Shown here piece by piece: positions 1 to 64,000 of a stretch of DNA of 64,000 nucleotides. Origin of the DNA: Vagococcus zengguangii (GTDB taxonomy: Bacteria > Bacillota > Bacilli > Lactobacillales > Vagococcaceae); assembly GCF_005145005.1 (NCBI RefSeq), contig NZ_CP039712.1, forward strand, positions 1,718,501 to 1,782,500. The letters run 5' to 3'. The notes beneath the pieces were generated by a model. The model searched no databases. It was not told the DNA's origin and saw nothing but the letters and a program-made list of their open reading frames with translations. The position numbers and the translations under genes were made by a program. Each line of letters begins with the position of its first letter. Positions within the stretch are counted from its first letter, which is position 1.

Positions 1-279
1 GTCTAGTTTGCTAATCAATGGTTATTTAATCACTTCACGACATGTTTTCACAAAGTTCTCGATCCGACTACTGCTTTAGCAATCCACACTACATTCGGCA
101 AAGCAATAACTATACTACTAAAATAAAGCATCAAATTCAAATAAAATGCCTATGATTATGTGAATAAATTACAAACCAAATTAAAAACGTTTACATTTTG
201 CGTAATGTTTTAATAACAATAAAAGTATGACTATTAAAAAGTAAATGGCATAAGCCTAAAACAGGAATTAACATCTCTA

Positions 280-801
280 TCAAGAACTTTCATGACTATA
301 CATAAGTATATATATCCCTCGCCATTGACCAATTGCGTTTTCTATTCGAATGTCCTCTCTTTCTGATTTCAACCACTTCATCATTTCTTTTTTTAGGCTT
401 TTACTACCCCCGTGATAGCATTTTTTCCATGTCTGATGAAAAAATTCAAATGTTTCTTTGTTATAGTTGATAAAATAGGGCTGCATTCCAATTGGCAGTA
501 GTTTATTATACAAATATTTAGAAACTTCAAACCCTAAGCTATAATTTTCATCATACATAATAGCTGCCATCTCTTCACTAAATAAGTGGCTCAGCGTTGA
601 AAATAAGTGTTCAAAATCTTGCTGTTGCCACTCTTTATTGCCATCTAACCCTGTAAATTCCGAAAACTCTTCTAACTCAATATCAATTCTGCGTTTGATA
701 CCTGTTTGGGTTAAATCTGATATAATCTGTTCAAATAAATCAATATTCTCTTTAAATAAGTCCATCAGTTTATCAAATTCTTGATCAAAATTTTCTTTCA
801 T
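280..801 (-). CDS. Hypothetical protein, 173 aa
   Basis: I do not recognise this family. The product is acidic, predicted helical and has no signal peptide or membrane segment, so it is probably cytosolic. The N-terminal third looks amphipathic, and a aromatic-rich stretch lies near residues 105-125. The ATG at 801 follows a GAGG box 7 bases upstream, and a TATAAT-like -10 sits at 833-838. It is a monocistronic gene, facing away from the window edge, preceded by a perfect AT-rich palindrome. The coding call rests on frame length and the ribosome binding site, not on homology. Confidence 0.6.
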   Translation of the reverse strand: MKENFDQEFDKLMDLFKENIDLFEQIISDLTQTGIKRRIDIELEEFSEFTGLDGNKEWQQQDFEHLFSTLSHLFSEEMAAIMYDENYSLGFEVSKYLYNKLLPIGMQPYFINYNKETFEFFHQTWKKCYHGGSKSLKKEMMKWLKSEREDIRIENAIGQWRGIYILMYSHESS

Positions 802-832
802 GATTGAACCTCATCTCTTTAATTGTTCTTTT

Positions 833-885
833 ATTATAACAACAATATAATTAAATTATTAGAGTTTTTATATAATAATTTAATT
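833..885 (-). promoter_or_regulatory. Promoter with AT-rich palindrome
   Basis: A TATAAT -10 (minus strand, 833-838) lies 32 bp before the hypothetical gene. Perfect 13-bp inverted arms at 849-861 and 873-885, separated by 11 bp, cover the expected -35 position. The arrangement looks like an operator, but AT-rich palindromes also occur by chance. Confidence 0.4.
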
Positions 886-1076
886 GGTCTTTGAATAAGA
901 CGGATTTAAAGTAAGTCTTATATTATTCATCACTATTGTATTAGGGCTGACGATAATGCCTAAAGAAACTTCTTGTTAGTGATAGAAAACTCGTTCTTTT
1001 TCATCAAATTTTTCATTATATAAAATAGGATTTTCAATAATACAACATAGCAACTTAATCTTCTTCATAACATAAT

Positions 1077-1116
1077 AATTAAAATAGGAGCTAAATCCAT
1101 TAGATTAAGCTCCTAT
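1077..1116 (-). terminator. Intrinsic terminator of the MFS gene
   Basis: Arms 1084-1092 and 1108-1116 form a 9-bp stem, extended inward by AATC/GATT. On the minus strand it is followed by TTTTAATT. It lies 22 bp after the MFS stop codon. Confidence 0.8.
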
Positions 1117-1138
1117 AAATATATGAATGGATAAGATT

Positions 1139-2530
1139 TTAACGTTTTTTATTAGGGATAACAAAAACAATTGAAATAACCGCTAAAATACAAAATACTA
1201 CATTAATCATCAAGCCCATTGTAGCCCCATTAGCATGATTCCCTGATTGACTTATGCTATTGTAGATTGTTGATGAAATAGCAACACCTAGTGCTCCTCC
1301 TAGTGAACTTGCCATTTTGTAAATACCAGAAGCGACACCCGCTTTTTCCATTGGGACACTTGAAAGAGCCGTATCAGTTGAAGGTGTTGCATAGATGCCT
1401 AAACCAATACCGTATAAAGCATAGCCTACAAATACTAATCCTAAGAACAATGTTCCTTCAATAAGGGTCAATGACATTAAAGAAATTCCGATACCAGCGA
1501 TAATAGCTCCTGAAATCATAGGTTTTTTAGCTCCCATTTTTTGTAATAGCTTTTCGCCAATTCTAATGGTAATTAATACTGTTACTAAGTATCCAATCGA
1601 TAGCATTCCAGTTTTACCCGCAGATAAACCTCGTCCTTGTTGCACATAAGAATTAATGACAATCATTGTTCCAGCTACAGCATTTAACAGAAAATTAGAA
1701 ATGGTAGCTCCCAAATAACCTTTGTTTTCAAATAATGAAAAATCTACAAAACTATTATCATTAGCCTTTTCGACTTTAATAAACGTAAACAATCCTACTA
1801 ATACAACGACTGCTAAACCTAGCGTTTGAACACTTGTCCATCCCATTGCTGAACCTTTACTTACAATGATATTTAACGATAACATAGAAACAACAAATAA
1901 AATTAAGCCGACATAATCAAAGCGACCGTTTGATTTTTCGTTTGAAACTGATTCTGGCGTCCCCATTATTAATAAGCCACTAAGAATTGAAATAATAATT
2001 GAAAAAATAAACACATAACGCCATCCTAATGAAGTAGCTATCGCTCCACCAAAGAATGAACAGAATCCTGATCCTCCCCATGATCCAATCGACCAAAAGC
2101 TTAAGGCTTTTTGACGCTCCTCACCTTCATAATAAGTTTTAACTAATGCCATAGTTGCTGGCATGATACAGGCAGCGGATAACCCTTGTAAGGCACGACC
2201 GATAATAAACAACGTACCTCCTGTTGCTAAGACTAGCGCTAACGAACCAATAATATTTAATAGTAACCCGATATAAGTTAATTTAACACGACCTAATTTA
2301 TCAGCCATCCCTCCAGCGACTACGATGAAAATCCCTGAAGCTAAACTAGTAGCTGATACCCCCATACTTAACGTACCTGATGATAGTCCTAAATCAGCTT
2401 GTACCTGTGGGGCCATGTTTACCAATGATTGCGCAAATAACCAAAATGTTAAAACACTAAACACAATTCCTATTAATAATCGATTATTACCGCGAAAATT
2501 CACGTTTTCTTTTCTTACAGTTGATTCCAT
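1139..2530 (-). CDS. MFS transporter, DHA2 (EmrB/QacA-like) family
   Basis: An integral membrane exporter of 463 aa with many hydrophobic segments, the length expected of a 14-helix drug:H+ antiporter of the DHA2 group. The loop after the second helix carries the MFS signature GGMADKLGRVKL, and a glycine-rich antiporter-like stretch precedes GWRYVFIFS. The ATG at 2530 is preferred over an upstream frame start at 2551 because AGAGGTG lies 5 bases before it. The gene starts 2 bp after the amidohydrolase stop, so the two are translationally linked. Substrate unknown; export of an N-acyl compound or its product is plausible from the partner gene only. Confidence 0.85.
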   Translation of the reverse strand: MESTVRKENVNFRGNNRLLIGIVFSVLTFWLFAQSLVNMAPQVQADLGLSSGTLSMGVSATSLASGIFIVVAGGMADKLGRVKLTYIGLLLNIIGSLALVLATGGTLFIIGRALQGLSAACIMPATMALVKTYYEGEERQKALSFWSIGSWGGSGFCSFFGGAIATSLGWRYVFIFSIIISILSGLLIMGTPESVSNEKSNGRFDYVGLILFVVSMLSLNIIVSKGSAMGWTSVQTLGLAVVVLVGLFTFIKVEKANDNSFVDFSLFENKGYLGATISNFLLNAVAGTMIVINSYVQQGRGLSAGKTGMLSIGYLVTVLITIRIGEKLLQKMGAKKPMISGAIIAGIGISLMSLTLIEGTLFLGLVFVGYALYGIGLGIYATPSTDTALSSVPMEKAGVASGIYKMASSLGGALGVAISSTIYNSISQSGNHANGATMGLMINVVFCILAVISIVFVIPNKKR

Positions 2531-2532
2531 CT

Positions 2533-3726
2533 CTACACCTCTTCTAAGCAAGCTAAAACTGCGCTGGCCATTGATTTTGCTGAAATAATTAATGCTTTCT
2601 CATCAATTGTGAACTTTGGATTATGATGAGGATAAATTGGTGTGCCTGGCGTATGAGCTCCCACCCAGAAGAAGCAGCTCGGACGTTCTAAGGCATAATA
2701 CGAAAAATCTTCTGAAGCTGTTTGTGGTCCAGCATCTTCCACACCTCTAATTTCTGTAATATTAGCTGATTGGATCGCACTAACCACTTTATCGGTTAGT
2801 TCTGGATCATTCATGCATACAGGATAATCATTCCCATAATCAAGTTCATAACTAACCCCGAATGTTTGAGCAATTCCCTCTAAAATTTGTTTAAATTGTT
2901 TCTCCACAATTGGGCGATTGTCTTCATTCATTAAACGAATGTCACCTTCCAAACTAACACTTTCTTTAATAACATTAGCTGAACCTTTACCATCAAATGA
3001 ACCAATGGTAACTGTAACAGCATCAAATGGACTAACACGACGACTAACAATCGTTTGCACAACGGTTACAAAATGTGCGCCTGCTACGATTGCGTCATTG
3101 GCGTCTTGAGGGGCAGAACCATGACCACCTTTACCAGTAATGGTTAGTTTGAAAGTAGCCCGTCCTGTATGAATTCCCCCTTTGTGATAATAAACTTTAC
3201 CAACGTCCATTGTACTCATTACATGAATACCTAACACATGTTCAATTCCTTCTAAGCAACCACCTTCGATCATATCTTTTGATCCACCCGGTGGTACTTC
3301 TTCAGCTGGCTGATGAATAATTCTTATCATCCCAGGTAACTCGTCTTTAAATTTGATTAACGTATCTGCCAAAATTAACATATACGCAGTATGACCATCA
3401 TGACCACACGCGTGCATTACACCGGGATTTTTTGAAGCAAATGGTAGTCCTGTTGCCTCTTCGATTGGTAGGGCATCAAAATCAGCTCGAATCCCTAATG
3501 ATTTACCTGGTTTTCCTCCCTGAATATCCACGATAATACCGTAACCTGTTCCAACATTTGCTGTCACTTTACAATCTTTTCCTTGATAAAAATCACGAAT
3601 ATACTGAGACGTTTCAGTTTCATGGAATGATAATTCTGGGTATTCATGTAAATGACGACGAATTGCAATCATTTCATCTTTTCTCTGATCTAACTCTGTA
3701 AAAATTCTTTCTTTCAAGCTGTCCAT
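2533..3726 (-). CDS. M20 family amidohydrolase (hippurate hydrolase / N-acyl amino acid amidohydrolase type)
   Basis: A 397-aa metallohydrolase of the M20D group, cytosolic, that cleaves the amide of N-acylated amino acids. Metal-binding signatures are visible: the HACGHDGH block, the HQPAEEVPPGG block with its general-base Glu pair, and a late HHNPKF His. The ATG at 3726 follows a perfect AGGAGGAG box with 7 bases spacing; an upstream in-frame start at 3783 lacks one. It heads a two-gene operon with the MFS transporter and is divergent from an AraC-type regulator, which probably controls it. The exact N-acyl substrate cannot be read from the sequence. Confidence 0.85.
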   Translation of the reverse strand: MDSLKERIFTELDQRKDEMIAIRRHLHEYPELSFHETETSQYIRDFYQGKDCKVTANVGTGYGIIVDIQGGKPGKSLGIRADFDALPIEEATGLPFASKNPGVMHACGHDGHTAYMLILADTLIKFKDELPGMIRIIHQPAEEVPPGGSKDMIEGGCLEGIEHVLGIHVMSTMDVGKVYYHKGGIHTGRATFKLTITGKGGHGSAPQDANDAIVAGAHFVTVVQTIVSRRVSPFDAVTVTIGSFDGKGSANVIKESVSLEGDIRLMNEDNRPIVEKQFKQILEGIAQTFGVSYELDYGNDYPVCMNDPELTDKVVSAIQSANITEIRGVEDAGPQTASEDFSYYALERPSCFFWVGAHTPGTPIYPHHNPKFTIDEKALIISAKSMASAVLACLEEV

Positions 3727-3782
3727 TATTTTTCTCCTCCTGTAACTTTCTATACAAATATAAACAATTGCTCTATAGTTCA

Positions 3783-3797
3783 CATTCTAATAGAATG
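3783..3797. promoter_or_regulatory. Small palindrome in the amidohydrolase upstream region
   Basis: CATTCT (3783-3788) and AGAATG (3792-3797) form a perfect 6-bp inverted repeat separated by 3 bp, 57 bp before the amidohydrolase start. It may be a regulator half-site pair; no direct proof. Confidence 0.3.
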
Positions 3798-3864
3798 ACA
3801 TCTTTCAACAATGGCGAATCTTTCTTTTATCCTCACAAAAAACGAACGAATAACCCTTATAGAA

Positions 3865-3909
3865 AATATCGTTCCAAAAATAGAACGATATTAGAGAATT
3901 TGTTATAAT
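3865..3909 (+). promoter_or_regulatory. Perfect palindrome over the araC-type gene promoter
   Basis: Ten-base arms at 3865-3874 and 3883-3892 (GAACGATATT and its complement) are separated by 8 bp. A consensus TATAAT -10 follows at 3904-3909, so the right arm covers the -35 position. This is the layout of an autorepression or divergent-control operator for the flanking regulator and amidohydrolase genes. Confidence 0.55.
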
Positions 3910-3936
3910 GAATTAGCAATGAAAGGAGCATGTTGG

Positions 3937-6249
3937 ATGAACAATCAAAATTTTTGTACCATAAATTATCAAAAAATTTCCAAAAATTATCGGATATTTT
4001 CAGAACAATTAACTCTATTACTTGTCTTAGAAGGAACTATTACTATTGAAGACGAAGGTGAATTATCTCACTTAACAAAAGGACAACTCTATTGTTTAAA
4101 TTTAAATCATCTAGTGATAATTCAAGCAGATAGCCTCTCAAATTCATCTGTAGTTTTTTTACAAATCAATCCGATGTTTTTTAATGCTCAATTACCAGAC
4201 TTTTTAACAGTAAAATTTATTATTCCAATTACTGATGCTAATTACGACCAACAACAAGCCATCACGAAATTAACCAACTTGTTTGTTGATTTGCTAATTA
4301 ATGAATTTAGTTTCCAAGAAACTCGCGCTATTAAACAATTGATTCTTTTGGAATCTATAATTTTAGCTTTGACAGAACATTTTAAAATAGAATCTCATTT
4401 TATTTCACTACATTCCGATAACTTTCAGACGAAAGAAATCATTCAATTTATTAATCAGCATTATCAAAAAGGGCTCACTGTCAAGCAAATCGCCGAAGAA
4501 TTTTTTTTATCTGAAGCTACCTTGTCAAAGACCTTCAAAAAGGAAACAGGTAGTTATCTTTCTAAATATCTAAAAAAATTACAAATTACTCGTAGCATCA
4601 ATGAACTGCTCTACTCAGATTTGACAATTGAACAAATTGCACTGAATGTTGGTTTTAATAGTGCTAAAATTTACCGAGAACAATTTAAATTATTATTTCA
4701 TATGAGTCCGACTGAATACCGGGAACAACATATTCATAAAAAAAAGACCGATAACGTTATAACAAAGTCCATAAACAATAAACCAAAAGAGCTGATTTCA
4801 GTACTCTATCAACTTGCACATAAAGAAAATCAAGTACGTCAACCTGAAGAACTACATCAATTAACAAAACATCTTAATATTAGTACTATAAAACCTATAC
4901 GTTCAAAAAAAACGAATGAAATTATCGTACATTTGGAATATTTAAGTGATTTAAATAAAGCACATATTCAGGCTGAGTTATTGGAGCTTTTAGACCAACA
5001 AACATTAACAACCATCAGTTGTTTTGATTTTTTCCCTGAACTACCAATTAGTTATCGTTTAGCAAAAAATGCCCATCTAAACTCATTTCCGGCTTTTGAA
5101 GAATTAGATACTGCCCTATCATTTCTCACGAAGCATCAAATCAAGCTAATGGTTCAATTCAATCTTTCTAATTTTAATGAGCAAACACTCATGTTATATA
5201 GCGAAATTTTTAACTATATCATCAATCGCTGGGGAAAAACATTTTTAACGCATATTTCAATAAACGTTCAATCAGTAACATTAGCAAATATCGAAACTTA
5301 CCAACAATTTTATCAACAAATTCGTTATGCTTTTCCTGATATAAGATTTGGCGTTAAACTACCTATATCAGATCCCTATGATAATGAGCTTGCTAAAATA
5401 AATATCAACAACTTCTTAAAACAATTGGCTGGTAATTTTCAATTTTTAAGCTACTCAGCTGATTCGAATTATATCTTTAAACAATCTACTGATATTAGAG
5501 ACGGTATTGTCGAAGCTCATCATTACTTAACGAACAAAACTAATTGGGTAAAATACCGTTTAAGTGAGAATGATATTAGCTGTCCTTTATATTTAACTGA
5601 GTGGAATACCTTAACAGGTACAACTATCAATTATAACGGGATGTTCTTCCGTGGAGCCTTGATCACTAAACAATTGCTAGTGTTAGAAAAACTTGTTGAA
5701 GGTTATGGCTTTTGGCTAAATCTTGAAAGTCATGAACACCACAACTTACAAGCTAGTATCAACAGCATCGGTTTAGATTTATTTCATTACCATCAAAATA
5801 AACGCCCCGCTTTCTTTAGTTTACAACTTAGCAACCGACTGAATGGTGTTGTTGTCAAAGAAGACGATTTTTATATTATGACCAAGAAAGGACAACAATT
5901 TCAAGTAATGATATGGAATGAAAACTATTTTGATCCACATTTATCGACTGAATTATCCTTTATTAATAGTCACATATTAACATTATCATTAGCAATTCAA
6001 GATATTTTCAAGGGAAAATATCAGGTAAAACAAATTGATTTTAACCGTGAAAGTGGTGCACTCTTTTACTCCTATATGGACTTCAAAAAAACTGCTCATT
6101 TAGATAAAGAAACTATTGACTATATTTACGCTAAAAATCGTCCTAACCTAAAAGTGTTTGATATTGAAATTGATAAAAGTTTTAACTATTCTTTCTCACT
6201 CGATTCAAACGCTGTTATATTATTAGAATTCACACCAATCGCTACTTAA
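3937..6249 (+). CDS. AraC-type regulator with GH39-like C-terminal domain
   Basis: A 770-aa protein. Residues 1-150 look like a cupin-type sensor, 169-263 form the double helix-turn-helix of AraC/XylS regulators (VKQIAEEFFLSEATLSKTFKK, then IEQIALNVGFNSAKIYREQFK), and about 285-770 resemble a GH39 beta-xylosidase-like barrel. The nucleophile-type motif LTEWN is kept (Glu about 555). The usual Asn-Glu-Pro acid/base motif seems replaced near residues 440-446 (HISINVQ), so a ligand-sensing rather than catalytic role is inferred. Start 3937 has AAAGGAG 9 bases upstream; the frame's first ATG at 3919 lies inside that region. It is divergent from the amidohydrolase operon. Confidence 0.8.
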   Translation: MNNQNFCTINYQKISKNYRIFSEQLTLLLVLEGTITIEDEGELSHLTKGQLYCLNLNHLVIIQADSLSNSSVVFLQINPMFFNAQLPDFLTVKFIIPITDANYDQQQAITKLTNLFVDLLINEFSFQETRAIKQLILLESIILALTEHFKIESHFISLHSDNFQTKEIIQFINQHYQKGLTVKQIAEEFFLSEATLSKTFKKETGSYLSKYLKKLQITRSINELLYSDLTIEQIALNVGFNSAKIYREQFKLLFHMSPTEYREQHIHKKKTDNVITKSINNKPKELISVLYQLAHKENQVRQPEELHQLTKHLNISTIKPIRSKKTNEIIVHLEYLSDLNKAHIQAELLELLDQQTLTTISCFDFFPELPISYRLAKNAHLNSFPAFEELDTALSFLTKHQIKLMVQFNLSNFNEQTLMLYSEIFNYIINRWGKTFLTHISINVQSVTLANIETYQQFYQQIRYAFPDIRFGVKLPISDPYDNELAKININNFLKQLAGNFQFLSYSADSNYIFKQSTDIRDGIVEAHHYLTNKTNWVKYRLSENDISCPLYLTEWNTLTGTTINYNGMFFRGALITKQLLVLEKLVEGYGFWLNLESHEHHNLQASINSIGLDLFHYHQNKRPAFFSLQLSNRLNGVVVKEDDFYIMTKKGQQFQVMIWNENYFDPHLSTELSFINSHILTLSLAIQDIFKGKYQVKQIDFNRESGALFYSYMDFKKTAHLDKETIDYIYAKNRPNLKVFDIEIDKSFNYSFSLDSNAVILLEFTPIAT

Positions 6250-6327
6250 GCATCATTCACTAATAAAGCGATACTTAATGTTATACTGACATTATATGAA
6301 CATCTTTTTATTAGGAGGGAATGCTGA

Positions 6328-6600
6328 ATGATAACCGAACACACAAATGGCTTTATTATGACGGATGAAACTGGACAAAAAATGGGCGAAATTACATTTT
6401 CGATTGCAGGGGATACACGCTTGATTATCGATCATACTTTTGTTGATCCTGCTTTTCGTGGGCAAAAAATTGGGGATCAATTAGTTAACCAAGTCGTATT
6501 AAAAGCTCGAGCAGAAGGCAAAAAAATTATTCCACTATGCCCATTTGCCAAGAGACAATTTCAACAACACCTTGAGTACCAAGATGTTCATCAACAATAA
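6328..6600 (+). CDS. Small GNAT-family N-acetyltransferase (YjdJ/COG2388 type)
   Basis: A 90-aa single-domain acyltransferase-like protein. It shows a short beta core followed by FVDPAFRGQKIGDQLVNQV, which matches the acetyl-CoA pyrophosphate loop (R/Q-x-x-G-x-G/A) of GNAT folds in a shortened form, and ends in the YjdJ-like IIPLCPFAKRQF segment. Members of this small family are widespread and mostly uncharacterised. AGGAGGG lies 8 bases before the ATG. It is monocistronic, between the AraC-type gene and a strong terminator. Confidence 0.8.
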   Translation: MITEHTNGFIMTDETGQKMGEITFSIAGDTRLIIDHTFVDPAFRGQKIGDQLVNQVVLKARAEGKKIIPLCPFAKRQFQQHLEYQDVHQQ

Positions 6601-6638
6601 CAAAAGCGTTGTGGCTCTTATTCCACAACGCTTTTGTT
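6599..6638 (+). terminator. Strong hairpin terminator, likely bidirectional
   Basis: Perfect 16-bp arms at 6599-6614 and 6623-6638 with an 8-bp loop. The arm overlaps the TAA of the acetyltransferase gene. Confidence 0.85.
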
Positions 6639-6651
6639 ATATATAGGTAAC

Positions 6652-6691
6652 GAAAGTAATCGTCAATACGGGGAGTAGTAGGATTACTTTC
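6652..6691 (-). terminator. Stem-loop after the PepSY gene
   Basis: Ten-base arms at 6652-6661 and 6682-6691 with a 20-bp loop, 9 bp after the PepSY stop. There is no strong U tract, so termination may depend on the neighbouring hairpin at 6599-6638. Confidence 0.45.
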
Positions 6692-6700
6692 ATTATTAAC

Positions 6701-7348
6701 TTAATCGTCTAATTCCGATTCTAATACTTCGCCTGTTTGCGCATTGATTTTTACTTCATGCTCTTGGTTGCCATTTTTAACTTTAATTTCCCAATAAGTA
6801 ATAGATAATTCTTTGTCTAGGCTCCAGTCAGTCGCTTCGCCACCACCGGCCTGATTAATCGCTACTTCAGTAATGTCTTTCAAAGCTTTTAAATTAGTTA
6901 AGTCTAATTTATCTTCGTTACGTTTGACTCCGTTTTGTTCATCGCGATCTAATTTTTCGTCACGTTTTTCTTTGACTTCGCCACTGTTCACATCAATTTT
7001 CAACTCGTACTCAGTGTTATCATCCATACCATTGACTTCGTAGTAATAGTTACCAAATGAACTATCAATACCAATACCTGTAATATCAGTATTCGGTACT
7101 TCTTTTTGATAAATAGCCATCGCTTCTTCTAAACTAATAGCAAAATCTTTTACTGTTCCAATCGCTGTATTATTGCTAGCTGTATTTTCAGTCGCTACTG
7201 AATCGCTCTCTAATTTAACAGAATCTGAAGATACTTGGCTACTCGCATTATTTGATGAATTATTATTAGTGCTCGTTGAATCATTTTTACATGCCCCTAA
7301 TGTCATGACGGTTGCTAAAGTTAATACCCCTAAAACTACTTTTTTCAT
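6701..7348 (-). CDS. Lipoprotein with two PepSY domains
   Basis: A 215-aa secreted lipoprotein. The N-terminal signal ends in a lipobox LGAC with Cys at residue 20, followed by a Ser/Asn-rich linker to about residue 65. Two PepSY units follow, about 67-135 and 145-213, each closing with a 'D/N-x-x-x-G-E-V' turn (IDVNSGEV, INAQTGEV). PepSY proteins are thought to bind or restrain extracellular peptidases or other exported proteins; the target here is unknown. AGAGGAG is placed 8 bases before the ATG. The gene stands alone between terminators. Confidence 0.85.
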   Translation of the reverse strand: MKKVVLGVLTLATVMTLGACKNDSTSTNNNSSNNASSQVSSDSVKLESDSVATENTASNNTAIGTVKDFAISLEEAMAIYQKEVPNTDITGIGIDSSFGNYYYEVNGMDDNTEYELKIDVNSGEVKEKRDEKLDRDEQNGVKRNEDKLDLTNLKALKDITEVAINQAGGGEATDWSLDKELSITYWEIKVKNGNQEHEVKINAQTGEVLESELDD

Positions 7349-7460
7349 TTGATCATCTCCTCTAACCTATTTTGTTCATTATATAAACATTATACACAAT
7401 AAATAAAATTTAAACATTAGACTTTAGACTGAAAAATGATTATGTAATAAGAATAAAAAA

Positions 7461-7496
7461 GCCGTATAACACTTGATAGAACAAGCATCATACGAC
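7461..7496 (-). terminator. Second terminator after the lsr operon
   Basis: Near-complementary 15-base arms at 7461-7475 and 7482-7496 with a 6-base loop. On the minus strand they are followed by six T residues. Confidence 0.7.
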
Positions 7497-7520
7497 ACAA
7501 AATTTTATAATCCCTTTATA

Positions 7521-7577
7521 GTCGAAAAAAGTGAAGAAATACTTATCTTCACCTTTTTCTTAAAATATATTTCGACT
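7521..7577 (-). terminator. Terminator of the lsrACDBF operon
   Basis: An inner stem (GTGAAGA 7531-7537 with TCTTCAC 7546-7552) is nested in an outer GTCGAAA/TTTCGAC pair (7521-7527 and 7571-7577). On the minus strand the inner stem ends in a T-rich tract. It lies a few bases after the lsrF stop. Confidence 0.7.
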
Positions 7578-7579
7578 AA

Positions 7580-8461
7580 CTATTGATTGATTAAATCTAA
7601 ATAATATTCATAAGCTTCTTTATCAGAATATTTTTCATGAACAATTTTGGAAACACTCCTTGCCATTGCTTTTGGATGCTGACTTTGGAAAATATTTCTT
7701 CCCATATCTAAACCTTTAGCTCCTCTAGAAATAGCATTATATGCTAATGTAAAGGCTTCTTTCTCAGGTAATTTTTTCCCTCCTGCTACTACAATTGGCA
7801 CTGGACAAGCTGCAACAACTTCTTCAAAATTATCACAGTAGTATGATTTAATAATATTAGCTCCCAACTCAGCGACAATTCTAGTAGCCAGTTTAAAGAA
7901 TTTATCCGTTCTTTCCATATCTTTACCAACAGCAACTACACCCATAGTTGGAATACTGTATCTATTTCCAATATTCACCATATCTGATAAGTTTTTCAAA
8001 CTAGACAATTGTCCATCTGCACCAATAAACGTTTGAACTGCTAAACAATCTGCATTTAATCTTATAGCTTCTTCAATATCTACTGCATTAATCTCATGAC
8101 TCATATCATCAAATAAAATTGATGACCCAGATGTCGCTCTTAATGCAATACCTTTTCCACATGCTGGATCAACACTCGATCGTAATGCACCACGCGTTCC
8201 CATCAAAACATCAACTTCGTCGATTACTTCTGGGATAATTAAATCCAATCTTTCTAATCCAGAAGTTGGTCCCATAAAATAACCATGGTCAAATGCAAAC
8301 ATCATGCTATTTCCACTTTTTTCATTAAAGATATTTGATAGGTGCTTTTTCATACCCCAATCAAGATTACTTGCACCCTTCACATAAAAATCACCTTTTG
8401 AAACAACAGGTGTCCCTACCTTAAAGTCTTTCGCTACTTTTAATCCATCAATATCCGCCAT
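7580..8461 (-). CDS. lsrF: LsrF, AI-2 phosphate-processing thiolase
   Basis: A 293-aa cytosolic class I aldolase-like enzyme. In enteric bacteria LsrF moves an acetyl group from 3-hydroxy-2,4-pentadione-5-phosphate to CoA, giving acetyl-CoA and dihydroxyacetone phosphate. Family landmarks are clear: MMFAFDHGYFMGPTSGLER, PTMGVVAVGKDM, the Schiff-base Lys in NIIKSYY (about residue 205), PVPIVVAGGKKLPE and GLDMGRNIFQS. Length matches E. coli LsrF. The ATG at 8461 has GGAGG 8 bases upstream; an earlier frame start at 8476 does not. It is the last gene of the leftward lsr operon, 25 bp after lsrB. No lsrG follows. Confidence 0.95.
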   Translation of the reverse strand: MADIDGLKVAKDFKVGTPVVSKGDFYVKGASNLDWGMKKHLSNIFNEKSGNSMMFAFDHGYFMGPTSGLERLDLIIPEVIDEVDVLMGTRGALRSSVDPACGKGIALRATSGSSILFDDMSHEINAVDIEEAIRLNADCLAVQTFIGADGQLSSLKNLSDMVNIGNRYSIPTMGVVAVGKDMERTDKFFKLATRIVAELGANIIKSYYCDNFEEVVAACPVPIVVAGGKKLPEKEAFTLAYNAISRGAKGLDMGRNIFQSQHPKAMARSVSKIVHEKYSDKEAYEYYLDLINQ

Positions 8462-8486
8462 TATTAATTCCTCCAATTAGTTTTTA

Positions 8487-9569
8487 TTAAAAATTAAAAT
8501 CATCTACATTATCTTTTGTAAAGATTGTTCGTTCTGGCATAATCACCACTCCTGAATCTTCACTATCTTTTGCATCCTCAGATAATACAGAATTATTTAA
8601 TACTTCAACTGTTCCTACATTAGGTACATCAATTTTGTCACCAACTTTAACCTCATTACCTTCAGCTAAATAATTCGCCAAGTATACAGCCATACCTCCT
8701 TGTACCGTTACATCCCACAAACCCCAAGCTTCAATAATATCTGCTTTTGCATAATCTTTAATTGAATTAGGTGATGCAAATCCTGTAATAGTCACATCAT
8801 CTTTTGTTAATCCATTATTTTGTACAGCTTGTAATTGTCCTGGTAGAGCTGTTGAATCATTACATATTACTAAATCAATATCACTATGCGCTGATAGAAT
8901 TGCTTCACCTACAGTAATCGCCTTCTCAGCATTCTGTTCGCTATAATAATTTTCAGGAGCAACATTCACCCAGTTTGGAAAGTTCTTTTTAATATAATCT
9001 TCTCCTGCCTTTTGCCATGAATTTTGATCTTGAACCGTCGATTGAGAATAATGCCATACATACTTAATTGGTTCACTAGTAGCATCTTTACCACGTTTTT
9101 TTAATGAGTCGGCCCCCATGTCAACTAACATCTGGCCTAAAATATCTGGAGTTCCCTGTGCTACCATTAAAGTTCGAGCATCAGAAGATACATCTGAATC
9201 CCAAGTCACTACTTTAATTCCCGATTCTTTTGCTTGTTTTAGTACATCATCTAAACCTGTTGCATCAACAGCTGAAATCGCTAAACCATCAACGCCTTGT
9301 TGAATAGCATTATTAATAATAGTTACCTGATTCGCTACTGATGCTTCAGGATTTCCATCATATTTAACTGTGAACCCCTGTTCTTTTGCCATTTTTTGGG
9401 CGCCGTCATTTCCAGATTCAAAAAAAGCGTTTCCAGATAATTTCGGAACAAATACAATAGTATTATCTCCACTACTTTCCCCAGCACTATCATCATTCCC
9501 ACAAGCTGCTAAAGCTAACATCATTAAAGAACCCATTCCGATCATGCTAATTTTTTTTAAGTTCATCAT
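8487..9569 (-). CDS. lsrB: LsrB, AI-2-binding lipoprotein
   Basis: A 360-aa substrate-binding lipoprotein of the AI-2 ABC importer. The signal peptide ends in lipobox LAAC (Cys 23), as expected for a Gram-positive homologue. Strong LsrB signatures follow: PKLSGNAFFESG, TWDSD, QGTPDILGQML, VQDQNSW and GLWDVTVQGG. Of the six AI-2 contacts known in Salmonella LsrB, four align identically (Lys 43, an Asp in the WDSD segment, Asp 181, Gln 182). The other two, Pro and Ala, are Asn 237 and Ser 239 here. A GAGGAG box lies 6 bases before the ATG. It is the fourth gene of the lsr operon. Confidence 0.93.
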   Translation of the reverse strand: MMNLKKISMIGMGSLMMLALAACGNDDSAGESSGDNTIVFVPKLSGNAFFESGNDGAQKMAKEQGFTVKYDGNPEASVANQVTIINNAIQQGVDGLAISAVDATGLDDVLKQAKESGIKVVTWDSDVSSDARTLMVAQGTPDILGQMLVDMGADSLKKRGKDATSEPIKYVWHYSQSTVQDQNSWQKAGEDYIKKNFPNWVNVAPENYYSEQNAEKAITVGEAILSAHSDIDLVICNDSTALPGQLQAVQNNGLTKDDVTITGFASPNSIKDYAKADIIEAWGLWDVTVQGGMAVYLANYLAEGNEVKVGDKIDVPNVGTVEVLNNSVLSEDAKDSEDSGVVIMPERTIFTKDNVDDFNF

Positions 9570-9585
9570 TCATTTCTCCTCATTA

Positions 9586-10620
9586 TTATTTTAATATATT
9601 TTTTATTTTTTGAGCGATTCTACCATTTTCAATAAAAGAGCGCAAAATCAAAGAACCAATTAATAATAAACCTACTGGAATATCTAAATATTGAGTATTA
9701 AGTCCAGACATTGATAATCCGAACCTCATTATCCCAATAACTAACGATGCTAAAGCTGTTCCTAATACATGACCCTTCCCTCCATAATTTGATGTACCGC
9801 CTAATACAACTGCTGTGATAATTGGCAAAGTTAATTCCTTACCAAAATCCGCTTTCGCTGTACCAAGATAGGCAGTTAACACTATACCCGCTATTGCTGC
9901 TGCAATACCTGATAAAACATATGTACTAGCTATAATTCTATTAGTTTTAATACCTGAATATTCAGCCGTACTTCTATTTACCCCAATCAGAAAAATTTTT
10001 CTACCATACTGAGTCTTATGTAATATAATGTATGAAATTACACACAGTAGAAGAAATAAAATTACTTGATTCGGAATACCTAATGTCTTTCCTCTAAACA
10101 AGTTAGTAAAACTTTCTGGAAAACCACTGATTCCTTTATAAGACTCAACTGAACTTAAACTTGTTACACCTAGTGCTATACCAGAATATAAAAATGAACC
10201 TCCCAGTGTGATTACCATAGGCTGTACATCTGTATTCGCGATCAACGTACCACTTAAAAGCCCGCACAATGCACCAATCAGTATTCCTATTAAACAAGCT
10301 AGCCAAATGTTCAGCCCTAACTCTGACCACATCAATCCAATTGATATCGATGTTAGACCTACTATAGTACCTGCTTGGATATCCATTCCTCCAGTAATAA
10401 TAACAAAAGTGACAAAAAGAGAAATGATACATATAGGCATAAAATCATTTATACTTCCCATCAAAACTACAGGATTAAAGAAACGATTATTGATTGACCC
10501 AAAAACAACTATTTCCATTAATAATAAACCTACTAAAAAATATTCCCACCTCCACTTCAACTTCATTTTCGAATAATTTGTCTTTTTTTTGCCAAAATCA
10601 ATATTTTCCACATTTTCCAT
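9586..10620 (-). CDS. lsrD: LsrD, AI-2 importer permease
   Basis: A 344-aa polytopic membrane protein with about 8-10 hydrophobic helices, one of two permease subunits of the AI-2 importer. It shares the start RWEYFLVGLLLMEIVVFGSIN with LsrD, then VIITGGMDIQAG, MVITLGGSFLYSGIAL and ITAVVLGGTSNYGG, the last two typical of the ribose-type permease family. Its position between lsrC and lsrB matches the enteric order. AAAGGA lies about 8 bases before the ATG at 10620. The gap to lsrB is 16 bp. Confidence 0.92.
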   Translation of the reverse strand: MENVENIDFGKKKTNYSKMKLKWRWEYFLVGLLLMEIVVFGSINNRFFNPVVLMGSINDFMPICIISLFVTFVIITGGMDIQAGTIVGLTSISIGLMWSELGLNIWLACLIGILIGALCGLLSGTLIANTDVQPMVITLGGSFLYSGIALGVTSLSSVESYKGISGFPESFTNLFRGKTLGIPNQVILFLLLCVISYIILHKTQYGRKIFLIGVNRSTAEYSGIKTNRIIASTYVLSGIAAAIAGIVLTAYLGTAKADFGKELTLPIITAVVLGGTSNYGGKGHVLGTALASLVIGIMRFGLSMSGLNTQYLDIPVGLLLIGSLILRSFIENGRIAQKIKNILK

Positions 10621-10634
10621 AATATAATTCCTTT

Positions 10635-11624
10635 CTAGACTATTTTGGCTGCTAATCTTTCTTTTCTTAATTTCTCTGATTTTCTTCTATCAAATACCGC
10701 TCCCAAAACTACAATGACTATTAATATTAAACCTGTGATTGTGTTATCAAATGTTGAAGGAAAACCAAGAAATACTAAAACTCTGCTAATTGAGGTCATT
10801 ATAACCGAACCTAAAACGCTTCCAAAAACTGTTCCAATACCTCCATTTAAACTAATACCTCCTATTACACAAGCTGCAATTGCAGTCATTTCATAACCTA
10901 CACCGGCTGTAGGCGTAACAAAACCAACACGACTAGCATATAAAATTCCTGCTAAAGAAGCCAACACACTACATATTATATAAGAAATATATTTAATTCT
11001 TTTAACTGAAATCCCTATCAATCTAGCTCCTTCTATATTATCCCCAACCGCTTTAAAAGACTTTCCAAATTCAGTTTTTTCAGTAACAAAATAAAAACAT
11101 AAGGACAATAGAATAACTAAAATAAAAATTAATGAGAATCCATTAAATAATTTGATTTGGGCAATATTTTTGAATGAAAGAGGTAAATTTTCAATCCACT
11201 TTCCATCAGTATACACATAAATTAATCCTCTAATAACGCCATTTGTTCCTAACGTCATAATGATTGAAGGAATATCAAAATATAATATGCCAATAGAATT
11301 AATTACACCCACAGCAACACCAAATAAAATAACGATTACAACAACCAAAATAAGAGGCAGTCCCTTATTAATCAAAGTTCCAGCTAAAGCTGCTGCAAAT
11401 CCTAAGGTTGCACCAATTGAAACATCAATTTCTCCTGTGAACAAAACAAAAGACATCCCTAAAGCAACCAAAGCATACACTACACTTCCGTTTATGGTTT
11501 GAAAAATATTGTTCGCAGACAGAAAATTCAAATTAAATATACCAACTAACAAAAAAATACCGATAATAAACAACACTGAAGTAATTTCTCTTGATTTCAA
11601 TATTTTTTTTAGTTTTATACTCAT
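10635..11624 (-). CDS. lsrC: LsrC, AI-2 importer permease
   Basis: A 329-aa permease, partner of LsrD. It matches LsrC through the N-terminal SREITSVLF, LFTGEIDVSIGATLG, SIIMTLGTNGVIRGLIYV, the distinctive TDGKWIENLP loop, and IAACVIGGISLNGG. About eight to ten membrane helices are visible. The ATG at 11624 overlaps the lsrA stop by 4 bp and has GGAGG 10 bases upstream, so translation of the two is coupled. Confidence 0.92.
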   Translation of the reverse strand: MSIKLKKILKSREITSVLFIIGIFLLVGIFNLNFLSANNIFQTINGSVVYALVALGMSFVLFTGEIDVSIGATLGFAAALAGTLINKGLPLILVVVIVILFGVAVGVINSIGILYFDIPSIIMTLGTNGVIRGLIYVYTDGKWIENLPLSFKNIAQIKLFNGFSLIFILVILLSLCFYFVTEKTEFGKSFKAVGDNIEGARLIGISVKRIKYISYIICSVLASLAGILYASRVGFVTPTAGVGYEMTAIAACVIGGISLNGGIGTVFGSVLGSVIMTSISRVLVFLGFPSTFDNTITGLILIVIVVLGAVFDRRKSEKLRKERLAAKIV

Positions 11625-13120
11625 ACCGCTAACTCCTCCCTCAAAACACCAAATGATGCACTCATCAAATTATCCTGATTAATATCATCGCCTTCAAATT
11701 CAGAATTAATACGCCCACGATGCATTGTAACCGCTCTATCAGATAGTTTAATAATTTCCTCCATATCAGAAGAAATCAGAAGAATTCCTACTCCTTGAGA
11801 TCTTAGTCTATATATTATTTTGTATACATCTTCCCTAGCTGCCGCGTCTATCCCCCTAGTAGGCTCATCTAAAATTAAAACCTTAGGAACAGAAGCTAAT
11901 GCTTTAGCGATTACAATTTTTTGCTGGTTTCCTCCAGAAAGAGTACCGATTTCTTCATCAATACTTGAAGCTTTGATTTTGAAAGACTGCTTATATTCTT
12001 CAAATAGTACTTGATCATAATGCCTATTTAAAAATACTTTTCCCATATTACCTATTGAAGAAGCTGAAATATTCATTCCAATATCACTAATCTTAAAAAT
12101 TCCATTTTTAAATCGATCTTCAGGCACGTAATTTAATCCTAATCTAATGACTTCTTCTGTTGACTTACCCGTAATATCATTGGTTCCTACAAATACTTTT
12201 CCAGATAATATCTCATCTTTTCCAAAAATCGTTTCAGCCAATTCTGTTCTTCCGGCACCAACAACTCCTGCCATTCCCAATATTTCTCCAGCTCTTAGAT
12301 CAAGAGTAATATCTTTAAAGCCATGACCTGTCAACTTATCAATTTGCAGTACTTTATCTTGTTCTCCATTAAACTCTTCTTTACTACTCATAGTACTTTT
12401 TACATCATCAGTTTCTTCGGGTAAAAGAGCTTTAATTAGCATATCATTATCAAAATCTGTAACTTTACCTTTTAATGTAACTTTTCCATCACGCATGATT
12501 AACACATGCGTTGAAATTTCGAATACTTCATTTAATCTATGAGTAATATATATTAACCCTACACCTTTTGATTTTAAATCCTCAATCATCCTAAATAATG
12601 ATTTAATCTCATTAAAAGTCAAAGAACTAGTTGGCTCATCAAGTATCAAAATTTTAGATTCTCTCACTAGACCTTTCAGTATTTCAACTAGCTGTTGTTC
12701 AGCAATTGTTAAGGTAGTGGCTTTTCTTTCAATATCAAGTTTCCAACCAAGTTCATCAATAATTTGAAGCAATTTCTTCTTGTTTTCAATTTTAGAACCT
12801 TTTAATCCTAATAGAACATTTTCCAGAACAGTCATATTTGGAAACAGCATAGGTTCCTGTGGTACCAGATAAATACCCTTTGAAATTGCTAATGATGGTG
12901 ATAAATTATTTGTTTTCTCTTCACAAATAAATAATTCACCACTATCAGATTTGTGAATTCCCATTATAATCTTCATTAAAGTACTTTTTCCTGCTCCATT
13001 ACCTCCAATAATAGAAATTACTTCTCCACGATTAAGACATAAATCTATCCCTTTTAATACATGATTTTCTCCAAAAGATTTGACTATTGATTTGCAATTT
13101 AACAACTCACTTTGTCCCAT
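11621..13120 (-). CDS. lsrA: LsrA, AI-2 importer ATPase
   Basis: A 499-aa protein with two fused ABC ATPase domains, as in sugar importers of the Rbs/Lsr group. The first has Walker A GGNGAGKST, an atypical signature LTIAEQQL and Walker B ILILDEPTSSL. The second has the degenerate Walker A GVVGAGRTE, a full LSGGNQQK signature and VLILDEPTRGID. I place the start at ATG 13120, which has GGAAGGTGG 5 bases upstream; an in-frame GTG at 13129 lies inside that box. It heads the leftward operon behind a strong promoter overlapped by a cre site. Confidence 0.93.
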   Translation of the reverse strand: MGQSELLNCKSIVKSFGENHVLKGIDLCLNRGEVISIIGGNGAGKSTLMKIIMGIHKSDSGELFICEEKTNNLSPSLAISKGIYLVPQEPMLFPNMTVLENVLLGLKGSKIENKKKLLQIIDELGWKLDIERKATTLTIAEQQLVEILKGLVRESKILILDEPTSSLTFNEIKSLFRMIEDLKSKGVGLIYITHRLNEVFEISTHVLIMRDGKVTLKGKVTDFDNDMLIKALLPEETDDVKSTMSSKEEFNGEQDKVLQIDKLTGHGFKDITLDLRAGEILGMAGVVGAGRTELAETIFGKDEILSGKVFVGTNDITGKSTEEVIRLGLNYVPEDRFKNGIFKISDIGMNISASSIGNMGKVFLNRHYDQVLFEEYKQSFKIKASSIDEEIGTLSGGNQQKIVIAKALASVPKVLILDEPTRGIDAAAREDVYKIIYRLRSQGVGILLISSDMEEIIKLSDRAVTMHRGRINSEFEGDDINQDNLMSASFGVLREELAV

Positions 13121-13256
13121 AAATTCCACCTTCCAAAAGATAAATTATTTTACTTTTGTAACAAATTTATTATTTTTGTTTCAAAAAACATTTGATATTT
13201 TTATAGCAAAAAAAATTAACAAAAGGAAATTAACAACAAGATAGCTTGATATCACA

Positions 13257-13286
13257 ATTATTACACATGTTTGAAAGCGTTGTCAA
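13257..13286 (-). promoter_or_regulatory. Promoter of the lsrACDBF operon
   Basis: On the minus strand a consensus TTGACA (13281-13286) is followed after 18 bp by AATAAT (13257-13262), preceded by TGT as an extended -10. It drives lsrA, leaving an untranslated leader of about 130 bp. Confidence 0.8.
13271..13285 (+). promoter_or_regulatory. cre site (CcpA operator)
   Basis: TTGAAAGCGTTGTCA matches all positions of the CcpA consensus WTGNAANCGNWNNCW. It covers five of the six bases of the lsrA -35 box, so CcpA binding would block the promoter. This would place the AI-2 system under carbon catabolite repression. Confidence 0.8.
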
Positions 13287-13372
13287 TATTTTTTATTTTT
13301 ATTTTTAACTTGAAATGTATTTTAACTTTTGTTAAACTTTAATTACATTTGTTATGAAGGAGCAAAAAAATA

Positions 13373-14314
13373 ATGACAGAAGATAAAAATGATTTTTATA
13401 ACTACTCACTACTTACTAAGGTCGCTTGGCTGTACTACATCGAAGAAATGACTCAAAAGGATATAGGAGAACAACTCGGATTATCAAGAATCAAAATAAT
13501 AAAAATGTTAGAAGAAGCTAGAATAAAAAATATTGTACAATTCAAATTTTCAACTTTTGATAGATTAAAAATAGAGGCAGAAAAAAAGTTAATCAAAAAA
13601 TATAACTTGAAAGATGTCTATATAGCACCATCATCTTCTAACGACGACGAAAATAACACACTATCTCTAGCTGCAGCCATGTATATTGATGATTTAATAA
13701 AAGACAATACATATATAAGCATGGGATATGGTAAAACAGTCAGTAAAGTATTAAATAATCTAGCTAATTTATCAGAAAAAGATATCTCAATCATTTCACT
13801 TACTGGAGGTGTTGCACCCTATTTACCAAACAATCAATCTAAAGTTTTCAACGCAAAGTTATATCTATTACCAACTCCATTATTCATGAGTTCTAAAGAG
13901 ACCGCAAAAAATATCAGAAAAGAGCTAGCTGTTAAAGAAATCCTCGATATGGCAACCTTATCTAAACTGTCAGTGGTTGGTATCGGCGGTATGGACGATG
14001 AAGCAACAGTTCTAGAATCTCACATATTAAATAACAACGATTTTATCAAACTAAAAATGCAAGGAGCCGTTGGGGATATTTTGATGCATTTCATTGATTC
14101 AAACGGAAATTTAGTCCAATCAGAAATAGAAGAAAAATTAGTAAGTACTAATTTAGACGATTTAAAAACTCATGAAAACGTTATAGGCGTAGCTGCGGGT
14201 CGTGAAAAAATAACCGCAATTAAAGCTGCATTAATAGGAAAATATATACATACTCTAATAACTGATGAAGAAACTGCTCAATTACTAATCAAAGGAGAAA
14301 ATTTTGATGAATGA
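13373..14314 (+). CDS. lsrR: LsrR, AI-2-responsive repressor (SorC/DeoR family)
   Basis: A 313-aa cytosolic regulator. Residues 14-60 form the helix-turn-helix (VAWLYYIEEMTQKDIGEQLG then LSRIKIIKMLEEA). The rest is a SorC-type sugar-phosphate-binding domain with YGKTV and a VGIGG loop. In enteric bacteria LsrR represses lsr genes until it binds phospho-AI-2. AAGGAG lies 10 bases before the ATG. It is divergent from lsrA and its end overlaps lsrK by 8 bp, so repressor and kinase are made together. Confidence 0.92.
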   Translation: MTEDKNDFYNYSLLTKVAWLYYIEEMTQKDIGEQLGLSRIKIIKMLEEARIKNIVQFKFSTFDRLKIEAEKKLIKKYNLKDVYIAPSSSNDDENNTLSLAAAMYIDDLIKDNTYISMGYGKTVSKVLNNLANLSEKDISIISLTGGVAPYLPNNQSKVFNAKLYLLPTPLFMSSKETAKNIRKELAVKEILDMATLSKLSVVGIGGMDDEATVLESHILNNNDFIKLKMQGAVGDILMHFIDSNGNLVQSEIEEKLVSTNLDDLKTHENVIGVAAGREKITAIKAALIGKYIHTLITDEETAQLLIKGENFDE

Positions 14315-15872
14315 AAAATACTTATTAGCTCTTGATGGTGGCACAGGTAGTTTTAGAGCCATACTTTTTAACACTTTAGGGGAACAAATCGCAATTAACC
14401 AAAAAGATTGGAGGCATAAATCTAACCCTCTTTACCCTGGAAGCATCGATTTCGATTTCTTAAACAATTGGGAGTTAATTGCTAATTGTATTAAAGAATT
14501 AATTGAAAAAAGTTGTATTAATGCCGAACAAATTATCGGCATTAGCACAACTTCCATGAGAGAAGGTTTTATCTTATATGATGAAGTTGGAAATGAATTG
14601 ATAGCATTTTCAAATGTAGATGCCCGTGCTACAAAAGAAGCTGAATTTTTAAAAACTAACTTCCCTGAATTAGAACATGAATTATTTTTAGAAACTGGCG
14701 AAACATTTGCTCTGAGCGCTATTCCTAGATTACTATGGGTGAAAGATCATTTACCAGATATTTACTCAAAAGTATCATGTATCACTATGATAAATGATTG
14801 GATCAGCTATAAATTAACAGGAGTTCTGTCTTCGGAACCTAGCAACGCTAGCACAAGTGGTCTTTTTGGTTTAGAAAATCGAAATTGGCTCACTAGCATC
14901 GCAAAAAAATTCAATTTGAAAGAAAATATTTTTCCAAAAGTTTTTGAAAGCGGTTCCTTAATAAGTAATGTAAATGAATTGGCCGCTCTAAAAACTGGAC
15001 TATCTACAAAAACTAAAGTAATAGCTGGAGGTGGAGACGCACAGTTAGGCTGTATCGGAATCGGTGCTACTCAAACAGGACAGGCAGCTTTATTGGGAGG
15101 GAGTTTTTGGCAACTAGAATACAACACTTCCAATCCAATAGTTGATAACAATGCTAAAATACGAGCTAATTGCCATGCCGTACCTCGTGTATGGCAATTA
15201 GAAGCTATTGCATGGTGCCCTGGATTAGTTATGAAATGGTTTAAAGAAGGTTTTTGTCATTTTGAAAATGAATTAGCAATTCAAAAAAAAATATCTGTCT
15301 ATAAAATTCTAGATGAAAAAGCACAACACGTACCTCCAGGATGTTTTGGATTAATATCTTTATTTTCCAATACAATGGATTTTAAAAATTTAAAGCACGT
15401 TTCACCAACTATCACAAATTTTCAATTAGACTCTAAAAAATTCAATACATATAGTTTCTATCGTTCTATAATGGAAAATGCTGGTTTAGTTACCTATAGC
15501 CATTTACTGCTAATTCAAGATTTAACAGATGAGATAATAGAAGAAATAATTTTTGCTGGCGGCTCATCTTATAGCGATTTATGGTGTCAAATAATTTGTA
15601 ATATTCTGGGAGTCAAACTTACTATCCCTGTAGAGAAGGAAGCCACTGCTCTCGGCGCGGCTTTATTAGCTGGTGTAGGATCAGGTGTTTATAAAAACAT
15701 CGAAGAGACTAAGCAATTGATAAAATTAGAAAAAACCTTTTTCCCTGATGAATCAGAGCATAACCTTTATAAAGAAATTTATTGTCGCTGGAAAGAGGCA
15801 TATCCAGAATATCTAGCTATTGCCGATAAAGGTCTAGTAGATCACATGTGGATAGCACCCGGTGTAAAATGA
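14307..15872 (+). CDS. lsrK: LsrK, AI-2 kinase
   Basis: A 521-aa kinase of the FGGY family that phosphorylates imported AI-2 so that it is trapped and can bind LsrR. Visible motifs are the N-terminal ATPase loop LALDGGTGSFRAILFN, ISTTSMREGFI, the NDWISYKLTG segment, AGGGDAQLGCIG and the C-terminal FAGGSSYSDLWCQI loop. Length agrees with E. coli LsrK. The ATG at 14307 is 9 bases after AAAGGAG; a TTG at 14304 is less well spaced. It overlaps lsrR and is followed by the cupin gene. Confidence 0.93.
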   Translation: MNEKYLLALDGGTGSFRAILFNTLGEQIAINQKDWRHKSNPLYPGSIDFDFLNNWELIANCIKELIEKSCINAEQIIGISTTSMREGFILYDEVGNELIAFSNVDARATKEAEFLKTNFPELEHELFLETGETFALSAIPRLLWVKDHLPDIYSKVSCITMINDWISYKLTGVLSSEPSNASTSGLFGLENRNWLTSIAKKFNLKENIFPKVFESGSLISNVNELAALKTGLSTKTKVIAGGGDAQLGCIGIGATQTGQAALLGGSFWQLEYNTSNPIVDNNAKIRANCHAVPRVWQLEAIAWCPGLVMKWFKEGFCHFENELAIQKKISVYKILDEKAQHVPPGCFGLISLFSNTMDFKNLKHVSPTITNFQLDSKKFNTYSFYRSIMENAGLVTYSHLLLIQDLTDEIIEEIIFAGGSSYSDLWCQIICNILGVKLTIPVEKEATALGAALLAGVGSGVYKNIEETKQLIKLEKTFFPDESEHNLYKEIYCRWKEAYPEYLAIADKGLVDHMWIAPGVK

Positions 15873-15889
15873 AAGGAGAAAACAAAAAA

Positions 15890-16243
15890 ATGATTATTGA
15901 TGAAAAAAATTTAGAATACAGATTCGGAGATAGCGGTCCAAAATATTTAATGAAAGGACCTCGCTCTAATTTTGCTCTTGTTAGATTTAATCCAAAAGAA
16001 GATTTTCCTGCGCATTACCACGAGTATATGGAAGAAAACTTTTATGTGTTAGAAGGAAAAATCGATATCTACATTGATGATGAAAAATTTACTTTAAGTA
16101 AAGGGCAATTTATCCATATAGAACCAACTTGTGTTCACTATGTTAATAACCCTTATGACGAACCAATCACGATGATATCAACTTTGGCACCGTATCATGA
16201 AATAGATAAAATTGAGGTACAAAATTATAAACCAACTACATAA
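15890..16243 (+). CDS. Single-domain cupin protein of the lsr locus
   Basis: A 117-aa metal-binding beta-barrel. Cupin motif 1 is complete (His 42, His 44, Glu 48, then Gly after six residues: YMEENFYVLEG), and motif 2 gives the fourth ligand, His 83, in EPTCVHYVNN. The ATG at 15890 has AAAGGAG 12 bases upstream, beginning in the lsrK stop region, so it is the third gene of the lsrR-lsrK unit. Known lsr loci carry lsrG, an isomerase of phospho-AI-2, which is missing here. Many small cupins are isomerases, so this protein is a candidate replacement; a regulatory role is possible too. Confidence 0.85.
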   Translation: MIIDEKNLEYRFGDSGPKYLMKGPRSNFALVRFNPKEDFPAHYHEYMEENFYVLEGKIDIYIDDEKFTLSKGQFIHIEPTCVHYVNNPYDEPITMISTLAPYHEIDKIEVQNYKPTT

Positions 16244-16265
16244 CTCCCCCTATACTGTTTAATAT

Positions 16266-16311
16266 AACTTCACCCCCTCTACATTTTTCAGATTGTAGAG
16301 GGGGTGAAGTT
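16266..16311. terminator. Bidirectional terminator between the cupin gene and pnp
   Basis: Perfect 18-bp arms at 16266-16283 and 16294-16311, rich in C and G, with a 10-base loop. It serves both converging genes. Confidence 0.9.
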
Positions 16312-16315
16312 TATA

Positions 16316-18427
16316 TTATTTTGCGTCTTCTTTTGGTAACATTGCTTTACGAGAAGCATTCACACGACCTTGTTTGTCGATTTCTGTTACTTTGACTAAA
16401 ATTTCGTCGCCTTCTTTTACCACATCTTCAACGTTAGCTACACGTTCGTTAGCTAATTGAGAGATATGAACTAAAGCGTCTTTACCTTTGAATAAGTTAA
16501 CGAAGGCACCGAATTTTTCGATACGAACAACTTTAGCTAGGTAAGTTTCGCCAACTTTCGCTTCACGAACGATATCTTCAATAATTTCAATGGCACGTTT
16601 AATCATTGCAGCATCAGATGACGCAATACTTACGTTACCATCTTGATCGATATCAATCTTAACGCCTGTTTCATCGATGATACCGTTAATTGTGTCGCCA
16701 CCTTTACCGATAACTTCTTTGATTTTCTCAGGTTTAATTTGAATCATTTCAATCTTAGGAGCATACGCACTTAATTCTTCACGAGGCGCTTCAATAGCGG
16801 CTGTAATCACTTTTAAGATTTCCATACGTGCTTTTTTAGCTTGTGATAAAGCTTCTGTTAAGATTTGTTCTGTGATTCCTTCAATCTTAATATCCATTTG
16901 TAATGCAGTAATCCCTTGTTCAGTTCCTGCTACTTTAAAGTCCATGTCACCTAAGTGATCTTCTAAACCTTGAATATCCGTTAAGACTGTGTAGTCCTCA
17001 CCTTCCATTACTAATCCCATTGCGATACCGGCAACTGGTGCTTTAATCGGCACACCAGCATCCATAAGGGCTAAGATACCACCACAGATACTTGCTTGTG
17101 AAGATGAACCATTTGATTCTAATACTTCTGAAACCACACGGATCATGTATGGGAACTCTTCTTCACTTGGAATTACTTGTGCCATTGCACGTTCACCTAA
17201 CGCACCATGACCAATTTCACGACGTCCTGGAGAACGTGCTGGACCAGTTGAACCAACTGAGAATTGTGGGAAGTTATAGTGATGGATGAAACGTTTGCTC
17301 TCTTCAGTTCCTAAACCATCGATAATTTGGTGCTCACCTAATGGCGCTAGAGTAACTGTTGATAAAGCTTGCGTTTGTCCACGAGTAAATAATCCTGAAC
17401 CGTGAACGCGTGGTAATAACCCAACTTCAGCGGCTAACGGACGGATTTCGTCGATTTGACGACCGTCTGGACGGATTTTTTCTTTCGTAATTAAACGACG
17501 AACTTCGTCTTTTTCTAAATCTTCAGCGATTTGTTTCACTTGTTTTAATTTTTTCGCAGCGTCTTCGTCGTCTGCAAATTTTTCAGTATAAACTTTAATG
17601 ATTTCTTCTTTAACCGCTTCAATGTTATCTTCGCGTGCTAATTTCTCTTCTGTTTGAATTGCTTCAATCATGCGACCATTAAAAGCTTCAACGATTTCAG
17701 CTTTTAAGTCAGCATCGACTTGTAATAATTCAACTTCCATTTTTTCTTTACCAACAGCGGCAACGATTTCTTCTTGGAAGGCAATCATTTCTTTAATCGC
17801 AGCGTGACCGAATAATAACGCTTCTAACATTGCTTCTTCTGACACTTCTTTCGCGCCACTTTCCACCATGTTGATGGCATCTTTTGTTCCGGCAACACTT
17901 AAGTTAATATCTGATGCTTCTTCTTGTTCTGGTGTTGGGTTTATGATTAATTCCCCGTTCACGCGACCGACGTTAACCCCTGCGATTGGACCGTTGAATG
18001 GAATATCTGAAATAGCTAATGCTAATGATGAACCAAACATCGCAGCCATATCTGGTGGGCAATCTTGTTCCACACTCATAACAACGTTAGTGATTTGTAC
18101 TTCGTTACGGAAACCTTCCGCAAACATTGGACGGATTGGACGGTCGATTAAACGAGCTGTTAACGTTGCGTGTTCGCTTGGACGTCCTTCACGCTTGATG
18201 AATCCACCTGGTACTTTACCAACTGCGTACATTTTTTCTTCATAGTTTACAGTTAGTGGGAAGAAATCCACATCTTTTGCTTGTTTAGAAGCAACTGCTG
18301 CACTTAGTACGACAGTATCTCCGTAGCGTACAAACACCGAACCGTTAGCTTGTTTCGCTAATTGTCCAACTTCGACTGTAAGTGGGCGTCCGCCCCATGT
18401 TGTTGTAAAAACTTGTTTTCCTGACAT
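16316..18427 (-). CDS. pnp: Polyribonucleotide nucleotidyltransferase (PNPase)
   Basis: A 703-aa phosphorolytic 3'-5' exoribonuclease, part of RNA turnover. Domain order is standard: RNase PH 1 (about 10-215), the all-helical linker, RNase PH 2 (about 310-545), KH with [11 protein letters not shown], and S1 (about 620-695, ending VNASRKAM). The catalytic [10 protein letters not shown] segment is intact. I prefer ATG 18427, nine bases after AAAGGAG; the ATG at 18433 is only three bases from that box. It lies downstream of rpsO in the same direction, the usual Firmicutes pairing. Confidence 0.97.
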
Positions 18428-18449
18428 TGACATAGTCTCCTTTACTTTT

Positions 18450-18564
18450 GCGAAAAGTATGATGGCCTACTAAACAAATAACAAAGAAGTTATCAAGCAT
18501 TTAATGACTGATAATGATAGTTTCCCTCTTATTTGTATAGTAGAAGAACACAGCATCTTTTCGC
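18450..18564 (-). promoter_or_regulatory. pnp leader with long-range inverted repeat
   Basis: GCGAAAAG (18450-18457) and CTTTTCGC (18557-18564) are perfectly complementary and enclose about 100 bp just upstream of the pnp ribosome binding site. In the pnp transcript they could close a long stem. PNPase autocontrol through a leader stem is known in E. coli; here it is only a possibility. Confidence 0.3.
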
Positions 18565-18591
18565 GTTCCAAAATAATATTCAATAGCAAAA

Positions 18592-18621
18592 GAAAGCGAG
18601 ACCCCAAAGAGTCTCACTTTC
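18592..18621 (-). terminator. Terminator after rpsO
   Basis: Eleven-base arms at 18592-18602 and 18611-18621 with one mismatch and an 8-base loop. On the minus strand a TTTT-rich tract follows. It lies 19 bp after the rpsO stop and would limit read-through into pnp. Confidence 0.75.
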
Positions 18622-18640
18622 CTAAGTTGTTGACCAAAAA

Positions 18641-18910
18641 TTAACGACGTAAGCCTAATTTTTGAATTAACTCACGGTAACGTTGAACATCTTTGTTACG
18701 TAAATATGCTAATAAGTTACGACGATGACCAACTTTTTTCATTAGTCCACGGTAAGAATGGTGATCTTTTTTGTGAACTTGTGCGTGCGCGTTTAAGTGG
18801 TTAATCTCAGCTGTTAAAACTGCGATTTGTACTTCTGGAGAACCAGTATCTCCTTCGTGACGTGCGTATTCGCTCATGATTTGATTTTTTTGTTCTTTTG
18901 AAATTGCCAT
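18641..18910 (-). CDS. rpsO: 30S ribosomal protein S15
   Basis: An 89-aa primary 16S rRNA-binding protein of the small subunit platform. The whole sequence matches S15, including [35 protein letters not shown] and LLAYLRNKD. The ATG at 18910 gives the normal 89-residue length and has GAGGTGG 5 bases upstream. It has its own terminator and precedes pnp. Confidence 0.98.
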
Positions 18911-19043
18911 AATTTCCACCTCTTTCTAAAATTTGCCCTAGAACTGAGTAAGTCGTTGGTGATTCGACAAACCAAGTAATAGGTCGTACTTTCGTACACT
19001 AACACTTTACCTTATTTACTATTAAAATGCAAGTGATTATCGC
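18911..19043 (-). promoter_or_regulatory. rpsO leader region
   Basis: The 133-bp upstream region holds a small GTAC / GTAC hairpin (18986-18997, four-base loop) and several short complementary segments. Gram-positive rpsO leaders are often bound by S15 itself; the layout is compatible but the binding site was not identified. Confidence 0.3.
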
Positions 19044-19523
19044 CTAAACTAAATTCAAGCGACGCGTTGTGCCTTGATGTTCTGTTTCTAGAAATTTTTC
19101 CAAATCACTTGCTGTTAGTTGTGCTAATGTTACCGTTGTACCTTCAACATATTCTTCCAAACCTGCTTTTGCTTCCCAAATCTCAACTGGTACTTCACAT
19201 GTTATTAAATAGTCATAAAGTAGCCCATAAACTTTCGCCACTTGCTCGGCTTCATCCGCTACTAATTGCACCTCATATAAATAAGTTTTATTGAAGATAT
19301 CTGCTAATTCTTCGTCCTCATAACGTTGAATAGCGATACCATAACCGTCTTTTAAAACCATAATCCCATTTGGGGCATTTAACTCTTCCTCAGATAATTC
19401 CTCAACATCAAAAAAATCTGGTGAAACAATCGCTCGTTCGACCGCTTCTCTAATTGATAAAACTTCCGTCGCTAACTCGACTTCGCTTAACGCCACATCC
19501 GACGCTAAATAAGTGTGATACAT
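19044..19523 (-). CDS. Hypothetical acidic protein, 159 aa
   Basis: I cannot name this family. The protein is strongly acidic (runs such as EELSEEEL), lacks a signal or membrane segment, and probably has an alpha/beta fold. AAGGAGG lies 8 bases before the ATG, a good start. It is monocistronic, upstream of rpsO in the same direction, and divergent from def. Its codon use resembles its neighbours, so there is no sign of recent transfer. Confidence 0.75.
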   Translation of the reverse strand: MYHTYLASDVALSEVELATEVLSIREAVERAIVSPDFFDVEELSEEELNAPNGIMVLKDGYGIAIQRYEDEELADIFNKTYLYEVQLVADEAEQVAKVYGLLYDYLITCEVPVEIWEAKAGLEEYVEGTTVTLAQLTASDLEKFLETEHQGTTRRLNLV

Positions 19524-19861
19524 CCGTGTTTCCTCCTTGACTAACTAATATTATCCTAACTTTATAATAATTTTTGTTAGATTACTAGCTAAAATATTCA
19601 AGTGGTAAACAAGTCTGTTGTCACAAACAATCAATCACTTATCTTGTAGTTATTATCAAGACAACTTTGTGTACTTTTCATATAGAGTTCTCTAGTAAAC
19701 GGGCCGACTGTTGGGAAAATTTATCTAGACTACTTTAAATGACAAGTTAATTTTCGGAAATATTAAGCATTTATTATAGACTCAAACAAAACCACCCCAT
19801 TTTAGCTAGAGCTGTGTTAAAATAGAAACGATATTGAACAAGTATAAGGAGTTAATGAATC
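19524..19861. other. Divergent intergenic region, 338 bp
   Basis: It separates the acidic hypothetical gene and def. An extended -10 (TGT then TAAAAT, 19815-19823) precedes def. Imperfect complementary segments occur around 19615-19680 but give no convincing RNA. No further gene is visible. Confidence 0.45.
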
Positions 19862-20440
19862 ATGATATTAATGAATGACATCATTCGAGAAGGTAATCCA
19901 ACGCTTAGAGAAACAGCTAAAGAGCTAACCTTCCCTTTAAGTGACGAAGAGCGTCAACTAGCGGCTGAAATGCTAGAATTTTTAAAAAATAGTCAAGACC
20001 CACAACTTGCTGAAGAGTATGACTTGCGTGGTGGCGTTGGGCTAGCCGCGCCTCAATTAGACATTGACAAACGCATGATTGCGGTGCACATTCCTAACCC
20101 AGATTTTGATGAAAATAATCCTAAATCAGGGCCAGAAATTACATTTTCAGACGTAATGGTTAACCCTAAAGTAATTAGCCATTCTGTTCAATTAGCTGGA
20201 TTAGAAGGTGGCGAAGGCTGTTTATCAGTTGACCGTCCGGTTGAAGGTGTTGTAATTCGTCATTTCAAAATTACAGTGACTTACTTTACTGTTGATGGTG
20301 AAGCGAAGAAGAAGAAATTCAAAGGCTATGACGCGATGGTTATCCAACACGAAATCGATCACTTAAACGGCGTAATGTTCTACGATCGTATCGATCCTAA
20401 AGACCCATTCGCACAAAAGAAAGACATTATCCTACTATAA
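19862..20440 (+). CDS. def: Peptide deformylase
   Basis: A 192-aa metalloenzyme that removes the formyl group from the initiator Met of new proteins. The three deformylase motifs are intact: GGVGLAAPQ (57-65), EGCLS with metal ligand Cys 120, and HEIDH (163-167) with two His ligands and the catalytic Glu. The length and the insert before motif 2 fit the Gram-positive type 2 (DefB) class. AAGGAG lies 10 bases before the ATG. It is monocistronic and ends in a strong bidirectional terminator. Confidence 0.96.
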   Translation: MILMNDIIREGNPTLRETAKELTFPLSDEERQLAAEMLEFLKNSQDPQLAEEYDLRGGVGLAAPQLDIDKRMIAVHIPNPDFDENNPKSGPEITFSDVMVNPKVISHSVQLAGLEGGEGCLSVDRPVEGVVIRHFKITVTYFTVDGEAKKKKFKGYDAMVIQHEIDHLNGVMFYDRIDPKDPFAQKKDIILL

Positions 20441-20489
20441 AAATAAGAGGTGAGACGTTTATTAGACGCACTCACCTCTTATTTTTATA
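20436..20489. terminator. Bidirectional terminator after def
   Basis: Perfect 19-bp arms at 20436-20454 and 20471-20489 with a 16-base loop and A/T-rich ends. Confidence 0.9.
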
Positions 20490-20525
20490 ATGATTGACTT
20501 TCCTCATAACCAAACAAGTTCGCCA

Positions 20526-21167
20526 TCACTTGATATATTTACTACCTTCTCTTACAGCTAGATTACTTAATTGATGTGTCGCTATAAACTCGCGGACCCA
20601 TTCTGGATTCGTTTTGCTATATTGTCGCAATGACCAACCAATCGCTTTTTGAATAAAAAATTCATCTGTTACTCGATCATTTAAAATAGCTTTCTCCAAA
20701 AAATCCGTTTTCGTTTCTTCCTTGAACTTCAATTGTAAAATAATCGACACACGGCGCATCCACATGTTGTCATGCTGATAAAACCAGTGAAAAACATCGT
20801 CAAAATATTCCATGTTCTTTTTTAACCATGACCCAAAAAATGAGGCTAAATTATCCACGCTATCCCACCATGATTTGACCATGACTAATTGACTCAGTTC
20901 TTTAACCTCATCTACTGATAAACGGCGTAAATTTTTATTCGCCAATTCAATCCCGATATATTGATATTCACGTTCAGTTAACTCAAAATAATAGCGAATC
21001 TCGGCTAGCAGTTCAGTCACTGTCCATGCTTTACTAGCTTTAATTAACGGTTTAGCTAATTCACGACGTTCCGTAGCTTGTAAACCACAGAAGATAAATT
21101 GGTTGCGCATATAGGCTGCCATTTGAGCTTTTTTCGCTTGATTAACTGGTAAAACTAATCGTTCCAT
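20526..21167 (-). CDS. AlkD-like DNA alkylation repair protein
   Basis: A 213-aa HEAT-repeat DNA glycosylase-type protein. In Bacillus cereus AlkD, which excises N3- and N7-alkylpurines, a Trp and Asp spaced by four residues line the active site. Here KSWWDSVDNL supplies Trp 101 and Asp 105, and GWSLRQY supplies the second Trp (178). The helical repeats cover nearly the full length. AAGGAG is 6 bases before the ATG. It lies 10 bp after lrgB in the same direction, so the two may share a transcript. Confidence 0.85.
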   Translation of the reverse strand: MERLVLPVNQAKKAQMAAYMRNQFIFCGLQATERRELAKPLIKASKAWTVTELLAEIRYYFELTEREYQYIGIELANKNLRRLSVDEVKELSQLVMVKSWWDSVDNLASFFGSWLKKNMEYFDDVFHWFYQHDNMWMRRVSIILQLKFKEETKTDFLEKAILNDRVTDEFFIQKAIGWSLRQYSKTNPEWVREFIATHQLSNLAVREGSKYIK

Positions 21168-21177
21168 CTCATGCTCC

Positions 21178-21885
21178 TTATCCGATTAATACGTCGACTA
21201 AATTCGTTAAAATTGGTGCTAAAATAACTGTCGCAATGCCGGCAATTCCGATTGCTAAACCGGACATCGCCCCTTGTACTTCACCCATCTCCATCGCTTT
21301 AGACGTTCCAATCGCATGTGAGGTAGTTCCTAAGGCCAAGCCCTGCGCCATTGGATCATCGATCCCAAACATTTTTAAAATTGGCTCCGCACATAAAGGT
21401 GCTAACACTCCCGTTGTAATCACTGATAAGACGGTAATCGCTGCAACACCACCAATTTGCGTCGATAAATCCATCGCAATGGCGGTTGTAACAGATTTAG
21501 GAACAAGCGAAAGCATTAATGGTTCTTTCAGCTTAAACATCGCTGATAATAATAACACCATTAAAATATTAAAAATCGTTCCGATCCCTACTGATATCAT
21601 AATCGAGGCTGCATGTTTTTTAATTAAAGGTAATGAACGATAAAGTGGTAAGGCTAACGCAACGGTTGCCGGTCCAATGAACATATCAACGTATTTAGCT
21701 CCAACGTAGTAGTTATCATAAGATATCCCAGTCATATTTAAAAATAAAATAATTGCTAAAATTGAAAAAGCTAGTGGATTCAGCCATTTCCATTGAAATT
21801 TGTTACCTAACATTCTAAAAAACATAAAGACGACGATTGTTAAAATCACGCCAAAAATCGGTTCTTTTGATAAATAATCAATCAA
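21178..21885 (-). CDS. lrgB: LrgB/CidB family membrane protein
   Basis: A 235-aa membrane protein with about six to eight helices. The family core SLVPKSVTTAIAMDLSTQIG and the late GTTSHAIGTSKAMEMGE are both present. With LrgA it forms the antiholin-like pair that affects murein hydrolase activity, and in several species pyruvate uptake. Its start overlaps the end of lrgA by 8 bp. It could be named cidB, since sequence alone does not separate the two. Confidence 0.9.
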   Translation of the reverse strand: MIDYLSKEPIFGVILTIVVFMFFRMLGNKFQWKWLNPLAFSILAIILFLNMTGISYDNYYVGAKYVDMFIGPATVALALPLYRSLPLIKKHAASIMISVGIGTIFNILMVLLLSAMFKLKEPLMLSLVPKSVTTAIAMDLSTQIGGVAAITVLSVITTGVLAPLCAEPILKMFGIDDPMAQGLALGTTSHAIGTSKAMEMGEVQGAMSGLAIGIAGIATVILAPILTNLVDVLIG

Positions 21886-22264
21886 TTGCTGGCTCCTCCT
21901 TTGAGGCTTTGGCTGTTCCTCCTTGTCTTTTCTTCACAAACTGAGCGGTTCTCCCGACTACTAACAGAGAAGTAACAAAGCTTACTAACAAAATAATCAC
22001 TAAACTGACGAAACTGTTTTTAACTAAATCAAAATACATCATTAATCCTACACCTGCTGGAATAAATAAAACACTCAATATTTCTAATAAATAATCGCTC
22101 ACTAAAGCAATCTGACTTTCTTTTACCCAACCACGCGTCAAACCAACAAACAATAAAACCATACCGATGACACTACCAGGAATCGGTAAATGTAAAGCTA
22201 CTTGCAAAACTTTTCCGACAAAGGTAAAGCCTAAAATAATTAAGAGTTGCTGTAAAATTTTCAT
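21878..22264 (-). CDS. lrgA: LrgA/CidA family holin-like protein
   Basis: A 128-aa protein with four membrane helices and a charged C-terminal tail. The hallmark LPIPGSVIGMVLLF loop and the LLEILSVLFIPAGVGLM helix identify the family. It is the first gene of the lrgAB pair. A TATAAT -10 lies at 22288-22293 on the minus strand, but the ribosome binding site (TAGGGA) is weak. No LytTR or LytS gene is in the window. Confidence 0.9.
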   Translation of the reverse strand: MKILQQLLIILGFTFVGKVLQVALHLPIPGSVIGMVLLFVGLTRGWVKESQIALVSDYLLEILSVLFIPAGVGLMMYFDLVKNSFVSLVIILLVSFVTSLLVVGRTAQFVKKRQGGTAKASKEEPAID

Positions 22265-22287
22265 GAAAATCCCTACTTTCGCGTTCC

Positions 22288-22293
22288 ATTATA
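22288..22293 (-). promoter_or_regulatory. -10 box of lrgAB
   Basis: A consensus TATAAT on the minus strand, 24 bp before the lrgA ATG. No good -35 is spaced 16-18 bp from it, so an activator may be needed. Confidence 0.45.
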
Positions 22294-22334
22294 GCACAGA
22301 TTGTGACAAAATAAACGAGCTTTTTATTTTTCGT

Positions 22335-22363
22335 TTGACTATTATGATAGTCTTGGTTATACT
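22335..22363 (+). promoter_or_regulatory. Promoter of rpsD
   Basis: TTGACT (22335-22340) and TATACT (22358-22363) are separated by exactly 17 bp. Confidence 0.8.
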
Positions 22364-22369
22364 ATTAAG

Positions 22370-22543
22370 AGTGTAAAATAATGCAGCAGAAAATGAGTAA
22401 GCTCGTAAACAGTTTGTCGCCCAGTTGGGTTCAATTGCGTAACCGCGGCTGCAAAGGTGAAGATTGAAGGATAAACTGAACGAATACAAACTTTTCAATT
22501 GATTATTTTACTCCAAAACACAATTATATTGGAGGAATTTTAA
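22370..22543 (+). promoter_or_regulatory. rpsD leader, candidate S4-binding element
   Basis: About 170 nt lie between the predicted start of transcription and the rpsD ATG. The middle part (22405-22480) is unusually GC-rich and contains several short complementary runs. In Bacillus subtilis S4 represses rpsD by binding its leader; the position and size here are consistent, though I did not derive a full fold. Confidence 0.5.
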
Positions 22544-23155
22544 ATGTCACGTTACACTGGACCATCATGGAAAGTATCTCGTCGTTTAGGGATCTCACTT
22601 TCAGGAACTGGTAAAGAATTAGCACGTCGTCCTTACGCACCAGGACAACACGGACCAAACAGCCGTGGTAAAAAATCTGAATACGGTATGCAATTGACTG
22701 AAAAACAAAAATTACGTCATATGTACGGTATGAACGAACGTCAATTCGTTAACTTATTTATCCAAGCTAGCAAGATTAAAGAAGGTAAACATGGTGTTAA
22801 CTTCATGATCTTATTAGAACAACGTTTAGACAACGTAGTTTACCAATTAGGTTTAGCGACTACTCGTCGTCAAGCTCGTCAATTAGTAAACCACGGTCAT
22901 ATCTTAGTTGACGGTAAACGTGTTGATATCCCATCATACCACGTTGAAGTTGGACAAGTTATCTCAGTTCGCGAAAAATCAATGAACTTAACAATCATCA
23001 AAGAAGCTGTTGAATCTTCAGTTGGTCGTCCTGCTTACGTAAGCTTTGACGCTGAAAAATTAGAAGGTAGCTTAACTCGCTTACCTGAACGTGAAGAGTT
23101 AACTCAAGAAGTTGACGAATCTTACATCGTAGAATTCTACAACAAAAAACTTTAA
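22544..23155 (+). CDS. rpsD: 30S ribosomal protein S4
   Basis: A 203-aa small-subunit assembly protein. It begins [16 protein letters not shown] and has the S4 RNA-binding domain around 92-155 ([39 protein letters not shown]). GGAGG lies 8 bases before the ATG. It is monocistronic with a long leader and an intrinsic terminator, as is usual for rpsD in Firmicutes where it is separate from the rpsM-rpsK cluster. Confidence 0.98.
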
Positions 23156-23163
23156 GATTTTTT

Positions 23164-23198
23164 ATCTCTTGTCTTCAATGCTTGGCAAGAGATTTTTT
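23164..23198 (+). terminator. Terminator of rpsD
   Basis: Eight-base arms at 23164-23171 and 23186-23193 followed by a six-T tract. Confidence 0.8.
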
Positions 23199-23228
23199 CG
23201 ACAAGCGTTATTTCAAACTCATACACTT

Positions 23229-23261
23229 AAAGAGCGATGGTCTTTTAGACTATCGCTCTTT
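23229..23261. terminator. Second hairpin between rpsD and the next gene
   Basis: Fourteen-base arms at 23229-23242 and 23248-23261 with one mismatch, a 5-base loop and a short T tract on the plus strand. Confidence 0.6.
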
Positions 23262-23269
23262 TAACATCC

Positions 23270-23320
23270 AAAAAATCCCCTCAACGCCTGCTGATTAAAC
23301 AGCGCGTCGGGGGATTTTTT
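23270..23320 (-). terminator. Terminator of the 162-aa membrane protein gene
   Basis: AAAAAATCCCC (23270-23280) and GGGGATTTTTT (23310-23320) close a hairpin with an inner GC-rich part. It lies 5 bp after the minus-strand stop codon. Confidence 0.7.
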
Positions 23321-23325
23321 GTACG

Positions 23326-23814
23326 TTAATGAATTGATAACTCATAAGCCACCCATAAATAGAACAGACATGGCACGACTAAAGAAATTGTTAATAAAAT
23401 TAAGGCAATTTTATAACGGCGATATAACCTTATTAGCTGCTGAGCTTGTTTAGTACCTACCTTACTCGAAGACTTACGTTTATCTTCTTCAAACAAAATA
23501 TCTTCATTCAAAAAATATTCTTTCACTCCAATAATTAACACACTTGCTATCACTAACAAACTAGCCACAATTAGCATTACCAAGGCCACAAGATAATGAT
23601 GCTTATCTGCCAAAATATAGACACCTGCAAACATAATAATGGCGATTAAATAGCCACTTGCTTTCACAAACCAACGTTGGTCAGCACGATGTTTGATTGC
23701 TTCATCAATCACCACATCCTCTAATTTATTCCCTATTAATTGCTTAGTGTAACGATTAACATCCCAATAAGTCCAGAAAATCATACTGACTGAAAAAATC
23801 AAAAACAAGGCCAC
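23326..23814 (-). CDS. Hypothetical membrane protein, 162 aa or slightly longer
   Basis: A protein with four predicted membrane helices (about 1-16, 50-70, 75-98, 135-158) and a cytosolic charged loop between helices 3 and 4. I do not recognise the family. The GTG at 23814 gives an N-terminal helix that is too short and has no ribosome binding site nearby. An in-frame CTG at 23838 has a perfect GGAGG 7 bases upstream and adds eight residues (LFNFLLVI) that complete the helix, so translation may start there. Confidence 0.65.
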   Translation of the reverse strand: MALFLIFSVSMIFWTYWDVNRYTKQLIGNKLEDVVIDEAIKHRADQRWFVKASGYLIAIIMFAGVYILADKHHYLVALVMLIVASLLVIASVLIIGVKEYFLNEDILFEEDKRKSSSKVGTKQAQQLIRLYRRYKIALILLTISLVVPCLFYLWVAYELSIH

Positions 23815-23882
23815 AATGACTAATAAAAAATTAAACAGATATATTCCTCCTCTCAGCCACTTTAATACCTTTAAGATAACAC

Positions 23883-23918
23883 AAAATAAGACATGACAAA
23901 ACTGTCATGTCTTATTTT
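23883..23918. terminator. Bidirectional terminator after nagA
   Basis: Perfect 16-bp arms at 23883-23898 and 23903-23918 with a 4-base loop and A/T-rich flanks. It follows the repeat array behind nagA. Confidence 0.85.
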
Positions 23919-23919
23919 A

Positions 23920-24068
23920 TCGGAGTCTAACGCGCCCTAAAGCACTTTTCTTAATCCGGCTTTCTGGCGCATCTTTCTCGGTGATATGGAACAATTCTCA
24001 AAAATTACGTTGTAATTTTCGTGATTGTACGCATATCACTCAAAAGATAACCGCGCCATCAAGTACTT
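23920..24068 (-). repeat. Structured repeat array A: one full and one partial unit
   Basis: On the minus strand unit A1 runs from 24068 to about 23951 and begins AAGTACTTGATGG, 3 bases after the nagA stop. Nested complementary segments (GGCGC/GCGCC, ATCTTT/AAAGAT, GTGATATG/CATATCAC, ACAAT/ATTGT and an inner hairpin) fold it into one long hairpin with a CACGA/TTGAGA internal loop. It closes with GAAAGCCGGATTAAG. A partial unit A2 starts at 23947, 121 bp later, and is cut by the terminator hairpin. Confidence 0.85.
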
Positions 24069-24070
24069 TT

Positions 24071-25216
24071 TTATGCTTCGTATCTTACGTTGCCGTCTAG
24101 GTACGTTGCTTCTAGATCCATATCTTTTGATAGGACGATGAAGTCTGCATCACGGCCAGGTGTGATTGAACCACATTTATCTTCGATATTACAGCTTACT
24201 GCTGGGATTAATGACGCCATCATCACTGCTTGTTCAGGTGTTGCGACACCCCACTCCACAACATTTTTCAACGCTTCTTTTAATTTCAAAATACTTCCAG
24301 CTAAATTACCTTCAGCCATACGTGCTGTTCCGTTTGCTACAACAACTGGGAACTCACCTAACATATATTCACCATCTGGCATGCCCCCTGCCATCATACA
24401 GTCGGTGATTAAAGCAATGTGATCATGACCTTTTGTTTTAATTAGCACATCGACTGCTTTAGGATGAACATGATGTCCATCACAAATTAATTCAGCATAG
24501 ACATCATGTAAGGTCATAACTGCCCCTACCATACCAGGCTCACGGTGGTGTAAACCACTCATCCCATTAAAAGCATGTACAAAAACACTTGCCCCATTTT
24601 CAGCAGCAGCTTGGGCTTGGACAACTGTCGCATCACTATGACCTAACGCAACAACTACGCCTTGATTAGTGACTTCACGGACGAATTCCGCAACACCTTC
24701 GCGCTCTGGTGCTAGAGCAATCTTTTTAATACGTCCACCTGATGCTTCTTGCCATTTATTGAAAATTTCTAAGCTTGGATCGCTCATGTAAGCTGGGTTT
24801 TGAGCCCCTTTATATTTTTCTGTAAAGAATGGGCCTTCAAAATAAATCCCTTGAATTTTGGCACCATCAACGTCATCAGCCACTTGACCGATTGTACGAG
24901 CAACGTCTGTTAATAACTCATGATCAGACGTTAAGGTTGTAGGAAGATATGACGTTACACCACATGATAGTAATGCTTCAGACATCACTTTAATTCCTTC
25001 AGGATCATTGTCCATTACATCATGGTTCATATAACCATGAATGTGAGTATCTACTAAACCTGGCGCAATCCATTTGCCAGTGTAATCAACGATTTCTGCG
25101 CCTTCAGGTCGCTCAAAAAACACTTGACCAAATTTGCCATCTTCAACTTCTAAATAGGCTGGGCCAACTGTACCAGTTTTTAAGAAAAATTTGTCTGCAT
25201 AAACATAATATTTCAT
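24071..25216 (-). CDS. nagA: N-acetylglucosamine-6-phosphate deacetylase
   Basis: A 381-aa amidohydrolase-fold enzyme that converts GlcNAc-6-P to glucosamine-6-P and acetate in amino-sugar use and cell-wall recycling. Metal-site motifs are present: DTHIHGY (His 58, His 60), FEGPF with the conserved Glu, ALGHSDA, FVHAFNGM and LITDCMMAGG. The ATG at 25216 lies 8 bases after AGAGG; a start at 25222 would be only two bases from it. The structured repeat array A begins 3 bp after its stop. nagB is not in the window. Confidence 0.96.
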   Translation of the reverse strand: MKYYVYADKFFLKTGTVGPAYLEVEDGKFGQVFFERPEGAEIVDYTGKWIAPGLVDTHIHGYMNHDVMDNDPEGIKVMSEALLSCGVTSYLPTTLTSDHELLTDVARTIGQVADDVDGAKIQGIYFEGPFFTEKYKGAQNPAYMSDPSLEIFNKWQEASGGRIKKIALAPEREGVAEFVREVTNQGVVVALGHSDATVVQAQAAAENGASVFVHAFNGMSGLHHREPGMVGAVMTLHDVYAELICDGHHVHPKAVDVLIKTKGHDHIALITDCMMAGGMPDGEYMLGEFPVVVANGTARMAEGNLAGSILKLKEALKNVVEWGVATPEQAVMMASLIPAVSCNIEDKCGSITPGRDADFIVLSKDMDLEATYLDGNVRYEA

Positions 25217-25278
25217 TATCATAACCTCTTCCGTTAATTTATTTAACTATTACCTACAAACTACTCTTTTTTTCAAAA

Positions 25279-25312
25279 AAAGTCAAGAATGGTCTAAACC
25301 ATTCTTGACTTT
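25279..25312 (-). terminator. Terminator between the Rgg-like gene and nagA
   Basis: Perfect 15-bp arms at 25279-25293 and 25298-25312 with a 4-base loop. On the minus strand TTTTTT follows the stem. Confidence 0.85.
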
Positions 25313-25325
25313 AACATGACTCTAT

Positions 25326-26186
25326 TTAAAAACTAATGACTTCGCCGCTCGTTTCTAAAACATGCAAATTATCCGCTAACTCAACAAAGAAAGTTGCTTC
25401 ATCAATTCGATTCAAATCCTCGAGCGCTATGCCTTTAACATATAATAAATCTTCTAATAAATACATGTTCATCATTTTTCGACACCAAGAAATGCCAACA
25501 TCGGCAATTTCAATTGCTTCTTGTGGCGCTCCCATTTCTAGCTGATAGGTCGATTGGAAATAAAATAGTTGCGAAAAAATAGGCTTCATACTAAAAGAGT
25601 GATGCTGGATATACAACTCAAAGCTCTTTTCGATTAGACTTTGCGCTTCTTCGTGCTCCCCTATACGATGACGAATAAAACCTAATAAAGTCATAATTAT
25701 AACTTCCATATCACTTGGATATGATGAATCAGGTTGATAAGTAAAATCTAGCGCTCTAGCGAAATATTTGTTAGCCCCCTCGATATTACGTTCGTAAACT
25801 AATTCATAGGCGCCACGATAGTACATCAATAATTGATTTTCTAAAATACTTAAATCAGGCATTTCAATTAAGACACGCGTAGTCGCTTCATTTAAACAAT
25901 CATACTGTTTAGTAATCAAATAATGATCCAAGATACTAAACCAATTAGCTTTAGATAAAGCATTACGATGAGTAGACGACGCCTTCACTTCACACATTGC
26001 CATCAGCTCGTCAATAGTAACTGATAAACGATCACAAATTTTTCTTAATAAAGACAATGAAGGAATCGTATTGTCTACTTCTAATTTTTCTAATATCTCA
26101 AGACTACAGATATCTTTTGACAACATCTCTTTAGAAAAAGACTTCTCTTCACGTATTTCCTTCAACATAAGACCTAGATTGTTCAT
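25326..26186 (-). CDS. Rgg/PlcR-like HTH regulator with TPR-type C-terminus
   Basis: A 286-aa protein. Residues 1-60 form an Xre-type helix-turn-helix (LGLMLKEIREEKSFSKEMLS, LLRKICDRLSVTIDELM). The rest is helical and repeat-like, as in peptide-responsive Rgg and PlcR regulators. The ATG at 26186 has AGAGGTG 5 bases upstream; a frame start at 26222 does not. No small peptide pheromone gene is obvious beside it, so the signal is unknown. It is transcribed alone, with a terminator before nagA. Confidence 0.8.
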   Translation of the reverse strand: MNNLGLMLKEIREEKSFSKEMLSKDICSLEILEKLEVDNTIPSLSLLRKICDRLSVTIDELMAMCEVKASSTHRNALSKANWFSILDHYLITKQYDCLNEATTRVLIEMPDLSILENQLLMYYRGAYELVYERNIEGANKYFARALDFTYQPDSSYPSDMEVIIMTLLGFIRHRIGEHEEAQSLIEKSFELYIQHHSFSMKPIFSQLFYFQSTYQLEMGAPQEAIEIADVGISWCRKMMNMYLLEDLLYVKGIALEDLNRIDEATFFVELADNLHVLETSGEVISF

Positions 26187-26530
26187 CTTATCACCTCTTT
26201 TTTCATTTACTCCATACCACATTTTAATTTAATCCCATTATACAGAAGAAAAGGGTTACATACTATACGTTATTCGAAATTTTAATATTTTTTTCACAAA
26301 TAATCACAATTTATTCACATTTATACGGTATTTTAAACATTCGTTTTTTTATTAAACTTTTGATTCAGTGACGTGGGATACAAAGAAGAAAATAGTTAAA
26401 GCACTAAAAAAAACAATCTTGTATTAGTTGATAGTTAAATTACGCATCATATTTAGCCATAATAAAAACCCCTTACGTTAGATTTTGGGCTAACATAAAG
26501 GGTTCACTATATTTTTAGTCTTTTTTTAAA
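26187..26530. other. Intergenic, 344 bp
   Basis: AT-rich. It holds the terminator at 26468-26504 and, left of that, probable promoter sequence for the Rgg-like gene. I looked for a short hydrophobic peptide gene of the Shp type and saw none with a ribosome binding site. Confidence 0.4.
26468..26504 (-). terminator. Terminator of the aminotransferase gene
   Basis: Arms 26468-26481 and 26490-26504 (AACCCCTTACGTTAG-like with two mismatches) lie 27 bp after the stop and are followed on the minus strand by a TTTTTATT tract. Confidence 0.7.
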
Positions 26531-27748
26531 TTATTTTTGGCGATAGTTTTGTAAGAAGTCTGCCATATTATCCGCCATTAATTTTAATTCTTCCACACGT
26601 GGTAGGTAGACAATTCGGAAGTGATCCGGTTGTTGCCAGTTAAATCCACCACCATGTACAAGCAGCGTACGTTTAGCATGTAAGAAATCTAATACAAACT
26701 GCTCATCGTTCTTAATATTAAATTTTTTCGTATCGATTTTCGGGAACATGTAAAAGGCTGCTTTGGGTTTAACAGCACTTAAGCCTGGAATGTCATTAAT
26801 CGCTTTATGAATAAATTCACGTTGTTCGTAAATACGACCACCTGGTAATAACAATTCATCCACACTTTGATAACCACCTAAAGCTGTTTGGACGATTTGC
26901 TGAGATAATACATTTGAACATAAACGCATTGACGCTAACATGTTTAACCCTTCAATATAGCCTTTAACACGTGATTTATCACCACTTAACACCATCCATC
27001 CAACACGGAATCCGGCAACACGATGTGATTTTGATAACCCATTGAAGCTTACTACGAACACATCTGGTGCAATACTCGCAACAGGAATGTGTTCTAAACC
27101 ATCCATGACTAAACGATCATAAATCTCATCGGCAAATAAAATTAATTGATGCTCACGAGCAATCGCCACGATTTCTTCTAATAACTCACGCGGATATAAT
27201 GCACCTGTTGGATTATTAGGATTAATAATGACAATCCCTTTCGTTCTTGGGGTAATTTTGCTCTTAATGTCTTCAATATCAGGGTACCACTCTGCTTCTT
27301 CATCACAAATATAATGAACAGGCGTCCCACTTGCTAGTGAAACAGAGGCTGTCCATAGCGGATAATCCGGCATGGGCACTAAAATTTCATCGCCTTTATC
27401 AAGCAATCCTTGCATGCTCATCGTAATCAATTCGCTGACGCCATTACCTGTATAAATATCATTAATGGTCACATTATGGAATCCTTTTAACTGGCAGTCT
27501 TGTTCAATCGCTTTACGCGCTGAAAAGATCCCTTTAGAATCAGAATAGCCTTCTGAATTTCGCGCATTTAAAATCAAATCACGAATAATTTCATCTGGTG
27601 CATGAAAATCAAATGCGGCAGGGTTCCCCGTATTTAATCTTAATATTTTAATGCCATTTTCGATCATACGATCCGCTTCTTCTAGAACCGGTCCACGAAC
27701 GTCATAACTTACACCTTCTAATTTTAACGACTTGTCAAATTTTTTCAT
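26531..27748 (-). CDS. Alanine-type aminotransferase (AlaA/AlaT-like)
   Basis: A 405-aa PLP enzyme of fold type I, class I/II aminotransferases. The closest family pattern is the AlaA-type glutamate-pyruvate transaminase. Visible features are LNTGNPAAFDF, the YTGNGVSELI cofactor segment, PMPDYPLWTA, INPNNPTGA, FADEIYD and the PLP lysine in SFNGLSKSHRVAGFRVGW. The ATG at 27748 lies 9 bases after AGAAGAGG. It follows the acyl-ACP thioesterase gene in the same direction with 80 bp between them. Amino donor and acceptor are inferred from family only. Confidence 0.88.
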   Translation of the reverse strand: MKKFDKSLKLEGVSYDVRGPVLEEADRMIENGIKILRLNTGNPAAFDFHAPDEIIRDLILNARNSEGYSDSKGIFSARKAIEQDCQLKGFHNVTINDIYTGNGVSELITMSMQGLLDKGDEILVPMPDYPLWTASVSLASGTPVHYICDEEAEWYPDIEDIKSKITPRTKGIVIINPNNPTGALYPRELLEEIVAIAREHQLILFADEIYDRLVMDGLEHIPVASIAPDVFVVSFNGLSKSHRVAGFRVGWMVLSGDKSRVKGYIEGLNMLASMRLCSNVLSQQIVQTALGGYQSVDELLLPGGRIYEQREFIHKAINDIPGLSAVKPKAAFYMFPKIDTKKFNIKNDEQFVLDFLHAKRTLLVHGGGFNWQQPDHFRIVYLPRVEELKLMADNMADFLQNYRQK

Positions 27749-27828
27749 GCTAGTCTGCCTCTTCTCATTATTGATTACCAAACTTTTTTTATTCTATCCT
27801 CTTCTGCTCTGAATGACAAATAATTCAG

Positions 27829-28569
27829 TTAGTTTTTTTGCCAAACAATTAAGCCCTCTGCACATTTGTTCTCTGACACGCTTAATTGGTGGACACTGAT
27901 GAATTGATTATCGACTTGTGTCGTTTGTTGCTCAAACTGACTCGTTACTTGCTCACCACAATGGGTTTCTTTAACAAAGCGAATCGTTGCTTGACGTGGC
28001 TGATAACTTGTTAACGTGTCATAATCTAAACTATCCACCATCCAACCTAAATAACGGGAATTATTCACGTGTTGATTAGTATCGATATCAGAAAAATGAA
28101 CATCGAACAACGACGTTTGCGCTTGTTCGGTTAAAACTGGAAAAGTTTCTCCACGTTTGATTGTTTTAATTTTTTCACTGTGATAAGGTTCAATCAATTC
28201 ACTTGGCACACTGACCATTTTACGCGTGGTCATATCCATTAAGACAAAGGTCGTCATCATATTAATTAGCTCGTTGCCTTCTTCATCATGCAACCAGAAA
28301 TAACGATAACAAAAATACTTATTGTGTTCCTTCGCTTCAGTTGTGACGGTAATTCGTTCATTGGTTCTAGGTAAACGCGTAATATTAATAGCATGTTCAG
28401 TAATAACCCAAGTTAATCCTAAGTTTTTAACATACGCTCCGTCTCTTTCTAATAGCACACTTTGCGCTTCAGACGTATCGATGACGATATTTAGTAGCAT
28501 CGGTAAAGTTAAACGGCTACTCGCATCGCATTCGTAGTATTTCACTACATGTTCTTGACTATATTTCAT
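27829..28569 (-). CDS. Acyl-ACP thioesterase (FatA/FatB-like)
   Basis: A 246-aa double hot-dog protein that releases fatty acids from acyl carrier protein. The N-terminal hot-dog holds VKYYECDASSRLT and TWVITEHAINI. The C-terminal one begins near 150 and carries the FSDIDTNQHVNNSRYLGW motif, whose Asp, Asn and His form the family active site. AAGGAG lies 11 bases before the ATG. It is divergent from the DtxR-type regulator. Confidence 0.92.
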   Translation of the reverse strand: MKYSQEHVVKYYECDASSRLTLPMLLNIVIDTSEAQSVLLERDGAYVKNLGLTWVITEHAINITRLPRTNERITVTTEAKEHNKYFCYRYFWLHDEEGNELINMMTTFVLMDMTTRKMVSVPSELIEPYHSEKIKTIKRGETFPVLTEQAQTSLFDVHFSDIDTNQHVNNSRYLGWMVDSLDYDTLTSYQPRQATIRFVKETHCGEQVTSQFEQQTTQVDNQFISVHQLSVSENKCAEGLIVWQKN

Positions 28570-28626
28570 CCTAGTTTCAACTCCTTATCTTAAAATTATA
28601 CAACTAAATTCTCATTAAGTGTTAGT

Positions 28627-28668
28627 AAAACTATAGTTTTTAACATTCCTATCTTTTTGTGATAAAAT
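28627..28668 (+). promoter_or_regulatory. Promoter and palindrome of the DtxR-type gene
   Basis: TTAACA (28640-28645) and TAAAAT (28663-28668) are 17 bp apart. A perfect 14-bp palindrome AAAACTATAGTTTT (28627-28640) abuts the -35. It may be an operator for this regulator or for the divergent thioesterase gene. Confidence 0.65.
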
Positions 28669-28693
28669 AGTTAGGAAAGAAAGGTGGCAACTC

Positions 28694-29344
28694 ATGACTC
28701 CCAATAAAGAAGATTACCTAAAACTAATGTACGAATTAGGCGCTTATCGTAATAAAATACCTAATAAATCAATCGTTGCTGGATTAAATGTGTCACCAGC
28801 TTCTGTTAGTGAGATGATTTCTAAATTAGAAAAAGATCAACTCGTTATTCATACACCTTATCAAGGCGTACAATTAACAGAAAAAGGCATGACTTATGCT
28901 AGTTCTTTAATTAGAAAGCATCGCTTATGGGAAGTTTTTCTAGTAGAACATTTGAATTACTCATGGGAGGAAGTCCACGTCGAAGCTGAAATTTTGGAAC
29001 ACGCAACATCTGATATTTTAAGTAATCGCTTAGAAGCATTTTTGAACCATCCAGAATTTTGCCCACACGGTGGTATTATTCCATCATTAGACACCTTTGT
29101 TGAAGAACCTAACCAACTAACGCTCAGCACTATGAAGGAACATGAGCAAGTTGTCATTAAACGTGTTTTAGATGAAAGCGACTTATTAGAATATTTGGCA
29201 GAAATTGGCTTACAAATCAATGATACGGTTACAATCAAAAAAATTGGTGCCTATGAAGGCCCCATAACTTTGACGAATCAACACGGTCAAACTATTATGA
29301 TTAGTTATAAAGCTGCTTCTAATGTTTTTATTGAACTAACCTAG
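28694..29344 (+). CDS. DtxR/MntR-family metal-dependent regulator
   Basis: A 216-aa regulator close in layout to EfaR, ScaR and SloR, which repress Mn uptake when Mn(II) is bound. Residues 1-62 hold the winged helix (ASVSEMISKLEKD). Metal-site residues expected of the family are present: Glu/Asp near 6-7, His in RKHRLWEVFL, and the VHVEAEILEHATSD helix with two Glu and a His. The C-terminal 70 residues form the SH3/FeoA-like domain. A good promoter with a flanking palindrome precedes it. zwf starts 51 bp downstream. Confidence 0.88.
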   Translation: MTPNKEDYLKLMYELGAYRNKIPNKSIVAGLNVSPASVSEMISKLEKDQLVIHTPYQGVQLTEKGMTYASSLIRKHRLWEVFLVEHLNYSWEEVHVEAEILEHATSDILSNRLEAFLNHPEFCPHGGIIPSLDTFVEEPNQLTLSTMKEHEQVVIKRVLDESDLLEYLAEIGLQINDTVTIKKIGAYEGPITLTNQHGQTIMISYKAASNVFIELT

Positions 29345-29395
29345 AACACAACACCATATAACGAACAATAACTATAAAGGTAGGTAACCACACCC

Positions 29396-30904
29396 ATGAA
29401 CGAAGAACAAACTGCCCTATTTACTATTTTCGGAGCGACTGGCGACTTAGCTCAACGTAAACTATATCCTTCCCTATTTCGTTTATTTCGAAAAGGATTT
29501 ATAAAGGAACATTTTGCTGTAATTGGAACGGCACGACGTGAATGGTCAGACGACTATTATCGTGAAATCGTGACAACTTCTATTAACAGCTTAAAACCAA
29601 CCGAAGAAGAAGCGAAAGCTTTCGCTTCACATTTCTATTATCAATCTCACGATGTAACAGATACAACCCACTATACAAATTTAAAAAATTTAGCAGATAA
29701 ATTAGATGCTGAATACAACTTAGAAGGCAACCGTTTATTCTATTTAGCAATGGCACCTAACTTTTTTGGTACCATAGTTAACCATCTAAGCTCCGAAAAA
29801 ATTATGACTGAAAATGGCTTTAACCGTTTAGTCATCGAAAAACCTTTTGGAACTAGCTATGAGACAGCCGCTGAATTAAATGAGCAAATTCGTGCAGTCT
29901 TCTCAGAAGATCAAATATTCCGTATCGATCATTACTTAGGTAAAGAGATGATTCAAAACATTTCAGCTGTTCGTTTTGGTAATAATATTTTTGAATCACT
30001 TTGGAACAATCGCTATATCGACAACATTCAAGTCACACTAGCTGAAGACTTGGGAGTTGAAGAACGTGGCGGTTATTACGATAAAAGTGGTGCTTTAAAA
30101 GACATGATTCAAAATCATATCTTACAAGTAGTTGCATTGCTTGCAATGGAAGCACCAAATAACTTTACCGAAAAAGAAATTCGTGAAGAAAAAATTAAAG
30201 CCTTAAACGCAGTGAAAATTTACAACGAACAAGAAGCATTAGACAATTTTGTTCGTGGACAATATGTCGCAAATCGTTTCAAAAATGAAGACATCATCTC
30301 ATATGTAGATGAGCCTAACGTTAATCCTGAATCTCGTACTGAAACGTTCGTAGCAGGTAAGTTAGAAATCAATAACTTCCGTTGGAAAGGTGTGCCGTTC
30401 TATATTCGTACAGGTAAACAATTATCAACAAAAGCTGCTCGAATTAATATAGTATTTAAAGCAACACCAACCAATATTTTCTCACAAGAAGACATCTGTG
30501 AGAAATTACCACAAAATATTTTAACGATTTATATTCAACCAACAGAAGGGTTCTCGCTATCACTAAACGGTAAAGAACCTGGACCTGGCTTTGAAATCGA
30601 TCCAGTTAAATTAGATTTCCGCACACCAACAGATGTTGTGGCAAATAGCCCTGAAGCTTACGAAAAATTAATCTTAGATGCCCTACAAGGTGACGCGACG
30701 AACTTTACTCACTGGGATGAAGTGTCACAATCATGGCGTATAGTCGATGTTATCAGACAAGCTTGGGATAACGACTCACAACCAATTCCAACCTATCCAG
30801 CCGGTACGATGGGCCCAGCCGAAGCCTTTGACTTACTAGCCAAAGACCAACACGAATGGGTCTACAAACCAGACGAATGGTACAGAGAACACGGGTTACT
30901 GTAG
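29396..30904 (+). CDS. zwf: Glucose-6-phosphate 1-dehydrogenase
   Basis: A 502-aa enzyme of the oxidative pentose phosphate pathway that makes NADPH. The nucleotide fold shows FGATGDLAQRKL at 12-23. RIDHYLGKEMIQN carries the catalytic His and substrate Lys, and EKPFGT, the AEDLGVEERGGYYD stretch and YIRTGKQL are conserved. An AGG-containing box precedes the ATG. It follows the DtxR-type regulator closely. The stop codon TAG is shared with the first bases of structured repeat array B. Confidence 0.97.
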   Translation: MNEEQTALFTIFGATGDLAQRKLYPSLFRLFRKGFIKEHFAVIGTARREWSDDYYREIVTTSINSLKPTEEEAKAFASHFYYQSHDVTDTTHYTNLKNLADKLDAEYNLEGNRLFYLAMAPNFFGTIVNHLSSEKIMTENGFNRLVIEKPFGTSYETAAELNEQIRAVFSEDQIFRIDHYLGKEMIQNISAVRFGNNIFESLWNNRYIDNIQVTLAEDLGVEERGGYYDKSGALKDMIQNHILQVVALLAMEAPNNFTEKEIREEKIKALNAVKIYNEQEALDNFVRGQYVANRFKNEDIISYVDEPNVNPESRTETFVAGKLEINNFRWKGVPFYIRTGKQLSTKAARINIVFKATPTNIFSQEDICEKLPQNILTIYIQPTEGFSLSLNGKEPGPGFEIDPVKLDFRTPTDVVANSPEAYEKLILDALQGDATNFTHWDEVSQSWRIVDVIRQAWDNDSQPIPTYPAGTMGPAEAFDLLAKDQHEWVYKPDEWYREHGLL

Positions 30905-31080
30905 GTGCTTGAGAAGGCGATCAGCTCCGATAAAAATCTCAAATACGATGAAAATTGTGCAACAATTTTTGAGAGTATTTAAGATTTTTCTGAGGAGTTA
31001 CCTTCGAAAGCCCGTTTTTTCAAGTGTTTGAGGACATGTTTTACTTTTGAGCAATATGCGCAGGACGACGAAAATATTAT
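30903..31080 (+). repeat. Structured repeat array B: one full and one half unit
   Basis: Unit B1 (30903-31020) begins AGGTGCTTGAG, whose first two bases belong to the zwf TAG. Nested stems GAAGG/CCTTC, GCTCC/GGAGT, a long AATCT...AAATAC arm with GTATTT...AGATT, and an inner AAATTGT/ACAATTT hairpin enclose the GATGA/TTGAGA loop. It closes with GAAAGCCCG. Unit B2 starts at 31022, 119 bp later, and keeps only its left half, ending near 31080. Confidence 0.85.
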
Positions 31081-31110
31081 CCTCTAAACATCTCCAACAA
31101 TACCTATACG

Positions 31111-31148
31111 AAAAGGTTCGCCGGCACTTTGCCAGCGAACCTTTTTTT
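31111..31148. terminator. Bidirectional terminator between zwf and the PH-domain gene
   Basis: Arms 31111-31125 and 31131-31145 with one mismatch and a 5-base loop. A seven-T run follows on the plus strand. Confidence 0.85.
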
Positions 31149-32655
31149 ATTCTACTTCACGATAAAACTGTTTAAGTTTGCGAATATCGCCAAAATTCAA
31201 ATAACGTAAACAAACCTCTTCATCTGCTAAACTCGCTTTAACCCATAGACTCACATGCCCTAATTGCTTCTGATAAAGCCATTTCCCTGTCTTTTCAGCG
31301 AAGGCCTGAACTTTTTCTTTTTCCACAAAGGTCATAGTTTTGGTTCCAAACTTGAAGGATTGAAGACACAGTCGAGAAGTTGATTGAATCGCATAGCCTT
31401 GAAAGTGAGACTGTAGCCACGCACTTAACAAACTTAGTAAAACTATACCTATCCCTACCAAACTTGCCATACGGAATGAAAAATAACTAACAACCGCTGT
31501 TACAATGACAGCCGCCAACAACTTCCATCGTAAAAAATACCAAAGACTATCACGACTCGTAAACTTAAGATCAGGCTGTTCAAATTGCCATTCTGGTAAC
31601 AACTGATTTAACGTCGTAAATACCTGATATTCTCTAACAATCGGTAATAAATAAAGCGTTTGATCACTAGTATCCATATCGTCGGCTGACTGACCGCCTG
31701 CCAAAGATAATTCCACACTGACAATCCCAAATAATTTCCGCATCAATGGTTGCTTAATTTTGATTCCTTGAATTTTGGTTAACGGAATTTTTTGTGTTTT
31801 GCGCTCAAATAGGCCACTCTCAATTGTCAGAGTTCTCTCCTCACGTTCAACCTTAAACTGATAATACTTCATTAAACTTTTCATCACACTAAAAGCTGCC
31901 ATGATGACCACTACTATTAAACAAATACTAATCGTCAATAACCAACCCGCTTGCAGCAGTTCAAGAGATTCCTTGCTAATTTTGTCAAACCATTTTTTAG
32001 GCAAATATTCTTGAAGAAAAAAGAATAACGTAAACATCGCCGTCATCATCCCTAAATCAGTCAACGCAAACATTAATATATCTTGATTAGTTATCGTATA
32101 TTGAGCAGATACTGTCTTACTCTCTTTCGTTTGCTCGTCTGTATCAGCACTTCTTAAGTCAAACAAGTCTATGTTGTCGCTAGTAGGAACCACCTCAGGC
32201 TCCTTTTCTACCTGATTTATTTGTTGGTTAGAGCGACGATAGTGTTCAATCAGCTGCACCGTCTCTTCCTTAATCACTGGTAGAGAGGCTTCCGGTTCAT
32301 CATTATCACCACCTGCCGTCTCAATTAATAATTGTACAAGATGGAAAGGTTTCAAAAAGAACCATTGACGCTGCTTAAGCGTTTGAATTCGGTTATAAGG
32401 AATAATGGTTTCTCGTTTATTAACAAGCCCTTTGTAAATCACGATATGTTCGTTTGTAATTTGATAGTAACTTGACCAATAACCAATCACGGTTATCATC
32501 AAAATCAAAAACACAACAGAGCCGGCACCTAACCAAAAATAAGCCGAAGATTTCAAATTGATGTAGCCTAATACAAACACAAAGAACCAACTTTTAAGAT
32601 GTCGAATGAATTCGACTAAGACAGAAAACGGATGAAAATGTGCTTTATTAGACAT
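31147..32655 (-). CDS. YdbT-like membrane protein with bacterial PH domains
   Basis: A 502-aa membrane protein with three predicted bPH_2-type domains (about 50-140, 255-345, 410-500) alternating with paired membrane helices. The repeats share the pattern 'xxGLxxRxxxxIPxxRIQxxxxxQ' (KGLVNKRETIIPYNRIQTLK; SGLFERKTQKIPLTKIQGIK). In Bacillus subtilis ydbS-ydbT help resistance to amylocyclicin-like bacteriocins. It overlaps the ydbS-like gene by 8 bp, so the two form one unit. Confidence 0.85.
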   Translation of the reverse strand: MSNKAHFHPFSVLVEFIRHLKSWFFVFVLGYINLKSSAYFWLGAGSVVFLILMITVIGYWSSYYQITNEHIVIYKGLVNKRETIIPYNRIQTLKQRQWFFLKPFHLVQLLIETAGGDNDEPEASLPVIKEETVQLIEHYRRSNQQINQVEKEPEVVPTSDNIDLFDLRSADTDEQTKESKTVSAQYTITNQDILMFALTDLGMMTAMFTLFFFLQEYLPKKWFDKISKESLELLQAGWLLTISICLIVVVIMAAFSVMKSLMKYYQFKVEREERTLTIESGLFERKTQKIPLTKIQGIKIKQPLMRKLFGIVSVELSLAGGQSADDMDTSDQTLYLLPIVREYQVFTTLNQLLPEWQFEQPDLKFTSRDSLWYFLRWKLLAAVIVTAVVSYFSFRMASLVGIGIVLLSLLSAWLQSHFQGYAIQSTSRLCLQSFKFGTKTMTFVEKEKVQAFAEKTGKWLYQKQLGHVSLWVKASLADEEVCLRYLNFGDIRKLKQFYREVE

Positions 32656-33139
32656 CTTGCTCCGCCACCTTTATCATCGTGATTATTTGTTGACGCAGTT
32701 CTTGTGCTTGTTCGACAGTTAAACCTTCAACACTGTGACTAGTCGCAGCAGTATGAATGGTAACCGCCATCAAGTTGGCCTGTCTCAAAAATGGGCCTTG
32801 TTTCGTCTCAATATGCTGTATCCGATTGATAGGAACGTAAGTTGTTGCTCTAAAGATATAACCATTTTGAAATGCTAGATCCTCAGGCGTCACTTCATAG
32901 CGATGAAAACGATAGCGATAAGGTATAAGTACTAAATCAAACAATTTTATGCCGACAACTAAACAGAAATAAATAATAATAGCCATTAACCAAATACCTG
33001 ATAGCTGCTTGAACCACCAAGCAACGCCTATGCCTATTCCCCCAATTGCTAAAAAAACAAACGACGTAACGAGTGAACTTTTTAGCCAAACTTTTTTTAT
33101 ATTCTCAGGCATTTTATTTTTTAACAACGGATACTCCAT
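32648..33139 (-). CDS. YdbS-like PH-domain membrane protein
   Basis: A 163-aa protein with two N-terminal membrane helices (about 20-75) and one bPH_2 domain containing FRATTYVPINRIQHIETKQGP. It is the first gene of the ydbS-ydbT-like pair and overlaps its partner by 8 bp. Pairs of this kind are common in Firmicutes and are thought to act at the membrane in envelope defence. The ATG at 33139 has only a GGTGG-like box about 6 bases upstream. Confidence 0.85.
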   Translation of the reverse strand: MEYPLLKNKMPENIKKVWLKSSLVTSFVFLAIGGIGIGVAWWFKQLSGIWLMAIIIYFCLVVGIKLFDLVLIPYRYRFHRYEVTPEDLAFQNGYIFRATTYVPINRIQHIETKQGPFLRQANLMAVTIHTAATSHSVEGLTVEQAQELRQQIITMIKVAEQDV

Positions 33140-33219
33140 TGTTCCACCCCCAAAATCTAATTAGTTAGCTCCCATTATAAAACAAAACGCCCAAAAAACA
33201 AACAACTATCTTATAAAAA

Positions 33220-33260
33220 AGAAGTCCGACTAACAATAATAGTTAGCTCAGACTCCTTCT
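33220..33260 (-). terminator. Terminator of pepV
   Basis: Imperfect arms at 33220-33234 and 33242-33260 (GACTAAC with GTTAG, then AGAAG with CTTCT), followed by T residues on the minus strand. Confidence 0.55.
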
Positions 33261-33274
33261 GTTTAATAATTAGC

Positions 33275-34690
33275 TTATTTGACCAAACGATAAATTGCAT
33301 CAGCGTAGATCGCTGTCGCACGGAATAAATCGTTTAACGCCATAAATTCATTAGCTTGGTGCATTGTGTCAATGCTGTCTGGGAACATTGCACCATAAGC
33401 GACACCACGTTCTAATAAACGACCAAATGTACCACCACCGATAACTTGTCCATGACCTTTAAGACCAGTATGTTCTTCGTATACTGATAATAAAGTTTTC
33501 ACTAATTCATCATCTTCTGGTACGTAGTGAGGGCCTTTACCACCTTCAAGTACTTCAACAGCAAAATCAGTTGCTGCTAAGCTATCAGCAATTTGTTGAC
33601 CAATTGTGGCTTCGTCAGTTCCTTTAGGGTAGCGCATGTTTAAAATTACTGAGTTATCAGCACTTGTTACGTCGAATTTGAAGACCCCAACGTTAAGTGA
33701 TAATTCACCCATGATATCATCAGCGATTGCCACGCCTATTTTCTCACCTTTAGTATCATCGTGTAAGAAAGTTGCAATAGTGTTGATGTATGTTTTAGCA
33801 TTGCCTTCAAAAGCATATTGGTTTAAAAAGTTTGCTAAGTGTGTGCCACCGTTAATACCTAAATGTGGGCTAGCACCATGAGCTGATTTACCTTTAATAA
33901 AGACTGTGACTGTTGAACCATCAATAGTCACCTCACCTGAGATGCCTTGTTCTGTTACATATTTTTCTAAGTCAGCGGTAATGGATGCTAATACATCTGC
34001 ATCAGTTACTTCTAAAACTGCTGTTCCTGATTCTGGTACCATGTTGGCACGTAAACCAGCTTTGAAGCTGATTAATTTCACAGCTCCTTCGTTTTCTCCT
34101 GCAAGATTTAACGAAACTGTCACGTTTCCTTTTTCACCGTTAATAATTGGGAATTCCGCATCTGGAGCAAAACCGAAATCTGGTGTTTCTTCAACTTCTA
34201 AGTAACGGTCAACACATTTCCAGCTACTTTCTTCGTCTGTTCCGATAATTAAACGGATACGTTTAGAAGTTGGTAATTCTAATTCTTTAATCATTTTGAT
34301 TGCATAGTAAGCAGCCATTGAAGGACCTTTGTCATCGCTTGAACCACGTGCATAAATACGTCCGTCTTTAATCACAGGTTCAAATGGGTCTGTGTCCCAA
34401 CCAGTTCCAACAGGTACTACGTCAACGTGACTGAAAATACCTAATGTTTCATCACCGGCACCAAATTCAATATGTCCTGCAATGTTTTCAACATTTTTCG
34501 TTACAAAACCGTCGCGTTCACCTAATGCTAAAAAGTGTAATAAGGCTTCTTTAGGTCCTGGTCCTACAGGTGCATCAGCCGTTGCTTTGTCATCTTCACG
34601 CACACTTGGTACACGTAATAAACCAAATAAATCCTCTAACAAGGCTTCTTTACGAGCCTCAACTTCTTTTGTCCAATCAATTGTTGTCAT
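33275..34690 (-). CDS. pepV: Dipeptidase PepV (M20 family)
   Basis: A 471-aa cytosolic di-zinc dipeptidase that completes peptide use in lactic acid bacteria. Metal and catalytic residues stand in SHVDVVPVG (His 88, Asp 90), SSDDKGPS (Asp 119/120), GTDEESSW (Glu 153/154) and FAPDAEFP. The large lid domain sits between about 180 and 385. AAAGGAG lies 8 bases before the ATG. It follows the yitT-like gene with 35 bp between them. Confidence 0.95.
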   Translation of the reverse strand: MTTIDWTKEVEARKEALLEDLFGLLRVPSVREDDKATADAPVGPGPKEALLHFLALGERDGFVTKNVENIAGHIEFGAGDETLGIFSHVDVVPVGTGWDTDPFEPVIKDGRIYARGSSDDKGPSMAAYYAIKMIKELELPTSKRIRLIIGTDEESSWKCVDRYLEVEETPDFGFAPDAEFPIINGEKGNVTVSLNLAGENEGAVKLISFKAGLRANMVPESGTAVLEVTDADVLASITADLEKYVTEQGISGEVTIDGSTVTVFIKGKSAHGASPHLGINGGTHLANFLNQYAFEGNAKTYINTIATFLHDDTKGEKIGVAIADDIMGELSLNVGVFKFDVTSADNSVILNMRYPKGTDEATIGQQIADSLAATDFAVEVLEGGKGPHYVPEDDELVKTLLSVYEEHTGLKGHGQVIGGGTFGRLLERGVAYGAMFPDSIDTMHQANEFMALNDLFRATAIYADAIYRLVK

Positions 34691-34725
34691 ATTATCGTCT
34701 CCTTTAATAGTTAACTATTCTTCTA

Positions 34726-35604
34726 TTATAACCCTGGATCGTAAAAATTTCCTAAAATTCTTACTTTTTCGGAAATACTCACAAAAGCTTTTGGATCCGT
34801 CTCTTTCATCACGTCTTCTAACGTATGCATTTCAAATGCGGTTATAACTGTAAAAAGCATTGTTTGCTGTTGTCCGTCATACGCACCTTTAGCGCCATCA
34901 ATAATCGTTACACCACGACGCATTTCTTTACGCAACGCATCAATAATTTCTTGCGGATGTTTGGTAATTATCATCACTTGCATTTTCTGTTGCTTCGTAT
35001 AAGTTGCGTCCATTACTTTCCCACTAATAAAGAAACTTAAGACACTGTAAAAACCATAACGCCAACCAAATAATGCCCCTGCGATTAAGGCAATCATGAC
35101 ATTAAAAACAATCGCTACTGATCCAACTGATTTGCCAGTCTTCCTGCGAATTGCTAAAGCGATAATATCTAGACCACCAGTTGAAACACCATTTTTCAAC
35201 CCTAGTCCAACACCAAATCCATTAATTGCGCCCCCAAACACAGAACATAACAGTGGGTCCGTCGTTAACGGCGTGGCCGGTACAAAATTTAATGCAATCG
35301 CAGTAAAAGATACTACCATTACAGTAAATATAGTAAATTTCTTACTCAGCATACACCATGAAATTATAAATAAAGGAACATTCAAGCCATAGTAAATGAC
35401 AGAAAAAGGTAGATTAATACCAAACAGTTTCTCTAATAATGTATCAATAATTTGCCCAATTCCGGTCACGCCACTTGCATAAATTCCTCCAGGATGCCAA
35501 AAAACATTTAAGGCAATGGAAGACATTAAAGCGACGACTACTGCGATACTAACTTTTTTTAAATATTCATGATTGGATTGCGTAAGAAACGATTCTTTCC
35601 TCAT
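34726..35604 (-). CDS. YitT-family membrane protein (DUF2179)
   Basis: A 292-aa protein with five or six membrane helices to about residue 205, then a cytosolic DUF2179 domain with RRGVTIIDGAKGAYDGQ. The family hallmark GxxxGGxDIIALAIRRKTGKS is present around 136-155. The function of YitT proteins is not established. AGAGGTG lies 7 bases before the ATG. It sits between aspS and pepV, all on the minus strand. Confidence 0.9.
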   Translation of the reverse strand: MRKESFLTQSNHEYLKKVSIAVVVALMSSIALNVFWHPGGIYASGVTGIGQIIDTLLEKLFGINLPFSVIYYGLNVPLFIISWCMLSKKFTIFTVMVVSFTAIALNFVPATPLTTDPLLCSVFGGAINGFGVGLGLKNGVSTGGLDIIALAIRRKTGKSVGSVAIVFNVMIALIAGALFGWRYGFYSVLSFFISGKVMDATYTKQQKMQVMIITKHPQEIIDALRKEMRRGVTIIDGAKGAYDGQQQTMLFTVITAFEMHTLEDVMKETDPKAFVSISEKVRILGNFYDPGL

Positions 35605-35748
35605 TTCTGCACACCTCTTTAATCATTCTGTCCAACTACTTATTTTTACCTATCCAACTCGCTTGCTTGATTAATTGTTCCTACAAAACAGCCCTCGTTC
35701 AAATGGAATCATTAAACGAGGTAACTGTTACATTAATTAGATATAAGA

Positions 35749-37521
35749 CTAAGCTTCGTCTTGTGTTTTAACGACACTTAGTGTTAATTCAGCTAGTTGA
35801 GCGTCTGATACAATACTCGGCGCACTGTTCAACGGATCAATTGCACGGTTATTTTTAGGGAAGGCAATTACTTCACGAATATTGTCTTCACCTGCAAGTA
35901 ACATTGCTAAACGGTCTAAACCTAAAGCAATACCACCGTGTGGAGGGAATCCTAACTCTAAAGCTTCTAATAAGAAACCAAATTGGTTATTAGCTTCTTC
36001 TTTCGTAAAGCCAACAACTTCTAGAACTTTCTCTTGTAAGTCACGTGTGTAAATACGGCTTGAACCGCCACCTAATTCGTAACCATTTAAAACTACATCA
36101 TATGCTTCAGCGTAAACTTTTTCTGGTGCTGTTTCTAATAATGGAATATCTTCCGCTTTTGGACGTGTAAATGGATGGTGAGCTGCCACATAGCGACCTG
36201 CTTCTTCATCATACTCAAGTAATGGCCAGTCAACAATCCATAAGAAGTTGTAGGCATTTGTATCAATTAGGTCTAATTCTTTTGCCATACGAGAACGTAA
36301 TGCACCTAATGAAGCTGCCACAACGCTAGCTTCATCTGCCACAAATAAAATTAAGTCGCCGACTTTAGCGTCAACATGCGCGATAATTTCAGCTTGTTTT
36401 TCAGTTAAGAATTTCGCGATTGGGCCGTTTAGACCTTCTTCCGTTACTTTAACCCAAGCTAAACCTTTAGCGCCAAATTGTGATAAATCTTTACCTAAAG
36501 CATCTAAGTCTTTACGAGAATATTTTTCAGCTGCTTGAGGTGCCACGATTGCTTTGACTTGGCCACCATTTTCTAACGCTGATTGGAACACTCTGAATTC
36601 AACATCAGCCACTACTGGTGCCATATCGATTAATTCTAAACCAAAACGTGTGTCAGGTTTATCTGAACCAAAACGGGCCATAGCTTCTTGATAGCTCATA
36701 CGTGGGAATGGTGTGTTGATTTCAACGTTCAAGACTTCTTTCATCACGTTTGCTAACATGTTTTCTGTTAATGTTTGGATATCTTCAGGCTCTAAGAAGC
36801 TTGTTTCGATATCGACCTGGGTAAATTCTGGTTGGCGGTCACCACGTAAATCTTCGTCACGGAAACAACGGGCGATTTGATAGTAACGATCAACGCCAGC
36901 TCCCATTAATAACTGCTTACGTAATTGTGGTGATTGTGGTAATGCGTAGAAATGACCACTGTTCACACGTGATGGCACTAAGTAGTCACGCGCGCCTTCT
37001 GGTGTTGATTTGTCTAAATAAGGTGTTTCTACTTCTAAGAAATCTTCACTATTTAAAAAGTTACGAATAGCCTTACTTGCTTGATGTCTAATTTTTAAGT
37101 TGTTTAACATTTTCGGACGACGTAAATCAATATAACGATATTGTAAACGTGTTTCAGTGTTTACGTTTCCTTCGTCATCAATCGTAAATGGTGGAGTTTT
37201 GGCTTCATTTAAAATGACCACTTCACTCGCTAAAACTTCGATTTCACCGGTCTTCATATTTGGGTTAACTGCGCCTTCACGTGCTACGACTTCACCCGTT
37301 ACTTCAATAACATACTCAGAACGACATTTGTCCGCCACTTCCCAAGCTGCTTTAGCATTTTCTGGATTAATAACAACTTGGACGATTCCTTCGCGGTCAC
37401 GTAAGTCGATAAAAATTAATCCACCTAAGTCACGACGTTTTTGTACCCAACCTTTTAATGTGACGGTTTGGCCAATTACTTCTTTAGAGACTAAGCCTCC
37501 ATACATTGTACGTTTACTCAT
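35749..37521 (-). CDS. aspS: Aspartyl-tRNA synthetase
   Basis: A 590-aa class II synthetase of the bacterial type: OB-fold anticodon domain (1-105), catalytic core, and the GAD insertion (about 290-410). Motif 2 [19 protein letters not shown] and motif 3 [13 protein letters not shown] are complete. The ATG at 37521 follows AAAGGTGG by 5 bases and is preferred to the frame start at 37530. It lies 30 bp after hisS and is co-controlled by the T-box before hisS. Confidence 0.98.
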
Positions 37522-37551
37522 AATTTCCACCTTTTCTAAATTAACAAATAA

Positions 37552-38844
37552 CTAATTTGCCATCATTTCTTGATATACTTTTGCAAAGTCGTTGTAAACA
37601 TCAGCCAGTGGGATTGTTTTTTCAATACCTTCTGCCATGTTTTTCACTTGCACGACTTGTTGTTCTAATTCGTTACCACCTAGAGTCATCACTAGTTTAG
37701 CATTTAAGCGGTTCGCTGTTTTGAACTGTGCTTTGGCACCACGTGAAAGGAAATCACGTTCAGCTGAGAAGTTAGCTTGACGAATCGTTTGCACAAGTTT
37801 CAATGTTTCAACATTTGTTTCTTCACCTAAACCAACGATGTAGACGTCAAGTGGTTGGGCGATTGGCATCTCGCCACCTTCCGCATTAATCGCTAATAAT
37901 GTTCTTTCGATTCCTAAACCAAAGCCAAAGCCTGGTGTTTCTGGTCCACCTAGTTCTTCAACTAAACCACTGTAGCGACCACCACCACCGACTGCAATTG
38001 GCGCATCAAAAACTTTTGATTCACTCATGATTTCAAAAATTGTATCGTTGTAGTAGTCCAATCCACGAACCATACGGTGATCAATTTCATATTTCACGTT
38101 CATCACATCTAACATTTCTTTAACTGTGTCAAAGTGTTTTTGTGAATTTTCTGTTAAATGATCTAAAATAGACGGCGCATTTTTCACAATTTCGATGTCT
38201 TTTTTGTCTTTACTATCTAAAATACGTAAAGGATTTTTTTCAAAACGATTTTTTGAATCTTGACTTAATTCTTCATAAAAAGGTGTTAAATAATCGATTA
38301 GCCCTTGACGGTAGTTCGCACGACTTTCTTTATCCCCTAATGAGTTAATCACTAATTTTAATTCTTTCAAGCCGATTTCACGATAGAAATCTAAAGCCAT
38401 CATCATCACTTCAACGTCTGTCGCTGGATTTTTACTACCGAACACTTCCACACCGATTTGGTGGAATTGACGTAGCCTACCAGTTTTTGGACGCTCATAA
38501 CGGAACATTGGTCCAATATAGTAAGTTTTATATGGCTTTTGGAATTCTGGACCGTATAGTTTATTTTCAACAAAGGCACGTACTACTGGCGCTGTCCCTT
38601 CAGGACGTAACGTCACATGGCGCTCCCCTTTGTCATAAAAATCATACATTTCTTTTGATACGATATCAGTCGTATCTCCTACACTACGAGAAATTACTTC
38701 ATAGTGTTCGAACATTGGCGTTCTAATTTCGTGAAATTGATAGTTTTTAAAAATTTCGCGTGCTTTGCCTTCAACGAACTGCCATTTTTCAACTTCGCCA
38801 GGTAAAATATCCGAAGTCCCTCTAGGTCTTTGATAACTGCTCAT
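37552..38844 (-). CDS. hisS: Histidyl-tRNA synthetase
   Basis: A 430-aa class II synthetase. It shows motif 2 [17 protein letters not shown], the His-binding segments [15 protein letters not shown] and GGGGRYSGL, and motif 3 [12 protein letters not shown]. The C-terminal anticodon-binding domain spans about 325-425. AAGGAGG is 7 bases before the ATG. It heads the hisS-aspS operon behind a T-box leader. Confidence 0.98.
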
Positions 38845-38864
38845 TTCTTATCCTCCTTAATCTA

Positions 38865-39110
38865 CAAAAAAAGCCCTTGTTTAAAAAAACAAGGACGAAT
38901 GAATTCACACGTGGTACCACCTACATTTGAAAGAGACCGAGTCTACTTTCTTCTCAAACGATGTAACGCGTCGTACGCGAGATGGCTTAATCAACATCTA
39001 TCTCCAGAGTGTCCTTCCCTCTTTTTCAATGAAACAACTCTCAGCAACTGTTGTTCTCTCTTAACATCTTCAAAGTGGTACTCTCTCTATCTTCGATTTT
39101 AAATTGTTTA
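38865..39110 (-). promoter_or_regulatory. T-box leader of hisS-aspS
   Basis: The minus strand carries a full T-box. Stem I begins with an AGAGAGAGTA segment near 39080. Its distal strand holds GGACACTC (GACAC at 39009-39013), an overlapping Asp codon GAC and His codon CAC. The T-box proper, GGTGGTACCACG, lies at 38910-38921. An intrinsic terminator follows (CCTTGTTT 38875-38882 with AAACAAGG 38887-38894, then a seven-U run). Uncharged tRNA would favour the antiterminator. A TTGACA -35 lies at 39142-39147. Confidence 0.93.
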
Positions 39111-39575
39111 CAAGTTCAAAGGTACTAGAAAAGTGCTCTTTTGTCAAGAATCACGGGTAATATCGAGTAATATAAATTCATTAGACAGTCATTCTTATTA
39201 ATTTCTGGCTCACTTTATCGTGTTACGTTCACCCATTCCCCATAGGACCAAGAACTCAGCAATTTTACTTTAGGCCTAATAATTGTTATCTTATGGCCAT
39301 TATCTAAAAACGTTTCTAATTCTCTATTCAAGTTCGTCTTGAATTATGTAGAATTCAACATGAAAGCTATCTACTGCTAAACTATATCTCAGGTTGAAAA
39401 CAACCCTATATTTTCGGCCTACTTCCATTTATAATGACTACTTTATTTTTCTCATCTTATTTAAGCTTAACTTTATTAAAATTTCACAAATCATGGTTAT
39501 TCCTACAATTAAATATATTGCTTTACTATTTTTTTTGTTATAATAATGTGGAGTTTAAACTCTACGGAGGAAATT
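39111..39575. other. Intergenic, about 465 bp
   Basis: Beyond the T-box promoter (-35 at 39142-39147) and the amidase -10 (39539-39544), the region is AT-rich and holds only a small perfect palindrome with 7-bp arms (39339-39345 and 39352-39358). I found no supported gene or RNA. Confidence 0.45.
39539..39544 (+). promoter_or_regulatory. -10 box of the amidase gene
   Basis: A consensus TATAAT 31 bp before the ATG. The best -35, TTGCTT at 39518-39523, is at a short 15-bp spacing. Confidence 0.5.
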
Positions 39576-40874
39576 ATGTTAAAAAAATTAATAAAGAAAC
39601 CCGCAATTAAATTGCTAATAATTCATTTATCCGTTATCGCCCTTGTAATATTAGCATTTGTCACCTATAAACCAAAAGATTTAGTTACAATTGAATCCTT
39701 AGCACTTAACGTTCGTCTTGGTCCTGGTTTGGACTACGATATCACGTCTCAAGTAAAAAAAGGCGATGAAGTTGAAATCATCGATAAAAAAGACAAATGG
39801 TATCAAGTCGTCTTACCCAATAATACAAAAGGTTGGATTGCAAGTTGGTTAATTGCTGAAAACAGTGCTAGCACCGCCATAACAAGTATCAAAGCAACCG
39901 TTAATACCGATGAAACTAACCTTCGAGCAAAAGCCGATATAGATAGTGACGTTGTAACAAAAGTAAAGAAAGACACTACCGTCTTAATCACTAACGAAGC
40001 AAATGGTTGGTCACAAGTCGAAGTGGATGGTAAAAGCGGTTGGATTTTCAGTGACTTATTAACGATTACTGACACCAGCAAACCTGACAGTAGTAAAGAC
40101 TCACAGACATCTTCAATAAAAACCGTCTATGGACGTCAAGATGAAGTCAAAATTCGCCAAGAAGCTTCGATTGATGGAGCAGTCCTTGAAATCGTTAACT
40201 TTGGTAAACCAATCGAAGTTGTCGCTGAACAAAATGATTGGTATCAAGTTAAAACAAGCGACGGGCAAACCGGTTATGTCGCTAATTGGGTTGTATCAAC
40301 CGCTAAACAATTAAGCAACAGTAACGTCAGTTCAATTGCAGAAGCAACTATTATGCTAGACCCTGGTCATGGTGGCTCAGATGTCGGCTCAATCAGTCCT
40401 GATGAAACCATCTACGAAAAAACAATTACCCTAGCAACCGCTAATTATGTCAAAAAAGAACTTGAAGCACTAGGGGCTAACGTCATGATGACACATAATG
40501 ATGATTCCTTCGTACCACTAGCTGAAATTGCAGCTAAAAGCAATCGGGCAAAAGCAGATGCGTTTATTAGTTTCCATTACGATTCAACTGAAGGTGCCAA
40601 TACTGCTTCTGGAACAAAAACATATTATTACGATGAGAAAAATAAGATTTTAGCCAACATAGTCAATGAATCATTGACTAACCACTTACCACTTCCTAAC
40701 CGTGGCATTGACTTTGGAGACTATCAAGTCTTACGTGATAATGATCGACCAGCATTGCTATTAGAACTAGGCTTCATGAACAACTCAACTGACCTAGCTG
40801 AATTTAGCACGAAGTCCTATCAGAAAAAAGTGGCGACAGCCGTTGCTGAAGCCTTAACAACCTATTTTGAATAG
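39576..40874 (+). CDS. N-acetylmuramoyl-L-alanine amidase with three SH3b domains
   Basis: A 432-aa exported cell-wall enzyme. A membrane anchor or uncleaved signal lies at about 10-30. Three SH3b repeats follow (about 38-93, 105-165, 182-245), each ending in a GWI/GYV turn (TKGWIASWL, KSGWIFSDL, QTGYVANWV). The amidase_3 catalytic domain (about 260-430) begins IMLDPGHGGSD and has the zinc-site ENxx-like segment YEKTITLA, SFHYDS and LLELGFMNN. CGGAGG lies 5 bases before ATG 39576; the frame's earlier ATG at 39546 lacks one. Confidence 0.92.
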   Translation: MLKKLIKKPAIKLLIIHLSVIALVILAFVTYKPKDLVTIESLALNVRLGPGLDYDITSQVKKGDEVEIIDKKDKWYQVVLPNNTKGWIASWLIAENSASTAITSIKATVNTDETNLRAKADIDSDVVTKVKKDTTVLITNEANGWSQVEVDGKSGWIFSDLLTITDTSKPDSSKDSQTSSIKTVYGRQDEVKIRQEASIDGAVLEIVNFGKPIEVVAEQNDWYQVKTSDGQTGYVANWVVSTAKQLSNSNVSSIAEATIMLDPGHGGSDVGSISPDETIYEKTITLATANYVKKELEALGANVMMTHNDDSFVPLAEIAAKSNRAKADAFISFHYDSTEGANTASGTKTYYYDEKNKILANIVNESLTNHLPLPNRGIDFGDYQVLRDNDRPALLLELGFMNNSTDLAEFSTKSYQKKVATAVAEALTTYFE

Positions 40875-40879
40875 AAAAA

Positions 40880-40915
40880 ACAAGCCCCGTTATCATAAAT
40901 GATAGCTGGGCTTGT
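40880..40915. terminator. Bidirectional terminator between the amidase gene and dtd
   Basis: Seventeen-base arms at 40880-40896 and 40899-40915 with two mismatches, followed by TTTTTGT on the plus strand. Confidence 0.8.
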
Positions 40916-40979
40916 CTTTTTGTCTGATACTTTAATTAATACTTTGAATACACCAATTATTCCCTGGGATAAATGCTCA

Positions 40980-40990
40980 CTCAAGCACCT
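40980..40990 (-). repeat. Repeat core E at the dtd stop codon
   Basis: The minus strand reads AGGTGCTTGAG, the exact 5' box of repeat arrays B and C. Here the TGA inside the box is the dtd stop codon. The downstream sequence no longer aligns with a full unit, so this is a remnant or a chance match of 11 bases. Confidence 0.4.
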
Positions 40991-41433
40991 TTATGTTCTG
41001 TATCAAAGATAATGGTTACCGGGCCGTCATTGATTAGAGACACTTTCATGTCAGCACCAAACTGCCCTTCTTTAACGATTAAACCTTCTTTTCGTAGACC
41101 TTCATTAAAGTATTGATACATTTGATTCGCAGCTTCTGGACTTTCGGCTTCAATGAAACTTGGGCGATTGCCTTTTTTGGTATTAGCTAACAGCGTAAAC
41201 TGGGAAATCGACAAAATTTGACCGTCAATGTCTTTAATCCCTAAATTCATTTTGCCCTCTGTATCTTCAAAGACGCGTAAGTTGGCGATTTTTCTAATTA
41301 AATAATCCGCATCGGCTTGCGTGTCGCCTTGTTTAACGCCTAGTAAAATCATATAACCTTGCTTAATATCTGAAATTAGTTGCCCTTCAATTGTCACACT
41401 AGCTTCAGAAACTCTTTGTACAACAGCCTTCAT
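40981..41433 (-). CDS. dtd: D-aminoacyl-tRNA deacylase
   Basis: A 150-aa enzyme that frees D-amino acids from mischarged tRNA. It begins [15 protein letters not shown] and has the active-site segments [19 protein letters not shown] and [11 protein letters not shown]; the Gly-cisPro pair of Dtd lies in the latter. It sits 11 bp after rel, the conserved Firmicutes pairing. Its last two codons and stop come from the repeat-like AGGTGCTTGAG. Confidence 0.96.
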
Positions 41434-41444
41434 CTATAAAACTC

Positions 41445-43664
41445 CTATCCTTTTGTTCGACGAACGCTATAAACATCAGGAACTGATTTAATTTTATCGA
41501 CTAAGCGTTCTAAATGACTTAAATTTTTAATACTAACACGTAATTGAATGGTTGCAGTGTTATTTTTTCCTTGGCGAGCTTCTACGCCCATCAAGTTCTT
41601 AGTAGCACTATTGACAATATTCAAGACATCATTCAACAAACCATTGCGGTTATAGCAATATATTTCAATGTTTGCCACATATTCTTTTGTTGAATTTACG
41701 GCTAATGTGTCTTCCCACTCAACTTCAATCAAACGTTGTTGCGCCTCTTCACTATTGCTAACATTTGGACAGTCTTTACGGTGAATCGAGACACCACGAC
41801 CTTTAGTAATATACCCCACAATGTCATCACCAGGTACCGGATTACAACAGCCACTAATACGCACAAGTAAATTTTCAACGCCTTGAATCACAATACCACC
41901 TTCATGACGGACTTTCATCACGTCTGCTTCTTTTTTCGGTGGTTGTTTTAGCATCTCTTCCATTTTTTCTTGTTTCTTCGTCTCTTCGCGTTTGCGACGC
42001 TCATCTTCGGTGAAACGATTGGCCATCGTTAGCGGTGTCACTTCTCCATTACCGATTACTGCGTACATTTCATCTTCTGAATTGAAATGATATTTTTCTA
42101 ACACTTCTTGAATATTAGCTTTAGATAACACTTCTTTAACGTTAAAATCTAGGGAATGAAGTTGCTTTTCAAGCATTTCTTTTCCTTTAGCGATGTTAAA
42201 ATCACGGTCTTGTTCTTTGAAGAAGCGACGAATTTTATTTTTCGCACGAGAAGTGGTAACTAAATTAATCCAGTCACGACTTGGACCAAACGAATTGGCT
42301 GACGTCAAGACTTCGATAATGTCACCGTTTTTTAGTTTGTAATCAAGTGGGACCATTTTGCCATTCACTTTTGCACCCGTCGTTTTATTCCCTACCTCGG
42401 TATGAACGTTGTAGGCAAAATCCAATGGCCCAGAGCCTTGTGGCAATTCGGTTACGTCGCCTTTAGGTGTGAATACATAAACTTTATCCTTGAAAATATC
42501 GCCCTTAACACCTTCCATAAAGTCAGAAGCATTTGTACTTTCATCTTGAAGCTCAATTAATTCTCTAAACCAACTTAATTGTTTTGCTTCACTGTTTTCT
42601 TCCACTTTATCAGTTTTGCCTTCTTTATAAGCCCAGTGAGCTGCTACCCCGAATTCAGCAATTTCATGCATCTCATGAGTACGAATTTGAATTTCAACCG
42701 GATTACCTTTTGGTCCAATCACGGTCGTATGAAGCGATTGATACATGTTCGCTTTTGGCATCGCAATATAATCTTTAAAGCGACCTGGCATAGGCTTCCA
42801 TTTTGTGTGAATCGCCCCCAACACAGCGTAACAATCTTTAATCGTATCGACTAAGACACGAATCGCTAGTAAGTCATAAATCTCTTCAAATTCTTTCTTT
42901 TGGTCACGCATTTTACAATAAATAGAATAAATATGTTTTGGTCGGCCGTATATTTGACCGTAAATCCCTAGTTCTTCAGTTGCTTCACGAATTTGATTAA
43001 CGGTTCCGTCAATATAAGCTTCGCGTTCATCACGTTTTGAGTTCATTAATGACACGATGCGGTAATATTGTTGTGGATTAATATAACGTAGAGCTGTATC
43101 TTCTAATTCCCATTTAATACGACTAATCCCCAAACGATGAGCCAATGGTGCATAAATTTCAATCGTTTCTTTTGCAATACGACGCTGTTTATCCTCACGT
43201 AAGTGCTTCAACGTGCGCATGTTGTGCAATCGGTCAGCCAATTTCACCATGATGACACGCAAGTCTTTAGACATCGCCATCAACATCTTACGGTGGTTTT
43301 CAGCCAATTGCTCTTCGTGAGATTTATATTTAATTTTCCCTAATTTTGTCACCCCATCGACTAACATCGACACGGTTTCACCAAATTCTTCGGTTAACTG
43401 TTCTAAGGTTACATCAGTATCTTCAACAACGTCATGTAAGAAACCGGTTGCCACAGTATACGGATCCATTCTTAATTCGGCTAAAATACCGGCTACTTGT
43501 ATCGGATGGATAATATATTTTTCGCCGGATTTTCTGACTTGCCCTTCATGTGCTGTTTCCGCAAAGTCACTCGCTTTTTTGACAAAGGCGACATGTTCTG
43601 GATTCATATATTTAGACACAAGTTTAATAATTTCATCAGCGGTCAAATTTCTTTCTTTTGGCAT
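41445..43664 (-). CDS. rel: Bifunctional (p)ppGpp synthetase/hydrolase
   Basis: A 739-aa long RSH protein, master of the stringent response. Domains in order: HD hydrolase (about 45-195, FLHDVVEDTD), synthetase (about 235-350), TGS (about 390-450, VFTPKGDVTELPQG), zinc-finger-like ISGCCNPVPGDDIVGY with Cys residues, and ACT (about 660-735). An intact HD motif means hydrolase activity is kept. ATG 43664 is preferred because the in-frame GTG at 43673 is fused to the AAAGGGGA box. Its leader holds a terminator-like hairpin. dtd follows at 11 bp. Confidence 0.97.
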   Translation of the reverse strand: MPKERNLTADEIIKLVSKYMNPEHVAFVKKASDFAETAHEGQVRKSGEKYIIHPIQVAGILAELRMDPYTVATGFLHDVVEDTDVTLEQLTEEFGETVSMLVDGVTKLGKIKYKSHEEQLAENHRKMLMAMSKDLRVIMVKLADRLHNMRTLKHLREDKQRRIAKETIEIYAPLAHRLGISRIKWELEDTALRYINPQQYYRIVSLMNSKRDEREAYIDGTVNQIREATEELGIYGQIYGRPKHIYSIYCKMRDQKKEFEEIYDLLAIRVLVDTIKDCYAVLGAIHTKWKPMPGRFKDYIAMPKANMYQSLHTTVIGPKGNPVEIQIRTHEMHEIAEFGVAAHWAYKEGKTDKVEENSEAKQLSWFRELIELQDESTNASDFMEGVKGDIFKDKVYVFTPKGDVTELPQGSGPLDFAYNVHTEVGNKTTGAKVNGKMVPLDYKLKNGDIIEVLTSANSFGPSRDWINLVTTSRAKNKIRRFFKEQDRDFNIAKGKEMLEKQLHSLDFNVKEVLSKANIQEVLEKYHFNSEDEMYAVIGNGEVTPLTMANRFTEDERRKREETKKQEKMEEMLKQPPKKEADVMKVRHEGGIVIQGVENLLVRISGCCNPVPGDDIVGYITKGRGVSIHRKDCPNVSNSEEAQQRLIEVEWEDTLAVNSTKEYVANIEIYCYNRNGLLNDVLNIVNSATKNLMGVEARQGKNNTATIQLRVSIKNLSHLERLVDKIKSVPDVYSVRRTKG

Positions 43665-43691
43665 CAGCTTCACTCCCCTTTACGACTGTTT

Positions 43692-43717
43692 AAAAAAAAC
43701 ACACCTGACGTGTGTTT
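43692..43717 (-). terminator. Terminator-like hairpin in the rel leader
   Basis: On the minus strand AAACACAC (43717-43710) pairs with GTGTGTTT (43704-43697) around a 5-base loop, and the stem runs into an eight-T tract (43699-43692). It lies between the predicted rel promoter and the rel ATG, so it may act as an attenuator. Confidence 0.6.
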
Positions 43718-43737
43718 CATCGTGATAGTTTGTTAAT

Positions 43738-43766
43738 ATTATAACGATTAATGCGTATTTTTTCAA
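43738..43766 (-). promoter_or_regulatory. Promoter of rel
   Basis: TTGAAA (43761-43766) and TATAAT (43738-43743) on the minus strand are separated by 17 bp. The transcript would begin near 43731. Confidence 0.75.
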
Positions 43767-43817
43767 TGAAAGCCCACTAATTCAAGGACATTTTCGCTAA
43801 GATTGTGAAAAAAATAA

Positions 43818-43860
43818 AAAACTGATGGGCGAATCCACTTTATTGTCCGCCATCAGTTTT
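43818..43860 (-). terminator. Terminator of the GT8 gene
   Basis: Arms AAAACTGATGG (43818-43828) and its complement (43850-43860), followed on the minus strand by TTTATTTTTT. Confidence 0.8.
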
Positions 43861-43869
43861 ATTTCGTCA

Positions 43870-44709
43870 TTATATACTTAATAAAGCCACTTGTTCTTCA
43901 TTACGACTCGTAATCGCCATGTAGTGCTTATATAGCGCACCAAAAGAATTCGTATAGAACGTTTGCCACGGTTTGTTACTACCACAAAAATGCAAAATCG
44001 AAGTATGTTGAATTACCCAACCTAATGTATCCTCACCTTTGCTACGTAGCAAATAATTAGAATAGTTACGCACATCATAATTCCATAATTCATCAGGAAT
44101 GGCTAACGTTTCTTTACCATACAATGCATTGAAGACATCTTGATCTGGTAACACTAACGCTTTACTATTATCTGACACATAATTAAAAATATCCTCGGCT
44201 TTGATTAACTCACGCGCTTTTACTAAATCCATCAAAATAATGCCAGAATTATAATAGTCATGCTTCGTTCCTAAACGCAAACGATTAAAATTGTTTGCTA
44301 TCTCGGTCATTCCCGTGTGTGCCGCTGCTGCGAAAGTTGCTTCTCTTAAGTCTAATTCCCACAATTTTCTCAATGAATTAATAATTAGAATATCCGGATC
44401 TAAATACAAGATTTTTTCCACATGCTTGGGTAAAAGATTCGGCGCTAATAATCGATAATACATCTCTTGGGGATAACGCTTCGTAATCGGTGCGTCTTTA
44501 AATAAAGTACTATCAACTTTAATATCAATTAAAGTTATCCCTAAAAATTCACAATAAGCGGTTAACTCTTTCAATGTTGCGGTCGAAATTGAGCGATGTA
44601 CTAAATAAATGGTCATCTCTTTGACTTCCGGATTATTATTCACAAGCGAACTGACCATCACTTTAAATGGCAAACGATAGTTTTCATCGAACGTCACTAA
44701 TATTTCCAT
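43870..44709 (-). CDS. Glycosyltransferase family 8 protein
   Basis: A 279-aa GT-A fold retaining transferase, probably cytosolic, that moves a hexose from a nucleotide sugar to an envelope acceptor. The metal-binding DxD is Asp 104-Pro-Asp 106 in LYLDPDILI, and YYNSGIILMDL, LPDQDVFNALY and LHFCGSNKPW are standard GT8 segments. AAGGGTGG lies 8 bases before the ATG. It stands alone between terminators, so the acceptor cannot be inferred. Confidence 0.9.
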   Translation of the reverse strand: MEILVTFDENYRLPFKVMVSSLVNNNPEVKEMTIYLVHRSISTATLKELTAYCEFLGITLIDIKVDSTLFKDAPITKRYPQEMYYRLLAPNLLPKHVEKILYLDPDILIINSLRKLWELDLREATFAAAAHTGMTEIANNFNRLRLGTKHDYYNSGIILMDLVKARELIKAEDIFNYVSDNSKALVLPDQDVFNALYGKETLAIPDELWNYDVRNYSNYLLRSKGEDTLGWVIQHTSILHFCGSNKPWQTFYTNSFGALYKHYMAITSRNEEQVALLSI

Positions 44710-44770
44710 TTTTCAATCCACCCTTCAGTATTATCACAACCCTTTTATGAACTAAAGCGTATCACAAAAA

Positions 44771-44810
44771 AAGCCGATAAATCAAGTCATTAACCATTGA
44801 TTATCAGCTT
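44771..44810 (-). terminator. Terminator of rsmE
   Basis: Interrupted arms at 44771-44785 and 44797-44810 (AAGC, GATAA and ATCAA with their complements), followed by TTTTTTT on the minus strand. Confidence 0.7.
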
Positions 44811-44827
44811 TCATTAATATTCTTTAA

Positions 44828-45586
44828 TTACCCTTGTAATTCTAAATGATAACTCAAGGCACTTAATGCGTAAAATGGTGCCGTTTCGGTTCTTAAAATA
44901 CGTGGCCCTAGCGCACACACTTTGGCGCCTCGTGTTTCAAATTGTTCAATCTCTTTAGGCGTTATGCCGCCTTCAGGACCGAAAATAAAGGCAATTTTCT
45001 CACCAGGTTGAATAGCATTTAAAGTTTGAACCAGTTGCGCATGTTCACCTTCTTTAGCTGCTTCTTCAAATGCCACTAAGACATGATCGTATTGAGCTAA
45101 CATGTTGTACATTTCATTGATATCCGCCAATAGCAAGACATCCGGTGATACACTGCGATGAGATTGCTCAGCTGCTTCACGGGCAATTTTTTCTAAACGC
45201 TCTTGCTTTTGACTACGCTTTTTGTCATTCCATTTCACTATCGAGGTTTTGCTAGGAAAGCCCACAATATGATGGGCGCCTAATTCCGTTGTTTTTTGCG
45301 TAATTAGCTCTAACTTATCCCCTTTTGGAAAACCACAGAATAACGTCACATCAACTGGCAGTTCGGTTGACTTTTCAATTCGTTCTACTACCTTCATCGT
45401 CAAATAGTTATCAAACAACTCCGTAATCTCAGCTTTAACTACAAGTTGCTCATCAAACACTAAATACGCTTGTTCCTCAGGTTTCATTCGCATCACGCGC
45501 GACATGTGGTGGAAAATTTCACCCGTAACCTCAATCGCTTGGTCGTCAACTTCCTCAATCGACTTCAACATAAAGTAACGCTGCAT
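44828..45586 (-). CDS. rsmE: 16S rRNA m3U1498 methyltransferase
   Basis: A 252-aa SPOUT-class methyltransferase acting on the assembled 30S subunit. An N-terminal PUA-like domain (1-70) precedes the knot domain with KTTELGAHHIVGFPS, EAAEQSHRS, the SAM loop IFGPEGGITPKEI and LGPRILRTETAPFYAL. The ATG follows the prmA stop by 2 bp, with GAGGAA upstream inside prmA, so the pair is translationally coupled. Confidence 0.96.
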   Translation of the reverse strand: MQRYFMLKSIEEVDDQAIEVTGEIFHHMSRVMRMKPEEQAYLVFDEQLVVKAEITELFDNYLTMKVVERIEKSTELPVDVTLFCGFPKGDKLELITQKTTELGAHHIVGFPSKTSIVKWNDKKRSQKQERLEKIAREAAEQSHRSVSPDVLLLADINEMYNMLAQYDHVLVAFEEAAKEGEHAQLVQTLNAIQPGEKIAFIFGPEGGITPKEIEQFETRGAKVCALGPRILRTETAPFYALSALSYHLELQG

Positions 45587-45588
45587 GC

Positions 45589-46542
45589 TTATTCCTCGTC
45601 TTTCACAGGTTTTTCAAAGACTAACGCTAACCAATCTTGTTGTTGGAATTTTTGTTGCAAGCTAAAGCCAACTTCTGTCATTTTTTCCATAATGCTTGGT
45701 TCTTTTTCCGTAATAATGCCTGACACGATAAATTTACCGCCTTCAGGTAACAAGTTCCACGCGTCTTCAATCATTAATAAAATAATGTGTGGCAAGATGT
45801 TAGCAACAATTACATCTGCTTGAATATCAATCCCTTTTAATAAATCATTCGGTGCAATTTTAACATCTTTTGCGACCGGATTTAAGTCGATATTTTGTTG
45901 CGCCGAGGCTACTGCCACTTCATCTAAGTCGTAAGCATAAACATCGCCTGCGCCAAAATGTTTCGCCGCAATACTTAAAATACCTGAACCTGTCCCAACA
46001 TCAAGCAAGGTTTCTCCCCCACGTAAGTAACTTTCTAAAGCATGTAACGTTAAAAATGTGGTTGGATGCGTGCCTGTTCCAAACGCCATGCCTGGATCCA
46101 TATAAATAATACGTTCATCGGCATGTTTTGGCTCATAACTTTCCCACTCCGGTACAATCGTTAAGAAACGACTGACTTGCACTGGATGGTAATATTTTTT
46201 CCAAGCAGTCTCCCAGTTTTTCTCTGCCACTTCGTTCGTTGATACTTCTCCTGATCCGATATTTAAGCCATATTCAGGTAATTTTGCGATTTGCTCTTTA
46301 ATCACCGGCAACACTTCCGGTAAGAAAATCGTTTCGGGGAAATACGCAATCACATGTGCCCCTTCGCGAACATGTTCGATTTCTTCTTTATTGATATACT
46401 CACCAAATTTATCTTCCGAGTAGTTGATTAAGTCTTGCGCATCTTCGATTGAGACGCCACTTGCGCCTGCTTCCATTAAGATATTCGAAATCGCCTCAAC
46501 TGCTTCTGTTTCCGTGATAACTTTTACTTCTGTCCAATTCAT
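45589..46542 (-). CDS. prmA: Ribosomal protein L11 methyltransferase
   Basis: A 317-aa SAM-dependent enzyme that trimethylates L11. The N-terminal recognition domain covers 1-115. The catalytic domain shows MDPGMAFGTGTHPTTFL, the SAM site LLDVGTGSGILSIAA and the NILPHIILLM motif. AGAGGAA is 6 bases before the ATG. It is followed at 2 bp by rsmE, the common order in Firmicutes. Confidence 0.97.
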   Translation of the reverse strand: MNWTEVKVITETEAVEAISNILMEAGASGVSIEDAQDLINYSEDKFGEYINKEEIEHVREGAHVIAYFPETIFLPEVLPVIKEQIAKLPEYGLNIGSGEVSTNEVAEKNWETAWKKYYHPVQVSRFLTIVPEWESYEPKHADERIIYMDPGMAFGTGTHPTTFLTLHALESYLRGGETLLDVGTGSGILSIAAKHFGAGDVYAYDLDEVAVASAQQNIDLNPVAKDVKIAPNDLLKGIDIQADVIVANILPHIILLMIEDAWNLLPEGGKFIVSGIITEKEPSIMEKMTEVGFSLQQKFQQQDWLALVFEKPVKDEE

Positions 46543-46578
46543 GATGGTTCCTCTTTTCTTTCACATTTCAACACGCGA

Positions 46579-47067
46579 CTAATAGCGTGGGTATGGCCAT
46601 TCTGTTTGGCCTTGAGATTTAGCTAATTGGGCTTGTTCTACTTCTGCAAAAGCCGCGTCATCCCACAATAATTCGAAGACTTCTTGCGTTTCATCTTGTA
46701 AGAAATCCATCAAGTCGCTTTCGCCTTGCTCCACTACTTGGTATAAATATTTAGCAATCGCTTCGATCGTGCCTTGCTTCATGCCTTTTTTCCCAGCGTA
46801 AGGTAATACTGCTAAGTAATCATGAGGGTCGCCTTGGTACTTGCCTTCAGGTGCTAATAAAATCGCGTCTTCAAATTCAATCACTTCTTCTTCCGACTCA
46901 ATGCCGTCTAAATCAGCAATCGTCACACTTTGATTATTATGTGCGTATAACACCACCATCACTTCAACTGTATGCTCTTTGGTGTTCCAATCAATCGCAA
47001 AGTCGTAGTCTTTCATCTCTTTTTCTAATTGTTTATCTAAAAATTCCAACATGTTCTTTTTTTTCAT
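46579..47067 (-). CDS. DUF3013 family protein
   Basis: A 162-aa acidic protein of a family found almost only in Lactobacillales; its role is unknown. It starts with a helical MLEFLDKQLEKEMKDYDFAI, has a central beta region, and ends with QTEWPYPRY. It lies 36 bp before prmA in the same direction and may be cotranscribed. A GAGAGGA box precedes the ATG at 47067 at a rather long spacing. Confidence 0.85.
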   Translation of the reverse strand: MKKKNMLEFLDKQLEKEMKDYDFAIDWNTKEHTVEVMVVLYAHNNQSVTIADLDGIESEEEVIEFEDAILLAPEGKYQGDPHDYLAVLPYAGKKGMKQGTIEAIAKYLYQVVEQGESDLMDFLQDETQEVFELLWDDAAFAEVEQAQLAKSQGQTEWPYPRY

Positions 47068-47125
47068 GGTTGTTACTTCCTCTCCTATTGGTCTTCCCTA
47101 TCATACTAAAAAAACGCGCTTTACG

Positions 47126-47518
47126 CTAGATTGCTAACGTGTCTCGAAATTCAATAATGGTTCCCTCTGGTGCCTTCACCTTAAATAATCGACCACCTTC
47201 AACTGAATAAATCTTGCCACCGTTTTTTTCTAAAAAAACCACTCCTAAAGTTTCCAATTCGCTTAACATCATTTCCAACTCATCCACATATAGACAAAAA
47301 TGTGGTATTCCACAAGTTTCTTTGTCATATGCTGCCAGTGCTTGTTTACCTGTTTGTAGTTCGATATAAAAACCATTTAGCTCTAGCCAAGTATTATACT
47401 CGCGCCCGTGAAAACCGGCTGTTTCTTGTTTTAATTCAAAACCTAGTGCTTGATAAAAAGCTAAACTCGCTTGATAATCATTGGTTTGAATGCATAAGTG
47501 ATGGACAAATTTTTTCAT
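47126..47518 (-). CDS. VOC-family protein (glyoxalase / dioxygenase fold)
   Basis: A 130-aa single-domain protein of the vicinal oxygen chelate superfamily. The N-terminal MKKFVHHLCIQTNDYQASLAFYQALGF-type start, central IPHFCLYVDELE and final GTIIEFRD are typical. His and Glu at those places would form a metal site. The ATG at 47518 lies 6 bases after GAGGAG; a longer frame to 47545 lacks support. The substrate cannot be told. Confidence 0.82.
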   Translation of the reverse strand: MKKFVHHLCIQTNDYQASLAFYQALGFELKQETAGFHGREYNTWLELNGFYIELQTGKQALAAYDKETCGIPHFCLYVDELEMMLSELETLGVVFLEKNGGKIYSVEGGRLFKVKAPEGTIIEFRDTLAI

Positions 47519-47605
47519 CATGTGCTCCTCAAATTTGATACTCAAATCTTACCACAAAGCACGCCAATTAAGTAGTAAACTTACTAGTTAAAACGTGCCC
47601 TATGG

Positions 47606-47611
47606 TATAAT
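47606..47611 (+). promoter_or_regulatory. Extended -10 of rarA
   Basis: TGG then TATAAT, 33 bp before the rarA ATG. The -35 is poor, which the extended -10 could offset. Confidence 0.55.
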
Positions 47612-47643
47612 AGAGGCAAGAATATTTCAAAGGAGGTCGTCTC

Positions 47644-48924
47644 ATGCAACAACCGTTAGCTTTTCGCATGCGACCACGCAATATCGAAGAAGTCTTTGGA
47701 CAACAACACTTAGTCGGTGAAGGCAAAATTATTCGCCGCATGGTTGACGCCAAAATGTTGTCTTCGATGATTTTATACGGCCCACCAGGCACCGGTAAAA
47801 CCAGTATCGCTAGTGCGATTGCCGGTTCAACGCGTTATGCTTTCCGTATGTTGAACGCCGCAACCGATACTAAAAAAGATTTACAAATTGTCGCCGAAGA
47901 AGCCAAAATGAGTGGCACAGTGATTTTACTGCTTGATGAAGTCCATCGTTTAGACAAGACGAAACAAGATTTTCTCTTACCTTTCTTAGAAAACGGCAAA
48001 ATTATTATGATAGGCGCAACAACTGAGAATCCTTATATTAGTATCAATCCAGCGATTCGCAGTCGTTGTCAAATTTTTGAAGTCAAATCGCTGAATGAAA
48101 CCGATATTCAAGCGGCCATTAAGCAAGCACTAAGTGATGAAGAACGCGGACTTGGTCTTTATCAAACCCGCTTAACAGACGACGCTCTGTTGCATTTATC
48201 ACGGGCAACCAATGGTGATTTACGTAGCGCCTTAAATGCTTTAGAATTGGCGGTCAAGTCAACGCAACCTGACGAAGACGGCACGATACAACTAACACTT
48301 GCAGTCATTGAAGAATGCGTCCAACGCAAAGCCTTAACTCATGACAAAAAAGGTGATGCCCACTATGACGTGATTTCGGCCTTGCAAAAATCTATTCGAG
48401 GAAGCGATGTTGATGCGGCCATGCACTATTTAGCTCGTTTAGTTGAAGCCGGCGATTTAGTAAGTATTTGTCGACGTTTAATGGTGATTGGCTATGAGGA
48501 TATCGGACTAGCTAATCCTGCCGCAGCCGCTCGCACTGTCACAGCTGTCCAAGCAGCTGAAAAATTAGGTTTCCCGGAAGCACGCATTCCGCTAGCTCAA
48601 GCGGTCGTTGATTTATGTTTATCACCAAAATCAAACAGTGCCTATTTAGCAATTGATGGTGCTTTAGCCGATATTCGTAACGGATTGGTCGGCGAAATTC
48701 CAGCCCATTTAAAAGATAGCCACTATAAAGGCGCAGCTGACTTAGGACGAGGCGTTGGCTACCAATATCCTCACGATACGCCCGACGCTTGGGTTGATCA
48801 GCAATATTTACCAACCGGTATGACTAACAAACATTATTATCAGCCAAAAATGACGGGTAAATATGAACAAGCCCTAGCTCATCGTTATCAACATTTAGAA
48901 AAAAACAAAAAAAATCGCTCATAA
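47644..48924 (+). CDS. rarA: Replication-associated recombination protein A
   Basis: A 426-aa AAA+ ATPase (RarA/MgsA) that acts at stalled replication forks. Walker A GPPGTGKTS (46-54), Walker B LLLDEVHRLD and sensor region ATTENPYISINPA are complete. The C-terminal tetramerisation domain holds VIGYEDIGLANP and HLKDSHYKGAADLG. AAAGGAGG lies 7 bases before the ATG. Confidence 0.96.
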   Translation: MQQPLAFRMRPRNIEEVFGQQHLVGEGKIIRRMVDAKMLSSMILYGPPGTGKTSIASAIAGSTRYAFRMLNAATDTKKDLQIVAEEAKMSGTVILLLDEVHRLDKTKQDFLLPFLENGKIIMIGATTENPYISINPAIRSRCQIFEVKSLNETDIQAAIKQALSDEERGLGLYQTRLTDDALLHLSRATNGDLRSALNALELAVKSTQPDEDGTIQLTLAVIEECVQRKALTHDKKGDAHYDVISALQKSIRGSDVDAAMHYLARLVEAGDLVSICRRLMVIGYEDIGLANPAAAARTVTAVQAAEKLGFPEARIPLAQAVVDLCLSPKSNSAYLAIDGALADIRNGLVGEIPAHLKDSHYKGAADLGRGVGYQYPHDTPDAWVDQQYLPTGMTNKHYYQPKMTGKYEQALAHRYQHLEKNKKNRS

Positions 48925-49136
48925 TGTTTCATGGTTTTCAATTTATTCCTAAAGTACCAATGTTTAATAATCGGATCATTAATCTACCAAAAGAAAACCT
49001 TTTCATTTGTAAAATTTCTTGAGCAATCTTCATTGCCTGATTATTTATTTTATGCTACCATTGGGTTAAGGAAATCTGTAATGTGCGCGTCGCTTCACTT
49101 CTGTGTTGACCGAACATTTTTAGTATTATATCGGGA

Positions 49137-49312
49137 TTCAAACTGATTAAAAAGAAAACAGGCCTTTTCACTTGGAAGTTTGACGTTTATTCTATGAAAC
49201 CCACCTGCATTACTAGCGGGTTCAATACTACGAAACGACTAACGGCATCGAACGGATTTCTTCTTTATTAAAACAATTTCAAGCAATTTGCCAACTCGCA
49301 AATTGCTTTTTC
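49137..49312 (+). ncRNA. Candidate structured small RNA, perhaps 6S RNA
   Basis: About 175 nt with no reading frame end in a clear terminator. A closing stem of about 12 bp with single bulges can form between 49144-49158 and 49259-49273. Inside it CGTTT/AAACG with flanking pairs and a GAA-CCC / GGG-TTC hairpin (49196-49223) give a rod with bubbles. That outline and size resemble 6S RNA, and I recall 6S genes lying near rarA in Gram-positive bacteria. The promoter is weak (TTGACC at 49106, short spacing). This fold was done by eye. Confidence 0.35.
49281..49312 (+). terminator. Terminator without an upstream ORF
   Basis: Perfect 11-bp arms at 49281-49291 and 49298-49308 with a 6-base loop and a T tract on the plus strand, 357 bp after the rarA stop. 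Confidence 0.85.
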
Positions 49313-49341
49313 TTTAAATTTTATTATTAGGAGCTTATTTC

Positions 49342-49629
49342 ATGATTAGAGTGTTACTACTATTTTTAATGGCCATGTTAGTGGCTATTGCCTTATTATT
49401 AAAAACTAAAGCAAAAGGCATCGCCCAAGTAGCTGGCTCGGAGCAAGCGAAAATAAGTATCGAGAAACTCTTCAAAAGTTTTTCAATTAGCTTAATTATC
49501 TTGGCGATTTTAGGTTTGGTCTTTGTTTATTTCAATTCAAAAGCTACGGCATTGATCTATATTGCAATCATTATGTTAACTTCTGCATTTTATAGTATCA
49601 GTTTAGCTAAGCAAATCGATTCAAAATAA
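49342..49629 (+). CDS. Small membrane protein, 95 aa
   Basis: Three predicted membrane helices (about 2-21, 46-66, 68-88) with a short polar loop between the first two. I do not recognise the family. TAGGAG lies 9 bases before the ATG. A UspA-family gene follows 24 bp downstream, so the two are probably cotranscribed, which hints at a stress-linked role but no more. Confidence 0.75.
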   Translation: MIRVLLLFLMAMLVAIALLLKTKAKGIAQVAGSEQAKISIEKLFKSFSISLIILAILGLVFVYFNSKATALIYIAIIMLTSAFYSISLAKQIDSK

Positions 49630-49653
49630 TGATGGTAAAGTTGGTGATGACAA

Positions 49654-50091
49654 ATGGACGGCAATCAATATAAACGAATTCTAGTCGCAGTGGATGGAAC
49701 AGAATCCTCTGAAAAAGCCTTAAAACAAGGCGTTGACTTAGCAAAAAAATATCATAGTGAACTGTTTATTGCCCATATCATTGACACGCGTGCTTTTCAA
49801 ACACTCTCTTCATACGATGAAGAAACCGCTCAAATTGCTAGTTCAATGGCCAATCAAACTTTGGCCGAATATGCCATCGAAGCGAGCAAAGCAGGTGTCC
49901 AACATGTTACCACGATTTTACGCTATGGTATTCCAAAAAAAGTTCTCGCATATGATTTAATCGCAGAACATCATATTGACTTGTTATTACTAGGTAGCTC
50001 AAATCTTAAAACCTTTGAAAAACTATTTTTAGGTTCGCTCAGCAATTATTTAGCCAAACATGCCACTTGTGATGTGGTGACGATAGATTAG
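49654..50091 (+). CDS. Universal stress protein, UspA family
   Basis: A 145-aa alpha/beta protein of the ATP-binding UspA type. It starts with ILVAVDGTESSEKAL and has the C-terminal nucleotide motif LLLGSSNLKTFEKLFLGS followed by LAKHATCDVVTID. The ATG has a GGTGATG box only. It is the second gene of a pair with the small membrane protein and ends in a bidirectional terminator. Confidence 0.92.
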   Translation: MDGNQYKRILVAVDGTESSEKALKQGVDLAKKYHSELFIAHIIDTRAFQTLSSYDEETAQIASSMANQTLAEYAIEASKAGVQHVTTILRYGIPKKVLAYDLIAEHHIDLLLLGSSNLKTFEKLFLGSLSNYLAKHATCDVVTID

Positions 50092-50105
50092 TATTTATGA
50101 AACAT

Positions 50106-50142
50106 AAAAAGCGTTTTTCCAAATGTTGGAAAAACGCTTTTT
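50106..50142. terminator. Bidirectional terminator between the usp gene and pepQ
   Basis: Perfect 17-bp arms at 50106-50122 and 50126-50142 with a 3-base loop and A/T tracts on both sides. Confidence 0.9.
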
Positions 50143-50149
50143 TATTAGC

Positions 50150-50177
50150 ACTAAGCAGAACATGTCCTCAAGTACCT
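50150..50177 (-). repeat. Structured repeat D: truncated unit after pepQ
   Basis: The minus strand begins AGGTACTTGAGGACATG at 50177, sharing its first A with the pepQ TAA, and matches the left end of unit B2 (AAGTGTTTGAGGACATG). The similarity stops after about 26 bases, just before the terminator hairpin. Confidence 0.65.
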
Positions 50178-51256
50178 TATCCTACAATCATCAGTTCTTT
50201 GTTGTAGTGATTTAGGTTTTCATATCCGTCTTCGGTGGCAATAATTAAGTCTTCAATACGGACACCGATGTCGCCTTGGATATAAATTCCTGGTTCAATG
50301 GAGAAGATATTACCTGGTTCAACAACACGGTCGTTAGCGGCTGAAACATCCCCTGCTTCGTGACATTCGATTCCGATAAAGTGACCTGTACGGTGCGTGA
50401 AGTATTCACCGTAACCTTTTTCGGTAATATAATCACGAGCGGCTGCATCAATTTCGCTAAATTTCACGCCTGGTTTAACGGCTGCAATCGCGCGTTTGTT
50501 TGCTTCTAAGACGATTTCATAGATGTCACGATGACGGTCTGATACTTCTTTGTAGAAAACAGTACGTGTCATATCCGAACAGTAGTCATTTTTTACGCCA
50601 CCAATATCAAGGATGACTGCATCCCCTGGTTTCACACGATCGTCATTTGTTTCGTGATGAGGATCAGCTCCGTTTGCCCCATAAGCCACAATTGGTTCAA
50701 AGGCCATCCCAGAATTACCTAATTCCTTATATATTTCAGCAAGTTTTTCCGTCATTTCTAATTCTGTTAATTCTTGTGGCAACAATTTAATTAAGCGACC
50801 AACCGCTTCATCATTATCACGTGAAGCTGCACGCATTAGTTCTTTTTCTTCTTCCGTTTTGTGAGCACGGACATCATCCATCACCTCAGAGCCTAAAACA
50901 AACTCACTAACTGGTTGACCCGTTTGTTGCATTAAGCCAAGTAAGAATTTAGCCGGCCACGTTTTATCAACCCCAATTTTACCTGCTTCTAATTGGTTGG
51001 CTAAAATTTCAATACCGTTATCAACATCATCAATATAAATAATCTCAATACCTAAGCTGCTCTTAATTTGGAACATTTTGTTCACTACTAAGCTATGTTT
51101 TCCATCTTCACGAATGACTAAGGCTAATAAACGCTCACCGGGATGAATCCATTCCCCTGTTAAATAAAAAATTGCCGCTGGATCACTGACGATAATTTGA
51201 TTAATATGGCGTTCTTTCATTAATGCCAAGACATTGGTTAAACGTTCTTGTTTCAT
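50177..51256 (-). CDS. pepQ: Xaa-Pro dipeptidase (M24 family)
   Basis: A 359-aa pita-bread metallopeptidase that releases residues before proline. The five metal ligands are in place: Asp 217 (VILDIGG), Asp 228 (CSDMTRTVF), His 292 (GHFIGIECHEAG), Glu 321 (SIEPGIY) and Glu 335 (VRIEDL). The N-terminal creatinase-like domain covers 1-125. ATG 51256 lies 7 bases after GGGGG; the long frame upstream to 51400 runs into the next gene and is not real. The structured repeat D abuts its stop. Confidence 0.93.
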   Translation of the reverse strand: MKQERLTNVLALMKERHINQIIVSDPAAIFYLTGEWIHPGERLLALVIREDGKHSLVVNKMFQIKSSLGIEIIYIDDVDNGIEILANQLEAGKIGVDKTWPAKFLLGLMQQTGQPVSEFVLGSEVMDDVRAHKTEEEKELMRAASRDNDEAVGRLIKLLPQELTELEMTEKLAEIYKELGNSGMAFEPIVAYGANGADPHHETNDDRVKPGDAVILDIGGVKNDYCSDMTRTVFYKEVSDRHRDIYEIVLEANKRAIAAVKPGVKFSEIDAAARDYITEKGYGEYFTHRTGHFIGIECHEAGDVSAANDRVVEPGNIFSIEPGIYIQGDIGVRIEDLIIATEDGYENLNHYNKELMIVG

Positions 51257-51304
51257 ATTATTTCCCCCATTTCTTATTTCGCACCTTAATTTTATCACAA
51301 AAAG

Positions 51305-51335
51305 AAAGGACTGTGATAAAATCACACAGTCCTTT
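51305..51335 (-). terminator. Terminator of the APC permease gene
   Basis: AAAGGACTGTG (51305-51315) pairs with its complement at 51325-51335, followed by T residues on the minus strand. Confidence 0.8.
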
Positions 51336-51345
51336 GAATAAAATA

Positions 51346-52683
51346 TTAAGCGGATTTCTTCTCGTAGTAGAAGTAACCTGCAAAACAAACCATAAAACAT
51401 AATAAAATAAAAATAGGAACATATGTTGGATTGGTAGCAATACCACCTACAATAATCATAATACTACCTAAAATTCCAAATATTGGACAAATTAATCCTT
51501 TGAATTTGCTCTTGATTTCCTTAGCAACATACATTTTAATTACTTGAATATAAAGTAATGGATAACACACATAGCCAAAGACAATCGCAATTTCACTAAT
51601 ATCACTACCTGGTAACACATTGAATTTCTGAGTTAAATAATGAACAAACATCCAAATTAAAGCTAAGATAAGTGCTAATGAAAAGGATGAACGCGATAAT
51701 TTCTTTTTAGGATCAATATAAGCCAATTTTTCTGCATTAGGAATCATTTTTTTACTAGCAAGTGCTTGAGGCATACGAATGCTTCCCATTATTAAACCAT
51801 TGATTACTCCGATAACAGAAATAACGACAAATAATGTAATAATAACCGCTCCTGCTTTTCCAAGCAAAGCTTGACCCACTTGATAAATCGCTTGATCACC
51901 TACTGCCAAAATATATTCCGGTCCTAGAATATTGTTCAAACTAACGAAATACAAAACATAAGCTGCCAGTACGATTAATGGACCAATCAACAACGCTAAC
52001 GGCATGTTTCGTTTTGAATCCTTCACTTCATGACTGATCGACGTCGCAATATTCCAGCCCTCGTAAGAGAACGCTACAGGCGCTAAAGCCGCTAACCAAG
52101 CGAATCCTCCAACTGACTTAACTTGTACGGTTGTTTCAGCCACAACTTCAGGACGCCAAAACACACCTAGAATAACAATCCCAATCAATGGAATTAATTT
52201 AACAAACGTCGTTAATTCTTGGAAACGACCACCAATTTTTGTTGATAAATAATTCATACCGAAAATAATTAATAAATAAGCTGTTCCTACCATAATTTCT
52301 TTTTCAAGTGTTGATTGAATGCCGAGCATAATTAACGTATAAACCCCTGCAACCCACGCAACTACGACCATAATCGTTGGCATGAAAAGGAACGTTTGGA
52401 ACCAACCAAAAGCACTAGCGATTTCTTTTGAAACAAATTCTTCAAAATAAGCCACCACGCCACCATGACGATTTGTTCTAATTGCTAACTCTGATAAACT
52501 TAAACTTCCGAAAATAATACTTAGAGCTCCTAAACATAAAACGAGCACACCTAAAGGAACACTTCCACCTGCGTAACGCAAAATATCATCCGCTTTAAAA
52601 AATATACCTGAGCCGATACATATCCCGACAATCATCGTGATTGCCGTCATTAATCCGTATTGTTGCTGACTTTCTTTCTCCAT
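51346..52683 (-). CDS. APC-family amino acid permease
   Basis: A 445-aa transporter with about twelve membrane helices. The APC signature VGICIGSGIFFKADDILRYAG in helix 1 and the ALAPVAFSYEGWNIATSISHE segment of helix 6 define the family, close to LAT-like exchangers. AGGAG lies 7 bases before the ATG. A TATAAT -10 stands at 52716-52721. Located upstream of pepQ in the same direction but with a terminator between. Substrate not predictable. Confidence 0.9.
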   Translation of the reverse strand: MEKESQQQYGLMTAITMIVGICIGSGIFFKADDILRYAGGSVPLGVLVLCLGALSIIFGSLSLSELAIRTNRHGGVVAYFEEFVSKEIASAFGWFQTFLFMPTIMVVVAWVAGVYTLIMLGIQSTLEKEIMVGTAYLLIIFGMNYLSTKIGGRFQELTTFVKLIPLIGIVILGVFWRPEVVAETTVQVKSVGGFAWLAALAPVAFSYEGWNIATSISHEVKDSKRNMPLALLIGPLIVLAAYVLYFVSLNNILGPEYILAVGDQAIYQVGQALLGKAGAVIITLFVVISVIGVINGLIMGSIRMPQALASKKMIPNAEKLAYIDPKKKLSRSSFSLALILALIWMFVHYLTQKFNVLPGSDISEIAIVFGYVCYPLLYIQVIKMYVAKEIKSKFKGLICPIFGILGSIMIIVGGIATNPTYVPIFILLCFMVCFAGYFYYEKKSA

Positions 52684-52715
52684 AGCATTTCTCCTAAAAA
52701 TAATAGATAGGTGAA

Positions 52716-52721
52716 ATTATA
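52716..52721 (-). promoter_or_regulatory. -10 box of the APC permease gene
   Basis: Consensus TATAAT on the minus strand, 33 bp before the ATG, with no strong -35. Confidence 0.5.
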
Positions 52722-52856
52722 GCACATCTCAAGTTTTTAAACAGGTTATTTCCTGAAAAAAATTTATTTTTTTGTAATGATTTAGCAAGTATTTTCTCAT
52801 TATTTACAAAAAGACTAGCATACCAGGTTATCAAACGTCTGTTATGTTTATCTGAA

Positions 52857-53615
52857 CTATTGACGTATCTCTTTCATTTTCACAAGTGTTGCTTGAATCA
52901 TATTTAAATATTCCGTTTTATGCTCTTCAATATACGATTCAAAGTATTCACGTTTTTGAGTCGTTAATTCTTTTCCTTCTTTTTGGTTCCCTAATTGGTC
53001 ATCAACTATTAATTTACCAGAGTATTTCACCTTGGAATCATTTGATTTAGCTATAATTAATTCAATTTTTTGGTCGTTATAAACACCAATAACCAAGTCA
53101 TTACCTTCGCTTATTTCTTGCCTTGTAATAACCATTAATTTAGTTGCTTCAGTTGGAATCCCATTTAATCCTGTTGGCATCACGTAAGTCCAATAAGTAC
53201 GCCCTTCTTCTTGTAAAATATAAGCATTGTTGGCCATTACTTGATTTTCATCAATTTTCCAACCTAATGTGGTTAAATTATCACGATAATCTCTTTCAGC
53301 CCAACGCATTTTAAAGTTACCCCCCACATATATCATCGCTAAAATACCGATGATAATTAAAGCTACCTTATAATACTTGTTCATTCTGATTTTTTTCGAT
53401 ACTGCTTTTGTCATTTCTGTGTCCTCCCTTAACATTTGATCAAGAGAGATATCAAATAAATCACTAAGCGCAACAATCATTTCAAGATCCGGATAATTTC
53501 TACCAACCTCCCAACTTGAAACTGCCGACCGTGAAACATTAAGTAATCCAGCTAGCTGTTCTTGTGTCCATCCTTTTTTTAATCGTTGTTCTTTAATCTT
53601 ACTTCCAATTTTCAT
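52857..53615 (-). CDS. Xre-family regulator with a membrane segment
   Basis: A 252-aa protein. Residues 4-60 are an Xre-type helix-turn-helix (KKGWTQEQLAGLLNVSRSAV). A single membrane helix lies at about 81-98 (YYKVALIIIGILAMIYVGG), and the rest, about 100-250, would be outside the cell. Such layouts suggest a membrane-bound regulator that senses an outside cue, but the sensor part is unknown to me. ATG 53615 has AGAGGTG 5 bases upstream. Confidence 0.82.
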   Translation of the reverse strand: MKIGSKIKEQRLKKGWTQEQLAGLLNVSRSAVSSWEVGRNYPDLEMIVALSDLFDISLDQMLREDTEMTKAVSKKIRMNKYYKVALIIIGILAMIYVGGNFKMRWAERDYRDNLTTLGWKIDENQVMANNAYILQEEGRTYWTYVMPTGLNGIPTEATKLMVITRQEISEGNDLVIGVYNDQKIELIIAKSNDSKVKYSGKLIVDDQLGNQKEGKELTTQKREYFESYIEEHKTEYLNMIQATLVKMKEIRQ

Positions 53616-54177
53616 GACATCACCTCTCACCCATATTATTAATAAGGTCTTTACAAAAGTACAGACACTCGTAGTATCAAGCTATCTAGCAGCATGACAC
53701 GTATCGTATCACGGATAAAATATAGCTTTTTAGACTTCACTAATTTTTTTTTTACTGCTTTTCTTCTAATAATTCTTTCAAAAATTAAAACTATCACCAA
53801 TATTATTACGTAATAACGAGAAAAACATATCATTGATTCGCTACACAAATAAATAGATTTTAGTTATTTAATATAACAATAAATGTTTGATTTAAATATT
53901 CGACATAGATTGCCTTCCATCTTATCTATCCTAGCGATTGTTCATGCTATTTTCAAGACGGTCAAATCGAAGGTACACAAAAAGACCTTCTACCGAAAAA
54001 TATTCACCAATCTTGAAAATCTGCACACTGTTCCCCTGGTATTACCAAAAAACAATCTTAATGCAGCTTCAATACATTGGCTTAATTATTCAATAGAAGA
54101 TCCCTCACTTAGTTTATTTTCTTCAGATTAACATATTTGATACTGTTAAGCAATTGCCGATCAAAAATCGGATGATT
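53616..54177. other. Intergenic, about 560 bp
   Basis: Short frames exist on both strands (for example an 82-codon plus-strand frame at 53883-54131), but none has a ribosome binding site or recognisable motif. The area may be a decayed gene; I see no repeat or RNA in it. Confidence 0.4.
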
Positions 54178-54471
54178 TTATGGCATTCCCACCAATTCTG
54201 ACCAATAGAATGGCCCAGCTTTTGATGTCCCCCAAAAGCCAGCAGGCCCCGTCACAAATTTTGGTGACGGATCCACTAAATAATAGCGATGGCCTTGATG
54301 TTGCGGTTCATTGAAACTCTTTTCTTCCAGAACATCCGCTGTTACGCTTATTACTGGATGACCTGAACGAATAACTGCCAAGCGAATAGAACCTTTTGGA
54401 GTCAGGAAAAAATAACCTAATACTATTATCACTACAACTACCACCACTAACCATCCTTTTTTTCGTTTCAT
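54178..54471 (-). CDS. Small membrane-anchored protein, 97 aa
   Basis: One N-terminal membrane helix of almost pure Val/Ile (about 7-24) after a basic MKRKKG, then an exported 70-residue tail ending GPFYWSELVGMP. I do not know the family. ATG 54471 lies 6 bases after GGTGG; a TTG at 54510 would overlap the upstream gene. It lies 32 bp after the 220-aa membrane protein gene, probably in one unit with it. Confidence 0.65.
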   Translation of the reverse strand: MKRKKGWLVVVVVVIIVLGYFFLTPKGSIRLAVIRSGHPVISVTADVLEEKSFNEPQHQGHRYYLVDPSPKFVTGPAGFWGTSKAGPFYWSELVGMP

Positions 54472-54503
54472 ACAACGCCACCACTTTCTAATTTTCTTAG
54501 CTC

Positions 54504-55166
54504 TTACCAACTAAGTGCTTTCGTTTTCCCCACATTGTCATAGACTAAATGTTGCTCTGTTGCCGGCACGCGCAATTGATAATAAATCGGACCAATATCT
54601 GGGTAAAAACCGGCTTCGGTAAAACCTTGATCTTTCAAACGATAACTCGCTGCTTTTATTTCAGGTGCTTGAAGTTGGTCATCAAAGACGATTAACTCCG
54701 AATTTAATGGCATATTATAAATCGTATGATAGAACCTAAAATAATAGACATTCTCACTTTTCCCTAAATATTCGACATTTTCCTTATAAGTTTGGGTTTC
54801 TTTATGATATAAAACAAATTCATCAAGCTCTCTCATATGCTTAATTTTTGGCGTCATTCGCACCATCTCATGATTTTTCTCGCCTACTAGCAAACTTTTC
54901 TCAAACTTTTGCGTTATATAAGGAATTTTTTCGATATTACTAATATAAAACTGATAATCATGAAATTTCACCCAAATAAAGACACTCAAACTGGCGATGA
55001 CCAGTAACGACGAACTAATTGCCCATTTTGATTGTTTTGGATGACTTTTTGTAAAGTAAAGCAAACAAAAAATAATGACAAATCCAAAACACAACATCAC
55101 TAAAACGAGCCACGCGAGCTGTTGCTTAATAAATACTTCACCTTGAATCCAATCATTAACATCCAT
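54504..55166 (-). CDS. Hypothetical membrane protein, 220 aa
   Basis: Two membrane helices (about 16-40 and 50-68) are followed by a 150-residue probably extracellular region rich in Tyr and charged residues. I do not recognise the family. ATG 55166 is 7 bases after AAAGGGTG; the frame's GTG at 55175 is too close. It lies upstream of the 97-aa protein and downstream of the autolysin gene, which has its own terminator. Confidence 0.65.
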   Translation of the reverse strand: MDVNDWIQGEVFIKQQLAWLVLVMLCFGFVIIFCLLYFTKSHPKQSKWAISSSLLVIASLSVFIWVKFHDYQFYISNIEKIPYITQKFEKSLLVGEKNHEMVRMTPKIKHMRELDEFVLYHKETQTYKENVEYLGKSENVYYFRFYHTIYNMPLNSELIVFDDQLQAPEIKAASYRLKDQGFTEAGFYPDIGPIYYQLRVPATEQHLVYDNVGKTKALSW

Positions 55167-55222
55167 CAACATCACCCTTTCGTTAACCTAATTATAGAAG
55201 GTTTAACGAAAAAAACAAATAA

Positions 55223-55259
55223 AAAATCGTAACTCCCATGATTAAGAAGTTACGATTTT
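55223..55259 (-). terminator. Terminator of the autolysin gene
   Basis: Perfect 12-bp arms at 55223-55234 and 55248-55259, followed on the minus strand by TTTTTATT. Confidence 0.8.
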
Positions 55260-55262
55260 GCT

Positions 55263-56552
55263 TTATTTCTTAACAATCAGTACTTGATTAACAAAAATCA
55301 AATCCGACTTAAGATTGTTCCATGTTTTAATTTGCGAAACACTTGTGTTATATTTTTGCGCAATTCGGTACAACGTATCTCCTGCTTTAACTGTATGACG
55401 AGAAGTTTGTGATGGTTGCGTTTCTGTTGTTGAACCATTATCGCTTGACTTAGAAGAAACTTTCAATGTTTGCCCGATATAAATCATATCTGATGATAAG
55501 TTGTTCCATTTTTTCAAATTAGCAACGGTTGTCTGATATTTTTGAGCGATTCCATATAACGTATCGCCTGATTTCACCTTATACGTTGACTGTTGCGTTT
55601 GATTGTTATTATTATTGTTGTTGTTTTGATTATTATTGCTTTGATTATTATTTTGATTATTAGTATTGCTACCAGTGTTACTGTTGTTATTAGATGAAAC
55701 TAATAAGGTCTGTCCAATATAGATCACGTCTGACGTTAAGTTGTTCCACTTTTTAATATTAGATACTGTTGTGCCGTATTTTTGAGCAATAGCATACAAG
55801 GTATCACCTGAGACAACTACGTGTTTGTCTTTACTTGTCGACTGATTATTATTGCTACCTTCATCCGGAACATTACCTGATTCATCAAGGTTAGAATCGT
55901 ATTGAGTTAAATTATACGTTTCAATAATCATATTTAATTTATTGCCATATTGCGTATCTGTCGCGTATCGACCAGTCAACCATGCTGTTGCATCTTTATA
56001 AGAGGCTGTATTACTCTTCCAAGCACCTGAATAGTAATAATTTCCGGTCGAAAAACTCGTATTTTTAAGAACATAAGCATTGTCATTAAATGATTCTTGA
56101 TAGGACGGATACTTTCTAAAATTTGCTTCAATCCAGTAAGCATTGCCTTTTCCATCATCTTCCCATGTTAGCATCGTAACATATTGGCCATTATATGAAC
56201 CTTTAATTCCAAATAAATTGTAATTAGGCACCTGGCTAAGTGTGCTCGCCCCGTATCCTGTTTCTAAACAAGCTTGCGCGATCATAACTGAGGCATACAA
56301 ATCATTAGTTGCTGCCACACTTTTAGCTTGAGAAGCGATTGATTGAACGAAATTTTCGGCATTGCTACTTCTACTAAAAACTTGATTAGTGTAATCTAAC
56401 TTTTTGGGTAAACTCGCGTCACCTTTAATTAGTGATTGCGTATCTACTTTATCCTCAATAACGGTCTGAGCCTCTTCAGCATGTACCGTGGTCATCGTAG
56501 TTGATAAAAATAAAGGTGCCATCATCCATGCTTTGTTATATACTTTTTTCAT
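55263..56552 (-). CDS. GH73 N-acetylglucosaminidase autolysin with three LysM domains
   Basis: A 429-aa secreted peptidoglycan hydrolase. A signal peptide ends near VHA-EE (residue 25/26). The GH73 domain spans about 60-215, with the catalytic Glu 97 in [11 protein letters not shown] and [13 protein letters not shown]. Three LysM domains follow at 243-286, 323-366 and 385-428, each with 'VxxGDTLYxIAQKY'. The linker at 288-322 is almost pure Asn/Gln/Ser/Thr. The layout matches enterococcal AtlA-type autolysins. A GGCGG box precedes the ATG. Confidence 0.93.
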
Positions 56553-56726
56553 TCACTTTCCGCCTTTTTATATTTTATATCAGTATTATCGCACAATAAC
56601 ATACGTTTTTTATTTTTATCATCTAGTTGTAAAGAATTTGAAATACAAATGAAAAAACATTATCAACAGTGTATGGCAAGCAACTGCACCGTTAATAATG
56701 TTTAGACTTAATTGTAATAGTTTATT

Positions 56727-57350
56727 CTAGTTAAAAAATGGATTATGTGCCATTTCGAAGCCAATTGTACTTGATCCACGGTGTCCTGGATAGATGGTGT
56801 AATGCTCTGGCAACGTGAATAATTTAGTTTGAATACCTGTTAACAAAGTGTCCATGTTCCCCGTTGGTAAATCAGTACGGCCAACACTACCAGCAAATAA
56901 CGCATCACCTGTCACGACAAATTCAGCTTCTGGAAAGACAAAACTAACCCCACCATGTGAATGACCTGGTGTGTATAACACTTCAAAGTGCATGCCGCCC
57001 ATTTCATATGTTTTTTCTTCTAACTCAACTTCGGCAGGCTGACACACAATACTCTCCATCGGACGTAAGCCAGAAAGATTTAGTTTATCATCTTGTAACC
57101 ATGCTTGTTCAAGTGGATGAACTGCCACTGGAATGTCGTATGTTTGACGAATTTCTTCCAATGCACCTATATGGTCATAGTGCGTGTGTGTTAATAAAAT
57201 ACCGACCGGCTTGCGACCGATTTCCTCCACTTTGGCTTTAATACGGTCCGCATCCTCACCAGGATCAACAATAATCATTGCCTCATCGTTATAAATAAAG
57301 TAACAGTTGGCCTCAACAGGGCCTGTCGTCATACCTTGAATTTCAATCAT
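56727..57350 (-). CDS. Metallo-beta-lactamase-fold hydrolase (glyoxalase II-like)
   Basis: A 207-aa di-metal hydrolase. The core LTHTHYDHIGAL supplies His 55, His 57, Asp 59 and His 60. Further ligands lie in TPGHSHGGVSF, VTGDALFAGSVGR and YPGHRGSS. The group resembles YqgX, which can hydrolyse thioesters such as S-lactoyl bacillithiol or glutathione; the true substrate is unknown. AAAGGAG lies 8 bases before the ATG. Confidence 0.9.
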   Translation of the reverse strand: MIEIQGMTTGPVEANCYFIYNDEAMIIVDPGEDADRIKAKVEEIGRKPVGILLTHTHYDHIGALEEIRQTYDIPVAVHPLEQAWLQDDKLNLSGLRPMESIVCQPAEVELEEKTYEMGGMHFEVLYTPGHSHGGVSFVFPEAEFVVTGDALFAGSVGRTDLPTGNMDTLLTGIQTKLFTLPEHYTIYPGHRGSSTIGFEMAHNPFFN

Positions 57351-57428
57351 TAGACTAGCTCCTTTTCAATATTTTCAACTAATTATCCTAAGTATAACGC
57401 AAAAAACAATGAGAACCAACCGATTAAA

Positions 57429-58184
57429 CTAGTTAGCAATGTAATGAAGAATTATATTTTTTAATAGCTCTGTTCCACCTTCAAAGGTTCTTGAATCATA
57501 ATACTCAATAAAATCCGGTGTAAATGCATAAAGTTGTGCTAAACCAGCATGAGATTCGATTGAATATTTTCCCCAAGCAACGCTGATCCAAGCTTTATGT
57601 AATTTGAAAATTTCTTCCGCAATATCTGAAGGTATTTCTATCATTTCGTTATTTTTTAGTAAGTCTAACAGCTCCGCTTCATTTGCTTGCCATGCTTGAT
57701 ACTCCGCTTCATTTAAATTTAGTAATTGCTCTTGCGATAAATTAACCGCTGCTTCCCCGTATTTTTCACGCGCTATTTGTCCGTTTTTTTGGTCTTGGAC
57801 TACGACCTGTTGTTTGAATGCTTCAAATTTTTGTTTGTCACTCATTTCAATCGCTCCTTCTTTTGCTTGAATAGAATCATCAACCAGTTGTAACAAATTA
57901 TCTAGTTCAGCTTTTTTAGCTAACAACGATGACCGATGTTCCTTTAATAATGCCAAATAGTCTAGATTGGGATTCGTCAAAATTTGCTGAATCTCCTTAA
58001 GCGACAATCCAAGCTCTTTCAAAAACAGTAAGTGTTGCATCTGCTCGACTTCCGCTTCTCCATATATTCGGTACCCCGCATCATTAACATAACTAGGTTT
58101 CAACAACCCCATCTCATCATAGTGACGCAACGCCCTAGCCGTCACCCCCGTCAACTCCGCAAATTCCTTAATCAAATACGCCAT
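57429..58184 (-). CDS. MerR-family regulator with TipAS domain
   Basis: A 251-aa protein. Residues 1-70 form a MerR winged helix (LIKEFAELTGVTARALRHYDEMGLLKP-type), 75-110 a dimerisation coiled coil, and 120-250 a TipAS domain, which in TipA and related proteins binds peptide-like antibiotics. ATG 58184 is 10 bases after AGGAGG; the ATG at 58193 abuts that box. It is preceded by a typical MerR promoter and operator, so it likely controls itself. No transporter gene is next to it. Confidence 0.9.
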   Translation of the reverse strand: MAYLIKEFAELTGVTARALRHYDEMGLLKPSYVNDAGYRIYGEAEVEQMQHLLFLKELGLSLKEIQQILTNPNLDYLALLKEHRSSLLAKKAELDNLLQLVDDSIQAKEGAIEMSDKQKFEAFKQQVVVQDQKNGQIAREKYGEAAVNLSQEQLLNLNEAEYQAWQANEAELLDLLKNNEMIEIPSDIAEEIFKLHKAWISVAWGKYSIESHAGLAQLYAFTPDFIEYYDSRTFEGGTELLKNIILHYIAN

Positions 58185-58209
58185 AAAAACCATACCTCCT
58201 ATCTGACAA

Positions 58210-58242
58210 ATTAAACAATAAACCATCACGCAACGTCAAGGT
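58210..58242 (-). promoter_or_regulatory. MerR-type promoter and operator
   Basis: The minus strand reads ACCTTGACGTTGCGTGATGG from 58242, an imperfect inverted repeat (ACC-ACG / CGT-GGT) ending at 58222. It holds the -35 TTGACG (58234-58239), with -10 TTTAAT (58210-58215) at 18-bp spacing. Long spacers with the operator inside are the mark of MerR activators. Confidence 0.7.
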
Positions 58243-58250
58243 CAAGAACA

Positions 58251-58525
58251 AAGTGATTGAGAACGCGTTAAGCTCCGATATAAATCTCAAATACGACGAA
58301 AATATTGCAAATATTTTTGAGAGTATTTAGATTTTTCTGAGGAGTTGCGTTCGAAATCCGGATTAAGAGAGGTGCTTGAGGCATCGTTTAGCTTCAAGTA
58401 ATATGTATGAAGTGACGAAAGGATTAAAAATCCTTTTGAGAACTTCACCATATTACCGCAGAAGCTGATGCCGAAAGCCCGTTTATCACAAGGTGCTTGA
58501 GGTTACGGTTAACTTCCTAGCATTC
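58251..58525 (+). repeat. Structured repeat array C: two full units and one partial
   Basis: Unit C1 spans 58251-58368, C2 58370-58490 and partial C3 58491-58525, a period of 119-121 bp. In C1 GAACGC pairs with GCGTTC, AGCTCC with GGAGTT, and AAATATT with AATATTT. In C2 the same places read GGCATC/GATGCC, AGCTTC/GAAGCT, GTAATATG/CATATTAC, GAAGT/ACTTC and AAGGATT/AATCCTT. Both keep GACGA and TTGAGA around the inner hairpin. C2 closes with CGAAAGCCCG, C1 with CGAAATCCGG. The array ends at the terminator of ppsR. Confidence 0.9.
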
Positions 58526-58530
58526 AAAAA

Positions 58531-58554
58531 AGAAGTTGAGAGAACTCAACTTCT
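58531..58554. terminator. Terminator overlapping the ppsR stop codon
   Basis: Perfect 10-bp arms at 58531-58540 and 58545-58554 with an AGAA loop. The ppsR TGA lies in the stem. T/A tracts stand on both sides, so it may work in either direction. Confidence 0.8.
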
Positions 58555-59355
58555 TCCTTTTATCTTTTCTTCAATTTCCGCGGCCACTTCTTCAATCGAA
58601 CGTTTATCTGATGAAATCAATTGTGCACCGACTGTTTCATAAACCTCATAGGCATAGCGTAATTCAGCTTCAATTCGTTCCATGCTTGCATAGCTACTAT
58701 CTTCATTTAAGCCCAAATACTCCAAACGCGCTTTGCGAACTTCTAAAATGGATTCGGGTTTAGCGATTAATCCAAAAATTTTCTCTTTAGGAATATTAAA
58801 TAATTCTTCAGGTAAGGCTACTTCAGGCATCAAAGGTAAATTTGCTACTTTGTAAGACTTTACGGCTAAATACATGCTTAAAGGCGTTTTCGCCGAACGT
58901 GAAATCCCTAAAATTAAGATATCAGCTTTTTCAAAACCCTTAGGATCTTTACCGTCATCATATTTTTCGGCAAATTCAATCGCAGCCACACTCGCCAATT
59001 TTTGCTCTGGCATAGTGTAACGCGCACCAGGCTCTTCTCTAGATTCAATCCCCGTTTGGCTCGTAATCAATTGTGTCAAAGGCGACATTAAATCAACAAA
59101 CCCTAAGCCTGTTCGTTTAGCAAAAGATTGAGCGGATGCTAATAGCTCATGGTTTACCAAGGTTGCTACGACAATCGCCTTATTGTTTAGTGCGCCTCTT
59201 AAGGCAAACTTCAAATCATCTTCATTCGTCACAAAAGCAAAACGTCTTACTTCCAGTTCAATACTCTGATAAAACTGTGACTCAACCGCCGAGACAATTG
59301 TTTGGGCTGATTCCCCCACCGAATCAGAAATAATATAAACCAACACTTTTTTCAT
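58546..59355 (-). CDS. ppsR: PPDK regulatory kinase/pyrophosphorylase-type protein
   Basis: A 269-aa DUF299 protein, a combined ADP-dependent kinase and phosphate-dependent phosphorylase that switches pyruvate phosphate dikinase or PEP synthase. The P-loop-like LGISRSAKTPLSMYLA and the ISDSVGESAQT start are typical. The target enzyme is not in the window. ATG 59355 has AAGGAG 8 bases upstream; the GTG at 59364 is nearer the box. The stop codon lies in the terminator hairpin. Confidence 0.92.
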   Translation of the reverse strand: MKKVLVYIISDSVGESAQTIVSAVESQFYQSIELEVRRFAFVTNEDDLKFALRGALNNKAIVVATLVNHELLASAQSFAKRTGLGFVDLMSPLTQLITSQTGIESREEPGARYTMPEQKLASVAAIEFAEKYDDGKDPKGFEKADILILGISRSAKTPLSMYLAVKSYKVANLPLMPEVALPEELFNIPKEKIFGLIAKPESILEVRKARLEYLGLNEDSSYASMERIEAELRYAYEVYETVGAQLISSDKRSIEEVAAEIEEKIKGRS

Positions 59356-59444
59356 CACACTCACTCCTTACTTATTCATCTTAGCAACCATTATACCCAA
59401 TCGCCTCTCATTTGACCTTAAACTTGCTTACCTAATTACCTAGT

Positions 59445-60146
59445 TTATAATGTAAAAAACATCGCCATTGTCGCGACTGTATTTCCTACAAAATGGATAA
59501 ACATGGAGCAACGCAAATCTTTTGTATACATATAAGTCGCACCTAACACCCAACCGGAGCTAGCGTAAATTAATAAAGCAGGTGTTAAAGCCGCTTCATG
59601 CATCAGACCAAAAACTAGTCCTGACACAGCCACCACTAACCAATTACACCAGCGCTTCTTATGGTTAAAGAAATAATTAAAGAAGAACCCTCTGAATAAA
59701 AATTCTTCCGTAATCGGTGCAAATACACACGTCATCAACGAAATCGTTAGCGGAATCGCTTTGAAACTCGTTTCAATTAATACTTGGTTTTCTGGTGATT
59801 CCATTGGTAAGAAACCTTGAAAAATTATATCCGTCGAAAAATAAACAACCAACATAATGGCGGTAAAAATTATTTTTTTCTTTTGACTCATAACTGACTG
59901 ATTAAAGCTATTTGGATTACACTTTTCTAATTGTTTACGATAACGAATCACAAAAAACAGCGACACTAAAATCGTGGTCACCACCATGGCCTGAAATGCC
60001 TGAAAGTCACTCATCACTGCAGGGAAATTTTCATCTCCTTCAGCTAATAATAATGGAAATTCGGCGATTGCCATCACAATAAAAAACAGAATCAAAAAGA
60101 AACTACTCTTAATATAATGCCATATTCCTCCAAAAAACTTAGTCAT
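59445..60146 (-). CDS. CPBP-family intramembrane metalloprotease
   Basis: A 233-aa membrane protein with about seven helices. The CPBP/Abi motifs are intact: Glu 147-Glu 148 and Arg 152 in ITEEFLFRGFF, His 183 in FGLMHEA, and His 218/Asn 222 in IHFVGNT. Relatives process prenylated proteins or give self-immunity against bacteriocins. No bacteriocin gene is seen nearby, so the role is open. GGGAG lies 7 bases before the ATG. Confidence 0.9.
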   Translation of the reverse strand: MTKFFGGIWHYIKSSFFLILFFIVMAIAEFPLLLAEGDENFPAVMSDFQAFQAMVVTTILVSLFFVIRYRKQLEKCNPNSFNQSVMSQKKKIIFTAIMLVVYFSTDIIFQGFLPMESPENQVLIETSFKAIPLTISLMTCVFAPITEEFLFRGFFFNYFFNHKKRWCNWLVVAVSGLVFGLMHEAALTPALLIYASSGWVLGATYMYTKDLRCSMFIHFVGNTVATMAMFFTL

Positions 60147-60272
60147 CTAATTACTCCCTTCGTTCATACACTTTTTTAACTTCCAAATCACGTTAATCCC
60201 AAGTATAAAGACACCTCGATTCTTTATCAACTAATAATTATCAAAAAACGGGATTAATTGAAAAATAAAAAA

Positions 60273-60308
60273 ATCACCAAAAACTCTAGCCAAAGAGTTC
60301 TTGGTGAT
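60273..60308 (-). terminator. Terminator of rplY
   Basis: Arms 60273-60286 and 60294-60308 with one bulge. A TTTTTTATTTTTC tract follows on the minus strand. Confidence 0.8.
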
Positions 60309-60319
60309 GAAATTCTTGC

Positions 60320-60916
60320 TTATTCTCCTTCTGGTGTCACAACTTCTTCTTCATCAGTTTCCGTTGCCACACGTGGCTCGCTTACTGATGCGATTTGATC
60401 ATTCAAGTCACCTATAATCTCAAAATCGCCTTTAATGTCTAAGTCACTTAGCATAATCCCTTGACCGATTTCTAAACCTGACACATCCACTTCGATACTA
60501 TCTGGTAATTTATCAGGCATCGCTGATACGCGCACAGTGAACAAGTCTTGTGTCAACATACCGCCCATTTTCACACCGGCTGGCGTTCCAACTAACACAA
60601 CGTCCGCTTCTACTTCTTGCGCTTCTTTTAGATCTACCGCCAAAAATTCAATATGATAGATTTTTTGGGTGAAGGTATCCTTTTGAACAGCACGAATCAA
60701 AGTTGGGATTTTTTTACCCTCAACTTCTAAATAATACACCGCGTTAATCCCATTACGTTTAACCGCTTTGACAAACTCGATATTATCAACAGTTACTGCT
60801 TCACTTTCCATCATTTTACCGTATATAACGGCTGGAATCTCACCTTCCATCCGAATGTTTTTCTTAATAGAACGTGGGCGTAATGCTCTTTCTTCAACTT
60901 TTAATAAAGCTTCCAT
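60320..60916 (-). CDS. rplY: 50S ribosomal protein L25/general stress protein Ctc
   Basis: A 198-aa long-form L25 (Ctc/TL5 type) that binds 5S rRNA. The N-terminal L25 domain (1-90) holds IPAVIYGK and HIEFLAVD, and the C-terminal beta domain (95-180) PDSIEVDVSGLEIGQ. The tail is acidic. In Bacillus subtilis Ctc is stress-induced. ATG 60916 lies 9 bases after GGAGG; the frame's TTG at 60922 is less likely. Confidence 0.95.
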   Translation of the reverse strand: MEALLKVEERALRPRSIKKNIRMEGEIPAVIYGKMMESEAVTVDNIEFVKAVKRNGINAVYYLEVEGKKIPTLIRAVQKDTFTQKIYHIEFLAVDLKEAQEVEADVVLVGTPAGVKMGGMLTQDLFTVRVSAMPDKLPDSIEVDVSGLEIGQGIMLSDLDIKGDFEIIGDLNDQIASVSEPRVATETDEEEVVTPEGE

Positions 60917-61108
60917 AACCAAAATCCTCCATTCAATTATTTAAAACAAAAATCTTCCTTACACTCTTAATGTTACGTGAGTCTATACTATTAGTCAAAT
61001 AATACCCTTTTTACATACGAATAATCATTAAATATCCAAGGTTAAAACTTTTATTCCCCTTCTTATTAAAGTAGAATAAGAGTTATAAAAATATACAAGG
61101 AGGAAGAT

Positions 61109-62878
61109 ATGCGAACCTTATTTCCTTTTACAAAGCGTTATAAAAAAGAAATTATTCTCGGTCCATTTTTCAAATTATTAGAAGCTATTTTCGAATTGCT
61201 CTTGCCACTCTACATGGCAAAATTAATCGACGAAGGGATTCGCGCCAATGATTTAGGCACTGTCTATCATTATGCCTTAGTCATGTTAGGGATGACACTT
61301 GCCGGACTCGTCTGCGTGATGATTTGCCAGTATTACGCTTCTATTGCCTCACAAGGATTCGGAACCGAACTGCGCGAAGCCTTGTACAAAAAAATCAACC
61401 AGTTTTCTTACAAGCAACTAGATGATTACGGAGCTGATACGCTCGTCACTCGCATGACCAATGATATCAATCAACTGCAAAATGCGCTAGCGATGTTGAT
61501 TAGACTAGTCATTCGCGCACCTTTCCTAAGTATCGGATCGGTAGTGATGGCTTTTTATCTTCATCCGAAGACCGCGTTGCTTTTCCTAGTAACACTCCCT
61601 ATTTTCTTTCTTTTATTGTTAGTTCTAATGAAGAAAACCGTCCCACTTTACAAAAAAGCGCAAGCCAAAACGGACGAACTCAATCGAACCTTACAAGAAA
61701 ATTTAATGGGAATTCGCGTAATTCGCGCGTTCGCTCAACAAAGTAAGCAAACCCAACGCGTCGCCACTAATAGTGATGAATTAGCAGCAACTAGTTTGTC
61801 CGCTATTAAAATTTCTACTCTATTAAATCCACTGACCACGTTAATCATGAACTTAGCGATTCTCTTTTTACTTTATTTTAGTGGTAAAGAAGTGCATATT
61901 GGTAATTTACAACAAGGTGAAGTTGTCGCACTAGTTAATTATTTAATGCAAATGTTATTAGCGTTAATCGTGGTTTCAAACTTAGTCGTGATATTCACCA
62001 AGGCAGCCACTTCGGCTAATCGTGTGACAGAAATCTTGACGTTACCAAATGAAGAAACTGCTCAGATGAATCACCACACAACGCCATCCTCACTCACACA
62101 ACCTAACATTCAAAGTGAGGAACAGACCTTAGCGATTTCAGTCAACCAGTTATCGTTTAGTTACCCTAATCAGAACGGTCGAACCTTAATCGATATTAGC
62201 TTTGAAGCATATGCCAAACAAACATTAGGCATTATAGGGGCGACTGGTAGTGGAAAATCAAGCTTGATTAACTTACTACCACGTTTTTACGACTGGCAAG
62301 AAGGCACAATTGAACTGTTTAATCAAAATAGTCAGCAACTAGACTTAACGACGCTTCGACAACACGTTCGCATTGTCCCACAAAAAAGTAGCTTATTGGC
62401 TGGTACCATTCGTAGTAACCTCCAAGTTGGTAAACCCGATGCTAGCGACACAGAAATTTGGGAAGCACTAGCGATTGCTCAGGCAAAAGAGTTCATCGAA
62501 CAATTACCACAACAATTAGACGCACCTGTTAGCGAAAAAGGTGATAATTTCTCAGGCGGACAAAAACAACGCCTTGCGATTGCACGTGGTTTAATTGCCA
62601 AGCCAGCTCTATTAGTACTCGATGATTCATTAAGTGCACTCGATTACAAAACCGATTTATTATTACGCCAAGCGTTAAAACAACAATTACCAGATACTAC
62701 CTTATTAATTATTTCGCAACGTGTCCATTCAATTAAGCAAGCCGACCATATTTTAGTGATGGCAGATGGTCGCCTTGTCGGCCAAGGAACGCATGATGAA
62801 TTACTAAGTAGTTGTCCGACTTACCAGGCAATTGTTGCCTCACAAGAACAACAAACGGAGGTGGCGACTCATGAATAA
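61109..62878 (+). CDS. ABC exporter half-transporter, first subunit
   Basis: A 589-aa protein with a six-helix membrane domain (about 15-300) and an ATPase domain (about 345-575). Walker A is GATGSGKSS, the signature NFSGGQKQR, and Walker B LLVLDDSLSALD. In Walker B the catalytic Glu is replaced by Asp (LDDS), which marks the degenerate site of heterodimeric exporters such as LmrCD and EfrAB. AGGAGG lies 7 bases before the ATG. The next gene overlaps by 8 bp and is the partner. Confidence 0.93.
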   Translation: MRTLFPFTKRYKKEIILGPFFKLLEAIFELLLPLYMAKLIDEGIRANDLGTVYHYALVMLGMTLAGLVCVMICQYYASIASQGFGTELREALYKKINQFSYKQLDDYGADTLVTRMTNDINQLQNALAMLIRLVIRAPFLSIGSVVMAFYLHPKTALLFLVTLPIFFLLLLVLMKKTVPLYKKAQAKTDELNRTLQENLMGIRVIRAFAQQSKQTQRVATNSDELAATSLSAIKISTLLNPLTTLIMNLAILFLLYFSGKEVHIGNLQQGEVVALVNYLMQMLLALIVVSNLVVIFTKAATSANRVTEILTLPNEETAQMNHHTTPSSLTQPNIQSEEQTLAISVNQLSFSYPNQNGRTLIDISFEAYAKQTLGIIGATGSGKSSLINLLPRFYDWQEGTIELFNQNSQQLDLTTLRQHVRIVPQKSSLLAGTIRSNLQVGKPDASDTEIWEALAIAQAKEFIEQLPQQLDAPVSEKGDNFSGGQKQRLAIARGLIAKPALLVLDDSLSALDYKTDLLLRQALKQQLPDTTLLIISQRVHSIKQADHILVMADGRLVGQGTHDELLSSCPTYQAIVASQEQQTEVATHE

Positions 62879-64000
62879 TGCAACCTCGCAACAATTTATG
62901 CGTTATCTTAAACCTTACTGGAAACATTTAATCGCGACCTTTTTAGTCGGAATAATCGGAGGTGCTGCTTCTGTTTGGATGACTTATTTAACCGGAACAG
63001 CCATCGATCAAATGATTGGTGAAGGCAACGTCCACTTTAGTACACTTTACAAAATACTCGGCTATTTTGCGCTAGCTATCATGATTGCGACGTTAAGTCA
63101 GTGGTTAGTTCAGCGCTTAGCTAACTACATTAGTTATCAAGTCGTTTCTACGCTACGTAAAGAAACCTTTAACAAATTAAATCACTTACCGATTAACTAT
63201 TTTGACACCCAATCTGTCGGGGATATTACCAGTCGTTTCACTAATGACTTAGATTTAGTAGCCGATGCGTTAAGTGCGATTTTCACTAATATTTTTTCCG
63301 GTATGACGATTGTTATCATTTCACTAGTGACGATGTTCAACTTAAATATTCCGTTAACGCTCGTGATTTTACTGGCCACACCGTTCATGTTTGCAACTAC
63401 CTGGATTATTGCTCAAAAAAGCCAAAAACGCTTCGTCGAACAGCAACAATTGGTCGGACAAATTTCAAATTATGTTACCGAACATGTCACCAACCAAAAA
63501 TTAATTAAAGGTTATCAATATGAAGCACACGCACAAGACGCGTTTAATCAAAAAAACAACCAACTGAATGTTATCGGTCAAAAAGCCCAGTTTGCCTCTT
63601 CGCTAACGAATCCATTATCACGCTTTATCGATCACTTATCGTATATCGCTCTTGGCTTGGTCGGCGGTTATTTCATTATCAAAGGAAGTAGCAATTTAAC
63701 AGTTGGCTTATTGAGTAGTTTTATTATTTACTCGTCACAATTTACGAAACCATTTATTGAATTATCCGGTATTACGCCACAAGTTCAATCAGCACTAGCA
63801 GGACTAAGTCGCGTTTTCCAAGTCGTTAATCAAACAGACGAACCGACTGATGAACACTTACCTGAAGTCCCAGAAACGATTCAAGGTGCGATTACATTTG
63901 AACACGTCGACTTTGCCTATCAACCTAGTCGTCCGCTAATTGAAAACTTCAATTTAAAAATCAAACCAGGTGAAACGATTGCCATTGTCGGACAAACTGG
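62871..64000 (+). CDS. ABC exporter half-transporter, second subunit (cut by window end)
   Basis: The first 376 codons of the partner subunit are present: a six-helix membrane domain starting MNNATSQQFMRYLKPYWKHL and the beginning of the ATPase with ITFEHVDFAYQPSRP. The window ends within Walker A, after IAIVGQTG. The ATG overlaps the last 8 bp of the first subunit gene, with GGAGGTGG upstream. The pair forms a heterodimeric multidrug or peptide exporter; its substrate cannot be read. Confidence 0.93.
   Translation, partial: MNNATSQQFMRYLKPYWKHLIATFLVGIIGGAASVWMTYLTGTAIDQMIGEGNVHFSTLYKILGYFALAIMIATLSQWLVQRLANYISYQVVSTLRKETFNKLNHLPINYFDTQSVGDITSRFTNDLDLVADALSAIFTNIFSGMTIVIISLVTMFNLNIPLTLVILLATPFMFATTWIIAQKSQKRFVEQQQLVGQISNYVTEHVTNQKLIKGYQYEAHAQDAFNQKNNQLNVIGQKAQFASSLTNPLSRFIDHLSYIALGLVGGYFIIKGSSNLTVGLLSSFIIYSSQFTKPFIELSGITPQVQSALAGLSRVFQVVNQTDEPTDEHLPEVPETIQGAITFEHVDFAYQPSRPLIENFNLKIKPGETIAIVGQT

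Follow-up and report, generated by a model that had tools for sequence, protein, structure and literature searches.

Enterococcal repeats and the window arrays

BOX and RUP of Streptococcus pneumoniae are intergenic repeats of a modular or MITE-like nature that are able to fold, BOX being built from A, B and C parts (the boxA-boxB-boxC modules). Enterococci carry EFAR elements, which an abstract of 2007 is said to describe as 42-650 bp long, assembled from 16 sequence types and absent from some strains, where empty sites are found. In E. coli, palindromic REP sequences of 20-40 bp lie at gene ends and are tied to Y1 transposases. Where a REP lies no more than 15 nt from a stop codon, ribosomes stall and translation falls (Liang et al., as reported in PMC12306157), and the termini of GTAG REPs often supply the stop codon itself, according to PMC3733652, which also lists EFAR elements as enterococcal MITEs. 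Efa-1 of Enterococcus faecalis is a 163-bp intergenic repeat of two adjacent stem-loops, present in 65 copies (PMC2267715).

The window analysed here, a stretch of 64,000 nucleotides from Vagococcus zengguangii, carries arrays of a palindromic unit whose full copies measure 115-117 bp and recur with a period of 119-121 bp. The features are as follows.

58251-58365, plus strand: unit 1, full; outermost stem P1 GUGAUU/AAUCC, P2 GAACGC/GCGTTC; 98.7 bits with covariance model R2; folding z-score -4.9
58370-58485, plus strand: unit 2, full; P1 GGUGCUU/AAGCCC, P2 GGCATC/GATGCC; 116.2 bits with R2; folding z-score -8.7
58491-58518, plus strand: unit 3, truncated to its 5' half, read in the sequence
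58530-58555, plus strand: terminator-like hairpin at the 3' end of this array, whose complement ends the minus-strand gene 58546-59364
30903-31018, plus strand: full unit, the first bases of which form the TAG stop of the glucose-6-phosphate dehydrogenase (G6PD) gene 29396-30904; 94.6 bits with R2; folding z-score -5.7
31022-31079, plus strand: truncated second unit, read in the sequence, followed by a terminator hairpin near 31111-31147
23952-24068, minus strand: full unit that follows immediately on the stop of the minus-strand amidohydrolase gene 24071-25222; 106.3 bits with R2; folding z-score -5.3
23917-23947, minus strand: truncated 5' half unit, read in the sequence, followed by a terminator hairpin near 23890-23911

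No shuffled version folded as well as any of the four full units. The original prediction of three consecutive units, two of them full, with their period, the exchanged P2 pairs and both inner hairpins, is thus borne out for 58251-58518 in the sequence and by scoring with R2. The two further regions that it named, 23920-24068 and 30903-31080, also follow the same plan and score with R2, with the correction that the former unit sits on the minus strand.

The prediction had also stated that it knew of no named family with this sequence. This holds for Rfam, in which the 58251 array has no match at the gathering threshold or at E<=1, but is not supported by the literature, as units of E. faecalis in which unit and terminator hairpin together form about 170 bp with two adjacent stem-loops fit both EFAR and Efa-1. 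The likeness extends to the host group, to multi-copy intergenic palindromic repeats in tens of copies, and to homologous sites without the element (in the relatives G003 and G001), and the EFAR traits of size range, modular types and empty sites all have counterparts in the family of the window genome. However, the size and the two stem-loops fit the E. faecalis copies only; those of the window are mainly tandem 121-bp units of a single hairpin, lack a second hairpin of their own and rely on the terminator that belongs to the gene. The window family covaries and is placed strictly at stop codons, two traits that do not appear in the EFAR descriptions consulted. We infer that the window repeats are of the EFAR kind, an assignment that goes by these descriptions. 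The family thus looks like a widespread one of an already described kind, here extended, and not like a private new RNA. From BOX it differs, by description, in repeating the whole hairpin unit and not A, B and C parts. In an E. faecalis record nine units were found in 747 kb, and most enterococcal matches lie under no annotated gene.

Other Rfam matches in the window are a T-box leader (38888-39102, minus strand) and a 6S RNA (49070-49262, plus strand), both above threshold, and the Listeria small RNA rliD at 18250-18623 (plus strand; 63.8 bits, gathering threshold 50). The last overlaps the start of a 705-aa minus-strand gene, and rliD outside Listeria may be of interest.

Fold and covariation of the unit

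The unit folds as one long hairpin of ~117 nt. Its outermost stem, P1, joins RG-U-GNUU to AANCC with a single bulged U and is followed by a tandem GA/GA mismatch. Inward of this lies P2, whose six pairs vary freely, and then a bulge of four bases, in most cases GUUU. P3, with AGCUUC(C), leads to another GA/GA mismatch, beyond which come first an AU-rich and then a variable stem. A GA/AGA mismatch separates these from the terminal hairpin CGAAAA...UUUUUG, which has a G.U pair beside its base. Two elements first described as fixed 5' and 3' boxes are the strands of P1: they pair (GCUU/AAGC, GAUU/AAUC), leaving the tandem GA/GA mismatch, and they covary. Within the proposed loop residues GACGA and TTGAGA, GA and AGA are indeed unpaired, whereas the remainder is paired (C-G, G.U, A-U). 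The GA/GA and GA/AGA mismatches and the four-base bulge are retained in most units. The first GA/GA mismatch is nevertheless not universal, since E. faecalis copies, read by eye, have base pairs in its place; it reappears in one copy (L235) from family f17, found in a class-wide sample. A 169-bp variant at loci L128-L132 of genome G051 carries, in the inner stem, a 51-bp insert with its own hairpin, identical in several copies.

In a first alignment, made with MAFFT without structure information, 94.7% of pair cells held standard pairs, 26 of the 42 pairs had changed on both sides, and the covariation score was 0.501, against 0.183 for shuffled alignments and 0.05-0.12 for slid partners. A tree-aware null was then applied to 64 distinct units from this genome and its sister genome, with columns evolved independently on a FastTree tree; under this home-made version of the R-scape idea, used on a second alignment that had been fitted to the model, 15 pairs were significant at E<0.05. 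Fourteen of them belong to the structure, and the fifteenth (columns 2-144) lengthens P1 by one pair. The covariation originally claimed is therefore real and exceeds what relatedness alone would give. At pair positions, G.U outnumbers A.C on the sense strand by 129 to 37 (3.5 to 1), which points to the sense strand as the folded molecule. Three differing pairs of orthologous units show 11 changes in ~236 paired positions vs 16 in ~115 unpaired ones, numbers that are small and that suggest constraint by their direction.

Dispersal and placement at stop codons

A covariance model found 44 units in about 24 arrays across the genome; 20 of these units had gone into building it, so that they are not scored independently, whereas a blastn search with the 58251 region is independent, and this returned 18 further genomic places (best 1.9e-61), most copies within the genome being clearly diverged. 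Units stand singly or in tandem at ~121 bp, mostly on the gene's own strand. In 22 of the 24 arrays, the first unit begins between -10 and +5 nt relative to the end of a stop codon whose gene lies on the same strand; in nine arrays its first base coincides with the final base of that codon. The last codons and TGA stop of a DUF951 gene lie inside a unit (read by eye), and the G6PD protein, its TAG stop supplied by the unit, is one residue shorter than its counterpart in the sister genome. A truncated 5' half and then a terminator commonly close an array. In a genome of a second genus (G025), 35 of 42 arrays lie behind a same-strand gene, and for 30 of the 42 the distance between that gene's stop and the array start is within -22 to +10 nt. 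Genes in these counts were long open frames, taken without annotation, and array surroundings were read from the sequence stretches around matches; the placement has a P of about 1e-13 in each of the two genera against uniform insertion around gene ends, which is a crude null. Copies in E. faecalis and others of enterococcal type mostly lie 2-15 nt behind a stop, the distances in G051 being more scattered. When lone 5' ends were searched for by pattern, most matches were background (93 matches vs 34 in the reversed control).

The 58251 array is one of the two exceptions. It runs antisense to both of its neighbours, with the promoter side of a MerR/TipAS gene at one end and the terminator of a kinase-pyrophosphorylase gene at the other, and is therefore not the 3' UTR of either.

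Searching relatives with a covariance model, as had been envisaged at the outset, gave many matches: when 395 genomes of the order were sampled, R2, built from 136 units, had matches in 100 of them, spread over 32 of 80 genera, with copy numbers that are lower bounds as only nine candidates were scored per genome. Genomes of other genera hold tens of copies. The class-wide sample adds family f17, of which three loci share the plan of the window units, and single weaker matches elsewhere. The carriers known by name are Enterococcus faecalis, E. faecium, E. raffinosus, Lactococcus and Lactiplantibacillus plasmid records, and a scan of genome contigs had a Streptococcaceae MAG as its sole match. 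By blast, the window unit matched no plasmid and units of other genera matched many. The repeat also occurs in plasmid records of P. aeruginosa (NZ_CP151545.1) and E. coli (OL539428.1), in the latter immediately after an efrB gene of enterococcal type; both cases are likely to reflect assembly contamination or recent transfer. Eighty short records labelled Listeria phage LM 4-11-1 / 4-14-1 (OR84xxxx) carry chromosomal-type repeats and resemble bacterial DNA labelled as phage.

Within the genus, units are present in the window genome and in the sister genome G003 (~70-88% DNA identity across the window) and absent from G001 and G002. At the window sites 24071 and 30904, G003 has no element, just a short spacer between stop codon and terminator, and G001 has the gene pair of the 58251 array without it. 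Of ten G003 regions examined, eight share array sites with the window genome; where read in detail, these differ in unit number or hairpin type, one site having two units in G003 and half a unit in the window genome. The original contrast of selection on structure with duplication is thus too simple: the copies are dispersed and patchy among sister species, some orthologous sites lack them, and within arrays they have been reshuffled as modules. What is seen here is a family of mobile repeats that conserves its fold.

Taken together, these data are probably best explained by dispersed, non-coding, once-mobile palindromic repeats of EFAR type that act as structured 3' UTRs. By this account, some enzyme would have copied the unit, a non-autonomous element, into the ends of genes; once inserted, the unit would be transcribed as a structured 3' UTR, its fold being retained because the single-stranded sense strand, as RNA or as ssDNA during movement, must fold. 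Since its stem begins 0-10 nt after the stop codon, the hairpin would be expected to run into the ribosome as it terminates and, like the REP sequences of E. coli, to hold off 3' exonucleases; a modest effect on expression of the gene in front may therefore be expected. Enterococcal short palindromic repeats are usually treated as inert MITEs; here, one family is tied to stop codons in two genera with near base-level precision, is constrained in its fold and ranges beyond enterococci to many Lactobacillales and further. This raises the questions of whether such repeats tune translation termination or mRNA decay in Gram-positives like REPs, and of how they come to lie at stop codons. With a covariance model of the family, tens of 3' UTRs that now carry no label could be annotated in each genome.

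It is also conceivable, although unlikely, that the unit is a functional cis-acting RNA, either a 3'-UTR regulator or a source of small RNA, that is selected in each gene, duplication accounting for its origin only. Its constant position at stop codons, on the strand of the gene and in both genera, would agree with this, as would the pairing kept between orthologous units, which are ~89-100% alike vs 75-92% for neighbouring DNA. However, the units are patchy within the genus, the empty orthologous sites show no visible compensation, and the identified host genes (amidohydrolase, G6PD, DUF951) share no identified common function. A farther-reaching proposal, which we regard as quite improbable, is that these are structured mobile elements of the Bacilli at large that insert in connection with the termination of translation or with mRNA 3' ends: they would enter at the TA of stop codons in sense orientation, supply the last stop base and replace the 3' UTR with a folded one, possibly via a single-stranded intermediate and an uncharacterised enzyme.

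Mechanical and transpositional alternatives

Long quasi-palindromes, which the units are, are substrates for template switching. Template switching during replication could correct such long imperfect inverted repeats and so make paired changes mechanically, with no selection on structure. This is very improbable here, as it should remove the GA/GA and GA/AGA mismatches and the four-base bulge that persist in most units, and as correction of double-stranded DNA does not predict the one-strand excess of G.U over A.C.

Slighter still is the probability that the repeats belong to a REP/RAYT system or to an IS630/RUP-type MITE system, moved by a Y1 or a TA-targeting DDE transposase. Many copies do have TA at their 5' border and, like the REPs of E. 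coli, the units are palindromic and lie at gene ends, some supplying stop codons as GTAG REP termini do (PMC3733652). However, they are about 117 bp long, not 20-40 bp with a GTAG or CGTC tag, and neither the Y1 transposase (PF01797) nor DDE_3 (IS630/Tc1) has a match in the window genome or in G025, which speaks against membership of REP/RAYT and of RUP-like MITEs of IS630 alike. Y1 transposase was found in 7 of 15 element-positive vs 18 of 45 element-negative genomes. A reverse transcriptase likewise had no match in the window genome. The mobiliser of the once-mobile repeats may accordingly be an enzyme of another type, or one since lost from the genome. With most copies diverged and no mobilising enzyme matched, there is little sign of present-day movement in this genome. 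Near-identical plasmids compared for polymorphic insertions gave matches that broke at other rearrangements and no clean empty site.

Simple tandem duplication at one ancestral site, despite the constant 121-bp period, is refuted as a whole account by the separate sites, the mixed hairpin types side by side and the copies in other genera and on plasmids. Local duplication is nonetheless a likely means of array growth. Some adjacent units are 97-98% alike, and spacers vary less within an array than from one array to another, as does the 5' box, so that arrays also grow or are homogenised locally. In the window genome and G003, each array has its own 4-base spacer and outer-stem variant, although the hairpin modules within one array differ, and in array L156 one spacer is identical to the 5' flank.
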